In this document: positions 1 to 64,000 of the stretch, piece by piece
Numbering within the stretch: the first letter of the stretch is position 1
How the letters are laid out: the number at the start of each line of letters is the position of its first letter
Assembly (NCBI RefSeq): GCF_008710285.1
Contig: NZ_VYQF01000002.1
Span: forward strand, 496,001-560,000
DNA: 64,000 nucleotides
From: Ginsengibacter hankyongi
Lineage (GTDB): Bacteria > Bacteroidota > Bacteroidia > Chitinophagales > Chitinophagaceae
Reading direction: 5' to 3'
Program-made: the position numbers and the translations under genes
The notes under the pieces: generated by a model
The model's input: only the letters and a program-made list of their open reading frames with translations
The model's database searches: none
Told to the model about the DNA's origin: nothing

Positions 1-263
1 TAAGGATTCATGCTGTACATCATACCGAGGTCGGGGCTTTCTACTTTGTTTACAATACTTTTTACCTGTTGCTCTAAATATTGGGTGCCTGCATTGGCCA
101 CCTCCCAATCATCAATACCTTCTATATGTTCTTTAGTTTGCTGGTTTTTTAAAAATTTATTTTTAGTATTGAATTGAGCACCACGTCCGGCTAAGTATTG
201 GTCGCTTTCTTCTTTTTGCTGAGCAGCAACTTTAAAATGGTCCTGCTGTAATTGATCAGACAT
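1..263 (-). CDS. PA0069-family radical SAM protein, N-terminal part
   Basis: Only the first 87 residues are in the window; the gene runs off the left edge. The ATG at 263 opens a protein with GRGAQFNTKNKF at residues 26-37, which matches the conserved GRGA-x-N-x-x-x-RF opening of the PA0069 (SplB-like) radical SAM family. It ends here at YSMNP, the stretch that in this family directly precedes the iron-sulfur cluster motif YxGCxHxCxYC. The cluster cysteines therefore lie just outside the window and cannot be checked. The family's substrate is unknown to me; members are presumed cytoplasmic SAM-dependent radical enzymes. The identification rests on two short but specific motifs in the right order and spacing. 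Confidence 0.8.
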   Translation of the reverse strand, partial: MSDQLQQDHFKVAAQQKEESDQYLAGRGAQFNTKNKFLKNQQTKEHIEGIDDWEVANAGTQYLEQQVKSIVNKVESPDLGMMYSMNP

Positions 264-373
264 GATAAAAATTTTTGTGAATTATAAATGATAAAAATTC
301 AATCGTACATTTTTTAAAATAAAGATCCTATAGCATGCATCGATGCATTAAATACATAACCATACATTATTTG

Positions 374-988
374 TTACGTAAATAATTCGCCTTGTTTGGT
401 TATAACGGGTAAGTTCATAAATTCAAAACGCTGTACAATCTGGTATGCCTTTTCTCCAACCTTTCGCTTAATCAGCAACATGCCATCAGCAATAAAACGA
501 CCAGTGAAATGCTTATGGCTGTACTCCAGCCATCCCTTATCATATTGCCATGGCAATAATTTTCTTGCAATAGTTATATGTGGGTCATCAAAAAAATGCG
601 GTTTATTTTCTTTGTTTAACGTCATCAGGCGTTGTGCAGGCTTTAATTCCTTTATTAAGTTTTGTACCTGTTGCTTACTTTCTATATTAATGAATATCGT
701 ATGGCTGGGGAAACTGCCGAAATTTTTTAATTCAGCTTTAAACGGCGTATAGCCCATTCCGATAGTTTTTAAACGGCTTACCAGCCTTTCTTCCATCATT
801 TCAAATTGAACAAAATTTACCAGTGTAATATGCGTCTTACCCCACAAAGCATTTTCAGCCTTATACTTTTCATGAAAATCTTTTTTTATCTGTATAATTT
901 TATTGCGCAATTCTTCGTGCGGATTTAAGATCAGCAGGTATTCGTTATAGTTATACCCGGGAATCTGTATTAATGATTTTGTATCCAT
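374..988 (-). CDS. 2H phosphoesterase (2'-5' RNA ligase-like)
   Basis: A 204-residue protein of the LigT/2'-5' RNA ligase-like 2H superfamily. Both catalytic motifs are present: H53-x-T55 in KTHITL and H137-x-T139 in DPHITIA. These normally hydrolyse or ligate 2',3'-cyclic or 2'-5' phosphodiester bonds in RNA or small nucleotides. I take the ATG at 988; a TTG nine bases upstream would add only three residues. A related gene lies immediately upstream on the same strand (about 20 bases away), and the two probably form an operon that diverges from the umuDC pair. The real substrate is not evident from sequence. Confidence 0.82.
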   Translation of the reverse strand: MDTKSLIQIPGYNYNEYLLILNPHEELRNKIIQIKKDFHEKYKAENALWGKTHITLVNFVQFEMMEERLVSRLKTIGMGYTPFKAELKNFGSFPSHTIFINIESKQQVQNLIKELKPAQRLMTLNKENKPHFFDDPHITIARKLLPWQYDKGWLEYSHKHFTGRFIADGMLLIKRKVGEKAYQIVQRFEFMNLPVITKQGELFT

Positions 989-1010
989 AGGTGACAATTT
1001 TTAAAAATTA

Positions 1011-1610
1011 TTAATTAACTAAATCCTCAACAAACGGCGGCAATGCAAACACAATAATTGGCTTCGGCGCATCGTACCCGTCTCTTCTTTTTAGTAACAG
1101 CAATTCATTTACCAGGAATGACTCATGAAATGATTTATGTGCATATTGTGTTAATGCTTTAAAAAAAATTTCTTCAGAAAGATTACTGGCGACACTTACA
1201 TGCGGCTTTGGGGTTAGCAGCATTGGAGGACATGAACTGGCATTTATGTATGCGTTTACAACACTTAATTCCTTTGCCAATTGACGCAATGGCGCTTCAT
1301 TTTGAATACGGAGGTAAATTGTATTAGGAGGAAAGCCACCATAATTATTTAACATAACTACAAAGCTTTTTTGCTTACTGCAAATTCTTTGCATCCAACG
1401 TATAATGGTATTTTCCATGCCTTCTTTTGCAACAAACCTGGCAACAATAATATAAGGCTTCGTGGAGATAGCCCCTTTTTCTTTGTAATCATCATAAAAC
1501 ATTTGTTTTTCAGCCATCAGTTTTTCATTTACTTCCTTCCCTGGATTTATTACGAGTAGATATTCATAACATTCGTGGGAGGAGTCATTAAGATAATTTT
1601 TGGTTTTCAT
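1011..1610 (-). CDS. 2H phosphoesterase paralogue, first HxT lost
   Basis: A 199-residue paralogue of the neighbouring 2H phosphoesterase, alignable from EYLL-x-x-NP near residue 16 to the end. The second catalytic motif is kept as H137-V-S139 (KPHVSV), but the first motif has become Y53-I-I55 (KPYIIV), so one of the two catalytic histidines is missing. By family knowledge such a protein should not catalyse the usual 2H reaction; it might bind a nucleotide or pair with its paralogue. It starts at the ATG at 1610 and diverges from the umuD-like gene across a 74-base region containing palindromes. No obvious frameshift or truncation. Confidence 0.7.
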   Translation of the reverse strand: MKTKNYLNDSSHECYEYLLVINPGKEVNEKLMAEKQMFYDDYKEKGAISTKPYIIVARFVAKEGMENTIIRWMQRICSKQKSFVVMLNNYGGFPPNTIYLRIQNEAPLRQLAKELSVVNAYINASSCPPMLLTPKPHVSVASNLSEEIFFKALTQYAHKSFHESFLVNELLLLKRRDGYDAPKPIIVFALPPFVEDLVN

Positions 1611-1630
1611 GATAATTAAATTTTTCTGTC

Positions 1631-1667
1631 ACTAATTTTAGTATAAATTTACTAAATAATTTAGTAA
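1631..1667. promoter_or_regulatory. Palindromic operator candidate between 2H genes and umuDC
   Basis: Two related dyads sit in the divergent promoter region. At 1649-1667 there is a 19-base palindrome, TTACTAAAT-A-ATTTAGTAA, perfect apart from its central base. At 1631-1642 a shorter one reads ACTAA-TT-TTAGT with the same half-site. The long dyad ends 17 bases before the umuD-like start codon. Such symmetry suggests a dimeric repressor controlling umuDC, the 2H genes, or both. This is inference from symmetry; I know no matching published site. Confidence 0.45.
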
Positions 1668-1684
1668 CCTACCAAAATATTTAT

Positions 1685-2119
1685 ATGGATAGTGATAAAA
1701 TTTTTTCTTCTAAATATAACGGCAGTAAAGGGATGACCCAGTTTGATATTCACTCCGCAAATGCAACAGGGTTTGGTGCCGCAGCTGATGATTATATGGA
1801 GAGAGGCATTGATCTTAACGAGGAACTGGTCCGCAACAAGCCCGCAACTTTTTTTATGAGAGTGAGCAGCGATGCTATGAAAGAAGCGGGAATTTATAAA
1901 GGCGATGTAGCCATTGTTGACCGCTCAATAAAAGCAACTAACGGTAAAGTAATTATTGCCATTTTAAATGGTGATATGCTGATCAGGCGTTTTGAAAAGA
2001 CAAAAGACAGTATCAGGTTGCTGACTGACTCCAATAAATTATCCCCGATACAGATTGATAATACCTGTGAAGATTTTGCAATCTGGGGAGTGGTAACATA
2101 TGTGATTCATACACCATAG
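1685..2119 (+). CDS. umuD: UmuD-like S24 protein lacking the catalytic dyad
   Basis: A 144-residue homologue of UmuD, the SOS protein that self-cleaves to UmuD' and joins UmuC in polymerase V. The fold signature is clear: AADDYMER-x-IDLN (residues 33-44), AGI-x-x-GD-x-x-IVDRS, and a C-terminal WGVVTYVIH. Aligned with E. coli UmuD, however, the nucleophile Ser60 (GDSM) is Ala64 here (SSDAM), and Lys97 (TVKK) is Arg101 (LIRR). The cleavage bond Cys24-Gly25 corresponds to Thr28-Gly29. Both catalytic residues are thus replaced, so intramolecular cleavage is not expected. umuC follows 112 bases downstream. No truncation or frameshift is visible, which argues for a maintained non-catalytic form rather than decay. 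Confidence 0.88.
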   Translation: MDSDKIFSSKYNGSKGMTQFDIHSANATGFGAAADDYMERGIDLNEELVRNKPATFFMRVSSDAMKEAGIYKGDVAIVDRSIKATNGKVIIAILNGDMLIRRFEKTKDSIRLLTDSNKLSPIQIDNTCEDFAIWGVVTYVIHTP

Positions 2120-2231
2120 ATGCAGTTACCTCAAACCCTCTCTGAAGGAAAGGGAATATCATTAGAGCGCAAATTTAGATGTATAGTAAATCCTACTTTG
2201 GCAATATTATCTTTTACAAAAAAAGGGAGAC

Positions 2232-3512
2232 ATGAAAGCAATTGTTGATTGCAATAGTTTTTATTGTTCATGCGAAAGGGTTTTTCGGCCTGACCTGAAA
2301 AACAAGCCCGTGGTTGTTTTAAGCAACAATGATGGCTGTATTATTTCGCGAAGTGACGAGGCAAAACTTTTAGGAGTTGAAATGACAGGTCCTTATTTTA
2401 AAGCAAAGAATTTAATTGAACAGCATAATGTAGCAACGTTTTCGTCTAATTACAATTTATATGGCGATATGAGCAGGCGGGTAATGGATACTTTGAAAAT
2501 ACTGGTGGGCGAAAATAATGTGGAAGTATATTCTGTTGATGAATCATTTTTAGATGTAAGTATGATTGAAGAAAATTCTCTCGATAGTTATGCTTTGCAG
2601 ATGAGGGAAATTGTTGAGCAATGGACAGGTGTTTCAGTTTCTGTAGGAATTGCTCCAACTAAAACGCTTGCAAAAATTGCCAATCATCTTGCAAAAAAAA
2701 ATAAGGCCGCAACAAAATGTGTAGCAACAATTATTAAAGAAGATAATATAAGAGAAATATTAAAAAAAACAAGTGTAAGTGGAATATGGGGTGTAGGAAG
2801 AGCCTATGCCGATAAGCTTATTAACTGGGGAATTACTACCGCATGGGATCTTTGCAATATGCCTGAAGAATGGATTTATAAACATTTGGGCGGAGTAGTG
2901 GGAGCAAGGCTTGTAAAAGAATTAAAAGGAATACCCTGCATTGAAATGAAAGATGAATTGAAAGTAAAAAAAATGATAGCTACTACCCGCATGTTTGGTA
3001 AAAATGTTACTGATCTAAATGATATTAAGGAAGCCATTGCTACCTATACTGCAAGAGCCGGCGAAAAATTAAGAAGGCAAAAATGTGTTGCTTCTGTATT
3101 GAGTGTTTTTATTGTAGCGAAAGAAGAAAGCCATTCTGCCAATTTTAGTCGTGGCGCTACTTTGAGTACACATACCATTTTACCTGCTGCTACATCTGTC
3201 ACCAATGAATTGATTGCACCTGCTATGCGGCTGGCAGAACAAATTTTTAAGCCAGGCGGGGAATATAAAAAAGCCGGTGTAATGTTAAGCGGCATTGTTC
3301 CCGACACATCTGTTCAGAGTAATTTATTTGAACCTATAACGGAGAACAACAAACGCATTTTAATGGATGCTCTTGATAATCTCAACTTCAGCATGAGAGA
3401 TGACATCGTGAAATTTGCTTCCTCAGGCCTTACGCGTGACTGGAAAATGAGAAAAGAATTCCGCTCGCCAAGATATACGTCAAGATGGAATGAATTAAGA
3501 GAAGTAGTATAG
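2232..3512 (+). CDS. umuC: UmuC, Y-family error-prone DNA polymerase subunit
   Basis: A 426-residue Y-family polymerase for translesion synthesis. Visible motifs are VDCNSFYCSCER (residues 5-16, metal-binding Asp and steric-gate region), YSVDESFLD (second acidic pair, near residue 100) and SVGIAPTKTLAKIA (near 137). The C-terminus carries SPRYTSRW-x-ELREV, the DUF4113 tail found in UmuC rather than DinB. Length is normal for the family. The start is set by AAAAGGGAGA directly before the ATG, one of the better Shine-Dalgarno sequences in the window. The partner gene upstream is a UmuD-like protein with a dead active site, so polymerase activation here may not follow the E. coli cleavage scheme. 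Confidence 0.95.
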   Translation: MKAIVDCNSFYCSCERVFRPDLKNKPVVVLSNNDGCIISRSDEAKLLGVEMTGPYFKAKNLIEQHNVATFSSNYNLYGDMSRRVMDTLKILVGENNVEVYSVDESFLDVSMIEENSLDSYALQMREIVEQWTGVSVSVGIAPTKTLAKIANHLAKKNKAATKCVATIIKEDNIREILKKTSVSGIWGVGRAYADKLINWGITTAWDLCNMPEEWIYKHLGGVVGARLVKELKGIPCIEMKDELKVKKMIATTRMFGKNVTDLNDIKEAIATYTARAGEKLRRQKCVASVLSVFIVAKEESHSANFSRGATLSTHTILPAATSVTNELIAPAMRLAEQIFKPGGEYKKAGVMLSGIVPDTSVQSNLFEPITENNKRILMDALDNLNFSMRDDIVKFASSGLTRDWKMRKEFRSPRYTSRWNELREVV

Positions 3513-3592
3513 CCTCTGAGACCACGTATCACGTATAAAAATGCAAATACGTATAACTAACGCCAATGCCTACCTGTAATTCCCAATACTTT

Positions 3593-4555
3593 TTAATTGT
3601 TCTTTTTAGATAGGGCTATTTCCGCAGCCTTAACAATGTCCAGCGTGTCCAGCCCATATTTTTTGAGAAGATCTGCTGGTTTCCCGCTTTCTCCAAATGT
3701 GTCTTTCGTGCCAATATATTCAATAGGTACAGGGAAGTTTCTAACTGAAACATGAGCTACGGCATCTCCCATTCCACCTAAAATATTGTGCTCTTCAGCA
3801 GTAACCGCACATTTTGTTTTTTGTATTGATTGAATAATTGCCGCTTCGTCTAATGGTTTAATGGTATGAAGGTTTATCAATTCTACACTGATGCCTTTTT
3901 CTTCCAGAATTTTTGCAGCTTCAACCGCTTTCCATACAAGATGGCCACATGCAAAAATGGTGATATCATTTCCTTCCGCAAGAACCTGTGCTTTGCCTAT
4001 TTCAAAATGCTGGCCTTCCTCTGTAAAGTTCGGCCATTTTGGCCTTCCGAATCTTAAATAAACGGGGCCTTCATAGTCAGCAATGGCGAGCGTTGCCGCT
4101 TTAGTTTGATTAAAATCACAAGGCACAACAACTGTCATTCCGGGTAGCATGCGCATCAATCCAATGTCTTCCAGTATCTGGTGCGTAGCGCCATCTTCGC
4201 CTAAAGTAAGTCCTGCATGTGAGGCGCAGATTTTTACATTTTTATTTGAATAGGCGATCGATTGTCTTATCTGGTCGTACACTCTTCCCGTAGAAAAATT
4301 GGCAAAGGTTGTTGTATAGGGAATTTTTCCTCCAATGGTTAAACCCGCTGCAATGCCCATCATATTTGCCTCTGCAATGCCGCATTGAAAATATCTTTCG
4401 GGAAAATCTTTTATAAAAGGATGCAGCTTTAATGAACCCGCAAGATCGGCCGTGAGCACCACTACGTTTTCATTTTTCTTACCAAGTTCATAAATGCCTT
4501 CGCCAAAACCACCGCGGGTTTCTTTTTCATTTTTTGCGACTATATCTTTAATCAT
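3593..4555 (-). CDS. Transketolase, C-terminal half subunit
   Basis: A 320-residue protein equal to the pyrimidine-binding and C-terminal domains of transketolase, the thiamine-diphosphate enzyme of the non-oxidative pentose phosphate pathway. CGIAEANMMGIAAGL (residues 58-72) holds the Glu62 that activates the cofactor; RFGRPKWP and a C-terminal E-x-GKPADLL region fit the family. In genomes with split transketolase the N-terminal half gene usually lies directly beside this one. Here the gene upstream on the same strand is galE, and no N-terminal half occurs in the window. The protein would need a partner encoded elsewhere to be active. Confidence 0.9.
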   Translation of the reverse strand: MIKDIVAKNEKETRGGFGEGIYELGKKNENVVVLTADLAGSLKLHPFIKDFPERYFQCGIAEANMMGIAAGLTIGGKIPYTTTFANFSTGRVYDQIRQSIAYSNKNVKICASHAGLTLGEDGATHQILEDIGLMRMLPGMTVVVPCDFNQTKAATLAIADYEGPVYLRFGRPKWPNFTEEGQHFEIGKAQVLAEGNDITIFACGHLVWKAVEAAKILEEKGISVELINLHTIKPLDEAAIIQSIQKTKCAVTAEEHNILGGMGDAVAHVSVRNFPVPIEYIGTKDTFGESGKPADLLKKYGLDTLDIVKAAEIALSKKNN

Positions 4556-4649
4556 AAACTATACTTCTTTTTTAGTATTGAGGAAAAGCAATGGCTGCAA
4601 ATTAGCAATAAGCTGTTAAGGATAAAAATAATAATGGAGAGAAAGAGAT

Positions 4650-5705
4650 TTAATTCATTTGAAAATTTGGATTATTATGAAGTTGTTCATCGGCTTTTAA
4701 TTTCAATTCCCATTTCCATGCTGAAGACATCATTTCATCCAAAGAATATTTTGGATTCCAGTTTAATTTTTCTTTTGCCAGAGAATTGTTTGCATAAATA
4801 GCCATAATATCACCGGGCCTTCTCGGGCCAATGGCATAATTTAATTTCACGCCACTTACTTTTTCAAATGAATGGATGGCTTCCAGCACGGTTACGCCGT
4901 TCCCGGTTCCAAGGTTAAATATTTCGCAAGGCGATGAATTTTTTTTATTTATTAAATATTGTAGAGCCAGTGTATGAGCATGAGCTATATCGCAAACATG
5001 AATATAATCTCTTACACAAGAGCCATCTCTTGTTTCATAATCATCACCATGTACTATAAGTTGCTTTAATTTCCCAATAGCGGTTTGGGTAATTGCAGGA
5101 ACCAGGTTTTGTGGTTTGCCAACCGGTAATTCGCCAATAAGCGCGGAAGGATGTGCTCCCACCGGGTTAAAATATCTTAATAAAATGCTACTTGTTTCAC
5201 TAGAACGGGTTACTTCTTTTACGATTTCTTCACCCATTTGTTTGGTAGCGCCATAAGGCGATTCTGCCGGCTTCAACGGCGATCGCTCTGTTACGGGAAT
5301 TTCATCAGGACTTCCATAAACGGTACATGAAGAAGAAAAAATGAAATTAGAAATATTGAACTCTTTGGCACATTTTAAAACATTGATAAGAGAAGTCAAA
5401 TTATTTTCAAAATATAATAATGGGTTTTCAACAGATTCTCCCACGGCTTTATAAGCAGCAAAATGTATGATACCTTCTATATCGGTATTCTCTTGAAAAA
5501 CAGCATAGGTATCATCAAAATTGCAGAGATCTACTTTGTAGTTTTTTACCGCTTTGCCGGTAATATCTTTTATCCCCTGCAGCAATGCCGTGGTTGATCT
5601 TGAATTATTATCAATACAAACAGGATCGAAATTATTTTCTATTAAATCAAGTATGGTGTGGGCGCCGATATACCCGCATCCACCTGTTACTAATATTTTC
5701 TTCAT
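4650..5705 (-). CDS. galE: UDP-glucose 4-epimerase
   Basis: A 351-residue extended short-chain dehydrogenase/reductase that interconverts UDP-glucose and UDP-galactose. The NAD-binding TGGCGYIGAH is at residues 7-16, SSSCTVYG at 124-131, and the catalytic YGATK gives Tyr151 and Lys155. RRPGD near the C-terminus is the nucleotide-sugar contact typical of GalE. Length matches the family (about 340). It lies 94 bases upstream of the transketolase half gene on the same strand and may be co-transcribed with it. A galactose-releasing GH2 enzyme is encoded at about 23 kb, but the two are not linked. Confidence 0.96.
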   Translation of the reverse strand: MKKILVTGGCGYIGAHTILDLIENNFDPVCIDNNSRSTTALLQGIKDITGKAVKNYKVDLCNFDDTYAVFQENTDIEGIIHFAAYKAVGESVENPLLYFENNLTSLINVLKCAKEFNISNFIFSSSCTVYGSPDEIPVTERSPLKPAESPYGATKQMGEEIVKEVTRSSETSSILLRYFNPVGAHPSALIGELPVGKPQNLVPAITQTAIGKLKQLIVHGDDYETRDGSCVRDYIHVCDIAHAHTLALQYLINKKNSSPCEIFNLGTGNGVTVLEAIHSFEKVSGVKLNYAIGPRRPGDIMAIYANNSLAKEKLNWNPKYSLDEMMSSAWKWELKLKADEQLHNNPNFQMN

Positions 5706-5755
5706 ACTACAAAGAAAGGAAAAACATCAATAGGCCGCTATTAAGAAATAAATTA

Positions 5756-6766
5756 TCACCCTATAAAATGTATAATATAATAAATGCATCCTGCAACAAG
5801 AGCACTTACAGGAATGGTTAGTATCCATGCCCAGATGAGGTTGAACGTGACACCCCACCTTACTGCAGAAAGGCGTTTTGTAGCACCCACTCCTACTATG
5901 GAACCGGTGAGTGTGTGAGTGGTACTAACGGGAATTCCAAAAACTATGGTTAAAAAAATGGTAATTGCACCCGCGGTTTCTGCGCATACTCCTTCCAGCG
6001 GATTTACTTTGGTAATGCGTGTTCCCATTGTTTTGACAATACGCCATCCGCCAGACATGGTGCCAAGAGCAATGGCAGAATAACAGGCAAGAGGTAACCA
6101 ACCTGGCATTGCCATGTCATGTACCGACATAGTATTTCCATGCACAGTTTTATGGTAAAACCAGATTGCAGTGAGGATTAAACCCATGGTTTTTTGAGAG
6201 TCGCCTCCCCCGTGTGCCAGGCTTAATGCGCCCGACGAAACTAATTGCAGTCGCTTAAACCATTTTTCTGCTTTAGCCGGCCTGGAGTTTCGGGCAAGGT
6301 TAACCGTTATAAGCGTCATTAAAAATCCAAATATGAGACCAATAATGGGGGAAAGCACCATAAAAATAACAGCAATAAAAATAGGATGTGTGTTTACGCC
6401 ATGTAGGCCGCCGGCGGCGATGGCTGCACCGGCAAGGCCGCCAATAAGTGTATGTGACGAACTGGATGGAATACCATAATACCAGGTTAAAAGATTCCAG
6501 CTTATAGCGGCGATGGTTGCTGATAGCAGCACTTTAAAACTGATAACATTTTCTGAAATAATATTGGCAATAGTACCGGCAACTTTATGTTCTTTAAAAA
6601 CAAAGAAAGCTATAAAATTAAAAGCCGCCGCCCATAAAACAGCCTGGAATGGCGTGAGTACTTTAGTTGAAACAATGGTGGCTATTGAATTGGCAGCATC
6701 GTGAAAGCCATTTATAAAATCGAAAATAAGCGCAAGTATAACAATGATAATAAGAAAGGCGAGCAT
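5756..6766 (-). CDS. pit: PiT-family inorganic phosphate transporter
   Basis: A 336-residue polytopic inner-membrane protein of the PiT family, which imports phosphate (often as metal phosphate) using the ion gradient. The duplicated family signatures are present: FDFINGFHDAANSIAT near residue 16, and a second copy with SGALSLAHGGGDSQKTMGL. GIPSSSSHTL and GIPVSTTHTLTGSIVG are the paired substrate-region repeats. The DUF47 gene lies 38 bases upstream on the same strand, the usual Pit-accessory arrangement. Together they diverge from the porin-pst operon, so low-affinity and high-affinity phosphate uptake are encoded back to back. Confidence 0.95.
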   Translation of the reverse strand: MLAFLIIIVILALIFDFINGFHDAANSIATIVSTKVLTPFQAVLWAAAFNFIAFFVFKEHKVAGTIANIISENVISFKVLLSATIAAISWNLLTWYYGIPSSSSHTLIGGLAGAAIAAGGLHGVNTHPIFIAVIFMVLSPIIGLIFGFLMTLITVNLARNSRPAKAEKWFKRLQLVSSGALSLAHGGGDSQKTMGLILTAIWFYHKTVHGNTMSVHDMAMPGWLPLACYSAIALGTMSGGWRIVKTMGTRITKVNPLEGVCAETAGAITIFLTIVFGIPVSTTHTLTGSIVGVGATKRLSAVRWGVTFNLIWAWILTIPVSALVAGCIYYIIHFIG

Positions 6767-6804
6767 ATAAAACTTTTAAGATGGATACTTATTCCGTAAT
6801 CTTA

Positions 6805-7452
6805 TTACGCATATTTAATTATAATTGATTCAATCACGTTAGCGGCGTCTTCGCATTTATCTGTTACAATTTCCATTATCTGGTAAATCTCTCTTTTCTT
6901 AATTACTTCTTTAGCGTCCGGTTCGGTTTCAAAAAGTTTTTCAATGCTCATGTCAAAAATATCATCGGCCTGGTTTTCAATGCTGTTTATTAAAACCATG
7001 GCGTCCGTAATTTTCCTCAGGTTTTTCATATCTCTTAATTCAGCAACCGCTTTTTGTACTTCATTGCAGCTGCTTAAAATAAGTTCGGCCATTTTTTGAA
7101 ATCCACTATCATCAGGGTTTACTTTATAAAAATTAATTTTTTTTGCTGAGGCATAAATGTAATCGCAAATATCGTCGAGAGAGGTAGCGAGGTAGTGGAT
7201 ATCTTCGCGGTCGAAAGGTGTTATAAAATTTCTTCCCAGTTCTGTAAATATCCGGTGCGTATAATCGTCATTTACATGTTCAAGGTCTTCAATTTCCTTT
7301 ATGAGGATTGCTCTTTTATCAAAATCTTTTTCATGCACCACGTCTTTAAGCCTGGCTCCCATTATGGAAACAGTTTCTCCAACATTTTCAAAAAGTTGAA
7401 AAAATATTTTATCCTTCGGTAAAAAGAATTTTAAAATAGAGTTTAAAGCCAT
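6805..7452 (-). CDS. DUF47 (PhoU-like) Pit accessory protein
   Basis: A 215-residue, largely helical protein of the DUF47/PhoU-like family. It begins MALNSILKFFLPKDKIFF, the family's conserved opening, and contains D-x-x-x-D-x-x-D style acidic patches (ENQADDIFD; DKCEDAAN) that bind metals in PhoU-type folds. I start it at the ATG at 7452; an in-frame TTG 18 bases upstream is less likely because the family opening fits the ATG. By known genomic association it regulates the downstream Pit transporter. Its promoter shares the intergenic region with the Pho-box-like array upstream of the porin gene. Confidence 0.9.
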   Translation of the reverse strand: MALNSILKFFLPKDKIFFQLFENVGETVSIMGARLKDVVHEKDFDKRAILIKEIEDLEHVNDDYTHRIFTELGRNFITPFDREDIHYLATSLDDICDYIYASAKKINFYKVNPDDSGFQKMAELILSSCNEVQKAVAELRDMKNLRKITDAMVLINSIENQADDIFDMSIEKLFETEPDAKEVIKKREIYQIMEIVTDKCEDAANVIESIIIKYA

Positions 7453-7663
7453 GTAAATAAATTTTCGCAAAAATATACTATCGGATTTTAATCAAAAGAT
7501 TTCTTCGCTTTTTAAAATAATAAACTGAAAATGGCTTAAATATTGGAAACTAATACTTTATTTTTTTATTATTTTCAATCTGCTTAAAAATGGGCTTTTT
7601 ATTGTAGATGGCTTAAACTTTTTAGAAATGAACAAACCCAGAGATGTTCGTCGCTGGTTAATG

Positions 7664-7719
7664 TTAACCCTAAGGTAATAATGGCTTAACAATTTGGTAA
7701 CATAACAAAGATTCCTTTG
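7664..7719 (+). promoter_or_regulatory. Pho-box-like array and candidate promoter for porin-pst
   Basis: Four 7-base direct repeats are spaced exactly 11 bases apart: TTAACCC at 7664, GTAATAA at 7675, TTAACAA at 7686 and GTAACAT at 7697. Repeats with 11-base periodicity (7-base element plus 4-base spacer) are the architecture of PhoB/PhoP-type sites. The last repeat ends 8 bases before TTCCTTTG (7712-7719), close to the Bacteroidota -7 element TAnnTTTG, and the porin ATG follows at 7740. A PhoB-like activator bound here would sit where the -33 element belongs. No response regulator gene is in the window. Confidence 0.6.
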
Positions 7720-7739
7720 CACAAAAATTACAGAATACT

Positions 7740-8927
7740 ATGTTTACTAAAAAAATTTTATTTCTAACTGTATTATCGGCCAGCGTACTATTTAGCAATA
7801 ATATAAAGGCGCAGTTTGTTTCAAACTCTGACTCCGCCTTCAATGCGGGGCGACCTAATTCCGGCAAATTATGGGGTTATATGTTTGGTGATTATTATGT
7901 AAAAGCACAAGCAGACTCACTAAACCGGGGCAGCGGTAGCCAGTACTCAGGTGTACCTAAAAACAGGAATGCCTTCCAGATCAGGAGACTTTATCTCGGT
8001 TACAACTATAACATTACCAAAAAATTTGCCGCCGAAGTATTACTTGAAGCGGCGCCAGGCGAAGCACTAACAGATAATAAACTCGCATTTTATGTAAAAC
8101 TTGCAAACCTTCGCATTAAAGATCTTTGGAAAGGAACTGACCTGATCCTTGGCCAGGTGTCAACTCCCGGTTTCTCCATGTCTTCCGAACCAATATGGGG
8201 TTATCGCTCTGTTGAAAAGACCATCATCGATGTTCGTGGAACACCATCTTATGATTTGGGAGCTTCATTACAAGGGAAGTTTGACCCTAAGAAGGGTAAT
8301 TTTGGTTACGATTTAATGGTAGGCAACGGAACTGGTGCTAAACCGGAGGGAGACAACTACAAATGGCTATACGGCGATATTTGGGGGAAATTCCTTGATA
8401 AAAAACTCTATGTAAATTTATACGTGGATTATAACGGTATGTCCCCGGTTGCCGGTATGAAGCATTCAAGAAGCATGATTAAAGGTTTTGTGGCCTATAC
8501 TGTACCAACATTTACAATTGGAGTAGAAGCATATAACAATCATTTGAAAAACGACAACCAGGCTACAGAAATCTCTACCGGTAATGTAGATGTTTTGTCT
8601 GTGGATGCTTCCGGTCTTTCAATATTCGTGAGAGGGACACTGGTTAAGGATAAATTAAATTTCTTCGCTCGCACCGACTTTTTCAACCCCGACAATAAAA
8701 TTGATAACAATAGGTATAACAAATACGTAGGAAATACGGGCGGATATAGCGACCCTTCAACTAAAGAAAATTTTATAACAGCGGGCCTTGATTTTACACC
8801 TATGAAAAATGTTCATCTTATGCCAAATCTTTGGCTAAATCATTACAAGAACCAAGGCTTTGCAACAAAATACGACGTAAGCGATGTTGTTGCTCGCCTT
8901 ACTTTTTATTATGTATTTGGTAAATAG
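7740..8927 (+). CDS. Outer-membrane porin, phosphate-porin-like
   Basis: A 395-residue protein with a signal peptide (MFTKKILFLTVL...NNIKAQ, cleaved about residue 25) and the alternating hydrophobic/aromatic pattern of an outer-membrane beta-barrel, ending in a terminal strand LTFYYVFGK. It resembles the OprO/OprP-like porins of Bacteroidota. It is the first gene behind the Pho-box-like array and stands 47 bases before pstS, so I infer a role in passing phosphate across the outer membrane. The specific ligand cannot be read from the sequence, and the family assignment is by general pattern more than by a diagnostic motif. Confidence 0.75.
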   Translation: MFTKKILFLTVLSASVLFSNNIKAQFVSNSDSAFNAGRPNSGKLWGYMFGDYYVKAQADSLNRGSGSQYSGVPKNRNAFQIRRLYLGYNYNITKKFAAEVLLEAAPGEALTDNKLAFYVKLANLRIKDLWKGTDLILGQVSTPGFSMSSEPIWGYRSVEKTIIDVRGTPSYDLGASLQGKFDPKKGNFGYDLMVGNGTGAKPEGDNYKWLYGDIWGKFLDKKLYVNLYVDYNGMSPVAGMKHSRSMIKGFVAYTVPTFTIGVEAYNNHLKNDNQATEISTGNVDVLSVDASGLSIFVRGTLVKDKLNFFARTDFFNPDNKIDNNRYNKYVGNTGGYSDPSTKENFITAGLDFTPMKNVHLMPNLWLNHYKNQGFATKYDVSDVVARLTFYYVFGK

Positions 8928-8974
8928 TCAGCTTTTATAAATAAGAAATTTCTACTAATATTAAATTAACAATC

Positions 8975-10093
8975 ATGAAAATAATAACAACAATTAAAAA
9001 TGTTTTTTTTGCCGCCTTGTTATTAGGCGTAACCGGAAGTATAACGCCGGGCTGTAATGGTAACTCCGGAAAAGAAAGCGGAAGTGATTCTACATCCACA
9101 GCATCATCAGGCACTAACGATGACAAGACACTGTTAGGAGCCGGAAGCACATTTGTATATCCTTTATTCTCCAAACAATTTTCGGAATATAATAAGCTTA
9201 CTGGTTTAAAAATTAATTACCAGTCAATCGGGTCAGGCGGAGGTATTTTGCAATTGACCAATAAAACAGTTGACTTTGGCGATTCAGATGCTCCGTTAAC
9301 TGAAGAACAAGCTCAGAAAATGGGCGTACCTGTATTACACATTCCTATGTGTTCAGGAGCAGTTGTTATAAGTTATAATTTACCGGAAGTAAAAGATACT
9401 TTGAAAATAAGCCCTGAAGTGCTTGCAGAAATTTATCTTGGTAAAATTACCAAATGGAATGATGCAAAAATTGCAGCAATTAACGCGGGTGTAAAATTAC
9501 CAGCTACTCCAATTGTAATAGCACATCGTTCTGACGGAAGTGGTACCACAAACATTTTTACTGATTATTTATGTAAAGTAAACGACGAGTGGAAAACAAA
9601 AGTTGGTAAAGGCACATCAGTAAACTGGCCACAAGGAATTGGTGGAAAAGGTAATGAAGGTGTTGCAGGCCTTATTAAACAAACACCCGGCGGAATAGGT
9701 TACATTGAATTGGCTTATGCAGTTCAAAATAAAATGGCTTATGCCAAAGTTCAGAACAAATCAGGTAATTATATTACTCCAAACATAGCCTCAACGAGCG
9801 CCGCAAGTAACGTGCAGTTACCTGCAGATTCAAAAATATTTTTGGGTAATACAGATGCTGCCGACGGTTATCCTATCAGCGGATTTACCTGGGCATTAAT
9901 TTACCAGGAACAAAATTACAATAACCGTTCACAGGAAAGAGCTCAAAACGTGGTAAAATTATTATGGTGGACTATTCATGATGGCCAGCAGTTTTGCCAG
10001 GGCTTAAATTATGCACCTTTATCCCCAGCCGCTGTTACCGTTGCCGAAAATATTTTAAAATCAGCTACTTTTAACGCGAAACCATTAATGTAA
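8975..10093 (+). CDS. pstS: PstS, phosphate-binding lipoprotein
   Basis: A 372-residue periplasmic phosphate-binding component of the Pst ABC importer. The N-terminus has a lipobox-like SITPGC (Cys27) followed by a Ser/Gly-rich linker, so the protein is probably a lipoprotein. The mature domain opens with LLGAGSTFVYPLF, the PstS signature; Ser/Thr phosphate contacts occur there, in SGGG (about residue 87) and in RSDGSGTTNIF. The length is normal. It is followed by a stable hairpin before pstC, an arrangement that commonly lets the binding protein be made in excess over the membrane subunits. Confidence 0.96.
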   Translation: MKIITTIKNVFFAALLLGVTGSITPGCNGNSGKESGSDSTSTASSGTNDDKTLLGAGSTFVYPLFSKQFSEYNKLTGLKINYQSIGSGGGILQLTNKTVDFGDSDAPLTEEQAQKMGVPVLHIPMCSGAVVISYNLPEVKDTLKISPEVLAEIYLGKITKWNDAKIAAINAGVKLPATPIVIAHRSDGSGTTNIFTDYLCKVNDEWKTKVGKGTSVNWPQGIGGKGNEGVAGLIKQTPGGIGYIELAYAVQNKMAYAKVQNKSGNYITPNIASTSAASNVQLPADSKIFLGNTDAADGYPISGFTWALIYQEQNYNNRSQERAQNVVKLLWWTIHDGQQFCQGLNYAPLSPAAVTVAENILKSATFNAKPLM

Positions 10094-10144
10094 AAATTCA
10101 TTTTATAATATTGTTTTGAAATTATCATTTACAAAATCAGGGAG

Positions 10145-10172
10145 TTCCCGCAGTAATTCATTGCTGCGGGAA
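10145..10172 (+). terminator. Hairpin between pstS and pstC (attenuator or mRNA stabiliser)
   Basis: TTCCCGCAG (10145-10153) pairs perfectly with CTGCGGGAA (10164-10172) around a 10-base loop. It lies 51 bases after the pstS stop and 18 bases before the pstC ATG. There is only a short mixed AAATTTC tail, not a long T-run, so partial termination or protection of the pstS message from 3' decay seems likelier than full termination. Confidence 0.55.
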
Positions 10173-10190
10173 ATTTCGTCTATAACCCAT

Positions 10191-11105
10191 ATGATGAATG
10201 TGTGGAAGAACGTTAAAATAAAACGTGCCTTCCACCAGATACGCATGGAAAAGTTTTTTAAAACTTCTCTTGTGCTTATCGCATTAAGTATTCTCATCCT
10301 CGTAATCTCATTTTTACTTACGCTTGTCGTTCAATCGATGCCGTCAATAAAAGCATTAGGCTTTGGCTTTTTGGTGGGTAAAACATGGGATCCTGTGGCA
10401 AATGTTTATGGCACTTACCCGTTCCTGTTGGGCACTTTGTTAACTTCATTTTTAGCTTTATTAATATCAATACCTTTTTCATTTGCCATTGCTATTTTTT
10501 TAGGCGAATATTTCCCACGTGGATGGTTCTCTGAATTTTTAAAAAATTCAATAGAACTTATCGCAGCGGTTCCTTCTGTTATTTATGGCTTTTGGGGGTT
10601 ATTTGTATTGGTACCGTTAGTAAGGAGCTTAGAAATAAAACTGGGAGTAACGCCTTATGGAATCGGCATCTTTACTTCTTCTGTTATTTTAGCCATCATG
10701 ATTATTCCTTATGCCGCTTCGTTGGGCAGGGAAATGATTCGCATGGTTCCTTCCTCATTAAAAGAAGCGGCTTATTCCCTGGGTGCAACAAGGTATGAGG
10801 TAATTCGTGCCGTAATTTTACCTTATGCCAAATCGGGTTTAATGGCCGGTGTTCTTTTATCCCTTGGACGAGCACTGGGAGAAACGATGGCCGTAACTAT
10901 GGTGATAGGTAACACGAGTCTAATACCTAAAAGCATCTTCGATCCCGGCAATACAATGGCAAGCGTAATAGCCAATGAATTTACCGAAGCGGCCAGCAGC
11001 CTTTATCTTTCTTCATTAATTGAACTCGGTTTAGTTTTATTTCTCGTAACGGTGGTCATTAATTTAATTGGTAAAAGAATTATTAAAAGATTTACAACAG
11101 AATAA
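10191..11105 (+). CDS. pstC: PstC, phosphate ABC transporter permease
   Basis: A 304-residue inner-membrane permease of the Pst importer with about six hydrophobic segments. The binding-protein-dependent transport EAA loop appears as SLKEAAYSLGATRYEVIRAVILP, contacting PstB. I start it at the ATG at 10191 (MMNVWKN); upstream in-frame reading to a TTG at 10116 would run through the intergenic hairpin and adds no family-like sequence. pstA begins 3 bases after its stop. With PstA it forms the membrane channel. Confidence 0.94.
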   Translation: MMNVWKNVKIKRAFHQIRMEKFFKTSLVLIALSILILVISFLLTLVVQSMPSIKALGFGFLVGKTWDPVANVYGTYPFLLGTLLTSFLALLISIPFSFAIAIFLGEYFPRGWFSEFLKNSIELIAAVPSVIYGFWGLFVLVPLVRSLEIKLGVTPYGIGIFTSSVILAIMIIPYAASLGREMIRMVPSSLKEAAYSLGATRYEVIRAVILPYAKSGLMAGVLLSLGRALGETMAVTMVIGNTSLIPKSIFDPGNTMASVIANEFTEAASSLYLSSLIELGLVLFLVTVVINLIGKRIIKRFTTE

Positions 11106-11108
11106 AAT

Positions 11109-11954
11109 ATGAAGCCTCATATTAAATACAGGTTAGGTAAAAGCAAATTTTTTAAAGCGATAGTAATTCTGCTTTCCACACTTTGTACCGTGCCGCTGTT
11201 TCTAATACTTTTTTATATTTTGAGAGAAGGGATAACAAGAATCAACTGGCACTTTCTTGTAAACCTTCCGAAGCCTGTTGGTGAGGCCGGTGGCGGAATC
11301 GCCAATGCTTTAGTAGGTAGTTTACTTATAGTATTTTTTGCTGCGTTAATGGCCATTCCGGTGGGCGTAATGGGCGGTATTTATTTAAGCGAAAATAAAA
11401 AAAGCCGGTTAGCAAATCTTACCCGCCTTGCTGTAGATGTTTTGCAAGGCACTCCTTCCATAGTAGTTGGTATTGTAATTTATTTCTGGATCGTAAAACC
11501 TTTGAGTACATTTTCAGCATTGTCGGGAAGTGTGGCGCTGGCAATTATGATGCTTCCAATAGTTGTTAGATCAACCGAAGAAACATTAAAGCTTTTACCC
11601 GCTTCATTAAAAGAGGCCGGGCTTGCATTAGGGTTGCCCTATCAAAGGGTGATTTTAAGAATCGTTTTGCCCTGCGGGTTTAGCGGTGTTATCTCAGGAA
11701 TTATTTTAGCAGTTGCGAGGATTGCCGGCGAAACAGCACCGTTATTATTTACGGCTTTTGGAAATCCATTTTTTTCCACCAACATTTTTAAGCCCATGCA
11801 AAGCCTTCCGTTATTAATTTTTAATTATGCAACCAGCCCTTATGACGAATGGCATGATCTTGCATGGGGTGCTGCACTTATTTTACTTTTGTGGGTATTA
11901 TTATTGAATATTATTACTAAGATTACAACAAGACGATGGAAAATACAATTTTAA
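11109..11954 (+). CDS. pstA: PstA, phosphate ABC transporter permease
   Basis: A 281-residue second permease of the Pst importer. It has an N-terminal membrane segment, a periplasmic loop and a transport domain with the EAA motif [22 protein letters not shown]. The conserved [11 protein letters not shown] in the C-terminal third is typical of PstA. The gene starts 3 bases after pstC, and its last 19 bases overlap the start of pstB in another frame, indicating translational coupling across the operon. Confidence 0.95.
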
Positions 11955-12694
11955 AATCAGTGGATTTTGACGCATACTTCGGGGAAAATCATGTTGTAAA
12001 AAAAGTAAATATTGAAATTCCAAAAAACAATGTAGTTGCGGTAATGGGCCCGTCCGGCTGTGGCAAAACAACTTTTCTCCGGTGCATTAACCGGATGCAC
12101 GAATTGATAGAAGGTGCTTCTACCAAAGGAAAGATGTTATTGAATAATGAAGATGTTTACGAAATGCATCCAATATTTGTTCGGCATAAAATAGGAATGG
12201 TTTTTCAACGGCCCAACCCTTTTCCTAATTTAAGCATTTATGATAACGTTATTGCCGGCTATAAGCTAAATGGAATGAAAATGAATAAAGCAGACAAGGA
12301 TGTAATTGTTGAACAATCTTTACAAAAGGCTGCGCTATGGAATGAGGTAAAAGATTCCCTACATAAGAAAGGAACTTTTCTTTCGGGCGGCCAGCAACAG
12401 CGTTTATGCATCGCCAGAGCGATAGCCATGGAGCCGGAAGTTCTGTTACTCGATGAACCTACTTCGGCCCTGGACCCAATTTCTACTTCAAGCATTGAAG
12501 TATTATTACAGGAGTTAAAGAAAAATTATACACTTATTGTGGTAACACATAATATGCAACAGGCTGCAAGGGTAAGTGATAAAACTGCTTTTTTTTACCT
12601 GGGAGAATTAATTGAATATGACGACACAAAAAATATGTTCACCAATCCCCAGGATAAAAGAACTCAAAATTATATAACCGGAAGGTTTAGCTAA
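11936..12694 (+). CDS. pstB: PstB, phosphate ABC transporter ATPase
   Basis: A 252-residue cytoplasmic ATPase that powers the Pst importer. Walker A is GPSGCGKTT (about residues 38-46), the ABC signature LSGGQQQRL follows, and Walker B is [22 protein letters not shown] is the Q-loop form characteristic of PstB. The ATG lies inside the end of pstA (19-base overlap), which fits tight stoichiometric coupling. Length is normal. Confidence 0.97.
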
Positions 12695-12709
12695 TAAAAA
12701 TTGAAAATA

Positions 12710-13363
12710 ATGACCCAGTTTGAAACAGAAATGCAGGACGTAAAATCCGAATTAATAAATATGTGGGACCTGGTTTTATTGCAGCTTTCCAAAGCCAAAG
12801 AATCAATGCTGAATTTTGATAAAGATCTGGCCAGGGAAGTTGTCTTAAAAGAAAAAAGAGTAAATGCGCTTGAAATAAAAATAGACAGGGATTGCGAAAA
12901 TATTTTTGCGCTTTATTGCCCCGTGGCAATTGATTTACGTTTTTTATTAGCAGTTCTTAAAATAAATAATAACCTCGAGAGAATTGGCGACATAGCAGAA
13001 GGCATTGCAAAATACATTGTAGACTCACCTGTTAAATACAATATGGAAATACTGGAAGCCGCAGGGGTGATTAAGATGTTTGAAGATTCTATAAGTATTT
13101 TTACCGATACCCGTGTAGCATTTGAATTTGAAAATACACTTCTTGCCCGCACCATTTTTTCTAGAGATGATATTTTGGATGAAATTAATAAAAAGGCAGA
13201 CGATAATATTTTAAAGTTTATTATAAAAGATCCCGGCGTTATCAAGCAGTCATTATATATTCTTTCGATAATCAGGAAACTGGAAAGAGTGGGTGATCAA
13301 TCGAAAAATATTGCAGAAGAAATTATATTTTATGTAGAAGCAAAAGTGCTGAAACACCAATAG
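12710..13363 (+). CDS. phoU: PhoU, phosphate signalling regulator
   Basis: A 217-residue all-helical PhoU homologue with the twofold internal repeat of the family. Each half has its metal-binding acidic motif: ERIGDIAEGIAKY in the first and ERVGDQSKNIAEE in the second. PhoU links the Pst transporter to a PhoR-type kinase and restrains the Pho response when phosphate is ample. I take the ATG at 12710 rather than a TTG nine bases upstream. It is the last gene of the pst operon and is followed by a terminator. A PhoR-like kinase is encoded about 0.9 kb away on the other strand. Confidence 0.94.
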   Translation: MTQFETEMQDVKSELINMWDLVLLQLSKAKESMLNFDKDLAREVVLKEKRVNALEIKIDRDCENIFALYCPVAIDLRFLLAVLKINNNLERIGDIAEGIAKYIVDSPVKYNMEILEAAGVIKMFEDSISIFTDTRVAFEFENTLLARTIFSRDDILDEINKKADDNILKFIIKDPGVIKQSLYILSIIRKLERVGDQSKNIAEEIIFYVEAKVLKHQ

Positions 13364-13416
13364 TCAATTTAATAAAACAAGATATTTATTTAAAAATTTC
13401 CGTAAGCAAAACAGGT

Positions 13417-13566
13417 TTATCTCAATGCTTTACCACCTTTCAATCGTGTTGGGTGGTTTTTTATTAAAAGCATTTCATGACTGGTTGTTTTCAATTCATT
13501 CCCGGATGTTTTACCATGCTGTTTTATAATTGTCTTATCATCAACAGTTCTGTAATGAGTATTCAT
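13417..13566 (-). CDS. Possible 49-residue basic protein
   Basis: Leftward from an ATG at 13566 a 49-codon frame reads MNTHYRTVDDKTIIKQ and ends GGKALR at a TAA at 13417-13419. It is rich in Lys, His and Thr with no membrane segment. It is preceded by an A-rich stretch of the kind seen at other starts here, and it diverges from the PAP2 gene. Its 3' part overlaps the phoU terminator on the other strand, which speaks against it or makes it an overlapping gene. I do not recognise a family; conservation in relatives would decide. Confidence 0.3.
   Translation of the reverse strand: MNTHYRTVDDKTIIKQHGKTSGNELKTTSHEMLLIKNHPTRLKGGKALR
13432..13464 (+). terminator. Rho-independent terminator after phoU
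   Basis: ACCACC (13432-13437) pairs with GGTGGT (13452-13457), followed by a run of six to seven T. It lies 69 bases after the phoU stop and would end the porin-pst-phoU transcript. Confidence 0.65.
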
Positions 13567-13598
13567 TTGATTATTTTTGAAAAATTAATTTAAACCGA

Positions 13599-14237
13599 AT
13601 GACGCTTACCCGATTATATAAAGAGAACCGCCTTTTTTTTATTGGATGTATTGTATTGATAATTATCGCTTCACTCATACTCTTGTTTTATTCCAAGGCA
13701 GATGGCTTTTATTTATTTAATCCCTATCATTCTGGCTTTTTCGATTTTATTTTTATTTACCTCACCAATTTGGGAGATGGATTTTTTGTGGTTGCTGTTG
13801 GATTGTTACTATATTTTTTTAAAAAGAAATTTTTATCGCTAATGGTGTTAAGCAGCTATGTTGTTTCGGGTATTATAGCTCAGGTTTTAAAATATTTTAT
13901 ACTGGAGGCGAGGCCGGCAGTTTTTTTAAAAGATAGTTCTTATAAATATTTTATTGATGGCGTAACGCTGCACAATTTTCACGCTTTTCCTTCAGGACAT
14001 ACAACCTCCGCATTTGCATTGGCTGCCGTACTTAGCTTTTCCTTGAAAGATAAAAAGTATTCAATGATCTTTCTGGCGGCTGCCACGCTGGTTGGGTATA
14101 GCCGCATTTATCTTGCCCAGCATTTTATGGACGATGTGTTGGCCGGAGCAATCATCGGGTTGCTATCTGCTATAATTTGCTGGATCTTTTTGGAGAAATT
14201 ATTTAATAGATTATTGTATAAAAGAAAAACTAATTAG
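13599..14237 (+). CDS. PAP2-family membrane phosphatase
   Basis: A 212-residue polytopic membrane protein of the PAP2/acid phosphatase superfamily, which dephosphorylates lipid phosphates or pyrophosphates at the outer face of the inner membrane. All three motifs are present: KYFILEARP (K-x6-RP), FPSGHTTSAFA (PSGH) and SRIYLAQHFMDD (SR-x5-H-x3-D). It could act on undecaprenyl pyrophosphate or phosphatidate-type lipids; the sequence does not distinguish these. Its stop codon overlaps the convergent histidine kinase gene by 8 bases. Confidence 0.88.
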   Translation: MTLTRLYKENRLFFIGCIVLIIIASLILLFYSKADGFYLFNPYHSGFFDFIFIYLTNLGDGFFVVAVGLLLYFFKKKFLSLMVLSSYVVSGIIAQVLKYFILEARPAVFLKDSSYKYFIDGVTLHNFHAFPSGHTTSAFALAAVLSFSLKDKKYSMIFLAAATLVGYSRIYLAQHFMDDVLAGAIIGLLSAIICWIFLEKLFNRLLYKRKTN

Positions 14238-15282
14238 TTTTTGCTGAGGCCAGCGTGAAGCCAAATGTAGTGCCCACATCTGTTTTACTTCTTACATGAA
14301 TTGTTTCATCATGTGCTTCTATAATATGTTTGGCAATAGATAGCCCCAGGCCGCTTCCTCCAACCTTACGGTTTCTTGCAAGATCGGTGCGATAAAATCT
14401 CTCAAAGATTCTTGGCAGGTGTTCTTCCGAAATTCCATTGCCATCATCACTTATTTCTACCAATATTTTTTTGCCATCTATTTTGTAGGCACTCCCTTCA
14501 ATTGTTCCATTATTCTTTCCATATTTTATGGCGTTGTCAATAAGATTAATGAGTACCTGTCTTATTTTTTCTTTGTCAGCATAAACCGTAAGCGGTACCT
14601 CGCATCCTTTTTTAATAAAACATTTTATTTTCTTTTCATCAGCTTTTATTGAAAGAGATTCAAAAACCTCTTTAATAACATCCTGGATTACAAAATTCTG
14701 TTTGTACAATAATTGTTCGCCGCTCTCCAGCTTGGTAATTTCATCAAGGTCATCTACCAGGTTTACCAGCCGGTCAACATTTTTTGAAGCATTGGTCAAA
14801 AATTTTATATTCACTTCCGGGTTATCTAATGCTCCGTTCAGCAGCGTATCTACATAACCCTGAATCGCAAAAATCGGGGTCTTCAATTCATGAGAAAGAT
14901 TGAGTAAAAATTCCTTTCTAAAAATTTCATTTCTTCTTAATATTTCAATTTCTTCTTTGCGCTGTACTGCCCATTGTTCCACATCATCACTTACTTCCTC
15001 AATAGATTTTTGGGGTAAAATATTTTTATAATAAAATTCTTCTCTCTTATTTGCTTTTGTTTGATAAATGAGTTTATAAATGAGTTTTATTTTTCTATAC
15101 ACAAAACGTTTTACTGTATCATAAATAATAAAGTAAGCGACTAATGTTATGGTAATAAAAAATAGTAAGGCCGGTAGCCATAATTCATTATAAACAAATA
15201 AAGCCAGGCCCGCCGATATGCCTATTGGAATGGAGGTAAGTAATGCAACCTGCTGCGGAGAAAAATTTTTTTTAGCTATCAA
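14230..15282 (-). CDS. PhoR-like sensor histidine kinase
   Basis: A 350-residue kinase with two N-terminal membrane segments (about residues 12-31 and 36-55), almost no periplasmic loop, then HisKA with LSHELKTP (phospho-acceptor His131) and a HATPase domain with NAIKYG, DDGNGI and GSGLGLSI. There is no PAS or HAMP domain that I can see. The start must be the TTG at 15282, because a stop codon directly precedes it in frame and the next residues fit the family. Its position beside pst-phoU suggests phosphate sensing, as in PhoR. The cognate response regulator is not adjacent; this side is followed by a DHS-like gene. Confidence 0.85.
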   Translation of the reverse strand: MIAKKNFSPQQVALLTSIPIGISAGLALFVYNELWLPALLFFITITLVAYFIIYDTVKRFVYRKIKLIYKLIYQTKANKREEFYYKNILPQKSIEEVSDDVEQWAVQRKEEIEILRRNEIFRKEFLLNLSHELKTPIFAIQGYVDTLLNGALDNPEVNIKFLTNASKNVDRLVNLVDDLDEITKLESGEQLLYKQNFVIQDVIKEVFESLSIKADEKKIKCFIKKGCEVPLTVYADKEKIRQVLINLIDNAIKYGKNNGTIEGSAYKIDGKKILVEISDDGNGISEEHLPRIFERFYRTDLARNRKVGGSGLGLSIAKHIIEAHDETIHVRSKTDVGTTFGFTLASAKTN

Positions 15283-15370
15283 CTATTTAAAATTAACACA
15301 ACAATTAATAATTCCATTATTACATTTTAAAAATTCACAACCTCATTTTTTTAAGAGAGATTAAGATACG

Positions 15371-16345
15371 TTACCAGTCCAATACCCATGCAAATATTAA
15401 AGGCGCAACAATTGTTGCATCACTTTCAACAATAAATTTTGGTGTATGAATATCTAACTTACCCCACGTAATTTTTTCATTGGGTACGGCGCCTGAATAA
15501 GATCCATAAGAAGTGGTCGAATCAGATACCTGGCAGAAATAACTCCAAAAAGGAACATCATGCCATTCCAGGTCCTGGTACATCATAGGCACAACACAAA
15601 TAGGAAAATCCCCCGCAATGCCACCACCGATTTGAAAAAATCCAACTCCTTTACCCGAAGAATTTTTTCTATACCAATCGCTCAATTCTACCATGTATTC
15701 AATACCACTTTTCATGGTGGAAGCCTTCAATTCTTTCTTGATAACATACGATGCAAAAATATTTCCCATCGTACTATCCTCCCATCCGGGAACCACTATA
15801 GGAATATTTTTTTGCGCTGCAGCAAGCATCCAGCTATTCTTTGGATCAATTTCATAATACTGTTCCAGCACACCACTCAATAACATTTTATACATATACT
15901 CGTGTGGAAAAAATCTTTCGTCTTTATCATCAGCATCTTTCCATATTTTAAATATATGTTGTTGCAATCTCCTGAACGCTTCTTCTTCCGGGATACACGT
16001 GTCCGTTACCCTGTTGTAATGATTTTCCAATAAATCCCATTCTTCCTGCGGACTTAGATCGCGATAGTTAGGAACTCTTTTGTAATGACTGTGTGCCACC
16101 AGGTTCATAATGTCCTCTTCAAGATTAGCCCCTGTACAACTTATAATGGATACCTTATCCTGCCGTATCATTTCAGCAAAAGAAATTCCCAGTTCGGCTG
16201 TACTCATAGCACCTGCAAGCGTTACCATCATTCTACCGCCCTCGTCCAGGTGAGTTACATAACCTTTGGCAGCATCCATTAATGCTGCCGCATTAAAATG
16301 TCGGTAATGGTGTTCTATAAATGTAGAAACGGGTCCTTTGTTCAT
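15371..16345 (-). CDS. Deoxyhypusine synthase homologue
   Basis: A 324-residue protein of the deoxyhypusine synthase family. It has the NAD-binding GAMSTAELG and CTGANLEED stretches, GIAGDFPI, and TWGK (Lys296), equivalent to the catalytic lysine loop (SWGK) of the eukaryotic enzyme. Bacteria lack eIF5A, so the bacterial homologues cannot have the classical protein substrate; some have been linked to polyamine transfer reactions such as homospermidine or spermidine formation. No polyamine gene is adjacent, so the substrate here is open. The ATG at 16345 is 22 bases from a CCTGAGCTTGTCGAAGG element. Confidence 0.85.
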   Translation of the reverse strand: MNKGPVSTFIEHHYRHFNAAALMDAAKGYVTHLDEGGRMMVTLAGAMSTAELGISFAEMIRQDKVSIISCTGANLEEDIMNLVAHSHYKRVPNYRDLSPQEEWDLLENHYNRVTDTCIPEEEAFRRLQQHIFKIWKDADDKDERFFPHEYMYKMLLSGVLEQYYEIDPKNSWMLAAAQKNIPIVVPGWEDSTMGNIFASYVIKKELKASTMKSGIEYMVELSDWYRKNSSGKGVGFFQIGGGIAGDFPICVVPMMYQDLEWHDVPFWSYFCQVSDSTTSYGSYSGAVPNEKITWGKLDIHTPKFIVESDATIVAPLIFAWVLDW

Positions 16346-16673
16346 TACGTAAAATTTATTTTATTCTCCTGAGCTTGTCGAAGGGCAAAAATAAATTTTT
16401 TTGGGGAGCAAGCCTTGTTTTAATGTAGTGGCTTATTATGATACTATTAATTTATTAAGTTATCGAATGCAGATGGAATGTATTATGCAATCCCTATTAT
16501 GATAGGTACCTTTTTATTCTGCCCGCTATAAAACAAACCATTTTGTTAACATTTGGTTATAGTAGCCATTATAATTAAACTGCGACATCAATGGCATATC
16601 TAATTAACAAAGCCATTGCAGGATGATACTAAAAATGGCATCTTATTAGTTATGTAAAGTTAAATTGTTTATT
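16346..16673. other. Divergent intergenic region, DHS-like gene to secreted protein
   Basis: About 330 bases without a gene. It holds the dispersed element at 16367-16386 and probably promoters for both flanking genes. TTAACAT at 16546 and TTATAGT at 16557 are spaced 11 bases and resemble the pst array, but only weakly. I see no coding frame or RNA gene. Confidence 0.5.
16367..16386. repeat. CCTTCGACAAGCTCAGG-type dispersed element
   Basis: TCCTGAGCTTGTCGAAGGGC matches the short element CCTTCGACAAGCTCAGG that I know as a widely dispersed intergenic sequence in many bacterial genomes, often as an inverted pair. Only one copy is present here, just upstream of the DHS-like start, with no partner arm visible nearby. 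Confidence 0.5.
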
Positions 16674-17258
16674 ATGAAAAAATTTCTTCTTATATCGGTA
16701 ATTGCGTTGAGTGCGTTCACTTACGATGCAAAATCACAGGTTAGTGTCAACATTAATATTGGCCGTCAGCCGGTGTGGGGACCTGTAGGTTATGATTATG
16801 TCGATTATTATTACTTGCCTGACTACGATGTTTATTATGATGTTCCAAGAGGGATGTTTGTTTACTTTGATTTTGGACGTTGGAACTTTGCAGAAACCTT
16901 ACCGCCAAGGTATGGCCGTTATGATTTGTACCATTCATATAAAGTAGTAATTAATGCCCGGGATCCATGGTTGAGAGAATCTTATTATCGTTCTCACTAT
17001 GCACGCTATCGCGGACATTATCAGCCAGTAATCAGAGACAGCCGCGACGGCAGATATTACGAGGCCCGGGAACGTTATGAACATGAGAGATATAATGACA
17101 GAAGAGAAGACAGGGGAAATTATGGAAGGGATAACGGACGTGGAAACGGCGGCTGGAATAATGGCAGAGGAAATGGTGGAGAACATGGAAGAGGCCGCGG
17201 CAATGGTGGTGATCATGGGAATGGACATGGAAGAGGCAATCATGGGGATCATGATTAA
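16674..17258 (+). CDS. Secreted protein with Gly/Asn/Arg/His-rich tail
   Basis: A 194-residue protein with a signal peptide (MKKFLLISVIALSAFTYDAKSQ), a Tyr/Asp-rich central region (YDYVDYYYLPDYDVYYD) and a low-complexity tail of GRGNGG, HGRG and GDHG units over the last 40 or so residues. I use the ATG at 16674 rather than a TTG nine bases upstream. The architecture is common among uncharacterised Bacteroidota envelope proteins; no catalytic motif is visible. The His/Asp/Gly tail could bind metal or polyanions, but that is speculation. A strong terminator follows directly. Confidence 0.75.
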   Translation: MKKFLLISVIALSAFTYDAKSQVSVNINIGRQPVWGPVGYDYVDYYYLPDYDVYYDVPRGMFVYFDFGRWNFAETLPPRYGRYDLYHSYKVVINARDPWLRESYYRSHYARYRGHYQPVIRDSRDGRYYEARERYEHERYNDRREDRGNYGRDNGRGNGGWNNGRGNGGEHGRGRGNGGDHGNGHGRGNHGDHD

Positions 17259-17282
17259 AGAATAAAAAGATATTTTTAGAAG

Positions 17283-17311
17283 GCCGTTTCGAAAATAGAG
17301 ACGGCTTTTTT
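17283..17311 (+). terminator. Rho-independent terminator
   Basis: GCCGTTTC (17283-17290) pairs with GAGACGGC (17298-17305) with one G-T pair and a 7-base loop, followed by TTTTTT. It ends the transcript of the Gly-rich secreted protein gene, 25 bases after its stop. Confidence 0.85.
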
Positions 17312-17361
17312 ATGGGCTAATTGCAGGAATTCCTGAAAAAATATTTGGGTATATTTATTAG

Positions 17362-18708
17362 ATGAAAAAAATATGCCTGCTCATCATCTTATTTTCTGCA
17401 AATAAAATTTTTGCACAAATCATCATCAATCGCGATCCGGAGATTTCGCAGATGGTTAATGAAATTTCTAAAGATTCCCTGCAATCTTATATTGCAAATT
17501 TAGTTGCCTTCGGCACAAGAAATACATTAAGTACACAAAACAATTCTAAAAGAGGTATCGGCGCGGCAAGAAACTGGGTATTGAAAAAATTTAATGAATT
17601 TGCTAAAAGTTCATCAGGAAGATTAACTGCGTTTATAGATACCGTTACTCTTCATCCTAATGGTAAACGTATAGACAGGCCTATCCTTTTAGGAAACGTA
17701 ATGGCAACATTAAAGGGCACTGATCCAAATGATAGCAGAATTTTTGTTATAAGCGGCCACCTCGATAATATGCGTACTAACGTAATGGACAGTACCAAAG
17801 ATGCGCCCGGCGCAGATGACGACGGCAGCGGAACATCGGCCGTGCTGGAGTGTGCAAGAATCATGGGTACACATTCATTTCCGGCAACGCTAATTTTCGT
17901 AGCGGTAAGTGGTGAGGAACAGGGATTGTTCGGGTCAACCTATATGGCTGAAAAAGCAAAGAAAGAAAACTGGAATATAGAAGCCGTGTTAAATAATGAT
18001 ATTATGGGCAGCAATAACAGCAATGAAACCAATATTGTAGACAATACAAAAGTCCGTGTTTTTAGCGAAGGAATACCTCATTATAAAACAGAAGAACAGC
18101 TAAAGCGAATCATGGCTTTGGGGCTGGAGAATGACAGCAAATCGCGACAACTGGCACGTTATGTAAAAGAAACAGCTGAACGTTATGTTGACCATTTAAA
18201 TGTTGTAATGATCTACAGAACTGATCGTTTTTTAAGAGGTGGTGATCATTTGCCTTATTTACAAAATGGATTTACTGCTGTAAGAATAACCGAGATGAAT
18301 GAAAATTTTACAAGGCAGCACCAGGATGTTCGTATGGAAAATGGTATTCATTATGGTGACCTCCCGCAACATATTGATTATACCTACCTGGCTAAAAACA
18401 CAGCAATGAACTTAGCAAACCTTGCTAATCTTGCCAAAGCACCACCTGTTCCCGAAGAAGTAAAGATCGAAATAACAAGATTAACCAATACAACCTCGCT
18501 ATCCTGGCTTCCTCCAAAAACCGGTAACACAAAAGGATATTTTGTTTTGTTAAGAGAGACTACAAGCCCTGTTTGGCAAAAGAAAATTTTTACCGCGGAT
18601 GACCACATAATTATTCCTTATTCGAAAGACAATTATTTTTTTGCAGTGCAATCTGTTAACAGTACAGGAAACGAAAGCTTACCCGTAGTGCCGGATGTAG
18701 GCAGATGA
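17362..18708 (+). CDS. Secreted M28 zinc aminopeptidase with C-terminal FnIII-like domain
   Basis: A 448-residue exported peptidase (signal MKKICLLIILFSANKIFAQ). The M28 metal ligands are visible in order: SGHLDN, GADDDGSGTSAVLE, the catalytic GEEQG, NNDIMG and GGDHLPY. After about residue 360 a fibronectin-III-like module begins (VKIEITRLTNTTSLSW), probably for substrate or surface binding. It likely releases N-terminal amino acids in the periplasm or outside. A second, longer M28 peptidase is encoded just downstream on the opposite strand; they share the catalytic core but not the accessory domains. Confidence 0.9.
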   Translation: MKKICLLIILFSANKIFAQIIINRDPEISQMVNEISKDSLQSYIANLVAFGTRNTLSTQNNSKRGIGAARNWVLKKFNEFAKSSSGRLTAFIDTVTLHPNGKRIDRPILLGNVMATLKGTDPNDSRIFVISGHLDNMRTNVMDSTKDAPGADDDGSGTSAVLECARIMGTHSFPATLIFVAVSGEEQGLFGSTYMAEKAKKENWNIEAVLNNDIMGSNNSNETNIVDNTKVRVFSEGIPHYKTEEQLKRIMALGLENDSKSRQLARYVKETAERYVDHLNVVMIYRTDRFLRGGDHLPYLQNGFTAVRITEMNENFTRQHQDVRMENGIHYGDLPQHIDYTYLAKNTAMNLANLANLAKAPPVPEEVKIEITRLTNTTSLSWLPPKTGNTKGYFVLLRETTSPVWQKKIFTADDHIIIPYSKDNYFFAVQSVNSTGNESLPVVPDVGR

Positions 18709-18928
18709 CAATAGAAAATATCGATTAATATAATTCTCTCTTGATTTTATTAAGAATGTTAATTTGCGTTTAGGGTATAACTTGTGTTATATGTTAGATC
18801 TTAATGTGAATTATGTTTTGGTATTTAAATTTTTATATTTAAAGAAATAATAAAATGGAATACCGTAAAAGAACCGGAGAAAATTTTATTTTATTATCTC
18901 GTAAACGCTGCGATTAAATTAATCCATT

Positions 18929-20497
18929 CTATTCATCTTTCGGTAGAGTTAAATCCCGCTTCAGCATTGAATTACGGTTGGCTATATTCCACGCGGTTAA
19001 AAAAATGAACCGGGCTCTTTTTTCCATCAAATCAAAATTTATTTTGTCGACCGTATCGGTGGGCTTATGATAGTCTTTATGAATACCGTCAAAATAAAAA
19101 ACAATAGGAACTCCCCTTTTTGCAAAATTATAATGATCACTACGGAAGTAAATTCTTTCAGGGTCGTCTGCTGCATTGAATTTATAATCCAGTTCAAGGT
19201 TGGTGTATTTTTTATTCATCGAAGTAGTTATGGGATCTAAATCGGTACTTAATTTATCATTGCCAATTACATAAATGTAATTCATGCTATCGCCATAATT
19301 TCTTCCGGGATCTATCCGCCCTATCATATCAGTATTCAAATCAACAGTTGTGCTGTCTAAGGGAAAAACCGGGTGATCAGAATAGTATGCTGAACCCCAC
19401 AGGCCTTCTTCCTCCCCACTAGCGGTCATGAATACAAGCGTTCTTCTTGGTCCATATCCTTGTTCCTTTGCTCTTGCAAAAGCCTGTGCCATTACAATCA
19501 CACTTGCAGTTCCGCTTCCATCATCATCAGCTCCATAATAAATTTCATTGCCTTTTATACCAAGATGATCGTAATGTGCAGTTAAAAAAACATATTCATT
19601 TTTTAAATCACTTCCCTCAATATAACCTATAACATTAGACGCAGAAGTTAATTCCCTTTTTCTTTTATAAACTAATTTTGATTTTTCTTTTTTTTCTGCA
19701 ATAAAATCTTTCAGGGGAATACCTGCTTCCGCGTAAGCGATCAATTCGGTTGCCCTTCGTCCAAAAATATTTTTAATAACATACGGGGCAACAGTAATAA
19801 CAGGCACTTTGTCGGCGGTGCTATTTTTTATTTGAGGCAGAGATAAATTCGATGTTTTTAAAATTGCATTAGCAATGTTATCTATTTTAAGATTGACTAC
19901 TAATAACGCTTTTGCGCCTTTTTGCTTGGCCACAATTGCTTTTTTACTAAGACTAAACCCCCATACAGAACGCTTCGTACTTCCATTAACTAAAAAAGTT
20001 TCGCCGATCTGTGGCTCGCCGGTAAAAATAACAACCACCTTTCCCTTCACATCTTTCCCGTCATAATCGTTATAATTTATATCGGCAATTCCGTAGCCTG
20101 CAAAAATTATGTCATTGGCATTAAACTCACTCGTTTCATCTGTGCCCGGTGTTACCATATAATCCGTTCCAAAATCATATCTTCTCTTGCCAATCCTTAG
20201 CGTTTTAGGAATTAATGTATCTTTTAATAAAGGATAAGACTGCTGAAAACCAGGCAAGGATGCAGGTGATGTAAGGCCTGCTTTTTTAAACTGGCTTTCG
20301 ATATAGGCTGCGGCTTTTCTTTGTCCTTCTGTGCCAGTTTCCCTACCTTCCATACCGGCAGAAGCTATAATGCTTAACTGTTCTTTTAACCCTGATTGAG
20401 TAATGGTTTCAGCATATTTCCATGCAGAGTCAGTTTGTGAAAAAGAATAATTAGTAAAAAAAATAAAAATGATAAGGAGCAGCGAATAGTTTTTCAT
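18929..20497 (-). CDS. Secreted M28 peptidase with PA-domain insert
   Basis: A 522-residue exported peptidase (signal MKNYSLLLIIFIFFTNYSFSQ). Residues about 110-280 carry a protease-associated (PA) domain (GYGIADINYNDYDGKDVKGKVVVIF), followed by the M28 core: LTAHYDHLG, GADDDGSGTASV, ASGEEEGLWGS, LNTDMIGRID and FRSDHYNF, giving all expected zinc ligands and the catalytic Glu pair. It probably acts as an aminopeptidase in nutrient scavenging. Convergent with the other M28 gene; 220 bases between them hold nothing I can identify. Confidence 0.92.
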   Translation of the reverse strand: MKNYSLLLIIFIFFTNYSFSQTDSAWKYAETITQSGLKEQLSIIASAGMEGRETGTEGQRKAAAYIESQFKKAGLTSPASLPGFQQSYPLLKDTLIPKTLRIGKRRYDFGTDYMVTPGTDETSEFNANDIIFAGYGIADINYNDYDGKDVKGKVVVIFTGEPQIGETFLVNGSTKRSVWGFSLSKKAIVAKQKGAKALLVVNLKIDNIANAILKTSNLSLPQIKNSTADKVPVITVAPYVIKNIFGRRATELIAYAEAGIPLKDFIAEKKEKSKLVYKRKRELTSASNVIGYIEGSDLKNEYVFLTAHYDHLGIKGNEIYYGADDDGSGTASVIVMAQAFARAKEQGYGPRRTLVFMTASGEEEGLWGSAYYSDHPVFPLDSTTVDLNTDMIGRIDPGRNYGDSMNYIYVIGNDKLSTDLDPITTSMNKKYTNLELDYKFNAADDPERIYFRSDHYNFAKRGVPIVFYFDGIHKDYHKPTDTVDKINFDLMEKRARFIFLTAWNIANRNSMLKRDLTLPKDE

Positions 20498-20560
20498 TAA
20501 GGAAAATTTGCAAAAAATTGCATGGCAAGAAACACAAAGAATACGTTAACATTTATTATC

Positions 20561-21031
20561 TTAAGCAGACTGGTAAGCAGCGCAAGCTATTTTATCTACC
20601 CGTGTTTTATGACGTCCACCCTCGAAATCAGTATGCATAAATCTTTCTATCATTTCTTCAACAAGGCCTTCCCGTACAAACCTTGCAGGAATGCAGATAA
20701 CATTAGCATTATTATGTTTGCGGGCCAGCTCTGCAATTTCATCTTCCCAACAAACAGCAGCACGAATTCCTTGGTGTTTATTTGCGGTTATGGCAACACC
20801 GTTAGCGCTGCCGCAAATTAATATCCCAAAGCTTGCTTCGCCATTTTCAACAGCATGGGCCACGGGGTGTGCAAAATCAGGATAATCAACCGAATCTGCA
20901 GAGAACGTTCCGAAATCTTTCCAGGTAACGCTTTTGCCGTCAAGAAAAGAAATTACATCTTCTTTATATTCGAAGCCTGCGTGGTCGCTGCCAACAGCTA
21001 CAGGCAATGTTAAATTAAAAGTGCAGGACAT
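20561..21031 (-). CDS. rpiB: Ribose-5-phosphate isomerase B
   Basis: A 156-residue sugar-phosphate isomerase of the RpiB/LacAB family, interconverting ribose-5-phosphate and ribulose-5-phosphate. VGSDHAGFEYKE near the N-terminus, ILICGSANGVAITANKHQGIRAAVCW (the usual catalytic-Cys loop G-C-G-T-G-I appears here as C-G-S-A-N-G, with Cys retained), and ARKHNNANV are conserved. I start at the ATG at 21031 (MSCTFNL); an upstream frame extension lacks family sequence. It may share a pathway with the transketolase half gene, but the two are 16 kb apart. Confidence 0.93.
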   Translation of the reverse strand: MSCTFNLTLPVAVGSDHAGFEYKEDVISFLDGKSVTWKDFGTFSADSVDYPDFAHPVAHAVENGEASFGILICGSANGVAITANKHQGIRAAVCWEDEIAELARKHNNANVICIPARFVREGLVEEMIERFMHTDFEGGRHKTRVDKIACAAYQSA

Positions 21032-21164
21032 AGAATAGATTTTTGTTGAAATAAAGGTAAACAAATCCTCTTAAGCGCTTGCGTCAGTTTCGAATTTTTT
21101 ATGAATATTGACAATATTTGAAGACATCGTAATTAAATAGAAAACCAATATCATGTTGCATCTA

Positions 21165-21632
21165 TCAGTCTATAGCATCAAAAACTAATCCTGCCACAAC
21201 TGCATAAACCGTATGATGTAAAATATCTATTGCAATATCTTTCGGCGCCCATTCCGAAAGTGGGGGAGCGATATCAAGTTTGGGTTGAATAGTTGCGGCT
21301 GTTCCCCAAATGGAAGCTAAATGCAACGAGGTTGCCGCGAAGCCATTTATCCCCGCTATGGATAATAATCCACGCATAACCCCCCAGGAGGTTCCATATA
21401 CCCAGTGCACTTCATTAGAAAAATCTTCTTTATTGCCCGGGGTTGCTTCAATGTGTAACGTTTTTTTAACGGCATTCGCAGGTGCATTGCTGGCTTTTCT
21501 TTTTGTAATTTTCATTTCAATCATTTGCGAAATGGTTATAGCCATAGTGCCCGCCAAACCTGCAATTAAGCCTTTACCGATCGCCGCACCTAATTCTCCC
21601 AATACAGTAGATTCGTGTGAAGTACTTTTCAT
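21165..21632 (-). CDS. Small membrane protein, YagU/DUF1440-like
   Basis: A 155-residue protein with hydrophobic segments near residues 18-40, 85-110 and 132-153 and a Gly-rich first helix (GAAIGKGLIAGLAGTMAI). It resembles the loosely defined YagU/DUF1440 group of inner-membrane proteins by layout, but I see no diagnostic motif. It stands alone, with about 100 bases on the rpiB side and 149 bases on the other. Function unknown. Confidence 0.6.
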   Translation of the reverse strand: MKSTSHESTVLGELGAAIGKGLIAGLAGTMAITISQMIEMKITKRKASNAPANAVKKTLHIEATPGNKEDFSNEVHWVYGTSWGVMRGLLSIAGINGFAATSLHLASIWGTAATIQPKLDIAPPLSEWAPKDIAIDILHHTVYAVVAGLVFDAID

Positions 21633-21781
21633 AATACTATTATATTTTATTGTGTTGATATAAAATTATACACAGCAATTGTTACGCCCAAATCGACTGC
21701 AATTCTAAAATATTACTTTACCAAGATGAAAGCAGCCCGGTATTTGATATATATTACATCTTTCATAATTCAAGCCTAATC

Positions 21782-22711
21782 ATGAGATTGTTAAGTTTTC
21801 TTTTAATTCTTTCTTTTCCTGTTTTATTTAGTTGCAAAAACAATAATAAAAACCACAAAGACCCGGTAATTGTTTATCTCCCGCAAAAAAATTCAACGGA
21901 TTCTTCTTCAAAAAATAATGCAACTAATTTTAAGTACGATTTAAAAAATCCTGGGCATACCTGGAAGCTGCCAGCCCAGCTGGTGGAAGTTTCGGGAAAT
22001 ACGTGGATTGATGCAGAACATTTAATCCTTATTGAAGACCTGCATCCTGTCTTATACTATATAAAAATTGACGATAAAAAAGCCACGCTTGAAAAAACGA
22101 TTCCCTTTGCCACAGAAGATAAAGAAAAATTTGACATTGAAGATGTAACTTATGTAAACAATACAGTATACGCATTATGGAGCCACGGCGTTTTATTTAA
22201 AATAACCGACTGGCAAACGAAACCAGTAATAGATAAAATTAAAACCGGTCTAAAAAAAGAAAATAATACAGAAGGATTATGCTACGATCCCGTCACAAAA
22301 AATTTGTTCATCGCCTGTAAAGATGATCCCGGAGTTCCGGATGCAAAGAAATCGACAAAAGCGGTTTACCAGTTTGATATGGAAAATAGCAAATTAAATG
22401 AAAAACCTTTTTTATTAATTAATAAGAAAGATTTTGAGAGCGTAGCCAACGAAAAAATCAGCTTCAATCCGTCTGCCATCGCTGTTCACCCGGTTACTCA
22501 TGATATTTATTTGCTAACCACGCGGGACAATAAGGGCATGGCCGTCTACTCACACGATGGCGTTCTTAAATCTTATCAAACAATTGATAAAGACTTAATG
22601 CCGCAGCCAGAAGGCATTTGCTTTTCGCCTGATGGTAAATTATATATAAGTTCCGAAGGCAAAAAAGGAGAAGCTGGCAACTTATTTGAATTTGATCCTT
22701 CTGGTAATTAG
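21782..22711 (+). CDS. SdiA-regulated-type beta-propeller lipoprotein
   Basis: A 309-residue lipoprotein: the signal MRLLSFLLILSFPVLFSC places Cys18 in an LFSC lipobox, followed by an Asn/Lys-rich linker. The rest has propeller-like repeats (EVSGNTWIDAEHLILIEDL, DIEDVTYVNNTVYALWSHG, NTEGLCYDP, PEGICFSPDGKLYISSEG) of the SdiA-regulated/SMP-30-like type. Such proteins are often proposed to bind or hydrolyse small ligands; the real role is not established. Probably anchored in the envelope. No operon partner. Confidence 0.75.
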   Translation: MRLLSFLLILSFPVLFSCKNNNKNHKDPVIVYLPQKNSTDSSSKNNATNFKYDLKNPGHTWKLPAQLVEVSGNTWIDAEHLILIEDLHPVLYYIKIDDKKATLEKTIPFATEDKEKFDIEDVTYVNNTVYALWSHGVLFKITDWQTKPVIDKIKTGLKKENNTEGLCYDPVTKNLFIACKDDPGVPDAKKSTKAVYQFDMENSKLNEKPFLLINKKDFESVANEKISFNPSAIAVHPVTHDIYLLTTRDNKGMAVYSHDGVLKSYQTIDKDLMPQPEGICFSPDGKLYISSEGKKGEAGNLFEFDPSGN

Positions 22712-22946
22712 ATGCTTTCTAATATTTATAATTTTATTTTTTATATCTTCTGAAAATCCTTTGCATTTTTGTATAAAGAAGATTTAGCACCCGGAATTCG
22801 CGGAAAATTATTTTGGAGCCTATTCCTGTTTTCAGCGAATCTTCGATGAAAAAATAAAATATTAATTATGATGAGAAAAATAAATTATGAACGCTTTTTC
22901 TTTCCTACCTAACTAATGTCAAATTAACACTTAAATATTTTCATAA

Positions 22947-26105
<3,159 letters not shown>

Positions 26106-26122
26106 TTTCTATTAAAAAAAAA

Positions 26123-26818
26123 TCAGGCAGATAGCCCTATAAACGCAGCAGCAATAATCTGGCACATGATGCCAAAAAACAATCCTGTATAAATATCTAA
26201 TAGGTGATGGTCGCTTACAATCAATCTTGATGTAGATACCAGGCCTGAAATTAAAAATACCAACATTGCTGCTAAAAATACATTATAAGGAGAGCCCGAA
26301 AAAATTATTATTAATAATAACCCTGATAATGTGCCCATGCCTAATGCATGCATACTTATTTTAAAATAAGTATTGGCAAATAAACCAACGGATGAGGAAA
26401 GAAAGATTCCAAAAATAAATGTAGTAAGCACGGAAGGAACTTCGGGCTGGTTCCTGAAAACGAGATACATCCAAAAATAAAAAAGATTGGCTGCCACATA
26501 AGGAATGATTCTTTCTCTTTGTGTTTTTAAAAAAATGCTCTTAATAAACCCGACTGCCTTTAGCAGTAGAACTGTTACGCCCGGAAAAATAATTGTATTA
26601 ACGGCTACCTTTATAACAATAAAAATCTTATCATGCGGCGTAATGCCTATAAAATAACCCTGATGGATAAACGCCAAATACCAGGTTGCAATTACAGGTA
26701 TAAAAAGCGGGTGAAAAACATACGAAAATAATTGCGCGGGAATTTTCCAAGCGGCAGAAAACTTTGCTTCGCCTAATTTATTGGCGTCGCTCGTTGGTTT
26801 AATAAAATGCTTTTCCAT
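26123..26818 (-). CDS. PAP2-like polytopic membrane protein
   Basis: A 231-residue protein with about six membrane segments. SRLIVSDHHLLD near the C-terminus matches the third PAP2 motif (SR-x5-H-x3-D), and KISMHALGMG is a diverged second motif with its His kept. The first motif is weak (KTQRERIIP). It may be a diverged lipid phosphatase. Its ATG overlaps the rpoN stop (TAATG), so the two are translationally coupled, an arrangement whose logic is not obvious. Confidence 0.65.
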   Translation of the reverse strand: MEKHFIKPTSDANKLGEAKFSAAWKIPAQLFSYVFHPLFIPVIATWYLAFIHQGYFIGITPHDKIFIVIKVAVNTIIFPGVTVLLLKAVGFIKSIFLKTQRERIIPYVAANLFYFWMYLVFRNQPEVPSVLTTFIFGIFLSSSVGLFANTYFKISMHALGMGTLSGLLLIIIFSGSPYNVFLAAMLVFLISGLVSTSRLIVSDHHLLDIYTGLFFGIMCQIIAAAFIGLSA

Positions 26819-28302
26819 TAGAGTTCCTTTCTTAACCTAGCTACCGGAATATTAAGTTGCTCGCGGTATTTGGCAACGGTGCGGCGGGCGATATTATAAC
26901 CTTTTTCCTGTAACAGCTCTGTTAGCTTTTCATCGCTAAGCGGGTGTTGTTTACTTTCATCATCAATTAAATTATTCAATATCTTTTTTACCTCGCGGGT
27001 ACTTACCTCTTCGCCGCTATCTGTAACGAGGCTTTCGCTAAAGAAAAATTTCAGGCGGTAAGTACCAAACTCCGTTTGTACAAACTTACTGTTGGCCACG
27101 CGGCTTACTGTAGAAATATCTAATGAAGTTCTTTCCGCAATATCTTTCAAAATCATCGGCCTTAAATCAGTTTCATCTCCTGTTAAAAAGAACTCCTTCT
27201 GATATTCCATAATAGTTTCCATGGTACTTAATAAAGTATGCTGTCTTTGTTTTATGGCATCTATAAACCATTTAGCTGAGTCTATCTTTTGCTTAATAAA
27301 AAGCACCGCCTCTTTCTGGCGCTTATCTTTTTTTGCGCCTCTGTCGTAATCTCTCAGCATATCCCTGTAACCCTCACTAATCCTAAGATCCGGGGCATTT
27401 TTTGAATTAAGGGTTACTTCGAGTTTTCCCATATTATTCAAGATAAAAAAATCAGGAATTACATAACTCTGTAACTTATTTGTTTCCCCAACCTGGCCAC
27501 CGGGTTTTGGGTTAAGCTTAATAATTTGATTGATTACATCTTTGATTCCATCTTCGTCGAGATTTAACCCACGCTGTATTTTCTCATAATGCTTTTTAGT
27601 AAACTCGTCGAAATAATTTTCTATGACATCAATAGCTGTTTGCACAGCCTTTCCATTTCTTTCCTTTCTTTTTAATTGCAGTAACAAACATTCACGTAAA
27701 TCTCTTGCAGCAACGCCAGGCGGGTCAAACTGCTGAATAAGTTGTATAATTCTTTCGATCTCTTTTTCAGTTGCACTAATATTCTGCCTGAAGGCAAGAT
27801 CATCAGCAATAGCGGTTAACTCCCGGCGCAGGTAGCCATCATCATCGATGCTTCCAATAATTTGTTCGGCAATTTTTTGCTGGCGTTCATCAAGATTCAA
27901 CATGAGCAGTTGTGTCTTGAGCGTATCGTAAAAAGAAGTTTCCACTCTATGTGGAATTACTTTAGTTTCTTCAGGGTCACCATAATTATCATCCCGCAAT
28001 TTATAATCGCCCACTTCATCATCACCATCGCTCACGTATTCACTAATATCAATTTTATCGTAATCATCTTCACTTCCGTCATTTTCAAAATCCTCTTCAT
28101 TGGTTTCGAATTCATCTTTTACGGCATCAAAATTATCATCATGTCCATCCTCTCCTCCTTCCAATGCAGGATTCTCTTCCAATTCTTCCTTTATCCGCTC
28201 TTCGAGGTGTGCCGTAGGAACCTGCAGCAATTTCATAAGCTGAATTTGCTGGGGTGATAATTTCTGTAATAACTTTTGTTGTAAGCGTTGGCTTAAAGAC
28301 AT
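26818..28302 (-). CDS. rpoN: RNA polymerase sigma-54 factor
   Basis: A 494-residue sigma-54. Region I opens MSLSQRLQQKLLQKLSPQQI, followed by a strongly acidic region II (residues about 57-110), the core-binding domain, a helix-turn-helix and the C-terminal RpoN box ARRTVAKYRE. I use the ATG at 28302, where the conserved opening begins; an upstream GTG would add 13 unrelated residues. No sigma-54 activator is encoded in the window. The stop overlaps the downstream PAP2-like gene. Confidence 0.96.
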   Translation of the reverse strand: MSLSQRLQQKLLQKLSPQQIQLMKLLQVPTAHLEERIKEELEENPALEGGEDGHDDNFDAVKDEFETNEEDFENDGSEDDYDKIDISEYVSDGDDEVGDYKLRDDNYGDPEETKVIPHRVETSFYDTLKTQLLMLNLDERQQKIAEQIIGSIDDDGYLRRELTAIADDLAFRQNISATEKEIERIIQLIQQFDPPGVAARDLRECLLLQLKRKERNGKAVQTAIDVIENYFDEFTKKHYEKIQRGLNLDEDGIKDVINQIIKLNPKPGGQVGETNKLQSYVIPDFFILNNMGKLEVTLNSKNAPDLRISEGYRDMLRDYDRGAKKDKRQKEAVLFIKQKIDSAKWFIDAIKQRQHTLLSTMETIMEYQKEFFLTGDETDLRPMILKDIAERTSLDISTVSRVANSKFVQTEFGTYRLKFFFSESLVTDSGEEVSTREVKKILNNLIDDESKQHPLSDEKLTELLQEKGYNIARRTVAKYREQLNIPVARLRKEL

Positions 28303-28353
28303 TAACTTTTTTCTTTTTAAAGTGTGTAAATTTACATACACAAAAGTAAGAAT

Positions 28354-28692
28354 ATGATTTTTTGGAATAAAATTTGTGGAATCATTTTGTTTTTATTATT
28401 TTCCTTCCTTTTTTCAAGTGGACAAAATATCATCTCTAACGATTTGAATGATAACACTTTTTATCTTAAAAATAAATTAAAGGCCGACACATCCATCCAT
28501 TTTGTTTCTGCCTCTTCTTCATTTGCAGATATTGAAAATGTAATGTCATCGGTTTCAGCAAATTTTTCTACCTGTAATTATGGATTTTTTTGCAGGGAAG
28601 AACTTAAACTGGAAAAAACAATTAAACTTCCGTTTCGTTTTAGGCTGGGTTCGCTGGAGCAATGCAATTATTATGAAGGAAAAAAACGATAA
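28354..28692 (+). CDS. Small exported protein with C-terminal FRFRLGSLEQCNYYEGK
   Basis: A 112-residue protein with a signal-like N-terminus (MIFWNKICGIILFLLFSFLFSSGQ). The remainder ends in LPFRFRLGSLEQCNYYEGKKR, a C-terminal signature I associate with small uncharacterised Bacteroidota proteins. It diverges from rpoN by 51 bases. A second frame overlaps its end but lacks family features until the next gene's own signal peptide. Function unknown; two or three Cys near the C-terminus might matter in the periplasm. Confidence 0.65.
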   Translation: MIFWNKICGIILFLLFSFLFSSGQNIISNDLNDNTFYLKNKLKADTSIHFVSASSSFADIENVMSSVSANFSTCNYGFFCREELKLEKTIKLPFRFRLGSLEQCNYYEGKKR

Positions 28693-28759
28693 ACTTTTTA
28701 CAAAAGGATTTCCAAGTTTTATAAAAGATTTAAAACTTAGTTTCTATATTTTTGCCACC

Positions 28760-30058
28760 ATGCTGAAATACCCTCCAAGTAAAAGATGCCTCCAGTATTT
28801 ATTGCTGTCCTCTTTTTTTATTTCCCCCCTTGTTGTTTCGAGCCAGGTAGTTACCGATAGTACTGAAATAAGAGTAAAGGCTGACAGCAATTTTGTAAAA
28901 AAGGAGGATACCGTTTTACGTATCAAAAATTTCACTCCGTATTTTACTCTGCACGTTGATTCCACGCTGGATTATCATTTTGAAATAAACAGGGATCCTC
29001 AGCAGTATTATTGGTATCTTAAAAATTCGCCGGTTGGCCTCAGAATTAACAAAGACAATGGTACATTACATTTTAAGGCCGAAAAATCTTATTTCTTAAG
29101 TGGTAAACTCAAGTATGATAATGAATACAAAGTACGCATGGGTATTCAAAATCTTAACGACCCAAACGATAAGGTAGATACCGTTTTTACCCTGGTATTT
29201 TACAACACAGAAATTATACCTTCCCGGATTAAACCAACGGTAAGCGGTGACCTTATTATTGAGGAAGGTGATACACTTGATTTCAAACTTCAATGCGATG
29301 ATGGAAGTTTCCCGATTGAATCGATAACCTATTTTAGTAGTTCACCCATTCATTCAATTACACCCATTGCTCATTGTGGCGATGATTTTACATGGGAAGT
29401 ACCTTATGATTTTATTAAGGATGATGAAAAGATTGACCAAAAATTGCTGGTGTTAAATTTTATTGGAACTGATAAATTTTTTAATCATGATACGGCAACG
29501 GTAAAAATTACGGTAAAGCAAACTATTAATTATCCGTTCCGGTTAATCCAATACAATAAAATTTCTAAAGACATTGAATCATATATTCTTCAATTAAAAA
29601 GTACTTTTAGAATATTAGACCAGAAAGTGCGGCATACAAAAAATACAAGAACTACTTTCGACCTTACGTCTGCATCTACCGCGCTGGGTGGAACTATTTT
29701 TTCGTCACTACCACATCCAAGTGAACAGACTACTGGTAAAATATTACCGAGTGTAGGAGTTGCACTGGTGCCGGTAAAGGAAGCGGTGGCCCCTTCTAAA
29801 ACTTACGAGCAAAACTCTGCGTCACTTGTGAGAAGTGATATCAAAAGATTGCAATACCTGCTTTCTGACAATATGTTGATTGGTGAAAAAGATCCCGACA
29901 TCGTAAAGAAAACGCAAAAGCTACGAGACGAATTAACACAGGTACAGTTGCAATTAATTGATGTGCCTATAGTGGAAGATAATACTAATAGTAAAGAACT
30001 TGATAAGTATTTCAATAATCCTAAAGTAAGTAAGAAGTACCGTTTAAAAGGGAAATAA
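28760..30058 (+). CDS. Secreted protein with putative Ig/cadherin-like domain
   Basis: A 432-residue exported protein. I place the start at the ATG at 28760 (MLKYPPSKRCLQYLLLSSFF), where a signal peptide ending SSQ begins; upstream in-frame sequence overlaps the preceding gene and looks non-coding. Residues about 50-110 (DYHFEINRDPQQYYWYLKNS...GLRINKDNGTLHFKA) look like a putative Ig-fold, cadherin-type repeat, and a second follows. The C-terminal third is helical with Ser/Thr-rich linkers. No enzyme motif; probably a cell-surface or periplasmic structural protein. Confidence 0.65.
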   Translation: MLKYPPSKRCLQYLLLSSFFISPLVVSSQVVTDSTEIRVKADSNFVKKEDTVLRIKNFTPYFTLHVDSTLDYHFEINRDPQQYYWYLKNSPVGLRINKDNGTLHFKAEKSYFLSGKLKYDNEYKVRMGIQNLNDPNDKVDTVFTLVFYNTEIIPSRIKPTVSGDLIIEEGDTLDFKLQCDDGSFPIESITYFSSSPIHSITPIAHCGDDFTWEVPYDFIKDDEKIDQKLLVLNFIGTDKFFNHDTATVKITVKQTINYPFRLIQYNKISKDIESYILQLKSTFRILDQKVRHTKNTRTTFDLTSASTALGGTIFSSLPHPSEQTTGKILPSVGVALVPVKEAVAPSKTYEQNSASLVRSDIKRLQYLLSDNMLIGEKDPDIVKKTQKLRDELTQVQLQLIDVPIVEDNTNSKELDKYFNNPKVSKKYRLKGK

Positions 30059-30059
30059 A

Positions 30060-31010
30060 TTATTTATGTAAAAATTTCTCAATCACTGGGAATAGTTTTC
30101 CCGGCTCTTCCACCTGTGGATTATGACCTGATTTTTCAAACAACATAAACTGTGCCTGCGGGCAATATTTTTTATATTTTATCATCATTTCGGGGACAGC
30201 AACACGATCATAACGGCCACCATAAATTAGTACAGGCATGGTAAGATTTTTTAAATCCTTCCGGTAATCGAAAGTGCCAATATCGCTGCCGACAATAAAG
30301 TCGCCATCTTTTCCAACCATCTGGTAATATAATTTTGAATTGAAAGAATTTGGATAAGGCTTGCCACCGCGCCCTAAAAAATTATTGGGATTATAAGCAT
30401 ATAAAAAACCATAGGGAACTTTGCCATACAATTCCTGGTGGCGTGGATCACTTGAAACGGCACCTGCTTCTCGTATCTTCATTAACGAATCCCATACTTC
30501 CGGATAATTGGTTTTTATTTCATGATTGCTGTTATCATCATTCTTCTGCCACATAACAAAACTGTGGAATGTATTAGCAAGAATAAGATGCTTTACATGT
30601 GAAGGATATTTTAATGCATAACCTTGCGCAACCAGCCCGCCATATGAATGGCCCAATACATTCAGTTTATCAAAATGCAAAGCGAGGCGGAGGCCTTCAA
30701 TATCTTCAATATCTCTTGCCAGCGAATATTCATTCACATCTTTTGCAGTATCACTTTTGCCTCTGCCAAAAGCATCAAAATAAATTATCTCGTTATCGTT
30801 TGCCAGCGAATCAAACACCCTGTATCCTAGATGAGCACTGCCGGGTCCACCGGGTATTATAATTAATGGATCTCCTTTGCCCACTAAAACTACCCAAAGC
30901 TTTGCCCCGTTAACCGTCACATATTTTCCATCGGTAAAGCTGTCTGGTAATTTTTGTGCATGCACTGAACATTGAAATAAAACAAGAACGATTATTAATA
31001 TTTTTTTCAT
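30060..31010 (-). CDS. Secreted alpha/beta hydrolase, proline-iminopeptidase-like
   Basis: A 316-residue exported hydrolase (signal MKKILIIVLVLFQCSVHAQ from the ATG at 31010). It has the oxyanion HGG-equivalent IPGGPGSAHLG, the nucleophile elbow GHSYGG, an Asp in YGGRYDR, and the catalytic His in KSGHNPQVEEP. PGGPG plus DAFGRGKSD are typical of S33 proline iminopeptidases and relatives. The true substrate could be a peptide or an ester. Its stop is 1 base from the convergent Ig-like gene. Confidence 0.85.
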   Translation of the reverse strand: MKKILIIVLVLFQCSVHAQKLPDSFTDGKYVTVNGAKLWVVLVGKGDPLIIIPGGPGSAHLGYRVFDSLANDNEIIYFDAFGRGKSDTAKDVNEYSLARDIEDIEGLRLALHFDKLNVLGHSYGGLVAQGYALKYPSHVKHLILANTFHSFVMWQKNDDNSNHEIKTNYPEVWDSLMKIREAGAVSSDPRHQELYGKVPYGFLYAYNPNNFLGRGGKPYPNSFNSKLYYQMVGKDGDFIVGSDIGTFDYRKDLKNLTMPVLIYGGRYDRVAVPEMMIKYKKYCPQAQFMLFEKSGHNPQVEEPGKLFPVIEKFLHK

Positions 31011-31078
31011 TCTCTTAAAATTTAAAATTAATAATTGAAGATAAATCGAATGATTGATTTGAAAATGTTCCAATAAAA

Positions 31079-31099
31079 AATCCCCGCTTAGCAGGGATT
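31079..31099 (-). terminator. Terminator, leftward
   Basis: AATCCC (31079-31084) pairs with GGGATT (31094-31099), with an inner GC/GC extension. On the minus strand it is followed by TTTTTT, so it would end the ECF sigma/membrane-protein transcript, 49 bases past the latter's stop. Confidence 0.6.
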
Positions 31100-31147
31100 A
31101 AAAAATACTATAACTTTCACAATGGTTTGGAAATATGTAACCGATAA

Positions 31148-31516
31148 TTATTCAGCCATCGCACCGGGTGAATCTTCTTTGTGCACGCTCCAACGCGAAC
31201 GGCCACACCGATTCTTCCACTCAGCTTTGAATTTTTCTCTCTCCTCCGGCGTCATGGTAGCCAATTTTTCTGCCATCTTATCTCGCCATGCATTATGTTT
31301 TTCGCTGCGCCAGCCACCTCTCCGGCCGAAGCCGCCGAATAATATTTTACTTAATAGCAGTATGCCCAATGCCTGCATAAATGTGATTGTTTTTACACCA
31401 ATTACCGCGGGTAATATTGCATTCCACAATCCCATAACTACTCCGCCAAATAATAATACTGCTGCAATAAAAAATATCACAAACATGAATATTTTTTTAA
31501 ACCCAAATGTTTTCAT
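31148..31516 (-). CDS. Small membrane protein downstream of ECF sigma factor
   Basis: A 122-residue protein with two membrane segments (about residues 8-28 and 35-58), a Gly/Arg-rich turn (FGGFGRRGGWRSEKH) and a charged helix MTPEEREKFKAEWKNRCG. The helix recalls the LTxxQ-like helical segments of Spy/CpxP or periplasmic metal-sensor proteins, but similarity is weak. It follows the sigma factor gene by 79 bases on the same strand and is the obvious candidate for its membrane partner or regulator. Function otherwise unknown. Confidence 0.65.
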   Translation of the reverse strand: MKTFGFKKIFMFVIFFIAAVLLFGGVVMGLWNAILPAVIGVKTITFMQALGILLLSKILFGGFGRRGGWRSEKHNAWRDKMAEKLATMTPEEREKFKAEWKNRCGRSRWSVHKEDSPGAMAE

Positions 31517-31595
31517 TTTTATTTTTTTAATAATGATTTTAAAATTGTTTTCTTTTTTGTTTATATACCTTTCCGGCCTGGGGCCTATCGAAAGC

Positions 31596-32177
31596 CTAAT
31601 AATTCAATAATTCATTTTTCAATACCTGTAATCTTTCTCTTAAATGCAATACTGCGTAGCGCTTGCGGCTGATGAGCGTGGCCAAGCTGACTCCCGTCTG
31701 TGCCGCAATGTCTTTGAAAGCGATTCCATCAATTTCATTTTGCACAAATACATCTCTTTGTTCTGCCGGTAACTCATCAAGAGCTAACTGCAACTCCTCC
31801 CAAAATAAATTGCGTAAATAATCTGTCTCAGGATTGGCATCGGCAGCCAGAAACATTTCCTTCCAGTCAAAACTTTCATCATCGGTTTCTGACGTACCAA
31901 ATACGTCATCAGCCAATGGCAATTTATGTTTTCGATACTTGTCGGTAATTTTATTCCTGGCCACTGTAAACAGCCAGCTCCCTGCCTGTTCTATTGGTTC
32001 CGTGCTTCCCGCAAACTGATAAAAAACATCCTGCAGAATGTCTTCGGCATCTTCGTTCCCCGATACCCGTTGTCTTATAAAACCAAGTAGCCGCCTGCTG
32101 TATGCTTTAATTACTTGTGTAATATTATTTGTTCTCTCAGCGGCCATTTGTGTTGCTATGTTAAATGCATCTTCCAT
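31596..32177 (-). CDS. ECF-type sigma-70 factor
   Basis: A 193-residue extracytoplasmic-function sigma factor. Region 2 contains RRLLGFIRQRVSGNEDAEDILQDVF and the region 2.3-2.4 sequence WLFTVARNKITDKYRKHK; region 4 contains LPAEQRDVFVQNEIDGIAFKDIA and a helix-turn-helix up to RYAVLHLRERL. No FecR-like anti-sigma gene adjoins it; the small two-segment membrane protein downstream may take that role. Presumably it redirects RNA polymerase in response to an envelope signal. Confidence 0.9.
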   Translation of the reverse strand: MEDAFNIATQMAAERTNNITQVIKAYSRRLLGFIRQRVSGNEDAEDILQDVFYQFAGSTEPIEQAGSWLFTVARNKITDKYRKHKLPLADDVFGTSETDDESFDWKEMFLAADANPETDYLRNLFWEELQLALDELPAEQRDVFVQNEIDGIAFKDIAAQTGVSLATLISRKRYAVLHLRERLQVLKNELLNY

Positions 32178-32359
32178 GTATACAGGTAGACGAACAATTT
32201 ATCACTATGTTTTAAAGATGAGAAGAAAGTTATGAAATATGAATGATGAAATACAAAACCAGGTTTATTGATTGCCAATCATTATTATTTTATGTTGAAA
32301 TAAAACATTTTGCGCCCTTATCCGTCTATCTCAATAATATTCACTTAAAAAATAAAAAC

Positions 32360-32755
32360 ATGTACTACAATCAGTCGTGTGCCGCAAAAGGCAATTACGG
32401 AGGCAGGCAACAGCACCTGTCTGTCCGCTCTATGCAACGAGCCGCTGTAAACATTTTCAAAACTGAAAACAGCTATGAAATGCTGGTATTTGCGCCCGGG
32501 CGCATCCGCGAACATTTTAAACTGGATGTAAAGGGCAGTGAGTTGATTATTTCCTACACGCCACCGGAAGGTTTTCCTAAGCAGGAATGGATCAGGCGGG
32601 AGTACAGCCGCGGCGGATTTGAAAGAACTTTTACGCTGGACGAAACCATTGATGCAGGAAATATTTCTGCCAAGTATGTTGATGGTGTTCTGCAGGTAAC
32701 CCTTCCCGTTATACCAGGGAAAGAGTCAGCGAGCCACGAAATAGAAATCAGCTAA
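32360..32755 (+). CDS. Hsp20/alpha-crystallin small heat-shock protein
   Basis: A 131-residue small heat-shock protein: a short N-terminal arm, then the alpha-crystallin beta-sandwich (YEMLVFAPGRIREHFKLDVKGSELIISY ... FERTFTLDETIDAGNISAKYVDGVLQVTLP). The start is the ATG at 32360 after AAAAAATAAAAAC; sequence upstream in frame is unrelated. The usual C-terminal I-x-I anchor is weak. It would hold unfolded proteins in the cytoplasm. A strong terminator follows within 20 bases. Confidence 0.88.
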   Translation: MYYNQSCAAKGNYGGRQQHLSVRSMQRAAVNIFKTENSYEMLVFAPGRIREHFKLDVKGSELIISYTPPEGFPKQEWIRREYSRGGFERTFTLDETIDAGNISAKYVDGVLQVTLPVIPGKESASHEIEIS

Positions 32756-32772
32756 GTTTTACCACAGAGCTT

Positions 32773-32808
32773 AAGGTGATGATCATTCGACCATCACCTT
32801 TTTATTTT
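32773..32808 (+). terminator. Rho-independent terminator after hsp20
   Basis: AAGGTGATG (32773-32781) pairs perfectly with CATCACCTT (32792-32800) around a 10-base loop, followed by a T-rich tail. It is one of the strongest terminators in the window. Confidence 0.88.
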
Positions 32809-32855
32809 ATAAAATTTAGCAAAATCATTTCAACAGCATACTCTAACTTTAGAAT

Positions 32856-33980
32856 ATGAAAACGCTGGCTGTTGTTTTATGCATAATATGCGTTGCTTTA
32901 AGAACACATGCGCAGTATGAAAACGACTATGCGGAGGCAGATAGAATAGCGCTGAACATTCCCGCTTCACAAACCAATTCTACCGCTGATATTGCTGCCT
33001 ACATCAACAAAAATTTTGATACAGATAATAAGAAAGTCCGGGCCATTTACACCTGGGTTATCTCTCACATAAGATACAGCAACGACAGCATCCACCGGGT
33101 TATTTTAAATGAGGACCGTGATCAGTTGGTAACTTTTGCACTTAGAAGAAGAAAAGGCGTTTGCGAAAATTTTGCGGCTATTTTTGACGACATTTGTAAA
33201 AAATGCGGGCTCAGATCTTTTGCGGTTGAAGGCTATACAAAACAAAATAGTTCCGTCGACCGAACATCTCATGCCTGGAATATTGTTTATATTGATAAGA
33301 AATGGTCAGCATACGATCCCACCTGGGATGCAGGGCAATCATCAACGTTTTATCAGCCTGTAAGAACCAATTATTTTATGATTGCTCCGCCTGTTTTTAT
33401 ACAAACCCATATGCCATTCGATCCTATGTTCCAGTTACTGGATTACCCGCTTACTTATAAGGAATTTAATAACGGAAGTATAAGAGCTAAAAACGTCGCG
33501 AAGTATTTTAATTATAACGATTCGATTAATAAATATGAGAAAGATGAGCCACTGGAAAGGTACATAGGTGCCACTGAGAGAATCCAAAATAACGGCGCTG
33601 CTAATAATATGATAAGTACCAAGCTAAGCCAACTACGGCTGGAAATAGAGCTTATTTACCAGGTTAAAGACTCGGTATTATATAATGATGCTATTGCAGA
33701 TTACAATTTTGCAACCAATGAGTTTAATAATTTTATTGCCTACCGGAATAACCAGTTTAAGCCAGAGAAAACCGATGCCCAAATACAATTGCTGTTTGAC
33801 GAGGTTCGCAAGAGCATAGCGGCTGCAAGAAAGAAATTGAAAGAGGTAAACCAATCAAAAGCCAAATTAACGTTAGATACCGGTGATGTAGAATATGCAA
33901 TAAACAAGCTTGATAACCATATGAAGGAACAGGAAGTGTTTTTTAAAAATTACAAAGCGCCAGCTAATAATAAACAATAA
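32856..33980 (+). CDS. Exported transglutaminase-like protein
   Basis: A 374-residue exported protein (signal MKTLAVVLCIICVALRTHAQ). The transglutaminase/protease-like triad is visible: Cys in RKGVCENFAAIF (about residue 107), His in SHAWNIVYID (about 139) and Asp in YDPTWD (about 153). The C-terminal half is a helical, charged extension (residues about 250-370) of unknown role. Such proteins may cut or crosslink peptides in the periplasm; many remain uncharacterised. Confidence 0.85.
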   Translation: MKTLAVVLCIICVALRTHAQYENDYAEADRIALNIPASQTNSTADIAAYINKNFDTDNKKVRAIYTWVISHIRYSNDSIHRVILNEDRDQLVTFALRRRKGVCENFAAIFDDICKKCGLRSFAVEGYTKQNSSVDRTSHAWNIVYIDKKWSAYDPTWDAGQSSTFYQPVRTNYFMIAPPVFIQTHMPFDPMFQLLDYPLTYKEFNNGSIRAKNVAKYFNYNDSINKYEKDEPLERYIGATERIQNNGAANNMISTKLSQLRLEIELIYQVKDSVLYNDAIADYNFATNEFNNFIAYRNNQFKPEKTDAQIQLLFDEVRKSIAAARKKLKEVNQSKAKLTLDTGDVEYAINKLDNHMKEQEVFFKNYKAPANNKQ

Positions 33981-34015
33981 CCATGTTAAATAAAAATCGT
34001 GTAATCCTAAACGTT

Positions 34016-34040
34016 AGGGGTATTAGATCTTATGACCCCT
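34016..34040. terminator. Weak hairpin between convergent genes
   Basis: AGGGGT (34016-34021) pairs with ACCCCT (34035-34040) around 13 bases. It lies between the transglutaminase-like gene and the MFS gene, both of which end here. T-runs are poor, so termination is only a suggestion. Confidence 0.35.
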
Positions 34041-34055
34041 TAATCATCATCCATC

Positions 34056-35258
34056 TCAATAAATTTGCTCGTCATAAGGTAACGGTGGGTTAGACGAAGT
34101 TTGCCGGTTACGTATAAATGGATTGCGCCACGCGGTATAAGCAGATAATACCCCCATTAGAATTAATAATGACAGGCCTTTTGAAAGATTTGATTTTTCA
34201 GCAATAAAACCGATAACAGAAGGGCCGGTCAAAAAACCAATCAACCCACCGGTGGTAACCATAGCATAGCCTTCAACAGTGCTTACACCCGGAATGTTAG
34301 CAGAAGCTCTAAATAAAACAGGCACTATGCAACAGCTTCCAAAGCCAATCATAACATATCCAACAATGGCAATAATTACCGACGGTGTCGTAACGACAAC
34401 CAAAAAGCCAGCCGCGGCTAATAACGCTCCTGCAACTACCACATTTTTACTACCCAGTTTTGAAATCAACATGTCTCCATTTAACCTGCCAAGCGTCATA
34501 GCCACTGAAAATCCTGCATAGCCTAAACTGATCAATGCTTTGGGGGACAACAAAACTTCTTTAAAATAAATAGCACTCCAATCCGCAACGCAACCTTCAG
34601 CCATAAAACTAATCATGCATATAAACGAAATTCCCAAAATTGGTAAGGAGGGTAGTTTAAATGCTGACCGGCTGTGAATAATATCAGTATTGGCTAATAA
34701 ATAATTTTTATTGGAGAGAATAATCATAACGATAATAAATGCAACCATTACAATTTGCCAGCCCGAAGGGATATGAACCGTAAACAATAAAGCAGCAATT
34801 CCTGAACTCAATGCGCCACCCATGCTGTACATTCCATGGCAGGTGGCCATAAAAAGCTTATTGTGTTTTTTTTCCATTAGGTTTACTGTTGCATTGGCAG
34901 AAACACCATTCAGGAAACTCATTCCCCCGAAACAGTAAAGGCATGACCAAAACATAACACGATTAACGGAATTAATCTGTAAGATCATAATACCGCAAAT
35001 AATTATATAGCCGGTTAACATCCATCGGCCTACAGAGACCTTACTGAACACGCGGGAAGATAATATCATTCCTGTAATTGCACCCAATGGCGAAAGCAAT
35101 AATGAAAAGCCGAGAGTACCGTCAGAAAAACCAAGCCTTGCCTTTATGCCAGGAATAGATGCTACCCAAATGCCGAATAACAGGCTTGATGTGGCAAACA
35201 AAAACCCTACTGAAAATGCAGACCTGTTTTTTACAAAAGAAGTAAAATTTTTAACCAT
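34056..35258 (-). CDS. MFS transporter, 12 membrane segments
   Basis: A 400-residue major-facilitator carrier. Hydrophobic segments alternate with short loops across the whole length; the segment 2-3 loop region has SSRVFSKVSVGRWM, and the second half repeats it with LGRLNGDMLISKLGSK. The set resembles YbjJ-type or sugar/drug carriers of Bacteroidota (FAEGCVADWSAIY-like segment present as FMAEGCVADWSAIYFK). Substrate unknown. It stands alone, divergent from the PLP enzyme gene. Confidence 0.85.
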   Translation of the reverse strand: MVKNFTSFVKNRSAFSVGFLFATSSLLFGIWVASIPGIKARLGFSDGTLGFSLLLSPLGAITGMILSSRVFSKVSVGRWMLTGYIIICGIMILQINSVNRVMFWSCLYCFGGMSFLNGVSANATVNLMEKKHNKLFMATCHGMYSMGGALSSGIAALLFTVHIPSGWQIVMVAFIIVMIILSNKNYLLANTDIIHSRSAFKLPSLPILGISFICMISFMAEGCVADWSAIYFKEVLLSPKALISLGYAGFSVAMTLGRLNGDMLISKLGSKNVVVAGALLAAAGFLVVVTTPSVIIAIVGYVMIGFGSCCIVPVLFRASANIPGVSTVEGYAMVTTGGLIGFLTGPSVIGFIAEKSNLSKGLSLLILMGVLSAYTAWRNPFIRNRQTSSNPPLPYDEQIY

Positions 35259-35412
35259 ATTGAGTGAAGAAGAGAAGATGCGAACCTACGGAAAAGTTGA
35301 GTAGCGTTATGTATTTTAATCTGCCGGGAATTGGAGGAACTCTTTTCATTAATGACATAGAGTTCTTTTGCTCTCGTACAAATTATCTACCTTTCTTAAT
35401 CAATTTATTACC

Positions 35413-36705
35413 ATGACCAACCGCAAAAAATTTATACAGCAAATTACTTTAATGGCCGGCGCTTTTTCTGCCAATAGTTTATTTAACCAGGTACATGCAG
35501 AAGAAATTTCAATAGCCAATAAGAAAGTGCAGCATCTTTCTCCAACGGATATAGCTGCAGATGAAGATTACTGGAGTACTATCCAGCAGGCCTTTACCGT
35601 AAGTCCGAATATTATCAACCTAAATAATGGTGGCGTTAGTCCATCTCCACGAGTTGTGCAGGAAGCATTGGACCGTTATAATAAGTTAACCAATGAAGGC
35701 CCTTCTTATTTTATGTGGCGGATTCTTGACCAGGGGAGAGAGCCTTTGCGTGAAAACCTGGCGAACCTTGCCGGGTGCAATAAAGAAGAAATAGCAATTA
35801 ACAGGAATGCAACCGAAGCGCTGAATACTGTAATATATGGATTGGATCTAAAGCCGGGTGATGAAGTTATTGGTACCAAACAAGATTATCCAAATATGAT
35901 TAATGCCTGGAAACAGCGTGCATTAAGGGATGGCATTGTTTATAAACAGACTAGCTTTGATTTCCCGATTGAGAATGATGAAATTATTGTGAAGGCTTAC
36001 GCAAATGCCATCACATCAAAAACAAAAATTATTCATGTAACACATATCATAAATTGGGTAGGTCAAATTATGCCGGTGCGAAAAATATGCGATATGGCAC
36101 ATCGCCATGGCATAGAAGTAATCTGCGATGGAGCGCATTCTTTTGCGTTATTGGATTTTACTATTCCGGATCTTGATTGTGATTATCTCGGCACATCACT
36201 GCATAAATTTTTGAGTGCACCTATTGGCAGCGGCATGATGTTTATTAAAAAGGAAAAGATTGAAAAAATATATCCACTTGTTTGCAGTGATCATCCCAAG
36301 AGTGGCGATATACGAAAGTTTGAGACACTTGGCACACGAAGCTTTCCGATTGAACAGGCGATAGGTGAAGCCATTAATTTTCAAACTGCCATTGGTAATA
36401 AAAGAAAAGAAGAACGTATCAGGTATTTAAAAAATTACTGGGCAGAAAAAGTTAAGGATATTCCTAAAGTAAAACTTCATACCTCATTACAGTCAAAATA
36501 TTCGTGTGCAATTTGCGGCGTTAGTATCGATGGAATAACGCCCGGTGAATTAGACAGCACTTTATTTAATAATTATAAAATTCATACGGTTGGTATTGTT
36601 TGGGAAAATATTAGTTGCGTTCGAATTACTCCGCATGTTTATACGCGCCTGCAGGATTTAGATAAATTAGTTAACGCAATCAGTGAGATTGCTGCAAAGA
36701 AATAA
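35413..36705 (+). CDS. Class V PLP-dependent aminotransferase-fold enzyme, exported
   Basis: A 430-residue class V aminotransferase/cysteine-desulfurase-fold enzyme. The start at 35413 gives MTNRKKFIQQITLMAGAFSANSLF, a Tat-like leader with RKKF instead of RR, which would suit export of a folded PLP protein. NLNNGGVSPSPRVV opens the domain, CDGAHSF holds the PLP-binding Asp, and GTSLHKFLSAP the Schiff-base Lys. Relatives include isopenicillin-N-epimerase-like proteins. The substrate is unknown. Export by Tat is an inference; the twin-Arg is not perfect. Confidence 0.82.
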   Translation: MTNRKKFIQQITLMAGAFSANSLFNQVHAEEISIANKKVQHLSPTDIAADEDYWSTIQQAFTVSPNIINLNNGGVSPSPRVVQEALDRYNKLTNEGPSYFMWRILDQGREPLRENLANLAGCNKEEIAINRNATEALNTVIYGLDLKPGDEVIGTKQDYPNMINAWKQRALRDGIVYKQTSFDFPIENDEIIVKAYANAITSKTKIIHVTHIINWVGQIMPVRKICDMAHRHGIEVICDGAHSFALLDFTIPDLDCDYLGTSLHKFLSAPIGSGMMFIKKEKIEKIYPLVCSDHPKSGDIRKFETLGTRSFPIEQAIGEAINFQTAIGNKRKEERIRYLKNYWAEKVKDIPKVKLHTSLQSKYSCAICGVSIDGITPGELDSTLFNNYKIHTVGIVWENISCVRITPHVYTRLQDLDKLVNAISEIAAKK

Positions 36706-36785
36706 TTCATCGATATTTTTTAACTGAAGGATTGATTTACGAATCATTAGCCGAAAAAATCGGAATGCCAAAATGCGGTGAAGTC

Positions 36786-37379
36786 TTATTGAATCAGCTT
36801 AGCTATTTGCTGCAATGGCAATGTATTTGCCCAGGTCATTACTTGTGTGTCTGTTGTATTCTTAGCGGTAAAAGTTATTAAAGAACTACCAATGGGTAAT
36901 TGAATAGTATAATTCGTTTGACCATTGCTGTTAGTATCCCTGGTTAACTGGCCTTTGTATCCCTGTACTTTTATTATTTTGTTATCTCCGTTCTTACTCA
37001 TCATTCCGCCAAGCAGGGGTGTATTTAAAAAAGCATTTAGGGTAGCTACCATTGGCGAATTACTAATAATAGAAAGATCTACATCATCCGCATTGCCATA
37101 ACTGCGGTGTATTGTGGTGCCAATAAAACCTACGGTAGAAGTTACATTATCATCTTTAATGTTGGCATTAAAAGCATCCATTTTCTGAGGTAACTGCTTC
37201 AACACTTCTTTACCTATTATCATATCAATTTCCTGCATAGCCTGTTGCAAAGCGAAATGCGCATCCTCAAGCTTTCCCGCTGCATAAGATGACTTTGCAT
37301 TGGTAATATCTGCAGTAAAGTTTTGGCCAACGCCTTTCGATCCAATAAATATTAATATAACTATAAATATTTTTTTCAT
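36786..37379 (-). CDS. Secreted protein, paralogue of its upstream neighbour
   Basis: A 197-residue exported protein (signal MKKIFIVILIFIGSKGVGQ). It aligns with the preceding gene's product through ADITNAKSSYAAGKLEDAHFALQQAM, IGKEVLKQLP and the C-terminal VQGYKGQLTRD...LPIGSSLITF region. I see no enzyme motif and know no named family. The ATG is 22 bases from the upstream gene's stop, so the two are an operon that probably arose by duplication. Confidence 0.7.
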   Translation of the reverse strand: MKKIFIVILIFIGSKGVGQNFTADITNAKSSYAAGKLEDAHFALQQAMQEIDMIIGKEVLKQLPQKMDAFNANIKDDNVTSTVGFIGTTIHRSYGNADDVDLSIISNSPMVATLNAFLNTPLLGGMMSKNGDNKIIKVQGYKGQLTRDTNSNGQTNYTIQLPIGSSLITFTAKNTTDTQVMTWANTLPLQQIAKLIQ

Positions 37380-37401
37380 ATAATATTTTTTAAGAAAATA
37401 A

Positions 37402-38175
37402 TTATTGCTCTCCGAGCATTTTTTTGATTCCGTCAATATCAAAAACATTAGCTGCACTCATTACCTCGGCCTCTGTGCCAAAATTGATGCACTCCCAAAC
37501 TATGAGGGAACTTTGTCCTATTGGAACCATCAATGTATATCCCTTCGAGTCATCATATGTTATCAACGCTTTATAACCTTTAACCTTCGTTTGCTTCACA
37601 TTCTGCTTGTCTCCATTTTCGCTGGTTTGCTGGTAAGCGCTGTTGAAATACATATTCACAAAACCTGAGTAGACTCCATTGTTGCCGATAGTTACAGTCA
37701 TTTGCTTATCATCTTTTTTATATACACTTTGAATCGTCATATTATTCCATCCCCACCGTGTACTCATTACTTTGTTCTGCATTGTATCTTTTTGAAGACC
37801 ACTTACGGATTCAGGCAACGACAATAAAATCTGTTTGCCTATTTGCAATTCAATGCCCATTAACGCCTGCTGTATTGAATATCTTGCATCGCTGTAATTA
37901 CCGGAGGCCTGTGCCTGCGTTGCATCGGCTATTTGTTGATTTACGTCCGGTGGTGTGGTATTGGTTAAACCTCCGCCTTTAGTATTGGTTGGCTTACCGT
38001 TGGAGGCATTACCGTTAGGAACCTGGCTGCTGTTGGAGTTGGAATTATTGTTGATATTTTTATTGACAGCATTGTTAACCTTTTCTTTCAGCTTCTTTAG
38101 AAACTGAGCCTGCAACCCGGTATTTATCATGCCGGCAGCCAAAATAACCATCATTATCTTTTTAGGCAATTGCAT
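37402..38175 (-). CDS. Secreted protein with Asn/Ser linker, tandem paralogue
   Basis: A 257-residue exported protein (signal MQLPKKIMMVILAAGMINTGLQAQ). A basic helix (FLKKLKEKVNNAVNK) and an Asn/Ser/Gly-rich linker precede a domain shared with the next gene: ADATQAQASGNYSDARYSIQQAL, IGKQILLSLP, VKGYKALITYD and VPIGQSSLIVW. The shared domain and 22-base spacing indicate local duplication. The FLKKLKEKV opening occurs in other uncharacterised Bacteroidota proteins. Function unknown. Confidence 0.7.
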   Translation of the reverse strand: MQLPKKIMMVILAAGMINTGLQAQFLKKLKEKVNNAVNKNINNNSNSNSSQVPNGNASNGKPTNTKGGGLTNTTPPDVNQQIADATQAQASGNYSDARYSIQQALMGIELQIGKQILLSLPESVSGLQKDTMQNKVMSTRWGWNNMTIQSVYKKDDKQMTVTIGNNGVYSGFVNMYFNSAYQQTSENGDKQNVKQTKVKGYKALITYDDSKGYTLMVPIGQSSLIVWECINFGTEAEVMSAANVFDIDGIKKMLGEQ

Positions 38176-38414
38176 AGTGTTGTTGTTTTAATTTGCGTAA
38201 CTAAATTTATAAATTCAAATGAACACTTGCAAAAAAATCTTTTGAGGGCATTTTGCAACTTGCAATGTTGCTATGACGCTTCGTGGGAAATCTATCCGGT
38301 TATTTCGTTTATAAATTTTAGTTTTAAGAAATAATCATAACCAGGCGCTTGTGTTAACCTTATGCCTTGTAACAATTAGCAATTATTTCAATTAATTAAT
38401 TTAATATTTTATTC

Positions 38415-39863
38415 ATGCATTTAAATTGGATTTTAATTTCCGCTGTATATATAATCATTGTAATTGCGGTTTGCCTACGCATCGTTTATGATACAAGAAG
38501 CTCCACCAAAACTATTGCTTACCTGCTGCTTAGCATTCTTGTGCCCGTAGCAGGGATTCTTTTTTACCTGGTGTTTGGCGTTAACTACTGGAAGCTGAAA
38601 TTATATAATAAAAAGTCTGCTGAAGGCAAAAAGATACTCGACAAACTGGAAAAGGAGTGGGAAATACCAACCGCCGAATTTTTAAAAAAATCAGGCTATG
38701 TACTAGAAGGTAATTATGAACTGGCGGCTATGTTATTGAAGGAATTGCACACTCCGCTTAGCGGCGGAAATAAAGTTAAGATACTGGTGAACGGAGAAGA
38801 AAAATTTCCTGAAGTTTTGACGGCTCTAAAAGAAGCAAAACATCATATTCATCTTGAATATTATATTTATGAAAATGATAGTATTGGAAAGGAGATTGAA
38901 AATATTCTTATCGCAAAAGCGAAAGAAGGAATTCAGGTAAAGTTTATTTATGACGATTTTGGAAGCCCTTCCATTAATAAAAAAATGGAGATAAGATTAA
39001 AAGAAGCAGGCGTAGAAGTTTATCCGTTTCAAAAGGTGCTGTTTTATCTCCTTGCCAACAGGCTTAATTATCGCAACCACCGTAAAATAATTGTTATTGA
39101 CGGGCAAACGGCTTTTACAGGTGGCATCAATGTTTCAGACAAATATATTAATAACAAACCAGGAAGGCTTTATTGGCGTGATACTCATATTCGCATAGAC
39201 GGACCCGGCGTGTTTTACCTGCAATATCTTTTTTTCACAGACTGGAACTTTTGCTGCGGCAAAAAAATTAAACCTTCTTTTGAACATTTTGTGGCAGGTA
39301 AAACATTTCCGGAAAATACTTTTTTGCAGGTTGTGGCCAGTGGACCTGATGCAGACCAGCCCGCAATTCTTTTTTCGATATTACAGGCTATCAATCTTGC
39401 CACCAAAGAAATATTGATCACTTCTCCTTATTTAATTCCCGGAGACACAATTTTAGATGCTTTAAAGGTCGCTGCTCTAAGCGGCCTTTCGGTTAAACTT
39501 TTAGTTCCCGGCATCAGTGATTCAAAATTGGTAAATGCTGCCTCCAGATCTTATTATGGTGAGTTATTGTTTGCCGGGATAGATATCTATTTATATAATA
39601 AAGGATTTGTGCATGCAAAAACTATGGTAACAGACGGCAAGTTTTCCGTTATAGGAACTGCTAATATGGATATGCGTAGTTTCGAATTAAATTTTGAAGT
39701 GAATGTATTATTATACGATGAAAAAATCTCAAAGAAACTTCGTTCTATATTTTTTGAAGACCTGAAGGATGCAAAAAAAATTGACGCAAAAAAATGGAAT
39801 AAGCGGCCGGTTTATAAACAATTACCGGAAAAGCTTGCCCGGTTATTTTCACCTGTAATGTAA
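38415..39863 (+). CDS. cls: Cardiolipin synthase
   Basis: A 482-residue phospholipase-D-superfamily enzyme that joins two phosphatidylglycerols to cardiolipin. Two N-terminal membrane segments (about residues 5-25 and 36-55) are followed by two HKD motifs: NHRKIIVIDGQTAFTGG (first) and HAKTMVTDGKFSVIGTANMD (second). LEYYIYENDSIG and SPYLIPGD are further family stretches. Length and layout match ClsA-type enzymes. Confidence 0.94.
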   Translation: MHLNWILISAVYIIIVIAVCLRIVYDTRSSTKTIAYLLLSILVPVAGILFYLVFGVNYWKLKLYNKKSAEGKKILDKLEKEWEIPTAEFLKKSGYVLEGNYELAAMLLKELHTPLSGGNKVKILVNGEEKFPEVLTALKEAKHHIHLEYYIYENDSIGKEIENILIAKAKEGIQVKFIYDDFGSPSINKKMEIRLKEAGVEVYPFQKVLFYLLANRLNYRNHRKIIVIDGQTAFTGGINVSDKYINNKPGRLYWRDTHIRIDGPGVFYLQYLFFTDWNFCCGKKIKPSFEHFVAGKTFPENTFLQVVASGPDADQPAILFSILQAINLATKEILITSPYLIPGDTILDALKVAALSGLSVKLLVPGISDSKLVNAASRSYYGELLFAGIDIYLYNKGFVHAKTMVTDGKFSVIGTANMDMRSFELNFEVNVLLYDEKISKKLRSIFFEDLKDAKKIDAKKWNKRPVYKQLPEKLARLFSPVM

Positions 39864-39932
39864 AACGAGTTAATTATTTAATAGCGGAAATAGATATAAC
39901 GGTAACGGTTAAACGTTACAAAGGAAAAATAT

Positions 39933-40133
39933 TTACTTAACAACAGCCCTGGTATTCTTTACTTCTGCAGCTGTTATTGCAGATGCTTTATTTTTAGAAT
40001 TATCCCGGATGCAGGTAGAACATCTGCAACCTCCTATCTTTCTTCGTCTGCGCCCATTAAAAGAAAAGCAGGTGCTTACAACAGTAATAATGTCTTTATT
40101 CCTTAATGAGATGTTTGTTAAAACCTGCCGCAA
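39933..40133 (-). CDS. Possible small Cys-containing protein
   Basis: A 66-codon frame with GRRRRKIGGCRCSTCIRDNSKN in the middle, overlapping the end of the YdcF-like gene by 38 bases. The CRCSTC cluster could bind metal, but no family is recognised, the start is uncertain (a shorter version could begin inside), and composition is only mildly protein-like. Between it and cls lies a short palindrome, GTAACG...CGTTAC (39902-39919). Confidence 0.3.
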   Translation of the reverse strand: MRQVLTNISLRNKDIITVVSTCFSFNGRRRRKIGGCRCSTCIRDNSKNKASAITAAEVKNTRAVVK

Positions 40134-40746
40134 CTAATTTTTCATAAGCCTCGTATACCTGCGGCGGTATTTCCTGGAAAATTTGAAATCCTCTTTCAGG
40201 ATAAATTATAATTCGCTGAAGATCGCCCGTCATTATATTAATAACTTTTTCAATTAAAATATCAGCAGTATGATATTTGTCAAAAGGTATTTGCGGCGAG
40301 GTGATCAATAATTTTTTTTCGGGCCAATGCATCTTAAACGTAGCGTATGACCTGCGTTCCATGTAAGGCTTTTGTACCACAATAAAACTTGAAGGATGAA
40401 TATTTTTTTGCGCAAGAAGTTTTTGTGTAAATAAAATATTTTCACCGGTGTTTGTTGATTTGTTTTCAATTAAAATATGTTGCTCCGGAACGCCCTTTTG
40501 TATGGCAATAGCCGCAAACTGATCTGCTTCAGGTTCAGTCCAAGTTTCCTTTGTAAAATTTCCCAAGCCACCCGACATGATAATAAACGGAGCCCATCCT
40601 TCGAGATATAATTCTGCAGCCCTTTCTGCAACTCTGAGGTCGTGACTTCCTAACGCAAGTATGCAATCACTCTTTTCCAGCTGGTGATTCATGTGATGAT
40701 AATCCCAGAGAATTTGTGCCAATGAAAATGTTTCAGAAGTGATCAT
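40096..40746 (-). CDS. YdcF-like DUF218 protein
   Basis: A 216-residue DUF218 protein. The family hallmarks are DCILALGSHDLRVAERAAELY near the start, IIMSGGLGNFT, and the region STNTGENI followed by VVQKPYMERRSYATF. E. coli YdcF binds S-adenosylmethionine; envelope-anchored relatives act in antigen or vancomycin-resistance contexts. This one has no membrane anchor and is probably cytoplasmic. Function unproven. It is read in the same direction as the exported hydrolase upstream, with 69 bases between. Confidence 0.82.
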   Translation of the reverse strand: MITSETFSLAQILWDYHHMNHQLEKSDCILALGSHDLRVAERAAELYLEGWAPFIIMSGGLGNFTKETWTEPEADQFAAIAIQKGVPEQHILIENKSTNTGENILFTQKLLAQKNIHPSSFIVVQKPYMERRSYATFKMHWPEKKLLITSPQIPFDKYHTADILIEKVINIMTGDLQRIIIYPERGFQIFQEIPPQVYEAYEKLVAAGFNKHLIKE

Positions 40747-40815
40747 AGATTAATTTCAACGGGTGAATTATAAAGATATTCGTGTAGCCGTACCGTTATA
40801 ATGCAGGAAGGCATA

Positions 40816-41691
40816 TTATTTTATTTTTTTAATAAAAGGAGCATTACTTATAAAAAGGTAGAAATTATCTGGATGTTGAATGATATCGTTATGTGCATGG
40901 GAAGTATGAATAAAAATAACTTTATTTTCTCTCATAATTTCCGGAGATACATCCTGTTCCTCCAACGAATCTGGAGGAATCTTCAAATCATTTACCTGGC
41001 GCATCATCTCTTTTGAATTATCAAAAGTACCGCCGCTATCCGTATAAAGATCTATAAAACGATGGTCCTTGCCCGATGTAATCCATTTCAAGAATTTATC
41101 GGTATCAGCATACAATGCATCAAATAAAATAACTTCGTCTACAGGCACGTTACCATTTTGCAAAATGTTAGCCATCACCCTGTAGGCACCACTGTGGCCG
41201 GCGAGAACAACATGGCCCGTATTACAGCGCGGAGTAATAACTTTTTCATTCTTTAGCTTTTGAAGCACATCTCCAACGAGGCCCTTAAATACATTTTCCT
41301 GTTCTAACTTGCCCCCGTAACTGTCAGGCGCATCCTTTGCAGTTTCTGCCAACACTAATACAGCATTGGTTCTGGATTCATCGAATTGTCTTGATAATCC
41401 ATATCTTACCAAAGCGCTGTCTATGTTATTGCCCCACCCGTGAAACCAAAAAATCATATCAATTTTTTTCTTTAGATGAAAATTTTTTGGTGCAATAATT
41501 ATCACCGAACTATCAGAATAATGTTCAGCAGCGCTATATAAAACATTATTGTAAACATGCCCTTTGCTTCTGCCTGTATCAGGAAAAGAAGTATGCGAAG
41601 AAGTTATGGTGAAGTAATTAAGATTTGACTGGCCCTCGCCAACAATGTAAAGGTTTAATAAAACAGCCAGAGCTAAAATTCTTTGTAACAT
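40816..41691 (-). CDS. Exported alpha/beta hydrolase-like protein
   Basis: A 291-residue exported protein (signal MLQRILALAVLLNLYIVGEGQ). IDMIFWFHGWGNN marks the oxyanion region and VVLAGHSGAYRVM the nucleophile elbow (G-H-S-G-A). An Asp candidate lies in VILFDALYADTDKF and a His in HTSHAHND. It resembles secreted esterase/depolymerase-like hydrolases; the substrate is unknown. The gene is not obviously linked to its neighbours. Confidence 0.75.
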   Translation of the reverse strand: MLQRILALAVLLNLYIVGEGQSNLNYFTITSSHTSFPDTGRSKGHVYNNVLYSAAEHYSDSSVIIIAPKNFHLKKKIDMIFWFHGWGNNIDSALVRYGLSRQFDESRTNAVLVLAETAKDAPDSYGGKLEQENVFKGLVGDVLQKLKNEKVITPRCNTGHVVLAGHSGAYRVMANILQNGNVPVDEVILFDALYADTDKFLKWITSGKDHRFIDLYTDSGGTFDNSKEMMRQVNDLKIPPDSLEEQDVSPEIMRENKVIFIHTSHAHNDIIQHPDNFYLFISNAPFIKKIK

Positions 41692-41847
41692 ATCCTTAAA
41701 TTATGACGGCTAAATATAAGAAACGAAGTTGTTTAAATTTTTTTTATAATTAGATGATAGTTTAGTAACCTGAAAAGAAAAACCTTTCAATGTTACAGCC
41801 TGAAAAAATATCTATACTGTTGATTCGCAAAAAAGAATATGGAAACA

Positions 41848-42138
41848 TTACTGTATTCTTGATAGCTTTTTAAAATCGTTGGTAATCCTTGCATTTACGA
41901 TGCCGGTTGTATCCCTGTTATTAAAACCATGGAACTCGCAGAAGTAAACATTCTTAACCGCATCAGGATAGTAGCTCACGTCTTTTATATTAATTTGTAC
42001 TCCCGGCTTTAGTGTTTTATGCAAGTAATCATCCATATTTTCTATCAGCTTATTTTGCAAAGCGGTTCCCGATAGCACCTTAGGCTTACACCCAACAGTA
42101 AGAAAGAATAATAGAATAAAAGTGAAAAAATATTTCGT
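41848..42138 (-). pseudogene. Small lipoprotein gene whose ATG has become ACG
   Basis: Leftward from 42138 a frame reads ACG AAA TAT TTT, then encodes a textbook lipoprotein signal (KYFFTFILLFFLTVGC, with lipobox TVGC) and about 80 further residues ending at 41848. The frame has no ATG, GTG or TTG ahead of the signal: a TAA lies a few codons upstream. The first possible start, a GTG at 42078, comes after the lipobox and would discard the signal. A single T-to-C change of an original ATG at 42136-42138 explains this. The gene may be silent or translated poorly from ACG. The body is otherwise intact; family unknown. Confidence 0.6.
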
Positions 42139-42257
42139 AAAATTTTAAAAATAAAATAAATAATTAGAAGAAATTTTATTGAAGGCGTTGAATTACTACT
42201 AAATATTCTTATTTCCGGAATCATCATATTTATTAAGTTATTGTAATTTCATCAGCC

Positions 42258-43076
42258 ATGATAAAACGTATTATACCAACATCCGGCGAAGAACTCCCGG
42301 TTATAGGGCTCGGTACCTGGAAATCATTTGATGTTTCCATTGATAAATATCCCGAACTCAAAAATGTGCTTAAAGAATTGCATATTGGGGGAGCCAGACT
42401 AATAAATAGTTCGCCTATGTATGGAAAATCGGAACAGGTGATTGGAGATATAACTGCCGGGATAGACGCAGTTGATAATTTTTTTTATGCTACCAAAGTA
42501 TGGACTACCGGTTTACAGGAAGGCGTCATGCAAATGGAAACTTCCATGGCTAAGATGAAAAGAAAGAAAATGGATCTTATTCAAATCCATAATCTCATTG
42601 ATTGGAAAACTCATTTACCGCAATTGCGCCGCTGGAAAGAAGAAGGCAAAATTCGGTATATTGGTATCACACATTATACTGATGCCTATCATGAAGAACT
42701 GGAGCGCATTATGAGAGCAGAAAAGCCTGACTTCGTACAGTTTAATTATTCTATTATGGCCCGCAATGCAGAAAGGCGTTTACTGGATGCCGCTGCCAGC
42801 CTGGGTATAGACACACTGATCAACCGACCCTTCGGCGAAGGGAGCCTGTTCGCCAAAGTAAGAAATAAGCCTTTACCTAAATGGGCATCTGAATATAATA
42901 TGAAAAACTGGAGCACTTATTTTTTAAAATACATTATTGCAAATCCGGCTGTTACATGCGTAATACCGGCTACTGCCAATCCGCAATATGCACATGATAA
43001 TGTAATGGCTGCTACCGGGAACCTTCCGGATATGTCGGTTAAAAAGAAAATGGTAGATTATTTACATGATTTGTGA
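42258..43076 (+). CDS. Aldo/keto reductase with Asp-to-Asn in the tetrad
   Basis: A 272-residue aldo/keto reductase. ELPVIGLGTWKSFDV opens the barrel; Tyr55 (SSPMYGKSE), Lys80 (YATKVW) and His110 (IQIHNL) of the catalytic tetrad are present. The usual Asp, two to five residues before the YG motif (I-D-T/S-A/S), is Asn50 here (LINSSPMYG). Asp normally tunes the Lys-Tyr pair, so activity may be reduced or altered. It may start a rightward operon with the squalene/phytoene-synthase-like gene 103 bases downstream. Confidence 0.88.
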   Translation: MIKRIIPTSGEELPVIGLGTWKSFDVSIDKYPELKNVLKELHIGGARLINSSPMYGKSEQVIGDITAGIDAVDNFFYATKVWTTGLQEGVMQMETSMAKMKRKKMDLIQIHNLIDWKTHLPQLRRWKEEGKIRYIGITHYTDAYHEELERIMRAEKPDFVQFNYSIMARNAERRLLDAAASLGIDTLINRPFGEGSLFAKVRNKPLPKWASEYNMKNWSTYFLKYIIANPAVTCVIPATANPQYAHDNVMAATGNLPDMSVKKKMVDYLHDL

Positions 43077-43179
43077 CAGGGCGGTTAATGAATTACGCCA
43101 TATCAGTCCTCTGTATGATTAAACTCATAAAATTCTTTATCCTGATTGCCGATTTTCATATCGATAAAAAAATGACTGC

Positions 43180-44067
43180 ATGATGGATTTGGCTGAACAT
43201 GCGAAGAAGATGCGCTTAATTGTATATAAGCATATGCTTAATACTAGAGGTTGGAAATACAAGGCTTTTTTACGATACCTGCGATTTTTCAAATACATAT
43301 CTTTTGCAAAGCGAAGAGGAGAATTCCTGGAGTCTTATTATACACTAATGCGCTACCTTGATGATATTGTTGATGGAGATGCTCCATTACCGAAAGATTA
43401 TGCAAATGGCGTTGATTATATTATTGATAAAATCAAATTCTCTAAGAAGCCCGTTGATCCTATTGACGAAGTCGATTACCTGATGCTTCATTGTTTTAAT
43501 GTGGCAAATAGTTTTGGAGAAGATTTTACTTCAGAAACGGAAGATATTCTTAATTCACTTCTTTTCGATGCACACCGAAAGGACAAATGGATTGTTTTCC
43601 CGGAAAAAGAACTCCAATCACATTTTCATCTCATGGATATAAGAGGTACTATTAAGGCCACTTTAAAAATTTTTAAAGAAGACCCGGATAAATATCATTT
43701 CCTGGAACCCCTGGGTACAGCCAGCCGTTATCAGTATGACCTGGAAGATTTTGAAGATGATATAAAAGCAGGCTATGTAAATATTTCAGCGGAGGATTGC
43801 AGCTTGTTTGGTATTAGTCCGGATGAATTATATGATAAAGATTCTGAAGCTGTAAAAGAATGGTTGCGTTATCACGCACAAAAAGGATTGGATTTACTGG
43901 AAGAGCACCACTGCTTGCTACCTCAGGCAAAATTTTCCTGGCTGGCAAGAGCAACTTTCCCCCTGGTTTATGAATTACCGGCAAAGAAATGTTTTCAAAA
44001 AATACTGGCGGAAATAAAAATATCAGGGATAAAAAATAATGCATGTATTCAGCCTGTGATGGAATAA
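43180..44067 (+). CDS. Squalene/phytoene-synthase-like prenyl enzyme
   Basis: A 295-residue, helical protein of the squalene/phytoene synthase fold. The first aspartate motif is YLDDIVD (residues 59-65, with the family's preceding YYTLMR), and the second is LEDFEDDIKAGYVNIS (188-203), which matches the D-x-x-E-D-x-x-x-G-x-x form of the family. These bind magnesium and prenyl diphosphates. The protein is diverged in between. No carotenoid desaturase, hopene cyclase or prenyl transferase is near, so squalene or phytoene as product cannot be assumed. It sits 115 bases upstream of the methyltransferase/Lgt-like fusion, suggesting a lipid-related pathway. Confidence 0.8.
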   Translation: MMDLAEHAKKMRLIVYKHMLNTRGWKYKAFLRYLRFFKYISFAKRRGEFLESYYTLMRYLDDIVDGDAPLPKDYANGVDYIIDKIKFSKKPVDPIDEVDYLMLHCFNVANSFGEDFTSETEDILNSLLFDAHRKDKWIVFPEKELQSHFHLMDIRGTIKATLKIFKEDPDKYHFLEPLGTASRYQYDLEDFEDDIKAGYVNISAEDCSLFGISPDELYDKDSEAVKEWLRYHAQKGLDLLEEHHCLLPQAKFSWLARATFPLVYELPAKKCFQKILAEIKISGIKNNACIQPVME

Positions 44068-44182
44068 AATACTGAAATATTTTTTGCTGAGAAATGGGTC
44101 AGGGAAGGCTTATAAATTTTTTATGCACAAAAATCCGATAGCATAAAAGTAAACTCCTCTGCTAGGTTAAATTCTTATTAAG

Positions 44183-46078
44183 ATGAAAAAAGAAGAACTA
44201 TCCGGCAAAATTCTTTATGCAATATTATTTCTTGCCTTTATTCCATTGCTGCAATTGTGGTGGGCCCAATCTCTTGAAAATATTGTTCGTTTTCCAGCCA
44301 TTGAATCCCAGGCTGGCGGAATGATCATTGGTATTTCAGGATTACTCCTGATGGGATGGGCTATGTTTTCACTCAAAAAATTTGGTAAGGGCTTGCCCAT
44401 GAATGCTTACCCCCCTGTCCATTTTGTAAAAAAGGGACCCTATCATTTTTTACGCCACCCCATTTACTGGGGTTATTGTATGCTAATGACAGGCGTGTTT
44501 ATTTCTATAGGTTCAGCCGGTGGGCTTTGGATTGTAACCCCCATATCTTTATTGGCCATTATTGCTTTGGTGCTGGGTTATGAAAAGATTGATTTGAAAG
44601 ACCGGTTCAGAGATGCCGATATGTCTGTACTACTGGATATTCCTTCATCTGCTGATTCATTCCCGTCTTTAGTAAAAAGAATAGTTTCAGTTTTTTGGGT
44701 TATAGCACTTTTAATAACTTCAAACTATGTCGTTTGGTTTTTAACTCATGGTTCCACTTCGATATTGCCTGATTCAAGAGGCTTAAAATATTTTAACAGG
44801 CTCAATGGTATTCAATTCCTGGCAGTTCCATTCATTTTGTTGGTGCCTCTTATCGTAAAAAGCAATATCCTTCTTCATCGTTGGGTGATTTCGGTTTTAT
44901 CCGGAATTGCATTGTGTGTTTATATTTCATTACTGTGGCCATCAGTTGGGGCCCAATATTTTTATGCAGGAAACCAGCAAGCGGGTAGTAATGAATCATC
45001 GATTCTTTTAAGTGTTCCCGTTTTTCTTACACTTCTTTCCGCCGCTACCTATAGCCGGCAATTCAAGAAATGGACGTTACCCGTTATGGGTTTCTCAATT
45101 ATTATTATTTTTCTGCAATTAACCAATACCCGCTCTTTTACAGTTAATTTAATTGTGTCTGTTTTTATTTCCCTTGTAACAGCTAATTCTTCCGCTATTT
45201 GGTTGTTTATCCGTAAGACTGCAGAAACAATTGCCAACTCATGGAAAGAATGGATATTCGGTCATGTCAGAATAATCAATCACGGCATTTATGTGGGCCT
45301 GGGAAGTTTTGCCGGTATTCTTTTTTGCGGCTTATTAGTAGGCCAGGCATATGCATGGGGTATTTTGATATTTGCTTTTGTAGTAACTGTTTTTGCAGCA
45401 TTATGGGCGCAGCTCATTGAAGGGTCTGATAAATTGAAAAGACCATTTGGTTATTACGGAGCTTTAGTTGGAATCTTCTTTGCCAGTGCAATACTTTGGT
45501 GGATGGGTTACAATGGGTGGGTGGTTATCGGAGTTATTTCCGTTGTTATGCCATGGGTTCAGGCGACCGGTCGTTTGCGTTGCCTGGTAAATGGTTGTTG
45601 CCATGGTAAACCAACCAGCAATACTAATCTCGGCATCCGTTATTTTCATTCCCGTTCACGGGTTTGCAATATTTCCGGGTTAAAAGGAGAATATCTTCAT
45701 CCTACACAGGTATATTCAATTCTTTGGCTGTTTGTTGTGGGCTTTTTATTACTGGCTTTATGGCTGAATAAATTTTCTTATTCATTTATTTTTGGGATGT
45801 ATCTTATTCTCACCAGTACAGGCCGGTTTGTAGAAGAGGCGTACAGGGGTGAAGTGCAAACTCCTGTTTGGAAAGGATTGCGTTTATATCAATGGGCCGC
45901 TATTTTTTCGGTTATAACAGGAATCGTTTTCACTACAATCAATGTTCAACTGGCAGAACTTCACCCGGGATATGGGTGGGAGATATGGGTGGCAGCACTC
46001 CTTGGCGGATTTTTTATCCTCTTTGCAATGGGAGTAGATTTCCCCCGCTCCAACGCCCGGTTTTCAAGACTGGTATAA
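44183..46078 (+). CDS. Polytopic fusion: ICMT-like methyltransferase end plus Lgt-like end
   Basis: A 631-residue membrane protein with at least 14 hydrophobic segments. Residues about 1-150 resemble isoprenylcysteine/phospholipid methyltransferases: KKGPYHFLRHPIYWGY at 83-98 is the SAM-binding signature. Residues about 160-350 are membrane segments of no family I recognise. Residues about 360-580 resemble prolipoprotein diacylglyceryl transferase (Lgt): RPFGYYGALVG at 420-430, GRLRCLVNGCCHGKP at 463-477, YLHPTQVY at 504-511 and GRFVEEAYRGE at 547-557. Both enzyme types act on lipids or lipidated Cys in the membrane. One chain could therefore transfer and cap a lipid group. Specific substrate unknown. 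Confidence 0.75.
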   Translation: MKKEELSGKILYAILFLAFIPLLQLWWAQSLENIVRFPAIESQAGGMIIGISGLLLMGWAMFSLKKFGKGLPMNAYPPVHFVKKGPYHFLRHPIYWGYCMLMTGVFISIGSAGGLWIVTPISLLAIIALVLGYEKIDLKDRFRDADMSVLLDIPSSADSFPSLVKRIVSVFWVIALLITSNYVVWFLTHGSTSILPDSRGLKYFNRLNGIQFLAVPFILLVPLIVKSNILLHRWVISVLSGIALCVYISLLWPSVGAQYFYAGNQQAGSNESSILLSVPVFLTLLSAATYSRQFKKWTLPVMGFSIIIIFLQLTNTRSFTVNLIVSVFISLVTANSSAIWLFIRKTAETIANSWKEWIFGHVRIINHGIYVGLGSFAGILFCGLLVGQAYAWGILIFAFVVTVFAALWAQLIEGSDKLKRPFGYYGALVGIFFASAILWWMGYNGWVVIGVISVVMPWVQATGRLRCLVNGCCHGKPTSNTNLGIRYFHSRSRVCNISGLKGEYLHPTQVYSILWLFVVGFLLLALWLNKFSYSFIFGMYLILTSTGRFVEEAYRGEVQTPVWKGLRLYQWAAIFSVITGIVFTTINVQLAELHPGYGWEIWVAALLGGFFILFAMGVDFPRSNARFSRLV

Positions 46079-46089
46079 GTTGAAAAAGA

Positions 46090-46112
46090 GTTTCAATTTA
46101 CTCTATTGAAAC
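46090..46112. terminator. Hairpin between convergent genes
   Basis: GTTTCAAT (46090-46097) pairs perfectly with ATTGAAAC (46105-46112) around 7 bases. It sits between the fusion gene and the convergent lipoprotein gene. On the minus strand a short T-run (CTCTTTTTC) follows; on the plus strand the tail is CCCTTTATA. It may terminate both ways. Confidence 0.5.
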
Positions 46113-46166
46113 CCTTTATAATTCCGGTCGAGTGGATTTATTTTAAACTGTGTTCAATAACCCCTT

Positions 46167-47927
46167 TCAATTTGAAGCCTCGTTCATATGTGCAGCTAAA
46201 GACTGCCATTGCTCCATTTCCTGGTACTTCTCTCTTGAAAATCGATCAAATTCGCCTGGTTTTTTAAACTCTTTTAACCTCGATACATTCGCTTTTACAG
46301 GATACGTTTTTTGCATATGGTAATATCCACTTGAAGCAAGAAAATAAGAAATAGTATTATTTTCCAACTTTTCCGGAACCTGGAACCCAAGGCCAATGCT
46401 TTCATCATTATTCAACACAGCATAATTCTTATCTATTTTGGCCACCTGTTCTTTCTGGTCTCCCCTTTGAATATTATAGGCTGAAGAAGGATCCATGGTA
46501 AAGGTCTTGAGTGACTCTGCCGGAGAGTAATCTATTGCTGCATAATCCAGGTCCCAGAACCGGTAAACTGTTTCAAGTTTGATACGAAAATGGGTGCTCT
46601 TATTCTCAGGTAATTTAATTTCCATAACCATATCCCGGTAGCCTTCGGTTCCACTTAAAGGAAAGTATCCCGCATAATCCCATTTTCCCTCATTCTCTAC
46701 ATAAACTTTTATCGGAAGCCCATGCTTTAATAAAAATGCTTTCATCTTCTCAGCGCTTGTGTTTTCCCAATAATCGCGGTGGCGTGAATATTTTTCTCCA
46801 AATAATAAAGTATACTCATCATTTATCGCAGCAGCCCAATTACTATTTTTTGCACGGATCAGTAATCTTGCTTTCCCATTTTCTAATGGTTTTTTGAAAG
46901 TCAGGTATGCTTTTGAAAATTCTTCTTTAGGGTTGTATGTATTGAACGCAAACGTATTCCCATCCGCCCTGCTTAAAGTCTCCTTTAAATCCCGGCCGTC
47001 AGGCACCGTCACTGCCTCTGGAAGCTCTGGATGGCTTATTGCATAAAATTTACCATTTCCATCAACGGTTATCTGTGAACCTGGCCTGTGGTATACACCA
47101 ATGAGTTGGGCTGAATTGAGGAATTGAATTTCGTTGTCATGGCCGGATATACGCAAACGGATGTCAGAATTTTCAGGTTGTAAATCTCCAAGCGGAAGAT
47201 AGTCAATCCGCTCAAGGTTGGCATACACAGCACCGCTGAAAATACCATTCTGAAAATCAAAATTCCCTTTTTGTTCTACATATACCTGTGGGCAGCCGCA
47301 TTCACCATTCGTTGTGGAACTAGGTGGAGGAGATGATACACCACCACCTCCTGATCCTGCCGCAAGAACCACAACAACCAGTGCAACGCCAGCTGCTATC
47401 CCAACAATACTCAACACGATGCTCGAGTTGGTCTTTTTTTTGTTAAATTCATAAACATCCATCCTATATATATCCGAAAAAGGGATTTTTACCGCTGGAT
47501 ATTCTGTACTAGCCGACTTCTTATAATTAACATAGAGATGCACTTCTGACAACAGGGAAGCTTCATTTTTATTTTTGAGAGGAAGGGCTTCATTACTCTC
47601 TGGATACAATCGGGTGGTATGTTCTTTCAGCAATGGTCCGCTTTTTCCTTCAATTGCATTGTTGTTAATGGAGACATTTGAAAGTGCCAAAAGGGAGTCT
47701 TGATAGTGTATAATAAAATATTTATTGGCGTTCTTCAGTTTTTCAATTGTGGTTGAATCAGCAGAAGTGGTTGTTCCGGTAGAATAAAATTTTTTAAAAC
47801 ATCCTGCAAGAATAAGCATCCCTAAAACCAGTAAAATGTACAATTTTCCTCTCCACCTTACAACAAGTAGCAATGGAAAGAAAAATAAGGTAGTGTAGCG
47901 TGACAAGCGGGGAATAATCGGTTTCAT
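46167..47927 (-). CDS. Large lipoprotein with second membrane segment and LERIDYLPL domain
   Basis: A 586-residue envelope protein. A lipobox (LILAGC, Cys43) follows an unusually long leader, so the true start may be an internal codon nearer the hydrophobic stretch. A second hydrophobic segment (SSIVLSIVGIAAGVALVVVVLAAG, about residues 168-191) is followed by a Gly/Ser/Pro linker and a Cys pair (GECGCPQVY). Then comes a beta-rich region with YANLERIDYLPLGDLQPENSDIRLRIS, a stretch I recognise from other uncharacterised Bacteroidota lipoproteins. No catalytic motif is evident. It lies 124 bases downstream of the radical SAM gene on the same strand, so the two may be functionally linked. Confidence 0.6.
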   Translation of the reverse strand: MKPIIPRLSRYTTLFFFPLLLVVRWRGKLYILLVLGMLILAGCFKKFYSTGTTTSADSTTIEKLKNANKYFIIHYQDSLLALSNVSINNNAIEGKSGPLLKEHTTRLYPESNEALPLKNKNEASLLSEVHLYVNYKKSASTEYPAVKIPFSDIYRMDVYEFNKKKTNSSIVLSIVGIAAGVALVVVVLAAGSGGGGVSSPPPSSTTNGECGCPQVYVEQKGNFDFQNGIFSGAVYANLERIDYLPLGDLQPENSDIRLRISGHDNEIQFLNSAQLIGVYHRPGSQITVDGNGKFYAISHPELPEAVTVPDGRDLKETLSRADGNTFAFNTYNPKEEFSKAYLTFKKPLENGKARLLIRAKNSNWAAAINDEYTLLFGEKYSRHRDYWENTSAEKMKAFLLKHGLPIKVYVENEGKWDYAGYFPLSGTEGYRDMVMEIKLPENKSTHFRIKLETVYRFWDLDYAAIDYSPAESLKTFTMDPSSAYNIQRGDQKEQVAKIDKNYAVLNNDESIGLGFQVPEKLENNTISYFLASSGYYHMQKTYPVKANVSRLKEFKKPGEFDRFSREKYQEMEQWQSLAAHMNEASN

Positions 47928-48051
47928 ATATCAATATTTTTAAAAGTGATTAATCTTATTTTAGTCAAGAGTTCAGTTGTAAGCACATAGGCCAAATGGC
48001 AGATCATTTTTGTAAAAAGAAGATTCAGAAAAGATTTCTCCGATCCCGGGC

Positions 48052-49314
48052 CTATCGGTGGAGCTGAAGTGTTTTAGCTGAATCTTTGGATTTGGAAGTA
48101 AATTCGATCATGGAACAACCGGTTTCTCTTAAGGAACGAATGTTTTTTTCCAGGATGGTGGAGGATGCCGGGAATAACTTTTTTTTATTGAATGGGCAAG
48201 CATGTACAAACCCATCGGCATCAATATAAACAAAATGAAGTCCGCTTGCGGGGCACCCGTTATGCCTTTTTATCATGGCCGGATAACTGGCAATCGGGTA
48301 TCCGGAATAAGAAGCATCGAAATTTAAGCGGTAAAAAAAATGTTCCAGGAGTTCTTTGTTCTTTTTATTGAGAGCTACATTCTTTTGCCGGTAATGCCCC
48401 ACCGCTTCTGGTTCCAGGAATTGAATGAATGATGCTCCTGCTTCCCGGCAAACACTGGCGTAAGACTCCAGGTTATTCATCGATATGAATTCATTAGTTG
48501 CGCAGCAGGAAAATGCAAGTAACAACCCGCTGTCAACAACATGTTGTGCGGACTGCAAGGCTCTTTGGTAAGAACCCCGAATACCCCTGAATTGATCATG
48601 TCTTTCCTGCTCATGATGATCAAGACTGATAATGACGCCTGTCATTCCATGTTCTTTTAATCGTGCAGCCTTTTCAGCAGATAAATTATACCCGTTGGTA
48701 AATACCCAAAAGTCAATTCCTTCAGGAACAGAATCGAGTATAAAAAGAATATCGTCCAGTCTGTTCAGTGGTTCTCCACCACTGAGATGTACCTGCGAAA
48801 TGCCCATATGATGAAAACGCCTTATGATTGTAACAAGGTCATAAGCAGATAAGCTATCCTTCCTGTTCAGATTTTCCCATTCAACGCAATGTTCACATTG
48901 AAACCCACATTTATTCGTAATTGCAAAAACAACTGAAAACAATGAAATGTCCGGGCTTTGGGAAACTAAATTAAATGAATGATGTATGCCGCGGTTGAAA
49001 GCCTTCGAAGGCCAACCCGGGGTATGTAAATTCATATAATATTTATTAGCCCTTTTGGCAATTTTTGGATGTGTAGTTTTAAACTGGTCCCTTGTATTAA
49101 TAACTTTCGCTGCGAGATGAAAGGCCCTCCATGGATTTTTGTATCGCAATAGTGCAAGCCATACAACGTTCATCCCTATTAGCAGGCTTGCAAGTCGGTA
49201 TTCCAACCCGGCTACAATTTTATTGTTCTTAGTTTTGTTAGAAGAAAATTTGTTAGAAGCATTCTTATTTACGCCCGGCTTTTTCATCTTGAAAGTTTTG
49301 CAACGAAAATTCAT
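48052..49314 (-). CDS. Radical SAM protein with SPASM-like C-terminus
   Basis: A 420-residue radical SAM enzyme. The cluster motif is CGFQCEHC (C-x3-C-x2-C, about residues 136-143), followed by LSGGEPL (SAM contact) and VFTNGYNLS. The C-terminal part has GCPASG and VHACPF, two Cys sites resembling a reduced SPASM/twitch domain that holds an auxiliary cluster. About 100 basic residues precede the core and include a hydrophobic patch (LASLLIGMNVVWLALL), suggesting membrane association. I use the ATG at 49314. SPASM proteins commonly modify peptides; no clear precursor peptide gene is seen beside it. The neighbouring lipoprotein and Lgt-like fusion make lipid or lipoprotein targets possible. Confidence 0.85.
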   Translation of the reverse strand: MNFRCKTFKMKKPGVNKNASNKFSSNKTKNNKIVAGLEYRLASLLIGMNVVWLALLRYKNPWRAFHLAAKVINTRDQFKTTHPKIAKRANKYYMNLHTPGWPSKAFNRGIHHSFNLVSQSPDISLFSVVFAITNKCGFQCEHCVEWENLNRKDSLSAYDLVTIIRRFHHMGISQVHLSGGEPLNRLDDILFILDSVPEGIDFWVFTNGYNLSAEKAARLKEHGMTGVIISLDHHEQERHDQFRGIRGSYQRALQSAQHVVDSGLLLAFSCCATNEFISMNNLESYASVCREAGASFIQFLEPEAVGHYRQKNVALNKKNKELLEHFFYRLNFDASYSGYPIASYPAMIKRHNGCPASGLHFVYIDADGFVHACPFNKKKLFPASSTILEKNIRSLRETGCSMIEFTSKSKDSAKTLQLHR

Positions 49315-49666
49315 CACACATCATTCAACCTAAGCTGGTGGTCAATATTACCATCCCACCTATCCGCTTTAACCGCCCGCAATTTTGTGCAATTTTGTGA
49401 TATTTTTTTTATGTTTCAATGACCAAATCACTATAAAAAGATGATACAAGTCATATTAATGGTTACATTCTCTGTTGAAACCGGGAACTGCTGGAAGAGA
49501 AATGTGAAGTAGAAGAATTGAAAATGTCCAACCGGAATCATCAGATGCACTCACATTTGTCAGTAATGATAAAAAGTTTTTTTAGCGTCTTTGAGAAATT
49601 AACTTCTTTATATACCAATTTCATTCCTTTGAATTACTGCAAATTTAAATTTCAAAAAAAATTAAT
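49315..49666. other. Intergenic region between radical SAM gene and UpxY remnant
   Basis: About 350 bases without a convincing gene. A 72-codon frame at 49518-49736 has no family features and overlaps the UpxY remnant in another frame. The stretch probably contained the leader and promoter of the antiterminator gene and the promoter of the radical SAM gene. I see no hairpin or box that I can defend. Confidence 0.4.
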
Positions 49667-50143
49667 ATGCAGAAGAACTGGTACGCAGTATATACGAAAC
49701 CTCACTGCGAAAAGAAAGTCTCACTTTTACTGGTAAAAAGAGGAATTGAAAATTTTTACCCTGTTAATTAACATAAGTCTCATACTTTTTATACGAAGAT
49801 TCTACATGAACCTTTATTTAAATCTTATGTCTTTGTAAGAACTACCAGGCATGATATTATCAATCTGAGTAAAAAAACAGACTGTATTTTAAGCCTTCTT
49901 TATTTTATGAATGAGCCTGCAATAATCGATGGGGATGAAATAAATGAATTAAAGGATTCTCAAAAAATCACAGGGAACTTAAGCTCGAAAAACTATATAT
50001 GAACTTAAAAGGTGTTCAAAATAGTAGTGATGCTGTCACATATAGGATGGATGGGAAAAATTTGATTATAAAAAACAGGGTAATCAAAGTTAACTTGCCA
50101 TCCATTGGTTATACTATGGTTGCAAAAACTGAAGACAAAATAT
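49667..50143 (+). pseudogene. Decayed UpxY/NusG-type antiterminator
   Basis: From the ATG at 49667 the frame reads MQKNWYAVYTKPHCEKKV, then GIENFYPVN, the exact opening of UpxY-type NusG paralogues. A TAA at 49769 interrupts it at codon 35. In the same frame the homology continues with HEPLFKSYVFVRTTRHDI and FMNEPAIIDGDEI. A frameshift near 49990 then moves to another frame, where the KOW-type end appears: KNRVIKVNLPSIGYTMVAK. The segment between is shortened. An intact gene would bind RNA polymerase and let it read through a long operon, typically capsule or surface-polysaccharide genes. The nonsense codon, frameshift and loss make it non-functional. Confidence 0.85.
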
Positions 50144-50516
50144 TATGGGTAGAGAAATATTCTTTAGCAATAAGGAGTTTCTGGTACAATCATAAATTGA
50201 ATTATTCGGAACTTTGTATCCCCATCGGGCTTCCAACAATAATATGCAAATATCACTGAATCGTTTTACCAAAAGGCATTAAAGAAATTTCTACCAGCGT
50301 AAAATGCTGGCGTGCAAATGGGATACTGCTAATGGTAATAAATAAAATAATACCGAAGAAAATATGAACCAGCGCAGGGCAACCCGCAGCACGACGGCCA
50401 GATGGTACTGCAGAATAAATTAAGGCAGTTACTAATTTGAGCCGCGTATTTCCGGATCTAAATCATTTCTCTTTTCTACTTATCTTACATACCCTTTCTC
50501 CTCTAAAGCTCTGCTC
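50144..50516. other. Gene-free stretch between UpxY remnant and ggt
   Basis: About 370 bases. The frame of the UpxY C-terminal end continues to 50259 without further family similarity. After that I see no gene, hairpin or repeat. The operon an UpxY protein would normally control is missing here, which suits a deletion scar, but no end point can be fixed. Confidence 0.4.
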
Positions 50517-52232
50517 ATGAAAAAAAATATCTTCTTTTGTTCGTTGCTGATACTGCTATCTTTTTTCTTTTGTTCATTTTTACAGGCCCAGGACAGGCTT
50601 ACAGGAAAATCTTTTGCCACCCGTTCGGTTGTTATGGCGCAACACGGCATGGCCTGTACCAGTCAGCCACTTGCAACGGCAGCTGCCATTGATGTTTTAA
50701 AAAAAGGCGGAAACGCAATTGATGCTGCTGTTGCTGCGAATGCTGTGCTGGGCGTTACGGATCCTGAAATGAACGGAATTGGCGGTGATCTTTTTGCAAT
50801 TGTATATGATGCCAAAACAAAAAAATTATATGGGTTAAATGCTTCGGGCCGATCACCCTATAATCTTACGCTTGACATATTAAAGCAAAACGGAAAACAA
50901 TTTATTCCCTTCAGCGGACCATTGCCTGTATCTGTTCCCGGCTGCGTGGATGGCTGGTTTCAGTTGCATGGGAAGTTTGGAAAATTACCAATGACAGATA
51001 TTCTTTCTTACGCAATCAATTATGCCCGCAACGGTTTTCCTGTTGCAGATGAAGCAGCTTTCGAGTACGCCCACCTGAAAGATTTGTATGGAAAAAATCC
51101 GAATGTGCAACGGGTATTTATGCCAAATGGTGCTGCACCAAAACGCGGAGAAGTTTTTAAAAATCCACAACTGGCCAATTCACTTGAAAAAATTGCCATT
51201 GGCGGAAGAGATGTTTTTTACAAAGGCAATATTGCTAAAACAATTGATGGGTTTATGAAGAAGAATGGTGGATATCTTTCCTATAAAGATCTTGCTGATC
51301 ATAAATCAGAATGGTTAGATCCTGTATCAACAACCTATCGCGGCTACCGTGTTTGGGAACTACCTCCAAATGGGCAGGGCATTACAGTATTGCAGATGCT
51401 GAACATCCTGGAAAATTTCGATTTCAGTAAAGTACCTTTTGGAAGCGCTGAACATATTCATCTTTTTACAGAAGCAAAAAGACTGGCATATGAGGACCGT
51501 GCAAAGTATTATGCCGATCCGGCTTTTGCAAAAATTCCTGTTGATGAACTTATTTCAAAAAGTTATGGCATCGAAAGAGCCAAACTGATAAATATGCAAA
51601 AGGCATCACCCTATTTTACCGCCGGGGATGATAAAGCTTTGAAAGGCGGTGAAACAGTTTATTTAACTGTTGCAGATGATGAAGGAAATATGGTATCACT
51701 CATTCAAAGCAACTTTGCTGCATTTGGTTCGGGTATGGTACCCGACAGTCTTGGTTTCTTTTTACAAAATCGCGGGTATTTGTTTTCATTGCAGGAAGGG
51801 CAGAATAATACTTATGCGCCACATAAACGTCCTTTCCATACCATCATTCCCGCATTCGTTACAAAAGATAATCAGCCCTATATGAGCTTTGGTGTTATGG
51901 GTGGCGGCTTTCAGCCGGAAGGGCAGGTGCAGGTGCTAATGAACATTATCGATTTTGGGATGACCATACAAGAGGCAGGGGATGCCCCAAGAATAGAACA
52001 TGAAGGTTCTTCAGAGCCGACAGGAAAAGCCAGTGAAGGTGTCGGTACTATTTATCTTGAGTCAGGCTTTTCTCCCGAATCAATCCGGTCTTTATTGCAA
52101 ATGGGATATAAAGTTGCAGCAGGAACCCCCGGAGAATTTGGTGGATACCAATGCATAAAATTCGATGCAAAACAACATGTATATCATGGTGCATCAGATC
52201 CCCGCAAAGATGGGATGGCTGCAGGATATTAA
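50517..52232 (+). CDS. ggt: Gamma-glutamyltransferase, YwrD-like
   Basis: A 571-residue exported gamma-glutamyltransferase (signal MKKNIFFCSLLILLSFFFCSFLQAQ). It is made as a precursor that self-cleaves before a Thr. Here the region reads GGETVYLTVADDEGNMVSL; the Thr fits the nucleophile, but the following T-H of classical Ggt is V-Y, as in the YwrD-like subgroup. NGIGGDLFAIV, an N-terminal GMACTSQPLAT and a C-terminal GGGFQPEGQVQVLMNI (the oxyanion GG region) are conserved. It would split gamma-glutamyl bonds such as those of glutathione in the periplasm. Confidence 0.92.
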   Translation: MKKNIFFCSLLILLSFFFCSFLQAQDRLTGKSFATRSVVMAQHGMACTSQPLATAAAIDVLKKGGNAIDAAVAANAVLGVTDPEMNGIGGDLFAIVYDAKTKKLYGLNASGRSPYNLTLDILKQNGKQFIPFSGPLPVSVPGCVDGWFQLHGKFGKLPMTDILSYAINYARNGFPVADEAAFEYAHLKDLYGKNPNVQRVFMPNGAAPKRGEVFKNPQLANSLEKIAIGGRDVFYKGNIAKTIDGFMKKNGGYLSYKDLADHKSEWLDPVSTTYRGYRVWELPPNGQGITVLQMLNILENFDFSKVPFGSAEHIHLFTEAKRLAYEDRAKYYADPAFAKIPVDELISKSYGIERAKLINMQKASPYFTAGDDKALKGGETVYLTVADDEGNMVSLIQSNFAAFGSGMVPDSLGFFLQNRGYLFSLQEGQNNTYAPHKRPFHTIIPAFVTKDNQPYMSFGVMGGGFQPEGQVQVLMNIIDFGMTIQEAGDAPRIEHEGSSEPTGKASEGVGTIYLESGFSPESIRSLLQMGYKVAAGTPGEFGGYQCIKFDAKQHVYHGASDPRKDGMAAGY

Positions 52233-53083
52233 TTAAACCGGTCGAGTCCTGTTATTTTTTTATATGGTGTTCTGAAAAAATTATTTACCACGTCGTTAAA
52301 TTGGTTTTTATAGTCAATAGTTATTGAATTTCCGGCACCGGGTACAATCCATAAATATGAGTTAGGAATAGCTTCCGATATGAGTAATGTATGCTTTGTG
52401 AGAACGATATCATTATCCCCACCGATAACCAATACAGGACACTGAATTTTTTTTAACTGCTCAGTAGTTATATGAGGGGCATATGATAATAAATGTGCCA
52501 CCTTATGCCTGTTTTTATTTTCTGGTGTCTGCTTAAGCTTACTGAATGATTCGTTATACTGTAATGCCCAATCATGTGCAGTCGCGTCTATGGCGCTGGT
52601 ATCCGAAGATAAGCGTGCACCACACACTGCAAGCTTTTTCACTTTACCCGGATGCCGCATCGCCAGCAATAGACCATTTATTGCACCGTCATTCCATCCA
52701 ATAATATAACATGACTGGAGGTGTAGAGTATCCAAAAGGGAATTAAAGTCGTCGGCCATCATTTCATAACTTAACGAATCACCCATATCTATAGATTTTC
52801 CCTGCGCCCTGCTATCTGCAACAATCACTTTATAATTTTTAGCAAAGAAGGGCACCTGGTACATGAAGTTACTTATAGAGCCTCCATTACCATGAATTAA
52901 AAGCAACGGTTCCCCTACCCCATAAACTTCATAGTACATATTGAAGCCTCTTATTTTGATATATCGTCCTGCTTTTTCATTATCCCCTATTTTTGAAGTA
53001 TCTATTGAAGCGTATTGCGCAGAAACAAAGACAACATCCAGGGTGGCGATTAATAGAAGAAGTAATGCTTTCGTGGTTTTCAT
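52229..53083 (-). CDS. Exported alpha/beta hydrolase
   Basis: A 284-residue exported hydrolase (signal MKTTKALLLLLIATLDVVFVSAQ from the ATG at 53083). LLIHGNGGSISNF is the oxyanion region, YIIGWNDGAINGLLLA the nucleophile elbow with Asp in place of Ser (G-W-N-D-G), VIGGDNDIVL the acid region; the usual His near the C-terminus is not obvious (VPGAGNSITID). An Asp nucleophile is the rule in haloalkane dehalogenase and epoxide hydrolase relatives, but the incomplete triad makes catalysis uncertain. Its end overlaps the ggt end by 4 bases. Confidence 0.8.
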   Translation of the reverse strand: MKTTKALLLLLIATLDVVFVSAQYASIDTSKIGDNEKAGRYIKIRGFNMYYEVYGVGEPLLLIHGNGGSISNFMYQVPFFAKNYKVIVADSRAQGKSIDMGDSLSYEMMADDFNSLLDTLHLQSCYIIGWNDGAINGLLLAMRHPGKVKKLAVCGARLSSDTSAIDATAHDWALQYNESFSKLKQTPENKNRHKVAHLLSYAPHITTEQLKKIQCPVLVIGGDNDIVLTKHTLLISEAIPNSYLWIVPGAGNSITIDYKNQFNDVVNNFFRTPYKKITGLDRFN

Positions 53084-53332
53084 GCTGCAAATAAACATAA
53101 GAATTCGCTAATGCTGTGTATAAATATTAAATTTATGAATGACCAATTATTGATATCATTTTGTCTATAATCCGCCCACAATTGTTACGGCGCTTCCCCT
53201 GCCCCGTGTAAACTATTTATTCAAGATAACTAACGCAACAGCATACCCGTAAAAAGATCGTCGTATTGCCAGCATACAAATAAAAACATTACGACAGCGA
53301 CAGGTTATCTGCCGCTGCCTTAATTTTGCGGG

Positions 53333-54367
53333 ATGGAATTAGGTATCAGCACTTTTGTAGAATTAACCCCCGATCCTTTAACAGGCAAAACTATCAGTCC
53401 TTATCAACGTATTAAAAACCTGATGGAGGAGGTGGAACTTGCGGACCAGTTGGGGCTGGATGTATTCGCTATCGGAGAGCATCACCGCCCGGATTTTCTC
53501 GTTTCATCACCTGCAACTTTACTAGCGGCAGCGGCAGTTAAAACAAAGAATATTCGATTGTCCAGCGCCGTTAGTGTGTTAAGCTCAGATGACCCGGTAA
53601 GGGTCTTTCAGCAATTTGCAATGGTTGACCTGCTTTCGGGCGGAAGAGCCGAAATCATGGCTGGCCGCGGATCTTTTATCGAATCATTCCCACTTTTTGG
53701 ATACGATCTAGAAGATTATGACACTCTTTTTGATGAAAAGCTGAAACTATTGCTTGCCATTAATGAAAATGAAAAAGTAACCTGGAAGGGAAAACACCGT
53801 GCGCCGCTTCATGAACTCGGCGTCTATCCAAGGCCGTATCAACAGCATTTACCCGTTTGGGTTGCCATAGGTGGTACGCCTTCCTCTGTATTGCGTGCAG
53901 CCTCGCTGGGATTGCCGCTTACTATTGCCATTATTGGCGGAATGCCGCGGCAATTTGTTGAGCTCACCAAGTATTATCAAAATGAATATATAAAAGCCGG
54001 GCACGACATAACCAGGCTTCAACTCTGCATCAACTCGCATGCATATATTGCAGATGACAGCCAGCAGGCGGCCAATGAATTTTTCCCGGTGTATGCCGCT
54101 GTAATGAGTAAAATAGGCCGCGAACGTGGCTGGCCGCCGACCACCCGCGAGCAGTTTGAATTTATGAGAAATCCTGAAGGGGCTTTACTCGTTGGAAGCC
54201 CGCAGCAGGTGATTGATAAAATATTATATGAACATGAATTGTTTGGCAACACACGCTTTATGGTTCAGTTCAGCGTGGGCACACTGCCCCATAATCAAAT
54301 GATGCATGCTATAGAGTTATTTGGAAATGTAGTGGCGCCGGCTGTACGTAAACATTTGGGCAAATGA
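53333..54367 (+). CDS. LLM-class flavin-dependent oxidoreductase
   Basis: A 344-residue luciferase-like monooxygenase family protein, TIM-barrel type, using FMN or F420. The opening ([15 protein letters not shown]), [32 protein letters not shown] and [25 protein letters not shown] are conserved in the group often annotated as LLM oxidoreductase. Substrate unknown. The start ATG is close to GCGGG. It stands alone. Confidence 0.92.
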
Positions 54368-54483
54368 AGGCAGCGATTATAAAATAAATACTCTAATCGA
54401 ATGTAACGGAAAAGATTAAACGCGTTTACATTTTATTTTGCCCTTACTACATTACTGTTAATAATGTCTTCGATAAAATGCAC

Positions 54484-55010
54484 TTAATGTTTGGGGGCTG
54501 AAAGCATTTTCGCGTTAAACTCTTTGGAATTCCCTTTCGGTACGGAAAGCGAGGTCCAATTATTACAAATCATTTTTCCAATAAAAACTATTTGACCAAC
54601 GTGGTAAGGATAATGTGCCAGTTGCCTGTTTATTGCTTCCAGTACGGTGTGGCCTTGGTTGCGGATATAAATTTCTTTTTGTAAATCGGCTGCCGATATA
54701 GAATTTAGGGCGTCAAATAAACAACTCCAGCCTTCATTCCATTTTTCAAGAAGTTCGCTGCGGGTTGTAATATCATTTTCAAATTCAGCATCGCGGTTTC
54801 TTGATTCTTTTCCCCGTCTGTAGTTAAAAAATTAGTCCAGCGGCTAAGCATGTTTCCCCATAGGTGTTTTACAATTGTAGCAATGCTATTACTTTCTTCA
54901 TTAAATTTCCAGAAAAGTTTTTCATCGGGAACCTGCGCAAAAGTTTTCTCTCCGAGCATTTTATAATCCTCAAATCGCTTTTTAACGTCGGCTAAATACT
55001 CATTAGTCAT
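54484..55010 (-). pseudogene. DinB/DUF1572 family gene with frameshift
   Basis: From the ATG at 55010 the frame (MTNEYLADVKKRFEDYK, then ESNSIATIVKHLWGNMLSRWTNFLT) encodes the N-terminal half of a DUF1572/DinB-like four-helix protein. After DGEKNQ, near 54792-54806, homology leaves the frame and continues one frame over as RNRDAEFENDITTRSELLEKWNEGW, through GHTVLEAINRQLAHYPYHVGQIV, to APKH and a TAA at 54484. One missing base explains this. The His residues that form the metal site of DinB-fold proteins occur in both parts. It is a recent single-base event or a sequencing error; the rest is intact. Confidence 0.8.
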
Positions 55011-55131
55011 TGCCTGATTTTATTTAACTACAAAGATAAATGAGTACAGGAAAATGGGTTGGGTATAAACTTACGTGTTTGCCTGCAATATTTGCATTCC
55101 GGAAATGTATTTAACTGCGGTGGTATCATAA

Positions 55132-55917
55132 TCAATTATCGCCTTCTTGGGGAACAATCAACTCTTCAACCCTTTCTTCATTATACTCCACAATAAAATT
55201 ATTGACACCTTCGCCCATAATTATAGAAAAATATTTTTGCTGAATAAGTTCCAGCATATTGAGGAAAAGAAAAATTGCGTGTATGCGATTTTCTGAGATA
55301 TCAAATATTTTTTCAAAAGAAATAGTTCGCTCTTTCTTAACCAGCTCAAGCATATATTTTCTGCTGCCTTCCATGGTATAATCGTATTGCACAACTGTAT
55401 GCACCGGCTGATGCCGCTTATCGTGCAGGCGACTGGCAACTCTCTCAAAAGCTTTCATTAGCTTAAACAAAGAAACGGCTTGTATTTCTGTTCCCTCGCC
55501 AGCTTCTTCGCCAATTTTAGAAAGCTCTTCCTGGATGTTTCCTCGTTTCACCATTAGCAAACGCAATGCTTCCAGCTCGCTCATTTTAACTGCTGCCTCT
55601 TTAAACCTTTTATATTCAAGAATTTTATCTACCAGTTCTTGTCTAGGATCTATTTCATTTCCTTCAGCGTCAAGCTCTTTTCTAGGTAAAAGCATCTTTG
55701 CTTTGATACGCATCAGCGTACTTATAAATAAAATAAATTCACTGCTCAACTCAATATTAAGCGATTCGCTTTTATGGATGTAAACCAAAAATTCGTTGGT
55801 GATTTTTGTAATGGGAATATTGTAAATATCCAGTTCATCTCTTTCAATAAAAAAAAGCAGCAGGTCGAACGGGCCTTCAAACTGTGGCAGTTTTATCTGG
55901 TATATTTCAGTATTCAT
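55132..55917 (-). CDS. scpA: Segregation and condensation protein A
   Basis: A 261-residue ScpA, the kleisin that links SMC with ScpB in the chromosome condensation complex. The conserved N-terminus reads YQIKLPQFEGPFDLLLFFIERDELDIYNIPI, followed by EFILFISTLMRIKAKMLLPR; the C-terminal winged helix ends near ERVEELIVPQ. Length is typical. scpB is not in the window. The gene is read leftward and stands alone between a DUF1572 pseudogene and a terminator cluster. Confidence 0.95.
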   Translation of the reverse strand: MNTEIYQIKLPQFEGPFDLLLFFIERDELDIYNIPITKITNEFLVYIHKSESLNIELSSEFILFISTLMRIKAKMLLPRKELDAEGNEIDPRQELVDKILEYKRFKEAAVKMSELEALRLLMVKRGNIQEELSKIGEEAGEGTEIQAVSLFKLMKAFERVASRLHDKRHQPVHTVVQYDYTMEGSRKYMLELVKKERTISFEKIFDISENRIHAIFLFLNMLELIQQKYFSIIMGEGVNNFIVEYNEERVEELIVPQEGDN

Positions 55918-55954
55918 TTAAATCAATTAATTATTAATACTAGTTATTTATAAA

Positions 55955-56149
55955 TAAAAAAAATCCCGTAGAAAGCCAAGCGGGATCACAAAAATACTTT
56001 AAAATTAATTATGGGTTTGGCCGTGTGTACTTCATCCCATATTATCTTTCTTTACTTACAAGTTTACTTTAGCTCAAACATCTAATCCGGATGTTTGTGT
56101 TCACCCTAAAAAAAATTGTTTGAAGGCACATCAATAAAGAAGTAAAAAA
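55955..56149 (-). ncRNA. Possible small RNA between two leftward terminators
   Basis: Between the mscL terminator and a second leftward terminator lie about 165 bases without a coding frame but with a perfect 8-bp hairpin: CAAACATC (56075-56082) with GATGTTTG (56090-56097), loop 7. A transcript starting after the mscL terminator and stopping at 55963 would be a small structured RNA. No promoter element can be shown; the second hairpin could also just back up mscL termination. Confidence 0.3.
55963..55986 (-). terminator. Leftward Rho-independent terminator
   Basis: ATCCCG (55963-55968) pairs with CGGGAT (55981-55986), loop 12, and on the minus strand a run of seven or more T follows (55956-55963). 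No gene ends directly before it, which is why an RNA gene is considered. Confidence 0.65.
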
Positions 56150-56174
56150 AACCAGGCAAGAGACTACCTGGTTT
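56149..56174 (-). terminator. Terminator after mscL
   Basis: AAACCAGG (56149-56156) pairs with CCTGGTTT (56167-56174), loop 10, with an A-run on the plus strand (T-run in the minus transcript). It lies 26 bases past the mscL stop. Confidence 0.8.
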
Positions 56175-56199
56175 AAGTTTAAAGAAACTAAACTAACGC

Positions 56200-56571
56200 T
56201 TATTTATTTTTTAGTTCATCTCTTATTTCCATTAATAATTTATCAGTAGAAGACGGGCCAGCCGGTTGCGCTTCTTCCTTCTTTTGCATAGAAGCTATTG
56301 CCTTGATGAGTAAAAAGATAACGAATGCAATTACCACAAAATTAATAACCGCAGCTAAAAATTTTCCGTAAGTGACTGCACCCCATTTAAGTTCGGCAAT
56401 ATCCTTAAGTCCTGCCTTATCCAGCACTGGTGTTAGTACCAGGGGTGTAATAATATCTGTAACCAATGACGATACAATAGCTCCAAATGCAGCGCCAATA
56501 ATTACTGCAACGGCGAGGTCCATAACATTGCCTTTCATTGCAAAGGCTTTGAAATCTTTAATAAAGCTCAT
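56200..56571 (-). CDS. mscL: Large-conductance mechanosensitive channel
   Basis: A 123-residue MscL, a pentameric inner-membrane channel that opens under membrane tension to release solutes. The family pattern is complete: MSFIKDFKAFAMKGNVMDLAVAVIIGAAFG (amphipathic helix and TM1 with the Gly/Ala-rich gate), a periplasmic loop, TM2 (INFVVIAFVIFLLIKAI) and a C-terminal helix (DKLLMEIRDELKN). Confidence 0.96.
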   Translation of the reverse strand: MSFIKDFKAFAMKGNVMDLAVAVIIGAAFGAIVSSLVTDIITPLVLTPVLDKAGLKDIAELKWGAVTYGKFLAAVINFVVIAFVIFLLIKAIASMQKKEEAQPAGPSSTDKLLMEIRDELKNK

Positions 56572-56605
56572 AATGTTTGTTTTTAATGATAATATAATAT
56601 CGATA

Positions 56606-57352
56606 CTATTTTTTAAGGCCGGGATATTGCATATTTAACCCTAGCAATGTGTCCCGGAGTGTAGATGCAATAATATATTCTTTGTACCAGTTTTGGTCGC
56701 TGGGAACAATAGTCCATGGTATGTCATTACAATTTTCAAAACAATCCTCGTACATCTGCATATAAACATCCCAAAGTTTAGCTTCTTCAAAATCATTAGC
56801 ATTGTACTTCCACATTTTCCCGGGATCTTTTATTCTTTCTTTAAGTCTTTCCTGTTGCTCTTCATAAGAAACATGCAAATAAAATTTCAGAATATTTGTA
56901 TTATTATGTTTTGATATTATATCCTCCCATTCATTAATTGCTTTCATTCTTTGGCGGGCAGTTTTATCATCACACCATTTATGAACTCTTGTTACAATTA
57001 TATCTTCATAATGACTACGGTTAAAAATTTGTATCATTCTCTTGGCAGGTGCCTGGGCATGAATACGCCACAAGAAATCGTGGCTTAATTCTTCCGGAGT
57101 GGGCGCCTTAAAACTCTTTACATTTACCCCTTGTGGATTCATCGACGTAAAAACATTTCTTATAACGCCGTCTTTTCCACTGGCATCCATTCCTTGTATT
57201 ACAACCAATATCGAATGTTGATTTTCTGCAAACAACAGGTTTTGTAATTCATCTAATTCTACTAGAATTTTTACAAGTTTATCTTTTGTTTCCTGTTTGT
57301 CAATTTCTTTTCCTGCTCTTGTATTTATTTCTTTGAGGTTAATACGGCTCAT
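56606..57352 (-). CDS. ppk2: PPK2-family polyphosphate:nucleotide phosphotransferase
   Basis: A 248-residue PPK2 enzyme that moves phosphate between polyphosphate and nucleotides, with a P-loop kinase fold. Walker A is GMDASGKDG (about residues 54-62), Walker B/lid residues are FNRSHYEDIIVTRVH, and WRIHAQAPAKRMI is conserved. Short one-domain PPK2 proteins usually phosphorylate AMP, ADP or GDP; which one is not readable here. It lies 34 bases upstream of mscL on the same strand. It belongs with the window's phosphate theme but is not near the pst operon. Confidence 0.93.
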   Translation of the reverse strand: MSRINLKEINTRAGKEIDKQETKDKLVKILVELDELQNLLFAENQHSILVVIQGMDASGKDGVIRNVFTSMNPQGVNVKSFKAPTPEELSHDFLWRIHAQAPAKRMIQIFNRSHYEDIIVTRVHKWCDDKTARQRMKAINEWEDIISKHNNTNILKFYLHVSYEEQQERLKERIKDPGKMWKYNANDFEEAKLWDVYMQMYEDCFENCNDIPWTIVPSDQNWYKEYIIASTLRDTLLGLNMQYPGLKK

Positions 57353-57461
57353 TATAATTTTTTAAACAAGAAGGAAGATGGTGAAATAATAATTTAAAAT
57401 AAGAAAATTTCCACATACAAAATATTATTTCAATTTTACAACAATTAAAAATCAATATTTT

Positions 57462-58367
57462 TTATTTGAAAGGAATTGCATTTTTCTTAGAAAAAAGCAA
57501 TTCCTTTCTTAATTGTTTTGCAGTCTTGGTGCTTCCGTCGTGGCTCCAGCCGGGAGGCATGAAGAGATATTTTATTTTAATGGCGAGAGGTAATTTTTTC
57601 CTTAGATCGGTTCCAATGTTTTGCCATTCGTGGAAAATTATTTTTGTGAGATGATGTGGATTTTCCAATTGTTTGGTGAGGCCATATCTTACAGGATCTT
57701 CTTTTACTTCATCCTGGAATGTTCCAAAAAAACGGTCCCATATTATTAATACCATTCCCATATTTCTATCTAAATAACGAACATTACTTGCATGATGAAC
57801 CCTGTGATGAGACGGACTAACAAAGACGGTCTCAAACCAACGGGGCATTTTATTGATGTATTGTGTATGCACCAATATTCCATATATCTGCGTTAGCGAG
57901 TACATAAATACAATATCAATTGGTTTAAAGCCAAGCAATACTAACGGTAAAAAATAAACGAAGCGGTATAATGGTTGTAATACAGAAGAACGGAAACCCG
58001 TAGTTAAATTAAATTCTTCTGAAGAATGATGAGTAACATGCACTGCCCAAAAAATACGGCAAAAATGATCAACCCGATGTTCTATGTAAAAAGCAAGATC
58101 TTCGAAAATAAAAAGTAACGGCCAATATAAAAAAGGAGAATAAGAAAAATCTACAAAATGGAACTGGTAAATTGAAAGGAGAATAAAAATATAAACAGCC
58201 CTGAATAAAAGATCTATCCCGCCATTAAGAATACACAAGTAAATATTAATAAACGTTTCCTTAACTGTATAGTACTTTTTTAAATGAAGATTACTAAATA
58301 TCATCTCCAGACCAATTACAATAAGATATAGTGGAGTAGTTATTAATATGAGTAATTGCTCTTTCAA
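57462..58367 (-). CDS. Sterol desaturase/fatty-acid hydroxylase-family membrane protein
   Basis: A 301-residue di-iron membrane protein. The histidine boxes are EHRVDH, HVTHHSSE, HTQYIN and SPSHHRVHHA, the set seen in the fatty-acid hydroxylase superfamily (sterol desaturase, alkylglycerol monooxygenase). Four to five membrane segments precede and surround them. The start is a TTG at 58367; a stop codon lies two codons upstream, so no longer form exists. The gene starts 15 bases after the frr stop on the same strand, an odd pairing. Likely hydroxylates a lipid; substrate unknown. Confidence 0.85.
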   Translation of the reverse strand: MKEQLLILITTPLYLIVIGLEMIFSNLHLKKYYTVKETFINIYLCILNGGIDLLFRAVYIFILLSIYQFHFVDFSYSPFLYWPLLFIFEDLAFYIEHRVDHFCRIFWAVHVTHHSSEEFNLTTGFRSSVLQPLYRFVYFLPLVLLGFKPIDIVFMYSLTQIYGILVHTQYINKMPRWFETVFVSPSHHRVHHASNVRYLDRNMGMVLIIWDRFFGTFQDEVKEDPVRYGLTKQLENPHHLTKIIFHEWQNIGTDLRKKLPLAIKIKYLFMPPGWSHDGSTKTAKQLRKELLFSKKNAIPFK

Positions 58368-58382
58368 AATTTAATGCTCAAA

Positions 58383-58946
58383 TTATACCGCCATAATTTC
58401 TTTCTCTTTTGCTTCAAGATGTTTTTCTATCAAAGAAATATAATTGTTTGTGAGTTCCTGCATATCACTTTCGCCATCTTTTGCAGCATCTTCACTTAGG
58501 CCATCTTTTTGTAATTTCTTAATTTGTTCAATAGCATCTCTACGAATATTGCGCACAGCAATTCTTGCATGTTCTCCTTCAACATTGCTTCTCTTCACCA
58601 GTTCTTTTCTTCTTTCTTCAGTAAGCGGTGGCAGAAATAAACGAATCATATTTCCGTCATTTTGTGGATTAATTCCGATGTTAGCAGCAATTATTGCCCG
58701 CTCAATTGGCTGAAGCATGTTTTTTTCCCAGGGCTGAATGGTAAGCGTTCTTGCATCCATCACACTTAAATTACCAACCTGGCCTATCGGTGTAGGGTTG
58801 CCATAATAATCAACTACAATACCATCCAGCATCGTTGGAGTTGCTTTACCAGCACGTATTTTTGTAAGTTCCGATTCGAAATGATCGATTGCTTTTTTCA
58901 TGGATAACCTGCTATCGTCTAATATTCCTGCTAAATCGTCTGCCAT
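58383..58946 (-). CDS. frr: Ribosome recycling factor
   Basis: A 187-residue RRF that, with EF-G, splits the post-termination ribosome. RAGKATPTMLDGIVVDYYG, MDARTLTIQPWEKNML and LPPLTEERRKELVK are the conserved segments. The usual partner gene pyrH is not upstream; the next gene on that side is a WecA/TagO-type transferase. Confidence 0.97.
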   Translation of the reverse strand: MADDLAGILDDSRLSMKKAIDHFESELTKIRAGKATPTMLDGIVVDYYGNPTPIGQVGNLSVMDARTLTIQPWEKNMLQPIERAIIAANIGINPQNDGNMIRLFLPPLTEERRKELVKRSNVEGEHARIAVRNIRRDAIEQIKKLQKDGLSEDAAKDGESDMQELTNNYISLIEKHLEAKEKEIMAV

Positions 58947-59044
58947 TTATTTATGGTTTAAAATAAAAATGTTGCCCAGAAACGTAGGGCCTAAAAAAGT
59001 GCACAAATTTAATAAAATCGGGTTGATAAAAAAGTTAATACGGT

Positions 59045-60178
59045 TTAATTCTGCTCAACTGCATCACCAGCCAAAGTGAATATTTTGTGGGATTTGATAA
59101 TAATTTCCTTTTGATCAAGTTCGGGCAGGCTAATAGATTTAATCTTTGTTTTGGGACGGCTATAATATACAACACTTACAATCGCTAATGATACACCCGA
59201 AAGTGCAAGTATATCCATAGTGGTACCTGAGAAGCGAAGAAGATACGCAAGGCTGATAAAAGCAATATTTCCGGCAATACAGGTCAATGCAATTCTGCGA
59301 TGACTATATCCAAGATCCAGCAAAAAATGATGAATATGATTTCTATCTGGGCTAAAAGGCGATCTGCGGGTAAGAATGCGAATTGTTACAACTCTCAGCG
59401 TATCGAATAAGGGAACAATTAAAATAGCAAAACCAATAGCCGGCGCAGATTGTAGAGGCATTCCAAGAGCAGGGTCTGCGGCTATTGCAATAAATTTTAT
59501 AACAAAAACCGAATTTAAAATACCGATGAGCAATGAGCCTGTATCGCCCATAAATATTTTTGCCGGAGAAAAGTTATAAATAAGAAAAGCGACGAGGCTT
59601 CCCACAAGTGAAAAGGCCATGACGGCATACATTAGTTGATGTGTAGCAAGAAAATATACTCCAAAAATTGAAGAGGTTAATAATCCAAGGCTACCTGCAA
59701 GGCCATCAACGCCATCGATGAGATTAAAGGAATTGGTGATAACAACAATTGTAAACAAAGTAAGTAAAATACTTGCGCTATGCGGAATTGCATGTAAGCC
59801 TAAAAAGCCATGCATATCATTTATTTGAATTCCTCCAAACTTAATAATGATACCCGCAGCAACCAGTTGACCTATAAATTTTTTAGAAGCAGAAAGTATT
59901 AAAATATCGTCTTTTATACCAAGAAAAAATATCACCATTATAGCGGCAACAAAATACTGGAAAACAGGTGGCACAGAAGAAGGAACGCCCAATAAAGAAG
60001 CAACGATAAAACCGGCAAAAATTCCAAGTCCACCTAAAGTAGGTATCACAGCCTTATGGACTTTTCTTTCATCAGGTTCATCGAAGAGCTTTTTATCCTT
60101 GGCAACTTCAATTATTACAGGTATAGAAAAAAACGTAATTAAAAACGCTAATCCCCCGCTGAGTAAGATGTTATCCAT
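59045..60178 (-). CDS. WecA/TagO-type polyprenyl-phosphate sugar-1-phosphate transferase
   Basis: A 377-residue inner-membrane glycosyl-1-phosphate transferase of the MraY/WecA superfamily. DEPDERKVHKAVIPTLGG opens the family fold; NSFNLIDGVDGLAGSLG holds the catalytic Asp pair, FMGDTGSLLIG is the magnesium-binding loop, and RNHIHHFLLDLG the C-terminal His motif. It attaches a sugar-1-phosphate (commonly GlcNAc) to undecaprenyl phosphate to start a surface polysaccharide. About ten membrane segments. No glycosyltransferases follow in the window. Confidence 0.93.
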   Translation of the reverse strand: MDNILLSGGLAFLITFFSIPVIIEVAKDKKLFDEPDERKVHKAVIPTLGGLGIFAGFIVASLLGVPSSVPPVFQYFVAAIMVIFFLGIKDDILILSASKKFIGQLVAAGIIIKFGGIQINDMHGFLGLHAIPHSASILLTLFTIVVITNSFNLIDGVDGLAGSLGLLTSSIFGVYFLATHQLMYAVMAFSLVGSLVAFLIYNFSPAKIFMGDTGSLLIGILNSVFVIKFIAIAADPALGMPLQSAPAIGFAILIVPLFDTLRVVTIRILTRRSPFSPDRNHIHHFLLDLGYSHRRIALTCIAGNIAFISLAYLLRFSGTTMDILALSGVSLAIVSVVYYSRPKTKIKSISLPELDQKEIIIKSHKIFTLAGDAVEQN

Positions 60179-60394
60179 ACCGTAATATTAAATAGCATTC
60201 TGTTACAAAAGTATAATTTAGTTTGAAGTAAACTATATTACTCTAAAATTTCTTCATACCTAATCTTTAATATTATACTTCTGTAAGAAAACAAGTTTAA
60301 AAATTTATTATTATCCTTTCAATCGTTTGGCGAATAATTTTATAACGCTATAACTGCCTACTTATTACATGGAGGTATCAATAAAATAAGAAGG

Positions 60395-61486
60395 TTATTC
60401 ACTTATTTTTTCATCAACTGCGCCTGCAACTACGTTGGCACTCATTCTGGTTAGGGGATTTTTACGGTTTTCTTCATACAGTTTTTGGTTATTTATTATG
60501 TCAATACTGCTAAATATCGCAGCCCGGAATGAAGAGGGATCTGCTTTATTTTTTCCTGCAATATCAAAGGCTGTTCCATGGTCAGGACTAGTGCGGATTC
60601 CTGGCAAGCCTGCTGTAAAATTAACTCCTTCTCCAAACGCAAGAGATTTGAATGGAATTAATCCCTGGTCGTGATACATTGCCAATACAGCATCAAATTT
60701 ATTATATTGACCCCTGGCAAAAAAAGCATCTGCACTAAAAGGACCTACTACCAGTAAATTACGCTGCTTTGCCTCTTTAATAGCCGGCCTTATAATTTCT
60801 TCTTCTTCCGTGCCTATTAATCCTTCATCGCCAGCATGCGGGTTTAAAGCCAATACTGCAATTTTTGGCTTTTCGATATTGAAATCTTTTCTTAAAGAAG
60901 CGTTTAATATTAATAGCTTACTTATAATATTCTCTTTGGTAATGTGAGCCGCAATTTCTTTCACCGGCAAATGTTCGGTAACTAACCCGATTTTCAAATT
61001 TTCAGCTGTGAGCAACATTAGCACATCATTCACACCAAAAAAATCTTTAAAAAAAGGAGTGTGGCCAGTGTATGAAAAATCTGCACTTTGAACATTTTTT
61101 TTGTGAAGCGGTGCAGTAACTAAGGCATCTATTTTGCCATCTTTTAAAGCAGTGGTAGCTGCTTGCAAGCTTTTTATAGCATACTGCCCACCCGTATCAT
61201 TTAAGGTGCCCGGGTTAATAGCAACTTCTTCTTCCCAGCAGTTAAAAATATTTACCTGGCGGGCATTTAATTTGTAAAAATCTTTAATGCTGGCAAAGCT
61301 GAAATTAAGATCGCCAATACTTTTCCTGTAAAAATTAATAGCCTTATTGCTGGCAAACACAACGGGCGTGCAAAAATCAAGAAAGCGGTTATCTGAAAGT
61401 GATTTTAAAATAAGTTCTATACCAATGCCATTAAGGTCGCCACAGGTAAATCCTATTACTGGCTTATTTTCTAACGGGATACTCAA
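60395..61486 (-). CDS. pdxA: 4-hydroxythreonine-4-phosphate dehydrogenase
   Basis: A 363-residue PdxA, an NAD-dependent, divalent-metal dehydrogenase in the deoxyxylulose-independent-step branch of pyridoxal-5'-phosphate synthesis. FTCGDLNGIGIELI opens the fold; the metal ligands lie in YTGHTPFF, LNPHAGDEG and MYHDQGLIPFK. It starts at a TTG at 61486, since no ATG or GTG is available upstream before a stop codon. About 110 bases separate it from recR on the same strand. Confidence 0.94.
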   Translation of the reverse strand: MSIPLENKPVIGFTCGDLNGIGIELILKSLSDNRFLDFCTPVVFASNKAINFYRKSIGDLNFSFASIKDFYKLNARQVNIFNCWEEEVAINPGTLNDTGGQYAIKSLQAATTALKDGKIDALVTAPLHKKNVQSADFSYTGHTPFFKDFFGVNDVLMLLTAENLKIGLVTEHLPVKEIAAHITKENIISKLLILNASLRKDFNIEKPKIAVLALNPHAGDEGLIGTEEEEIIRPAIKEAKQRNLLVVGPFSADAFFARGQYNKFDAVLAMYHDQGLIPFKSLAFGEGVNFTAGLPGIRTSPDHGTAFDIAGKNKADPSSFRAAIFSSIDIINNQKLYEENRKNPLTRMSANVVAGAVDEKISE

Positions 61487-61595
61487 ATTAATAAAATTGA
61501 AATGTTGAAATGCAAGTTAGTTAATTAAAATTTTCTTTGCAAGGGCGTGTTTATTCCTGGTAATTAGCTGTGTACGGTTTATAATCTGCCACAAT

Positions 61596-62219
61596 TTAAA
61601 ATTTATTTCCCACATAATTCTCAACAGGCATACGGTTGGAAATGCTGCGGGCCAATGTCATTTCATCCGCATATTCCAGCTCGCCGCCAAAAGCAATGCC
61701 ACGGGCGATGGTAGTAATTCTTATAGCTTTCGCTTTTAATTTCTTACTAATATAAAAAATAGTGGTATCGCCCTGGATATTGGGACTTAGCGCAAAAATC
61801 AGTTCTTCTACTTTTTCTTCATCGACTCTTTTAATAAGCGAATCAATTTGTAATTGATCTGGCCCAATACCATCCAGCGGAGAAATGACGCCACCTAAAA
61901 TATGGTAGAGGCCGTTGTATTGTTGTGTGCTTTCTATAGCAATCACATCACGAATACTTTCGACAACGCAAATCATTTGCTGCCTGCGAGCCCTGTCGGC
62001 ACAAATATTACATAACTGTTTATCAGAAATATTATAACAGCGGGTACAAAAATTAATTTCTTCTCTCATTTTTAAAATCGCTTCACTAAAATCTTTTACA
62101 TCATCTGTATTTTTTTTTAACAAATGAAGCACAAGCCGTAAAGCCGTTTTTTTACCAATGCCCGGCAACTTAGCAAATTCATTAACGGCATTTTCTAAAA
62201 GAGTGGAAGAAAAAATCAT
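61596..62219 (-). CDS. recR: Recombination protein RecR
   Basis: A 207-residue RecR, which with RecF and RecO loads RecA at gaps. [17 protein letters not shown] is the helix-hairpin-helix; the zinc finger is [16 protein letters not shown] (four Cys); the Toprim domain holds [12 protein letters not shown] and [15 protein letters not shown]. Length is normal. Confidence 0.96.
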
Positions 62220-62230
62220 TCGGCAAAGAT

Positions 62231-62295
62231 AATGTACGATTACGATGTGCGATGTTTGGACAAGTACAATGTACGATGTTTGATGTGCAATGTCG
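62231..62295. repeat. Degenerate ATGTACGATGT-type repeats
   Basis: Two imperfect units starting AATGTACGAT (about 62231 and 62268) with internal CGATGTTTG and GATGTGC copies lie between recR and the Ig-like lipoprotein gene. Runs of this kind occur between genes in this group of bacteria; I know no function. Confidence 0.5.
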
Positions 62296-62335
62296 ATTGC
62301 CTGTCCTGTCTATTACTTATTGCCCCATTAGCAAA

Positions 62336-63727
62336 TTATAAAATAATATCTCTTTCATTATCCCAATCCTCGCGAATATTTATTTTTTGTTTGATAGCAA
62401 AAGCTTTTTCAGGCTGTTTCTTTAAATGATAATTTCCAGGATCCCAAATGCCGTTCTTATTATCATCTTCCAGGATTCTTATTTCGTAATCACCAGGGTT
62501 AAAAAGTTTCTGATTCCATTTTGATGAAGTTAAAGGATAGGAATTTACCACTTCGTTATTGGATACAAATTGCAAAACAGGATTTTTGAATTTTTCGAGA
62601 TTTTTAAAACTAAGGGAGATGCTTCCATACTCTCCTTCTTTTTTTGTTTTAAAATGAAAAGTATCAGATTTTAGTAATGTGACTCCCAGTGTATCTGTAG
62701 CAAAATCCTTTGGAATTATCAGCCTGTAGTCTGCGTTATCCAGCCACTTATTTGAAATGGTTATTTTCTTTCCGGTTGTATCAATAGTTGCAACTGCCGT
62801 TTTATAGGGATTATAAAGTGTATCCGTTAGCTGGATTTTCATGCTATCAAAATTCTTAAGCTTGCGATTAAATTCAATGGTAAGCGGGGTTAATAAATCC
62901 TGCTTGCCACTTCCAACTGAGGTCGTATATTTTAATTCTTTTTTTGAGGAAGCTCCACTTGTTGAAGTTGTTTTAGGCTTCGATTTTTCTTGCTGGTAAG
63001 CAAATAATTTTACAGGCTTTGTGCTATCACTTATTGTAACTGTGGTATCAAGAAATGCAAATAACTCATCCGGGTTGTTATACATTTTTTGCCCACCCTC
63101 ATCCTTTAAAGCAAACACATTATATATGCCTCCCGGTAAATTATGAAATGCAAAATTACCTGAGCTATCCAGCCTCGTAATATATTTTGGTTTTTGTTTA
63201 AATACGGCCGAATCATCAAGATCTTTGTATAAAAAAACCAACAAGGTAGAATCTGTTTTGCCAGTTTCTGCCAATTGAACGTTTCCTGAAAACCCGAGAG
63301 AATCAATATAAGCGCCTGTAGAAAATATGTATGAATAATTTCTGACCGGGTTGCCTTCATTTATATCCTGTATAGAGTTTCCAAAATCGAAGCGATAGGT
63401 GGTGTTTGGTTCCAGTGTATCACGAATTTTTATTGTAACCGTTCTTAATTTATAATCTACATTAGGGATAATTTTAGGCGTGGGCGAAACCAATAAATTC
63501 TCCTGTAATTTTTGAAGCTGAACATATTCATCGTAACTAAGTGTAATACGATTGCCTTTAAAATTTACCGTGCCGTTTGGTGGGTTGGCGTTTAAAAGCT
63601 TTGGTGGAATTGAATCTCTCGGCCCACCAGTAGGAACGCCTATTTGTGCACAACTGCTACCCAGAATTGAAACCGCATAAAGAGCGCAGCCTATTGCTAT
63701 AAAAAATAGAAAGTTCTTAAAATTCAT
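62336..63727 (-). CDS. Ig-like (Big_5) lipoprotein
   Basis: A 463-residue lipoprotein (lipobox LGSSC, Cys26). The mature protein begins AQIGVPTGGPRDSIPPKLLNANPPNGTVNF, the start of a Big_5-type Ig-like domain with ITLSYDEYVQL (about residues 60-70) and YRFDFGNSIQDINEGN. A carboxypeptidase-regulatory-like domain with a DSSGNFAFHNLPGGIYNVFAL turn follows, then a second Ig-like region. Proteins of this form are common in Bacteroidota envelopes, role unproven. Upstream lies the end of a helicase-nuclease gene. Confidence 0.85.
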   Translation of the reverse strand: MNFKNFLFFIAIGCALYAVSILGSSCAQIGVPTGGPRDSIPPKLLNANPPNGTVNFKGNRITLSYDEYVQLQKLQENLLVSPTPKIIPNVDYKLRTVTIKIRDTLEPNTTYRFDFGNSIQDINEGNPVRNYSYIFSTGAYIDSLGFSGNVQLAETGKTDSTLLVFLYKDLDDSAVFKQKPKYITRLDSSGNFAFHNLPGGIYNVFALKDEGGQKMYNNPDELFAFLDTTVTISDSTKPVKLFAYQQEKSKPKTTSTSGASSKKELKYTTSVGSGKQDLLTPLTIEFNRKLKNFDSMKIQLTDTLYNPYKTAVATIDTTGKKITISNKWLDNADYRLIIPKDFATDTLGVTLLKSDTFHFKTKKEGEYGSISLSFKNLEKFKNPVLQFVSNNEVVNSYPLTSSKWNQKLFNPGDYEIRILEDDNKNGIWDPGNYHLKKQPEKAFAIKQKINIREDWDNERDIIL

Positions 63728-63792
63728 CTTGGAAAAAAAGCAAACATAATTGCTTTCGGCTTATAAAGCCTTTTCGCGTTCCTAAAATAATT

Positions 63793-64000
63793 CTAAATCT
63801 CTTCTTCGGGTTCTTCAGTTACTTCATGCAAAGCAATCGCCATGTTGTTGGTTTTTACAAACTCGCACCAATGGCAATCAGGTTTGCCGCAACCCGTATA
63901 AAAATCATGTTGCTGAACTTTATCCCAAACCATTTTTATTTGTTGTGTAACGGTGGTAATATCTTCCGGGTTGATATAAATTTTTTCTTTGCGGTAATTC
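63793..64000 (-). CDS. C-terminal end of helicase with AddB-like iron-sulfur nuclease
   Basis: The last 68 residues of a gene that enters from the right. They contain YTGCGKPDCHWCEFVK, the C-terminal cysteine cluster typical of AddB-type PD-(D/E)XK nucleases, which in Bacteroidota are often fused to UvrD/PcrA-like helicases. The tail is acidic (EVTEEPEEEI). The helicase part lies outside the window, so this remains an inference from the cysteine motif. Confidence 0.7.
   Translation of the reverse strand, partial: NYRKEKIYINPEDITTVTQQIKMVWDKVQQHDFYTGCGKPDCHWCEFVKTNNMAIALHEVTEEPEEEI

Follow-up and report, generated by a model that had tools for sequence, protein, structure and literature searches.

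The squalene/phytoene-synthase-like (SQS-like) gene of Ginsengibacter hankyongi and the adjacent gene, which encodes a fusion of a methyltransferase half and an Lgt-like half, are members of a rare operon that is found again in distantly related Bacteroidota, an assignment that is well supported by sequence comparison. Both genes lie in a stretch of 64,000 nucleotides (contig NZ_VYQF01000002.1, positions 496,001 to 560,000), here called the window, within a row of five open reading frames that a first-pass annotation had taken together as one candidate lipid- or peptide-modification locus. The coordinates and strands given there for the five frames are correct, and the domain calls Aldo_ket_red, LGT, PEMT, and Radical_SAM stand, all being matched by Pfam profiles (Table 1). 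The five genes are real, yet they do not make up one system: the aldo/keto reductase (AKR) and the lipoprotein/radical SAM pair appear to be neighbors of the operon and not parts of it.

Table 1. Genes, domains, and motifs of the locus, in positions of the window (aa, amino acid positions).
Feature	Position	Strand	Basis
AKR (aldo/keto reductase)	42258-43076	+	PF00248 (Aldo_ket_red), 95.9 bits
SQS-like gene	43180-44067	+	PF00494, 20.8 bits, under the cut-off of 26
First Asp motif DDIVD, aa 61-65 of SQS-like protein	43360-43374	+	In 4/4 members
Second Asp motif DLEDFEDD, aa 187-194 of SQS-like protein	43738-43761	+	DL.D.E.D in 4/4 members
Fusion (PEMT/ICMT-like methyltransferase, decayed PAP2-like middle, Lgt-like C-terminal domain)	44183-46078	+	PF04191, PF01790
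PEMT/ICMT-like domain, aa 45-130 of fusion, with GKGLPMNAYPP and RHPIY	44315-44572	+	PF04191 (PEMT), 34.8 bits, cut-off 25; motif comparison of 10 fusions
Segment aligned to the PAP2 catalytic motifs of relatives, aa 271-322 of fusion; motifs lost	44993-45148	+	Alignment, motif comparison
Lgt-like domain, aa 416-584 of fusion, with GRLRCLVNGCCHG and GRFVEEAYR	45428-45934	+	PF01790 (LGT), 78 bits, cut-off 24.9; alignment
Lipoprotein without known family	46167-47927	-	Lipobox LAGC at 40-43; no Pfam family over cut-off
Radical SAM protein	48052-49317	-	PF04055, 66.9 bits
CxxxCxxC motif, aa 137-144 of radical SAM protein	48886-48909	-	Sequence

The core of the operon consists of the fusion and an orphan protein of 257-295 amino acids that has no Pfam family. 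A full-length fusion is found in eight of 395 genomes of the phylum, the window genome counted, and in addition in genome G141. At nine of ten fusion loci the orphan gene lies beside the fusion or one gene off, the exception being the window genome. It directly precedes the fusion at eight of the ten loci and stands one gene before it in G783, and at six loci its frame overlaps or directly meets that of the fusion, with gaps of 40 bases in G465 and 162 bases in G141. The G783 fusion is shorter than the others, and its grouping with them is tentative in a tree of the Lgt domain; in this genome the orphan and fusion genes run together with genes for a P450, an ABC ATPase, and a PLP decarboxylase, like a small-molecule cluster. 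A Bacteroidota promoter pattern gave two matches against 6.5 expected and was not informative.

At the N-terminal end of the window fusion, the PEMT profile scores over its cut-off together with an HPxY motif (as RHPIY), and ICMT (PF04140) reaches 20.7 bits, under its cut-off of 24. The window fusion retains the RHP Arg, a residue replaced in seven of ten fusions, so that methyl transfer is not assured. For the Lgt-like half, alignment through the genome's own Lgt equates R464, R548, E552, and R555 of the fusion with R143, R239, E243, and R246 of the Escherichia coli enzyme, residues taken for comparison from PMC4728403. The position of E. coli H103 is occupied by Tyr; since the genome's own Lgt has the same Tyr, this replacement proves nothing against the fusion as an Lgt and was rejected as an argument to that effect. 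This separate Lgt, encoded elsewhere in the genome (118.3 bits), could act as the housekeeping lipidation enzyme.

The middle of the fusion divides the family. PAP2_3 (PF14378) sits mid-protein in six of ten fusions (33.9-48.8 bits, cut-off 27), and Pfam searches did not find it in the fusions of the window, G141, and G465, which are the three accompanied by an SQS-like gene. The PAP2 catalytic motifs FP[SA][FY]H and G.H...D are present in six fusions and absent from that of G783, and the fusions of the window, G141, and G465 have lost them. A single branch (100/100) separates the PAP2-bearing from the SQS-associated fusions in a tree of nine fusions, and the loss of the PAP2 motifs and the presence of the SQS-like gene count as one evolutionary event. 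The G783 fusion is PAP2-less with no SQS-like gene within the 18 kb examined, and loss of PAP2 therefore does not require an SQS-like gene. Neither the decayed PAP2-like middle nor the missing partner gene could be seen in the first-pass annotation.

For the assignment of the SQS-like protein to the squalene/phytoene synthases (SQS/PSY) in the first-pass annotation, the Pfam score stays under the cut-off; the assignment is supported by profile matches and by the presence of the two Asp motifs. A profile of the four members matches the solved phytoene synthase 5iys (E 7e-4) and the ordinary PF00494 protein L044 (E 1.2e-7), which itself scores 268.6 bits to PF00494; L044 and L047 were the reference rows of the Asp-motif comparison. 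The predicted model is helical with a low mean pLDDT of 41.3, and both fold predictions made were too poor for structure searching. True relatives of the SQS-like gene were found in G141, G465, and the MAG locus L030, each adjoining an orphan gene, and all four members found adjoin the orphan gene or the fusion; at L030 the contig stops short of the place where the fusion would be expected. The SQS-like gene is an accessory gene at the front of the operon, known from one subclade. Neither the SQS-like protein nor the fusion had a match among plasmid sequences.

The best explanation of these observations, to which we give slightly less than an even chance, is that the SQS-like gene and the fusion represent, in derived form, a small operon of Bacteroidota for a specialised lipid. 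In the chemistry that we infer for it, the Lgt-like half would activate a glycerolipid via its conserved Arg pair and pass the lipid on to some acceptor that is not an ordinary prolipoprotein, after which the methyltransferase half would methylate the transfer product. PAP2 would supply or trim the lipid chain, a task that in the subclade of the window may have passed to the SQS-like enzyme, which would use prenyl diphosphates. Because the window genome is without the core orphan gene, its copy of the operon may be on the way out.

Decay could also be the whole story: of an inherited operon, the window genome would have lost both the orphan gene and the PAP2 activity and would keep enzymes that are non-functional or repurposed. 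The orphan gene is indeed absent from the whole window genome, with no remnant in the 10 kb around the locus, and the PAP2 motifs are lost. However, both frames, that of the SQS-like gene and that of the fusion, are intact, and their dN/dS between the window genome and G141 is low (~0.11 and ~0.14, respectively; NG86), values that average over the entire period since divergence and were obtained at a dS of 1.5-1.8, near saturation. G141 and G465 likewise lack the PAP2 motifs, yet have kept the orphan gene, and we consider it unlikely that the window locus is only a remnant.

A maturation resembling that of CAAX proteins, in which the fusion would add a diacylglyceryl or prenyl group to a Cys of a peptide or protein and methylate it while an adjoining peptidase trims the product, seems quite unlikely to us. 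It would account for the union of ICMT/PEMT-like and Lgt-like halves within one protein, for a Cys that is invariant in ten of ten orphan proteins, and for the peptidase gene, once Rce1-like, that lies directly 5' of the cassette at five of ten orphan-gene loci. However, the five peptidases come from five families; of the other five loci, the four scanned (all but L116) have as 5' neighbor a gene for a sugar transporter (L034), a protein without Pfam match (L119), a C45-type hydrolase on the opposite strand (L023), or a beta-lactamase-family protein (L121). No gene for a substrate peptide was recognized by inspection. Furthermore, a simple scan of hydropathy shows no stretch in the orphan protein of L030 that would span the membrane, whereas the action of Lgt is assigned to the periplasmic face (PMC4728403).

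The homology of the SQS-like protein to SQS/PSY also brings to mind a variant carotenoid or hopanoid pathway, in which this enzyme would make a C30 or C40 hydrocarbon and the orphan protein would be a CrtC-like hydratase. The orphan family does give a weak profile match to CrtC proteins (hhalign score 26.5, P 0.011; best of 30 column shuffles 22.7), but with a probability of 4% this match is not significant, and none of the ten orphan proteins has a Pfam match to CrtC (PF07143). Searches of Pfam, NCBIfam, and PDB with the family likewise returned nothing of note, leaving a CrtC-like hydratase unproved. Moreover, the window genome, G141, and G465 each own an ordinary PF00494 gene elsewhere, which in the first two adjoins a desaturase-looking frame (judged by eye). 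Such a pathway is distinctly improbable.

The lipoprotein and radical SAM genes constitute a separate module (module B, with the operon as module A). Relatives of the radical SAM protein (E<=1e-50) occur in ten of 195 genomes of the family, at 12 loci with the window included, and the lipoprotein partner is present at 11 of them. Eight of these ten genomes have no full-length fusion, neither G465 nor the MAG genome has a close radical SAM relative (best match 48 bits), and the stretches around the fusions of six further genomes, to which the search was confined, gave no radical SAM match. The AKR has one weak relative (L119, 28.2 bits) among 21 stretches of module A or B, a comparison from which L121 and L122 were left out, and probably stands outside the operon. 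The proposed theme of prenyl or other lipids is supported for the fusion and the SQS-like gene, found together also in G141 and G465; a five-gene locus is not supported, and neither is the suggestion that the neighboring lipoprotein receives a prenyl group or lipid. G141 carries the lipoprotein/radical SAM pair ~19 kb away from its fusion and oriented relative to it as in the window, where the modules are adjacent, which makes a shared history of the two modules possible. Despite this arrangement, a single five-gene pathway, in which a prenyl or other lipid would be made and attached to the lipoprotein with the help of radical SAM chemistry, is highly improbable and was rejected on the separateness of module B, the absence of close radical SAM relatives from G465 and the MAG genome, and the lack of AKR conservation.

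To our knowledge, Lgt-type chemistry is established for one reaction, the transfer of diacylglyceryl to lipoproteins. The combination seen here, an Lgt-like domain joined to a methyltransferase and often also to a lipid phosphatase domain, with the gene for an orphan protein nearby at nine of the ten loci found, would suggest a second use of this chemistry as well as an unknown lipid of Bacteroidota. With its two genes, the core is a small and testable recurring unit. A more far-reaching proposal, which we put forward tentatively and hold to be somewhat unlikely, is a new class of membrane lipid-tailoring enzyme: the methyltransferase(-PAP2)-Lgt-like fusion and its orphan partner would make a methylated lipid on a non-prolipoprotein acceptor, and a prenyl synthase would replace the lost phosphatase domain in one subclade. 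Among open-access papers, where absence carries little weight, we found no description of the operon, no paper joining PAP2, prolipoprotein diacylglyceryl transferase, methyltransferase, and fusion protein, and none joining phytoene synthase, prolipoprotein diacylglyceryl transferase, and gene cluster.

Each of these genes resembles a known system in part. The lipoprotein/radical SAM pair shares with TIGR04133, which we take from its name to be a radical SAM protein with a lipoprotein, a Radical SAM/SPASM-type protein adjoining a lipoprotein; however, the window protein reaches 48.8 bits against a cut-off of 425, and three relatives reach 36-68 bits. The SQS-like protein has the Asp motifs and distant profile matches of SQS/PSY, but falls under the Pfam cut-off, scores 12.5 bits against 250 for the HpnC model, and has its gene in linkage with those of the orphan protein and the fusion, no carotenoid gene being recognized beside it. 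Phytoene-synthase-like prenyltransferases of indole alkaloids are reported to act on small molecules (PMC10156859). The likeness to PAP2_3 phosphatases/phosphotransferases exceeds the cut-off in the six fusions without an SQS-like gene, whereas the catalytic motifs are lost throughout the subclade of the window. With the PEMT/ICMT methyltransferases the fusion has in common a PEMT score over cut-off, GKGLPMNAYPP, and RHPIY, and the G783 relative matches the solved ICMT 4a2n (E 0.005); it differs in the sub-threshold ICMT score of the window protein and the frequent replacement of the RHP Arg. The fusion finally shares with Lgt the PF01790 match and the four conserved residues, but places its Lgt-like domain behind a methyltransferase, bears the signature GRLRCLVNGCCHG, and remains far under the NCBIfam cut-offs of the Lgt equivalog models (NF000778, 72.3 against 334 bits; TIGR00544, 43.1 against 118.9), scores for which the fusion was the only Lgt-type protein of the genome compared.

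The five open reading frames that the first-pass annotation had grouped as one locus, encoding an aldo/keto reductase, a squalene/phytoene-synthase-like (SQS-like) protein, a methyltransferase-Lgt fusion, a lipoprotein and a radical SAM protein, were found as described. Its domain assignments hold with two corrections: the SQS/PSY match lies under Pfam's cut-off, the assignment being supported by profile matches and motifs, and a third, decayed segment lies in the middle of the fusion. Contig C12, which carries the locus, belongs to a 5.5 Mb genome (G000); the locus shows no break in composition, with a GC content of 0.37-0.39 at 42 to 50 kb vs. 0.34-0.42 window-wide. The start of the interrupted window ORF in the table resembles that of a NusG-like antitermination gene. 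Between G000 and G141, another genome of the family, dN and dS (NG86) were 0.193 and 1.785 for the SQS-like gene, 0.209 and 1.540 for the fusion, 0.135 and 0.836 for the radical SAM gene, and 0.206 and 1.127 for the lipoprotein gene; the dN/dS ratios, which are rough because dS is high, indicate constraint.

Of the 10 fusion loci known here, 9 have an orphan gene, whose product of 257-295 aa has no Pfam family; the window's locus is without it, and neither a copy in the genome nor a trace nearby was found. Fusion matches (E<=0.001) occur in 18 of 195 sampled family genomes, namely the window's own, G141 and 16 with partial matches only. G141 has the order SQS-like gene, 274-aa gene, fusion; its fusion is full length and 70% identical to the window's, and the SQS-like proteins are 76% identical. 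When 298 genomes of the order were searched with the SQS-like protein, its own genome was the sole match, G141 not being among those listed with one. A contig scan with the SQS pair gave a single locus, L030, which lies in a Bacteroidota MAG (54% identity); its SQS-like gene precedes the same kind of gene (268 aa), about 0.2 kb short of the contig end. In the search of 395 phylum genomes, matches to the SQS pair came from G000, G465 and, at a weak 22.8 bits, G540, whose protein is an ordinary PF00494 member (211.7 bits). G465, which belongs to another class, has SQS-like gene, orphan gene and fusion consecutively, the first two overlapping by 1 base and the fusion following after 40 bases. Within that class, 26 of 244 genomes matched the SQS-like profile, strongly in G465 only; the other 25 scored 19-33 bits, and when one of them (L044) was run against Pfam, it proved to be an ordinary PF00494 protein.

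Ten of the 395 phylum genomes matched a profile built from three fusions (E<=1e-10), eight at full length (G000, G465 and six new) and two in part: G462 has a 179-aa protein consisting of the methyltransferase part only, and G783 a methyltransferase-Lgt fusion that is shorter and lacks PAP2. The orphan gene stands immediately 5' of the fusion at each of the six new loci, overlapping it or a few bases apart, and no SQS-like gene is present in the stretches fetched. In G783 a distant orphan gene (49.9 bits) belongs to a run that looks like a small-molecule cluster; its membrane protein, with no transporter match in Pfam, is taken for the permease of the ABC ATPase. A peptidase gene stands directly 5' of the cassette at 5 of 10 orphan-gene loci (L115, L117, L118, L120 and L030; all but L116 of the 10 were scanned), the five belonging to five families (M64, Rce1-like, trypsin, M24 and M14). 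The stand-alone Lgt-like gene of L122 lies within a series of ORFs that look, by eye, like those of glycosyltransferases, epimerases and desaturases.

Features by coordinates within each stretch
Stretch	Coordinates	Source	Feature
Window	49667-50260	G000:C12	ORF with NusG-like start, then broken by stops
L086	4850-7780	G000:C12, outside the window	Second lipoprotein/radical SAM pair of the same genome
L121	6417-12860	G783	One run: distant orphan gene, P450, methyltransferase-Lgt fusion, ABC ATPase, membrane protein, PLP decarboxylase
L122	8909-10722	G175:C9	Stand-alone Lgt-like gene overlapping an apparent UbiA-type prenyltransferase (named by eye)

The findings are most economically explained by a specialised-lipid operon that has the orphan protein together with the methyltransferase-Lgt fusion as its core; the window would hold a derived version of it, lacking the orphan gene. 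We propose this account tentatively. The changing companions of this core would be the PAP2 domain, the SQS-like gene, and the P450 and decarboxylase. Weighing most against this account are the absence of the core orphan gene from the window's genome and the single-event pattern of PAP2 and the SQS-like gene, to which G783 is a counter-case; the chemistry is inferred. The six new fusions match PAP2_3 above the cut-off (33.9-48.8 bits vs. 27) and carry the motifs FP[SA][FY]H and G.H...D, while neither match nor motifs occur in the fusions of the window, G141 and G465, the group that the SQS-like gene accompanies. In a tree of these nine fusions a single 100/100 branch parts the two groups; the pattern of PAP2 loss and SQS-like gene is one event. 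No SQS-like gene lies in the 18 kb fetched from G783, though the fusion there is PAP2-less, which speaks against simple replacement. This counter-case lowers the standing of a second, unlikely reading, a new class of membrane lipid-tailoring enzyme that builds a methylated lipid with its orphan partner and in one subclade had its lost phosphatase replaced by a prenyl synthase; our confidence in the specialised-lipid operon does not depend on it.

The lipoprotein and radical SAM genes form a pair of their own. Radical SAM relatives (E<=1e-50) occur at 12 loci in 10 of 195 family genomes, and the lipoprotein gene adjoins them or lies within about 1.2 kb at 11 (the window, two in G141 and 8 of 9 others), G063 having the sole locus without it. 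Neighbours put to Pfam include two desaturase-family genes beside the radical SAM gene (L086, L087) and two sulfotransferases (L079, L084). At L086 a fatty-acid-desaturase-family gene is directly 3' of the radical SAM gene, and at L084, in G063, sulfotransferase and aminotransferase genes are 5' of it. Membership of TIGR04133 was ruled out for the radical SAM protein (48.8 of 425 bits). The grouping of this pair with the fusion, as first annotated, is favoured by one result: full-length fusions within the family are found in G000 and G141 only, and in both the close form of the pair is near the fusion, adjacent in G000 and about 19 kb away in G141. G465 and the MAG genome contain no close radical SAM relative (best 48 bits).

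Across the fusions, the methyltransferase block GxGLPMNAxPP is present in 9 of 10, G783 deviating; PIY is common to all 10, and the Arg of RHP is retained in three, the window's included. Lgt residues were mapped through the genome's own separate Lgt, itself matched to E. coli Lgt (5azb). Both the fusion and the separate Lgt have Tyr at position 103, which therefore does not discriminate. For the E. coli enzyme, R143, R239, E243, R246 and H103 are reported as residues whose change leads to loss of activity or which are called critical (PMC4728403), and in the alignment the fusion keeps the counterparts of R143, R239, E243 and R246.
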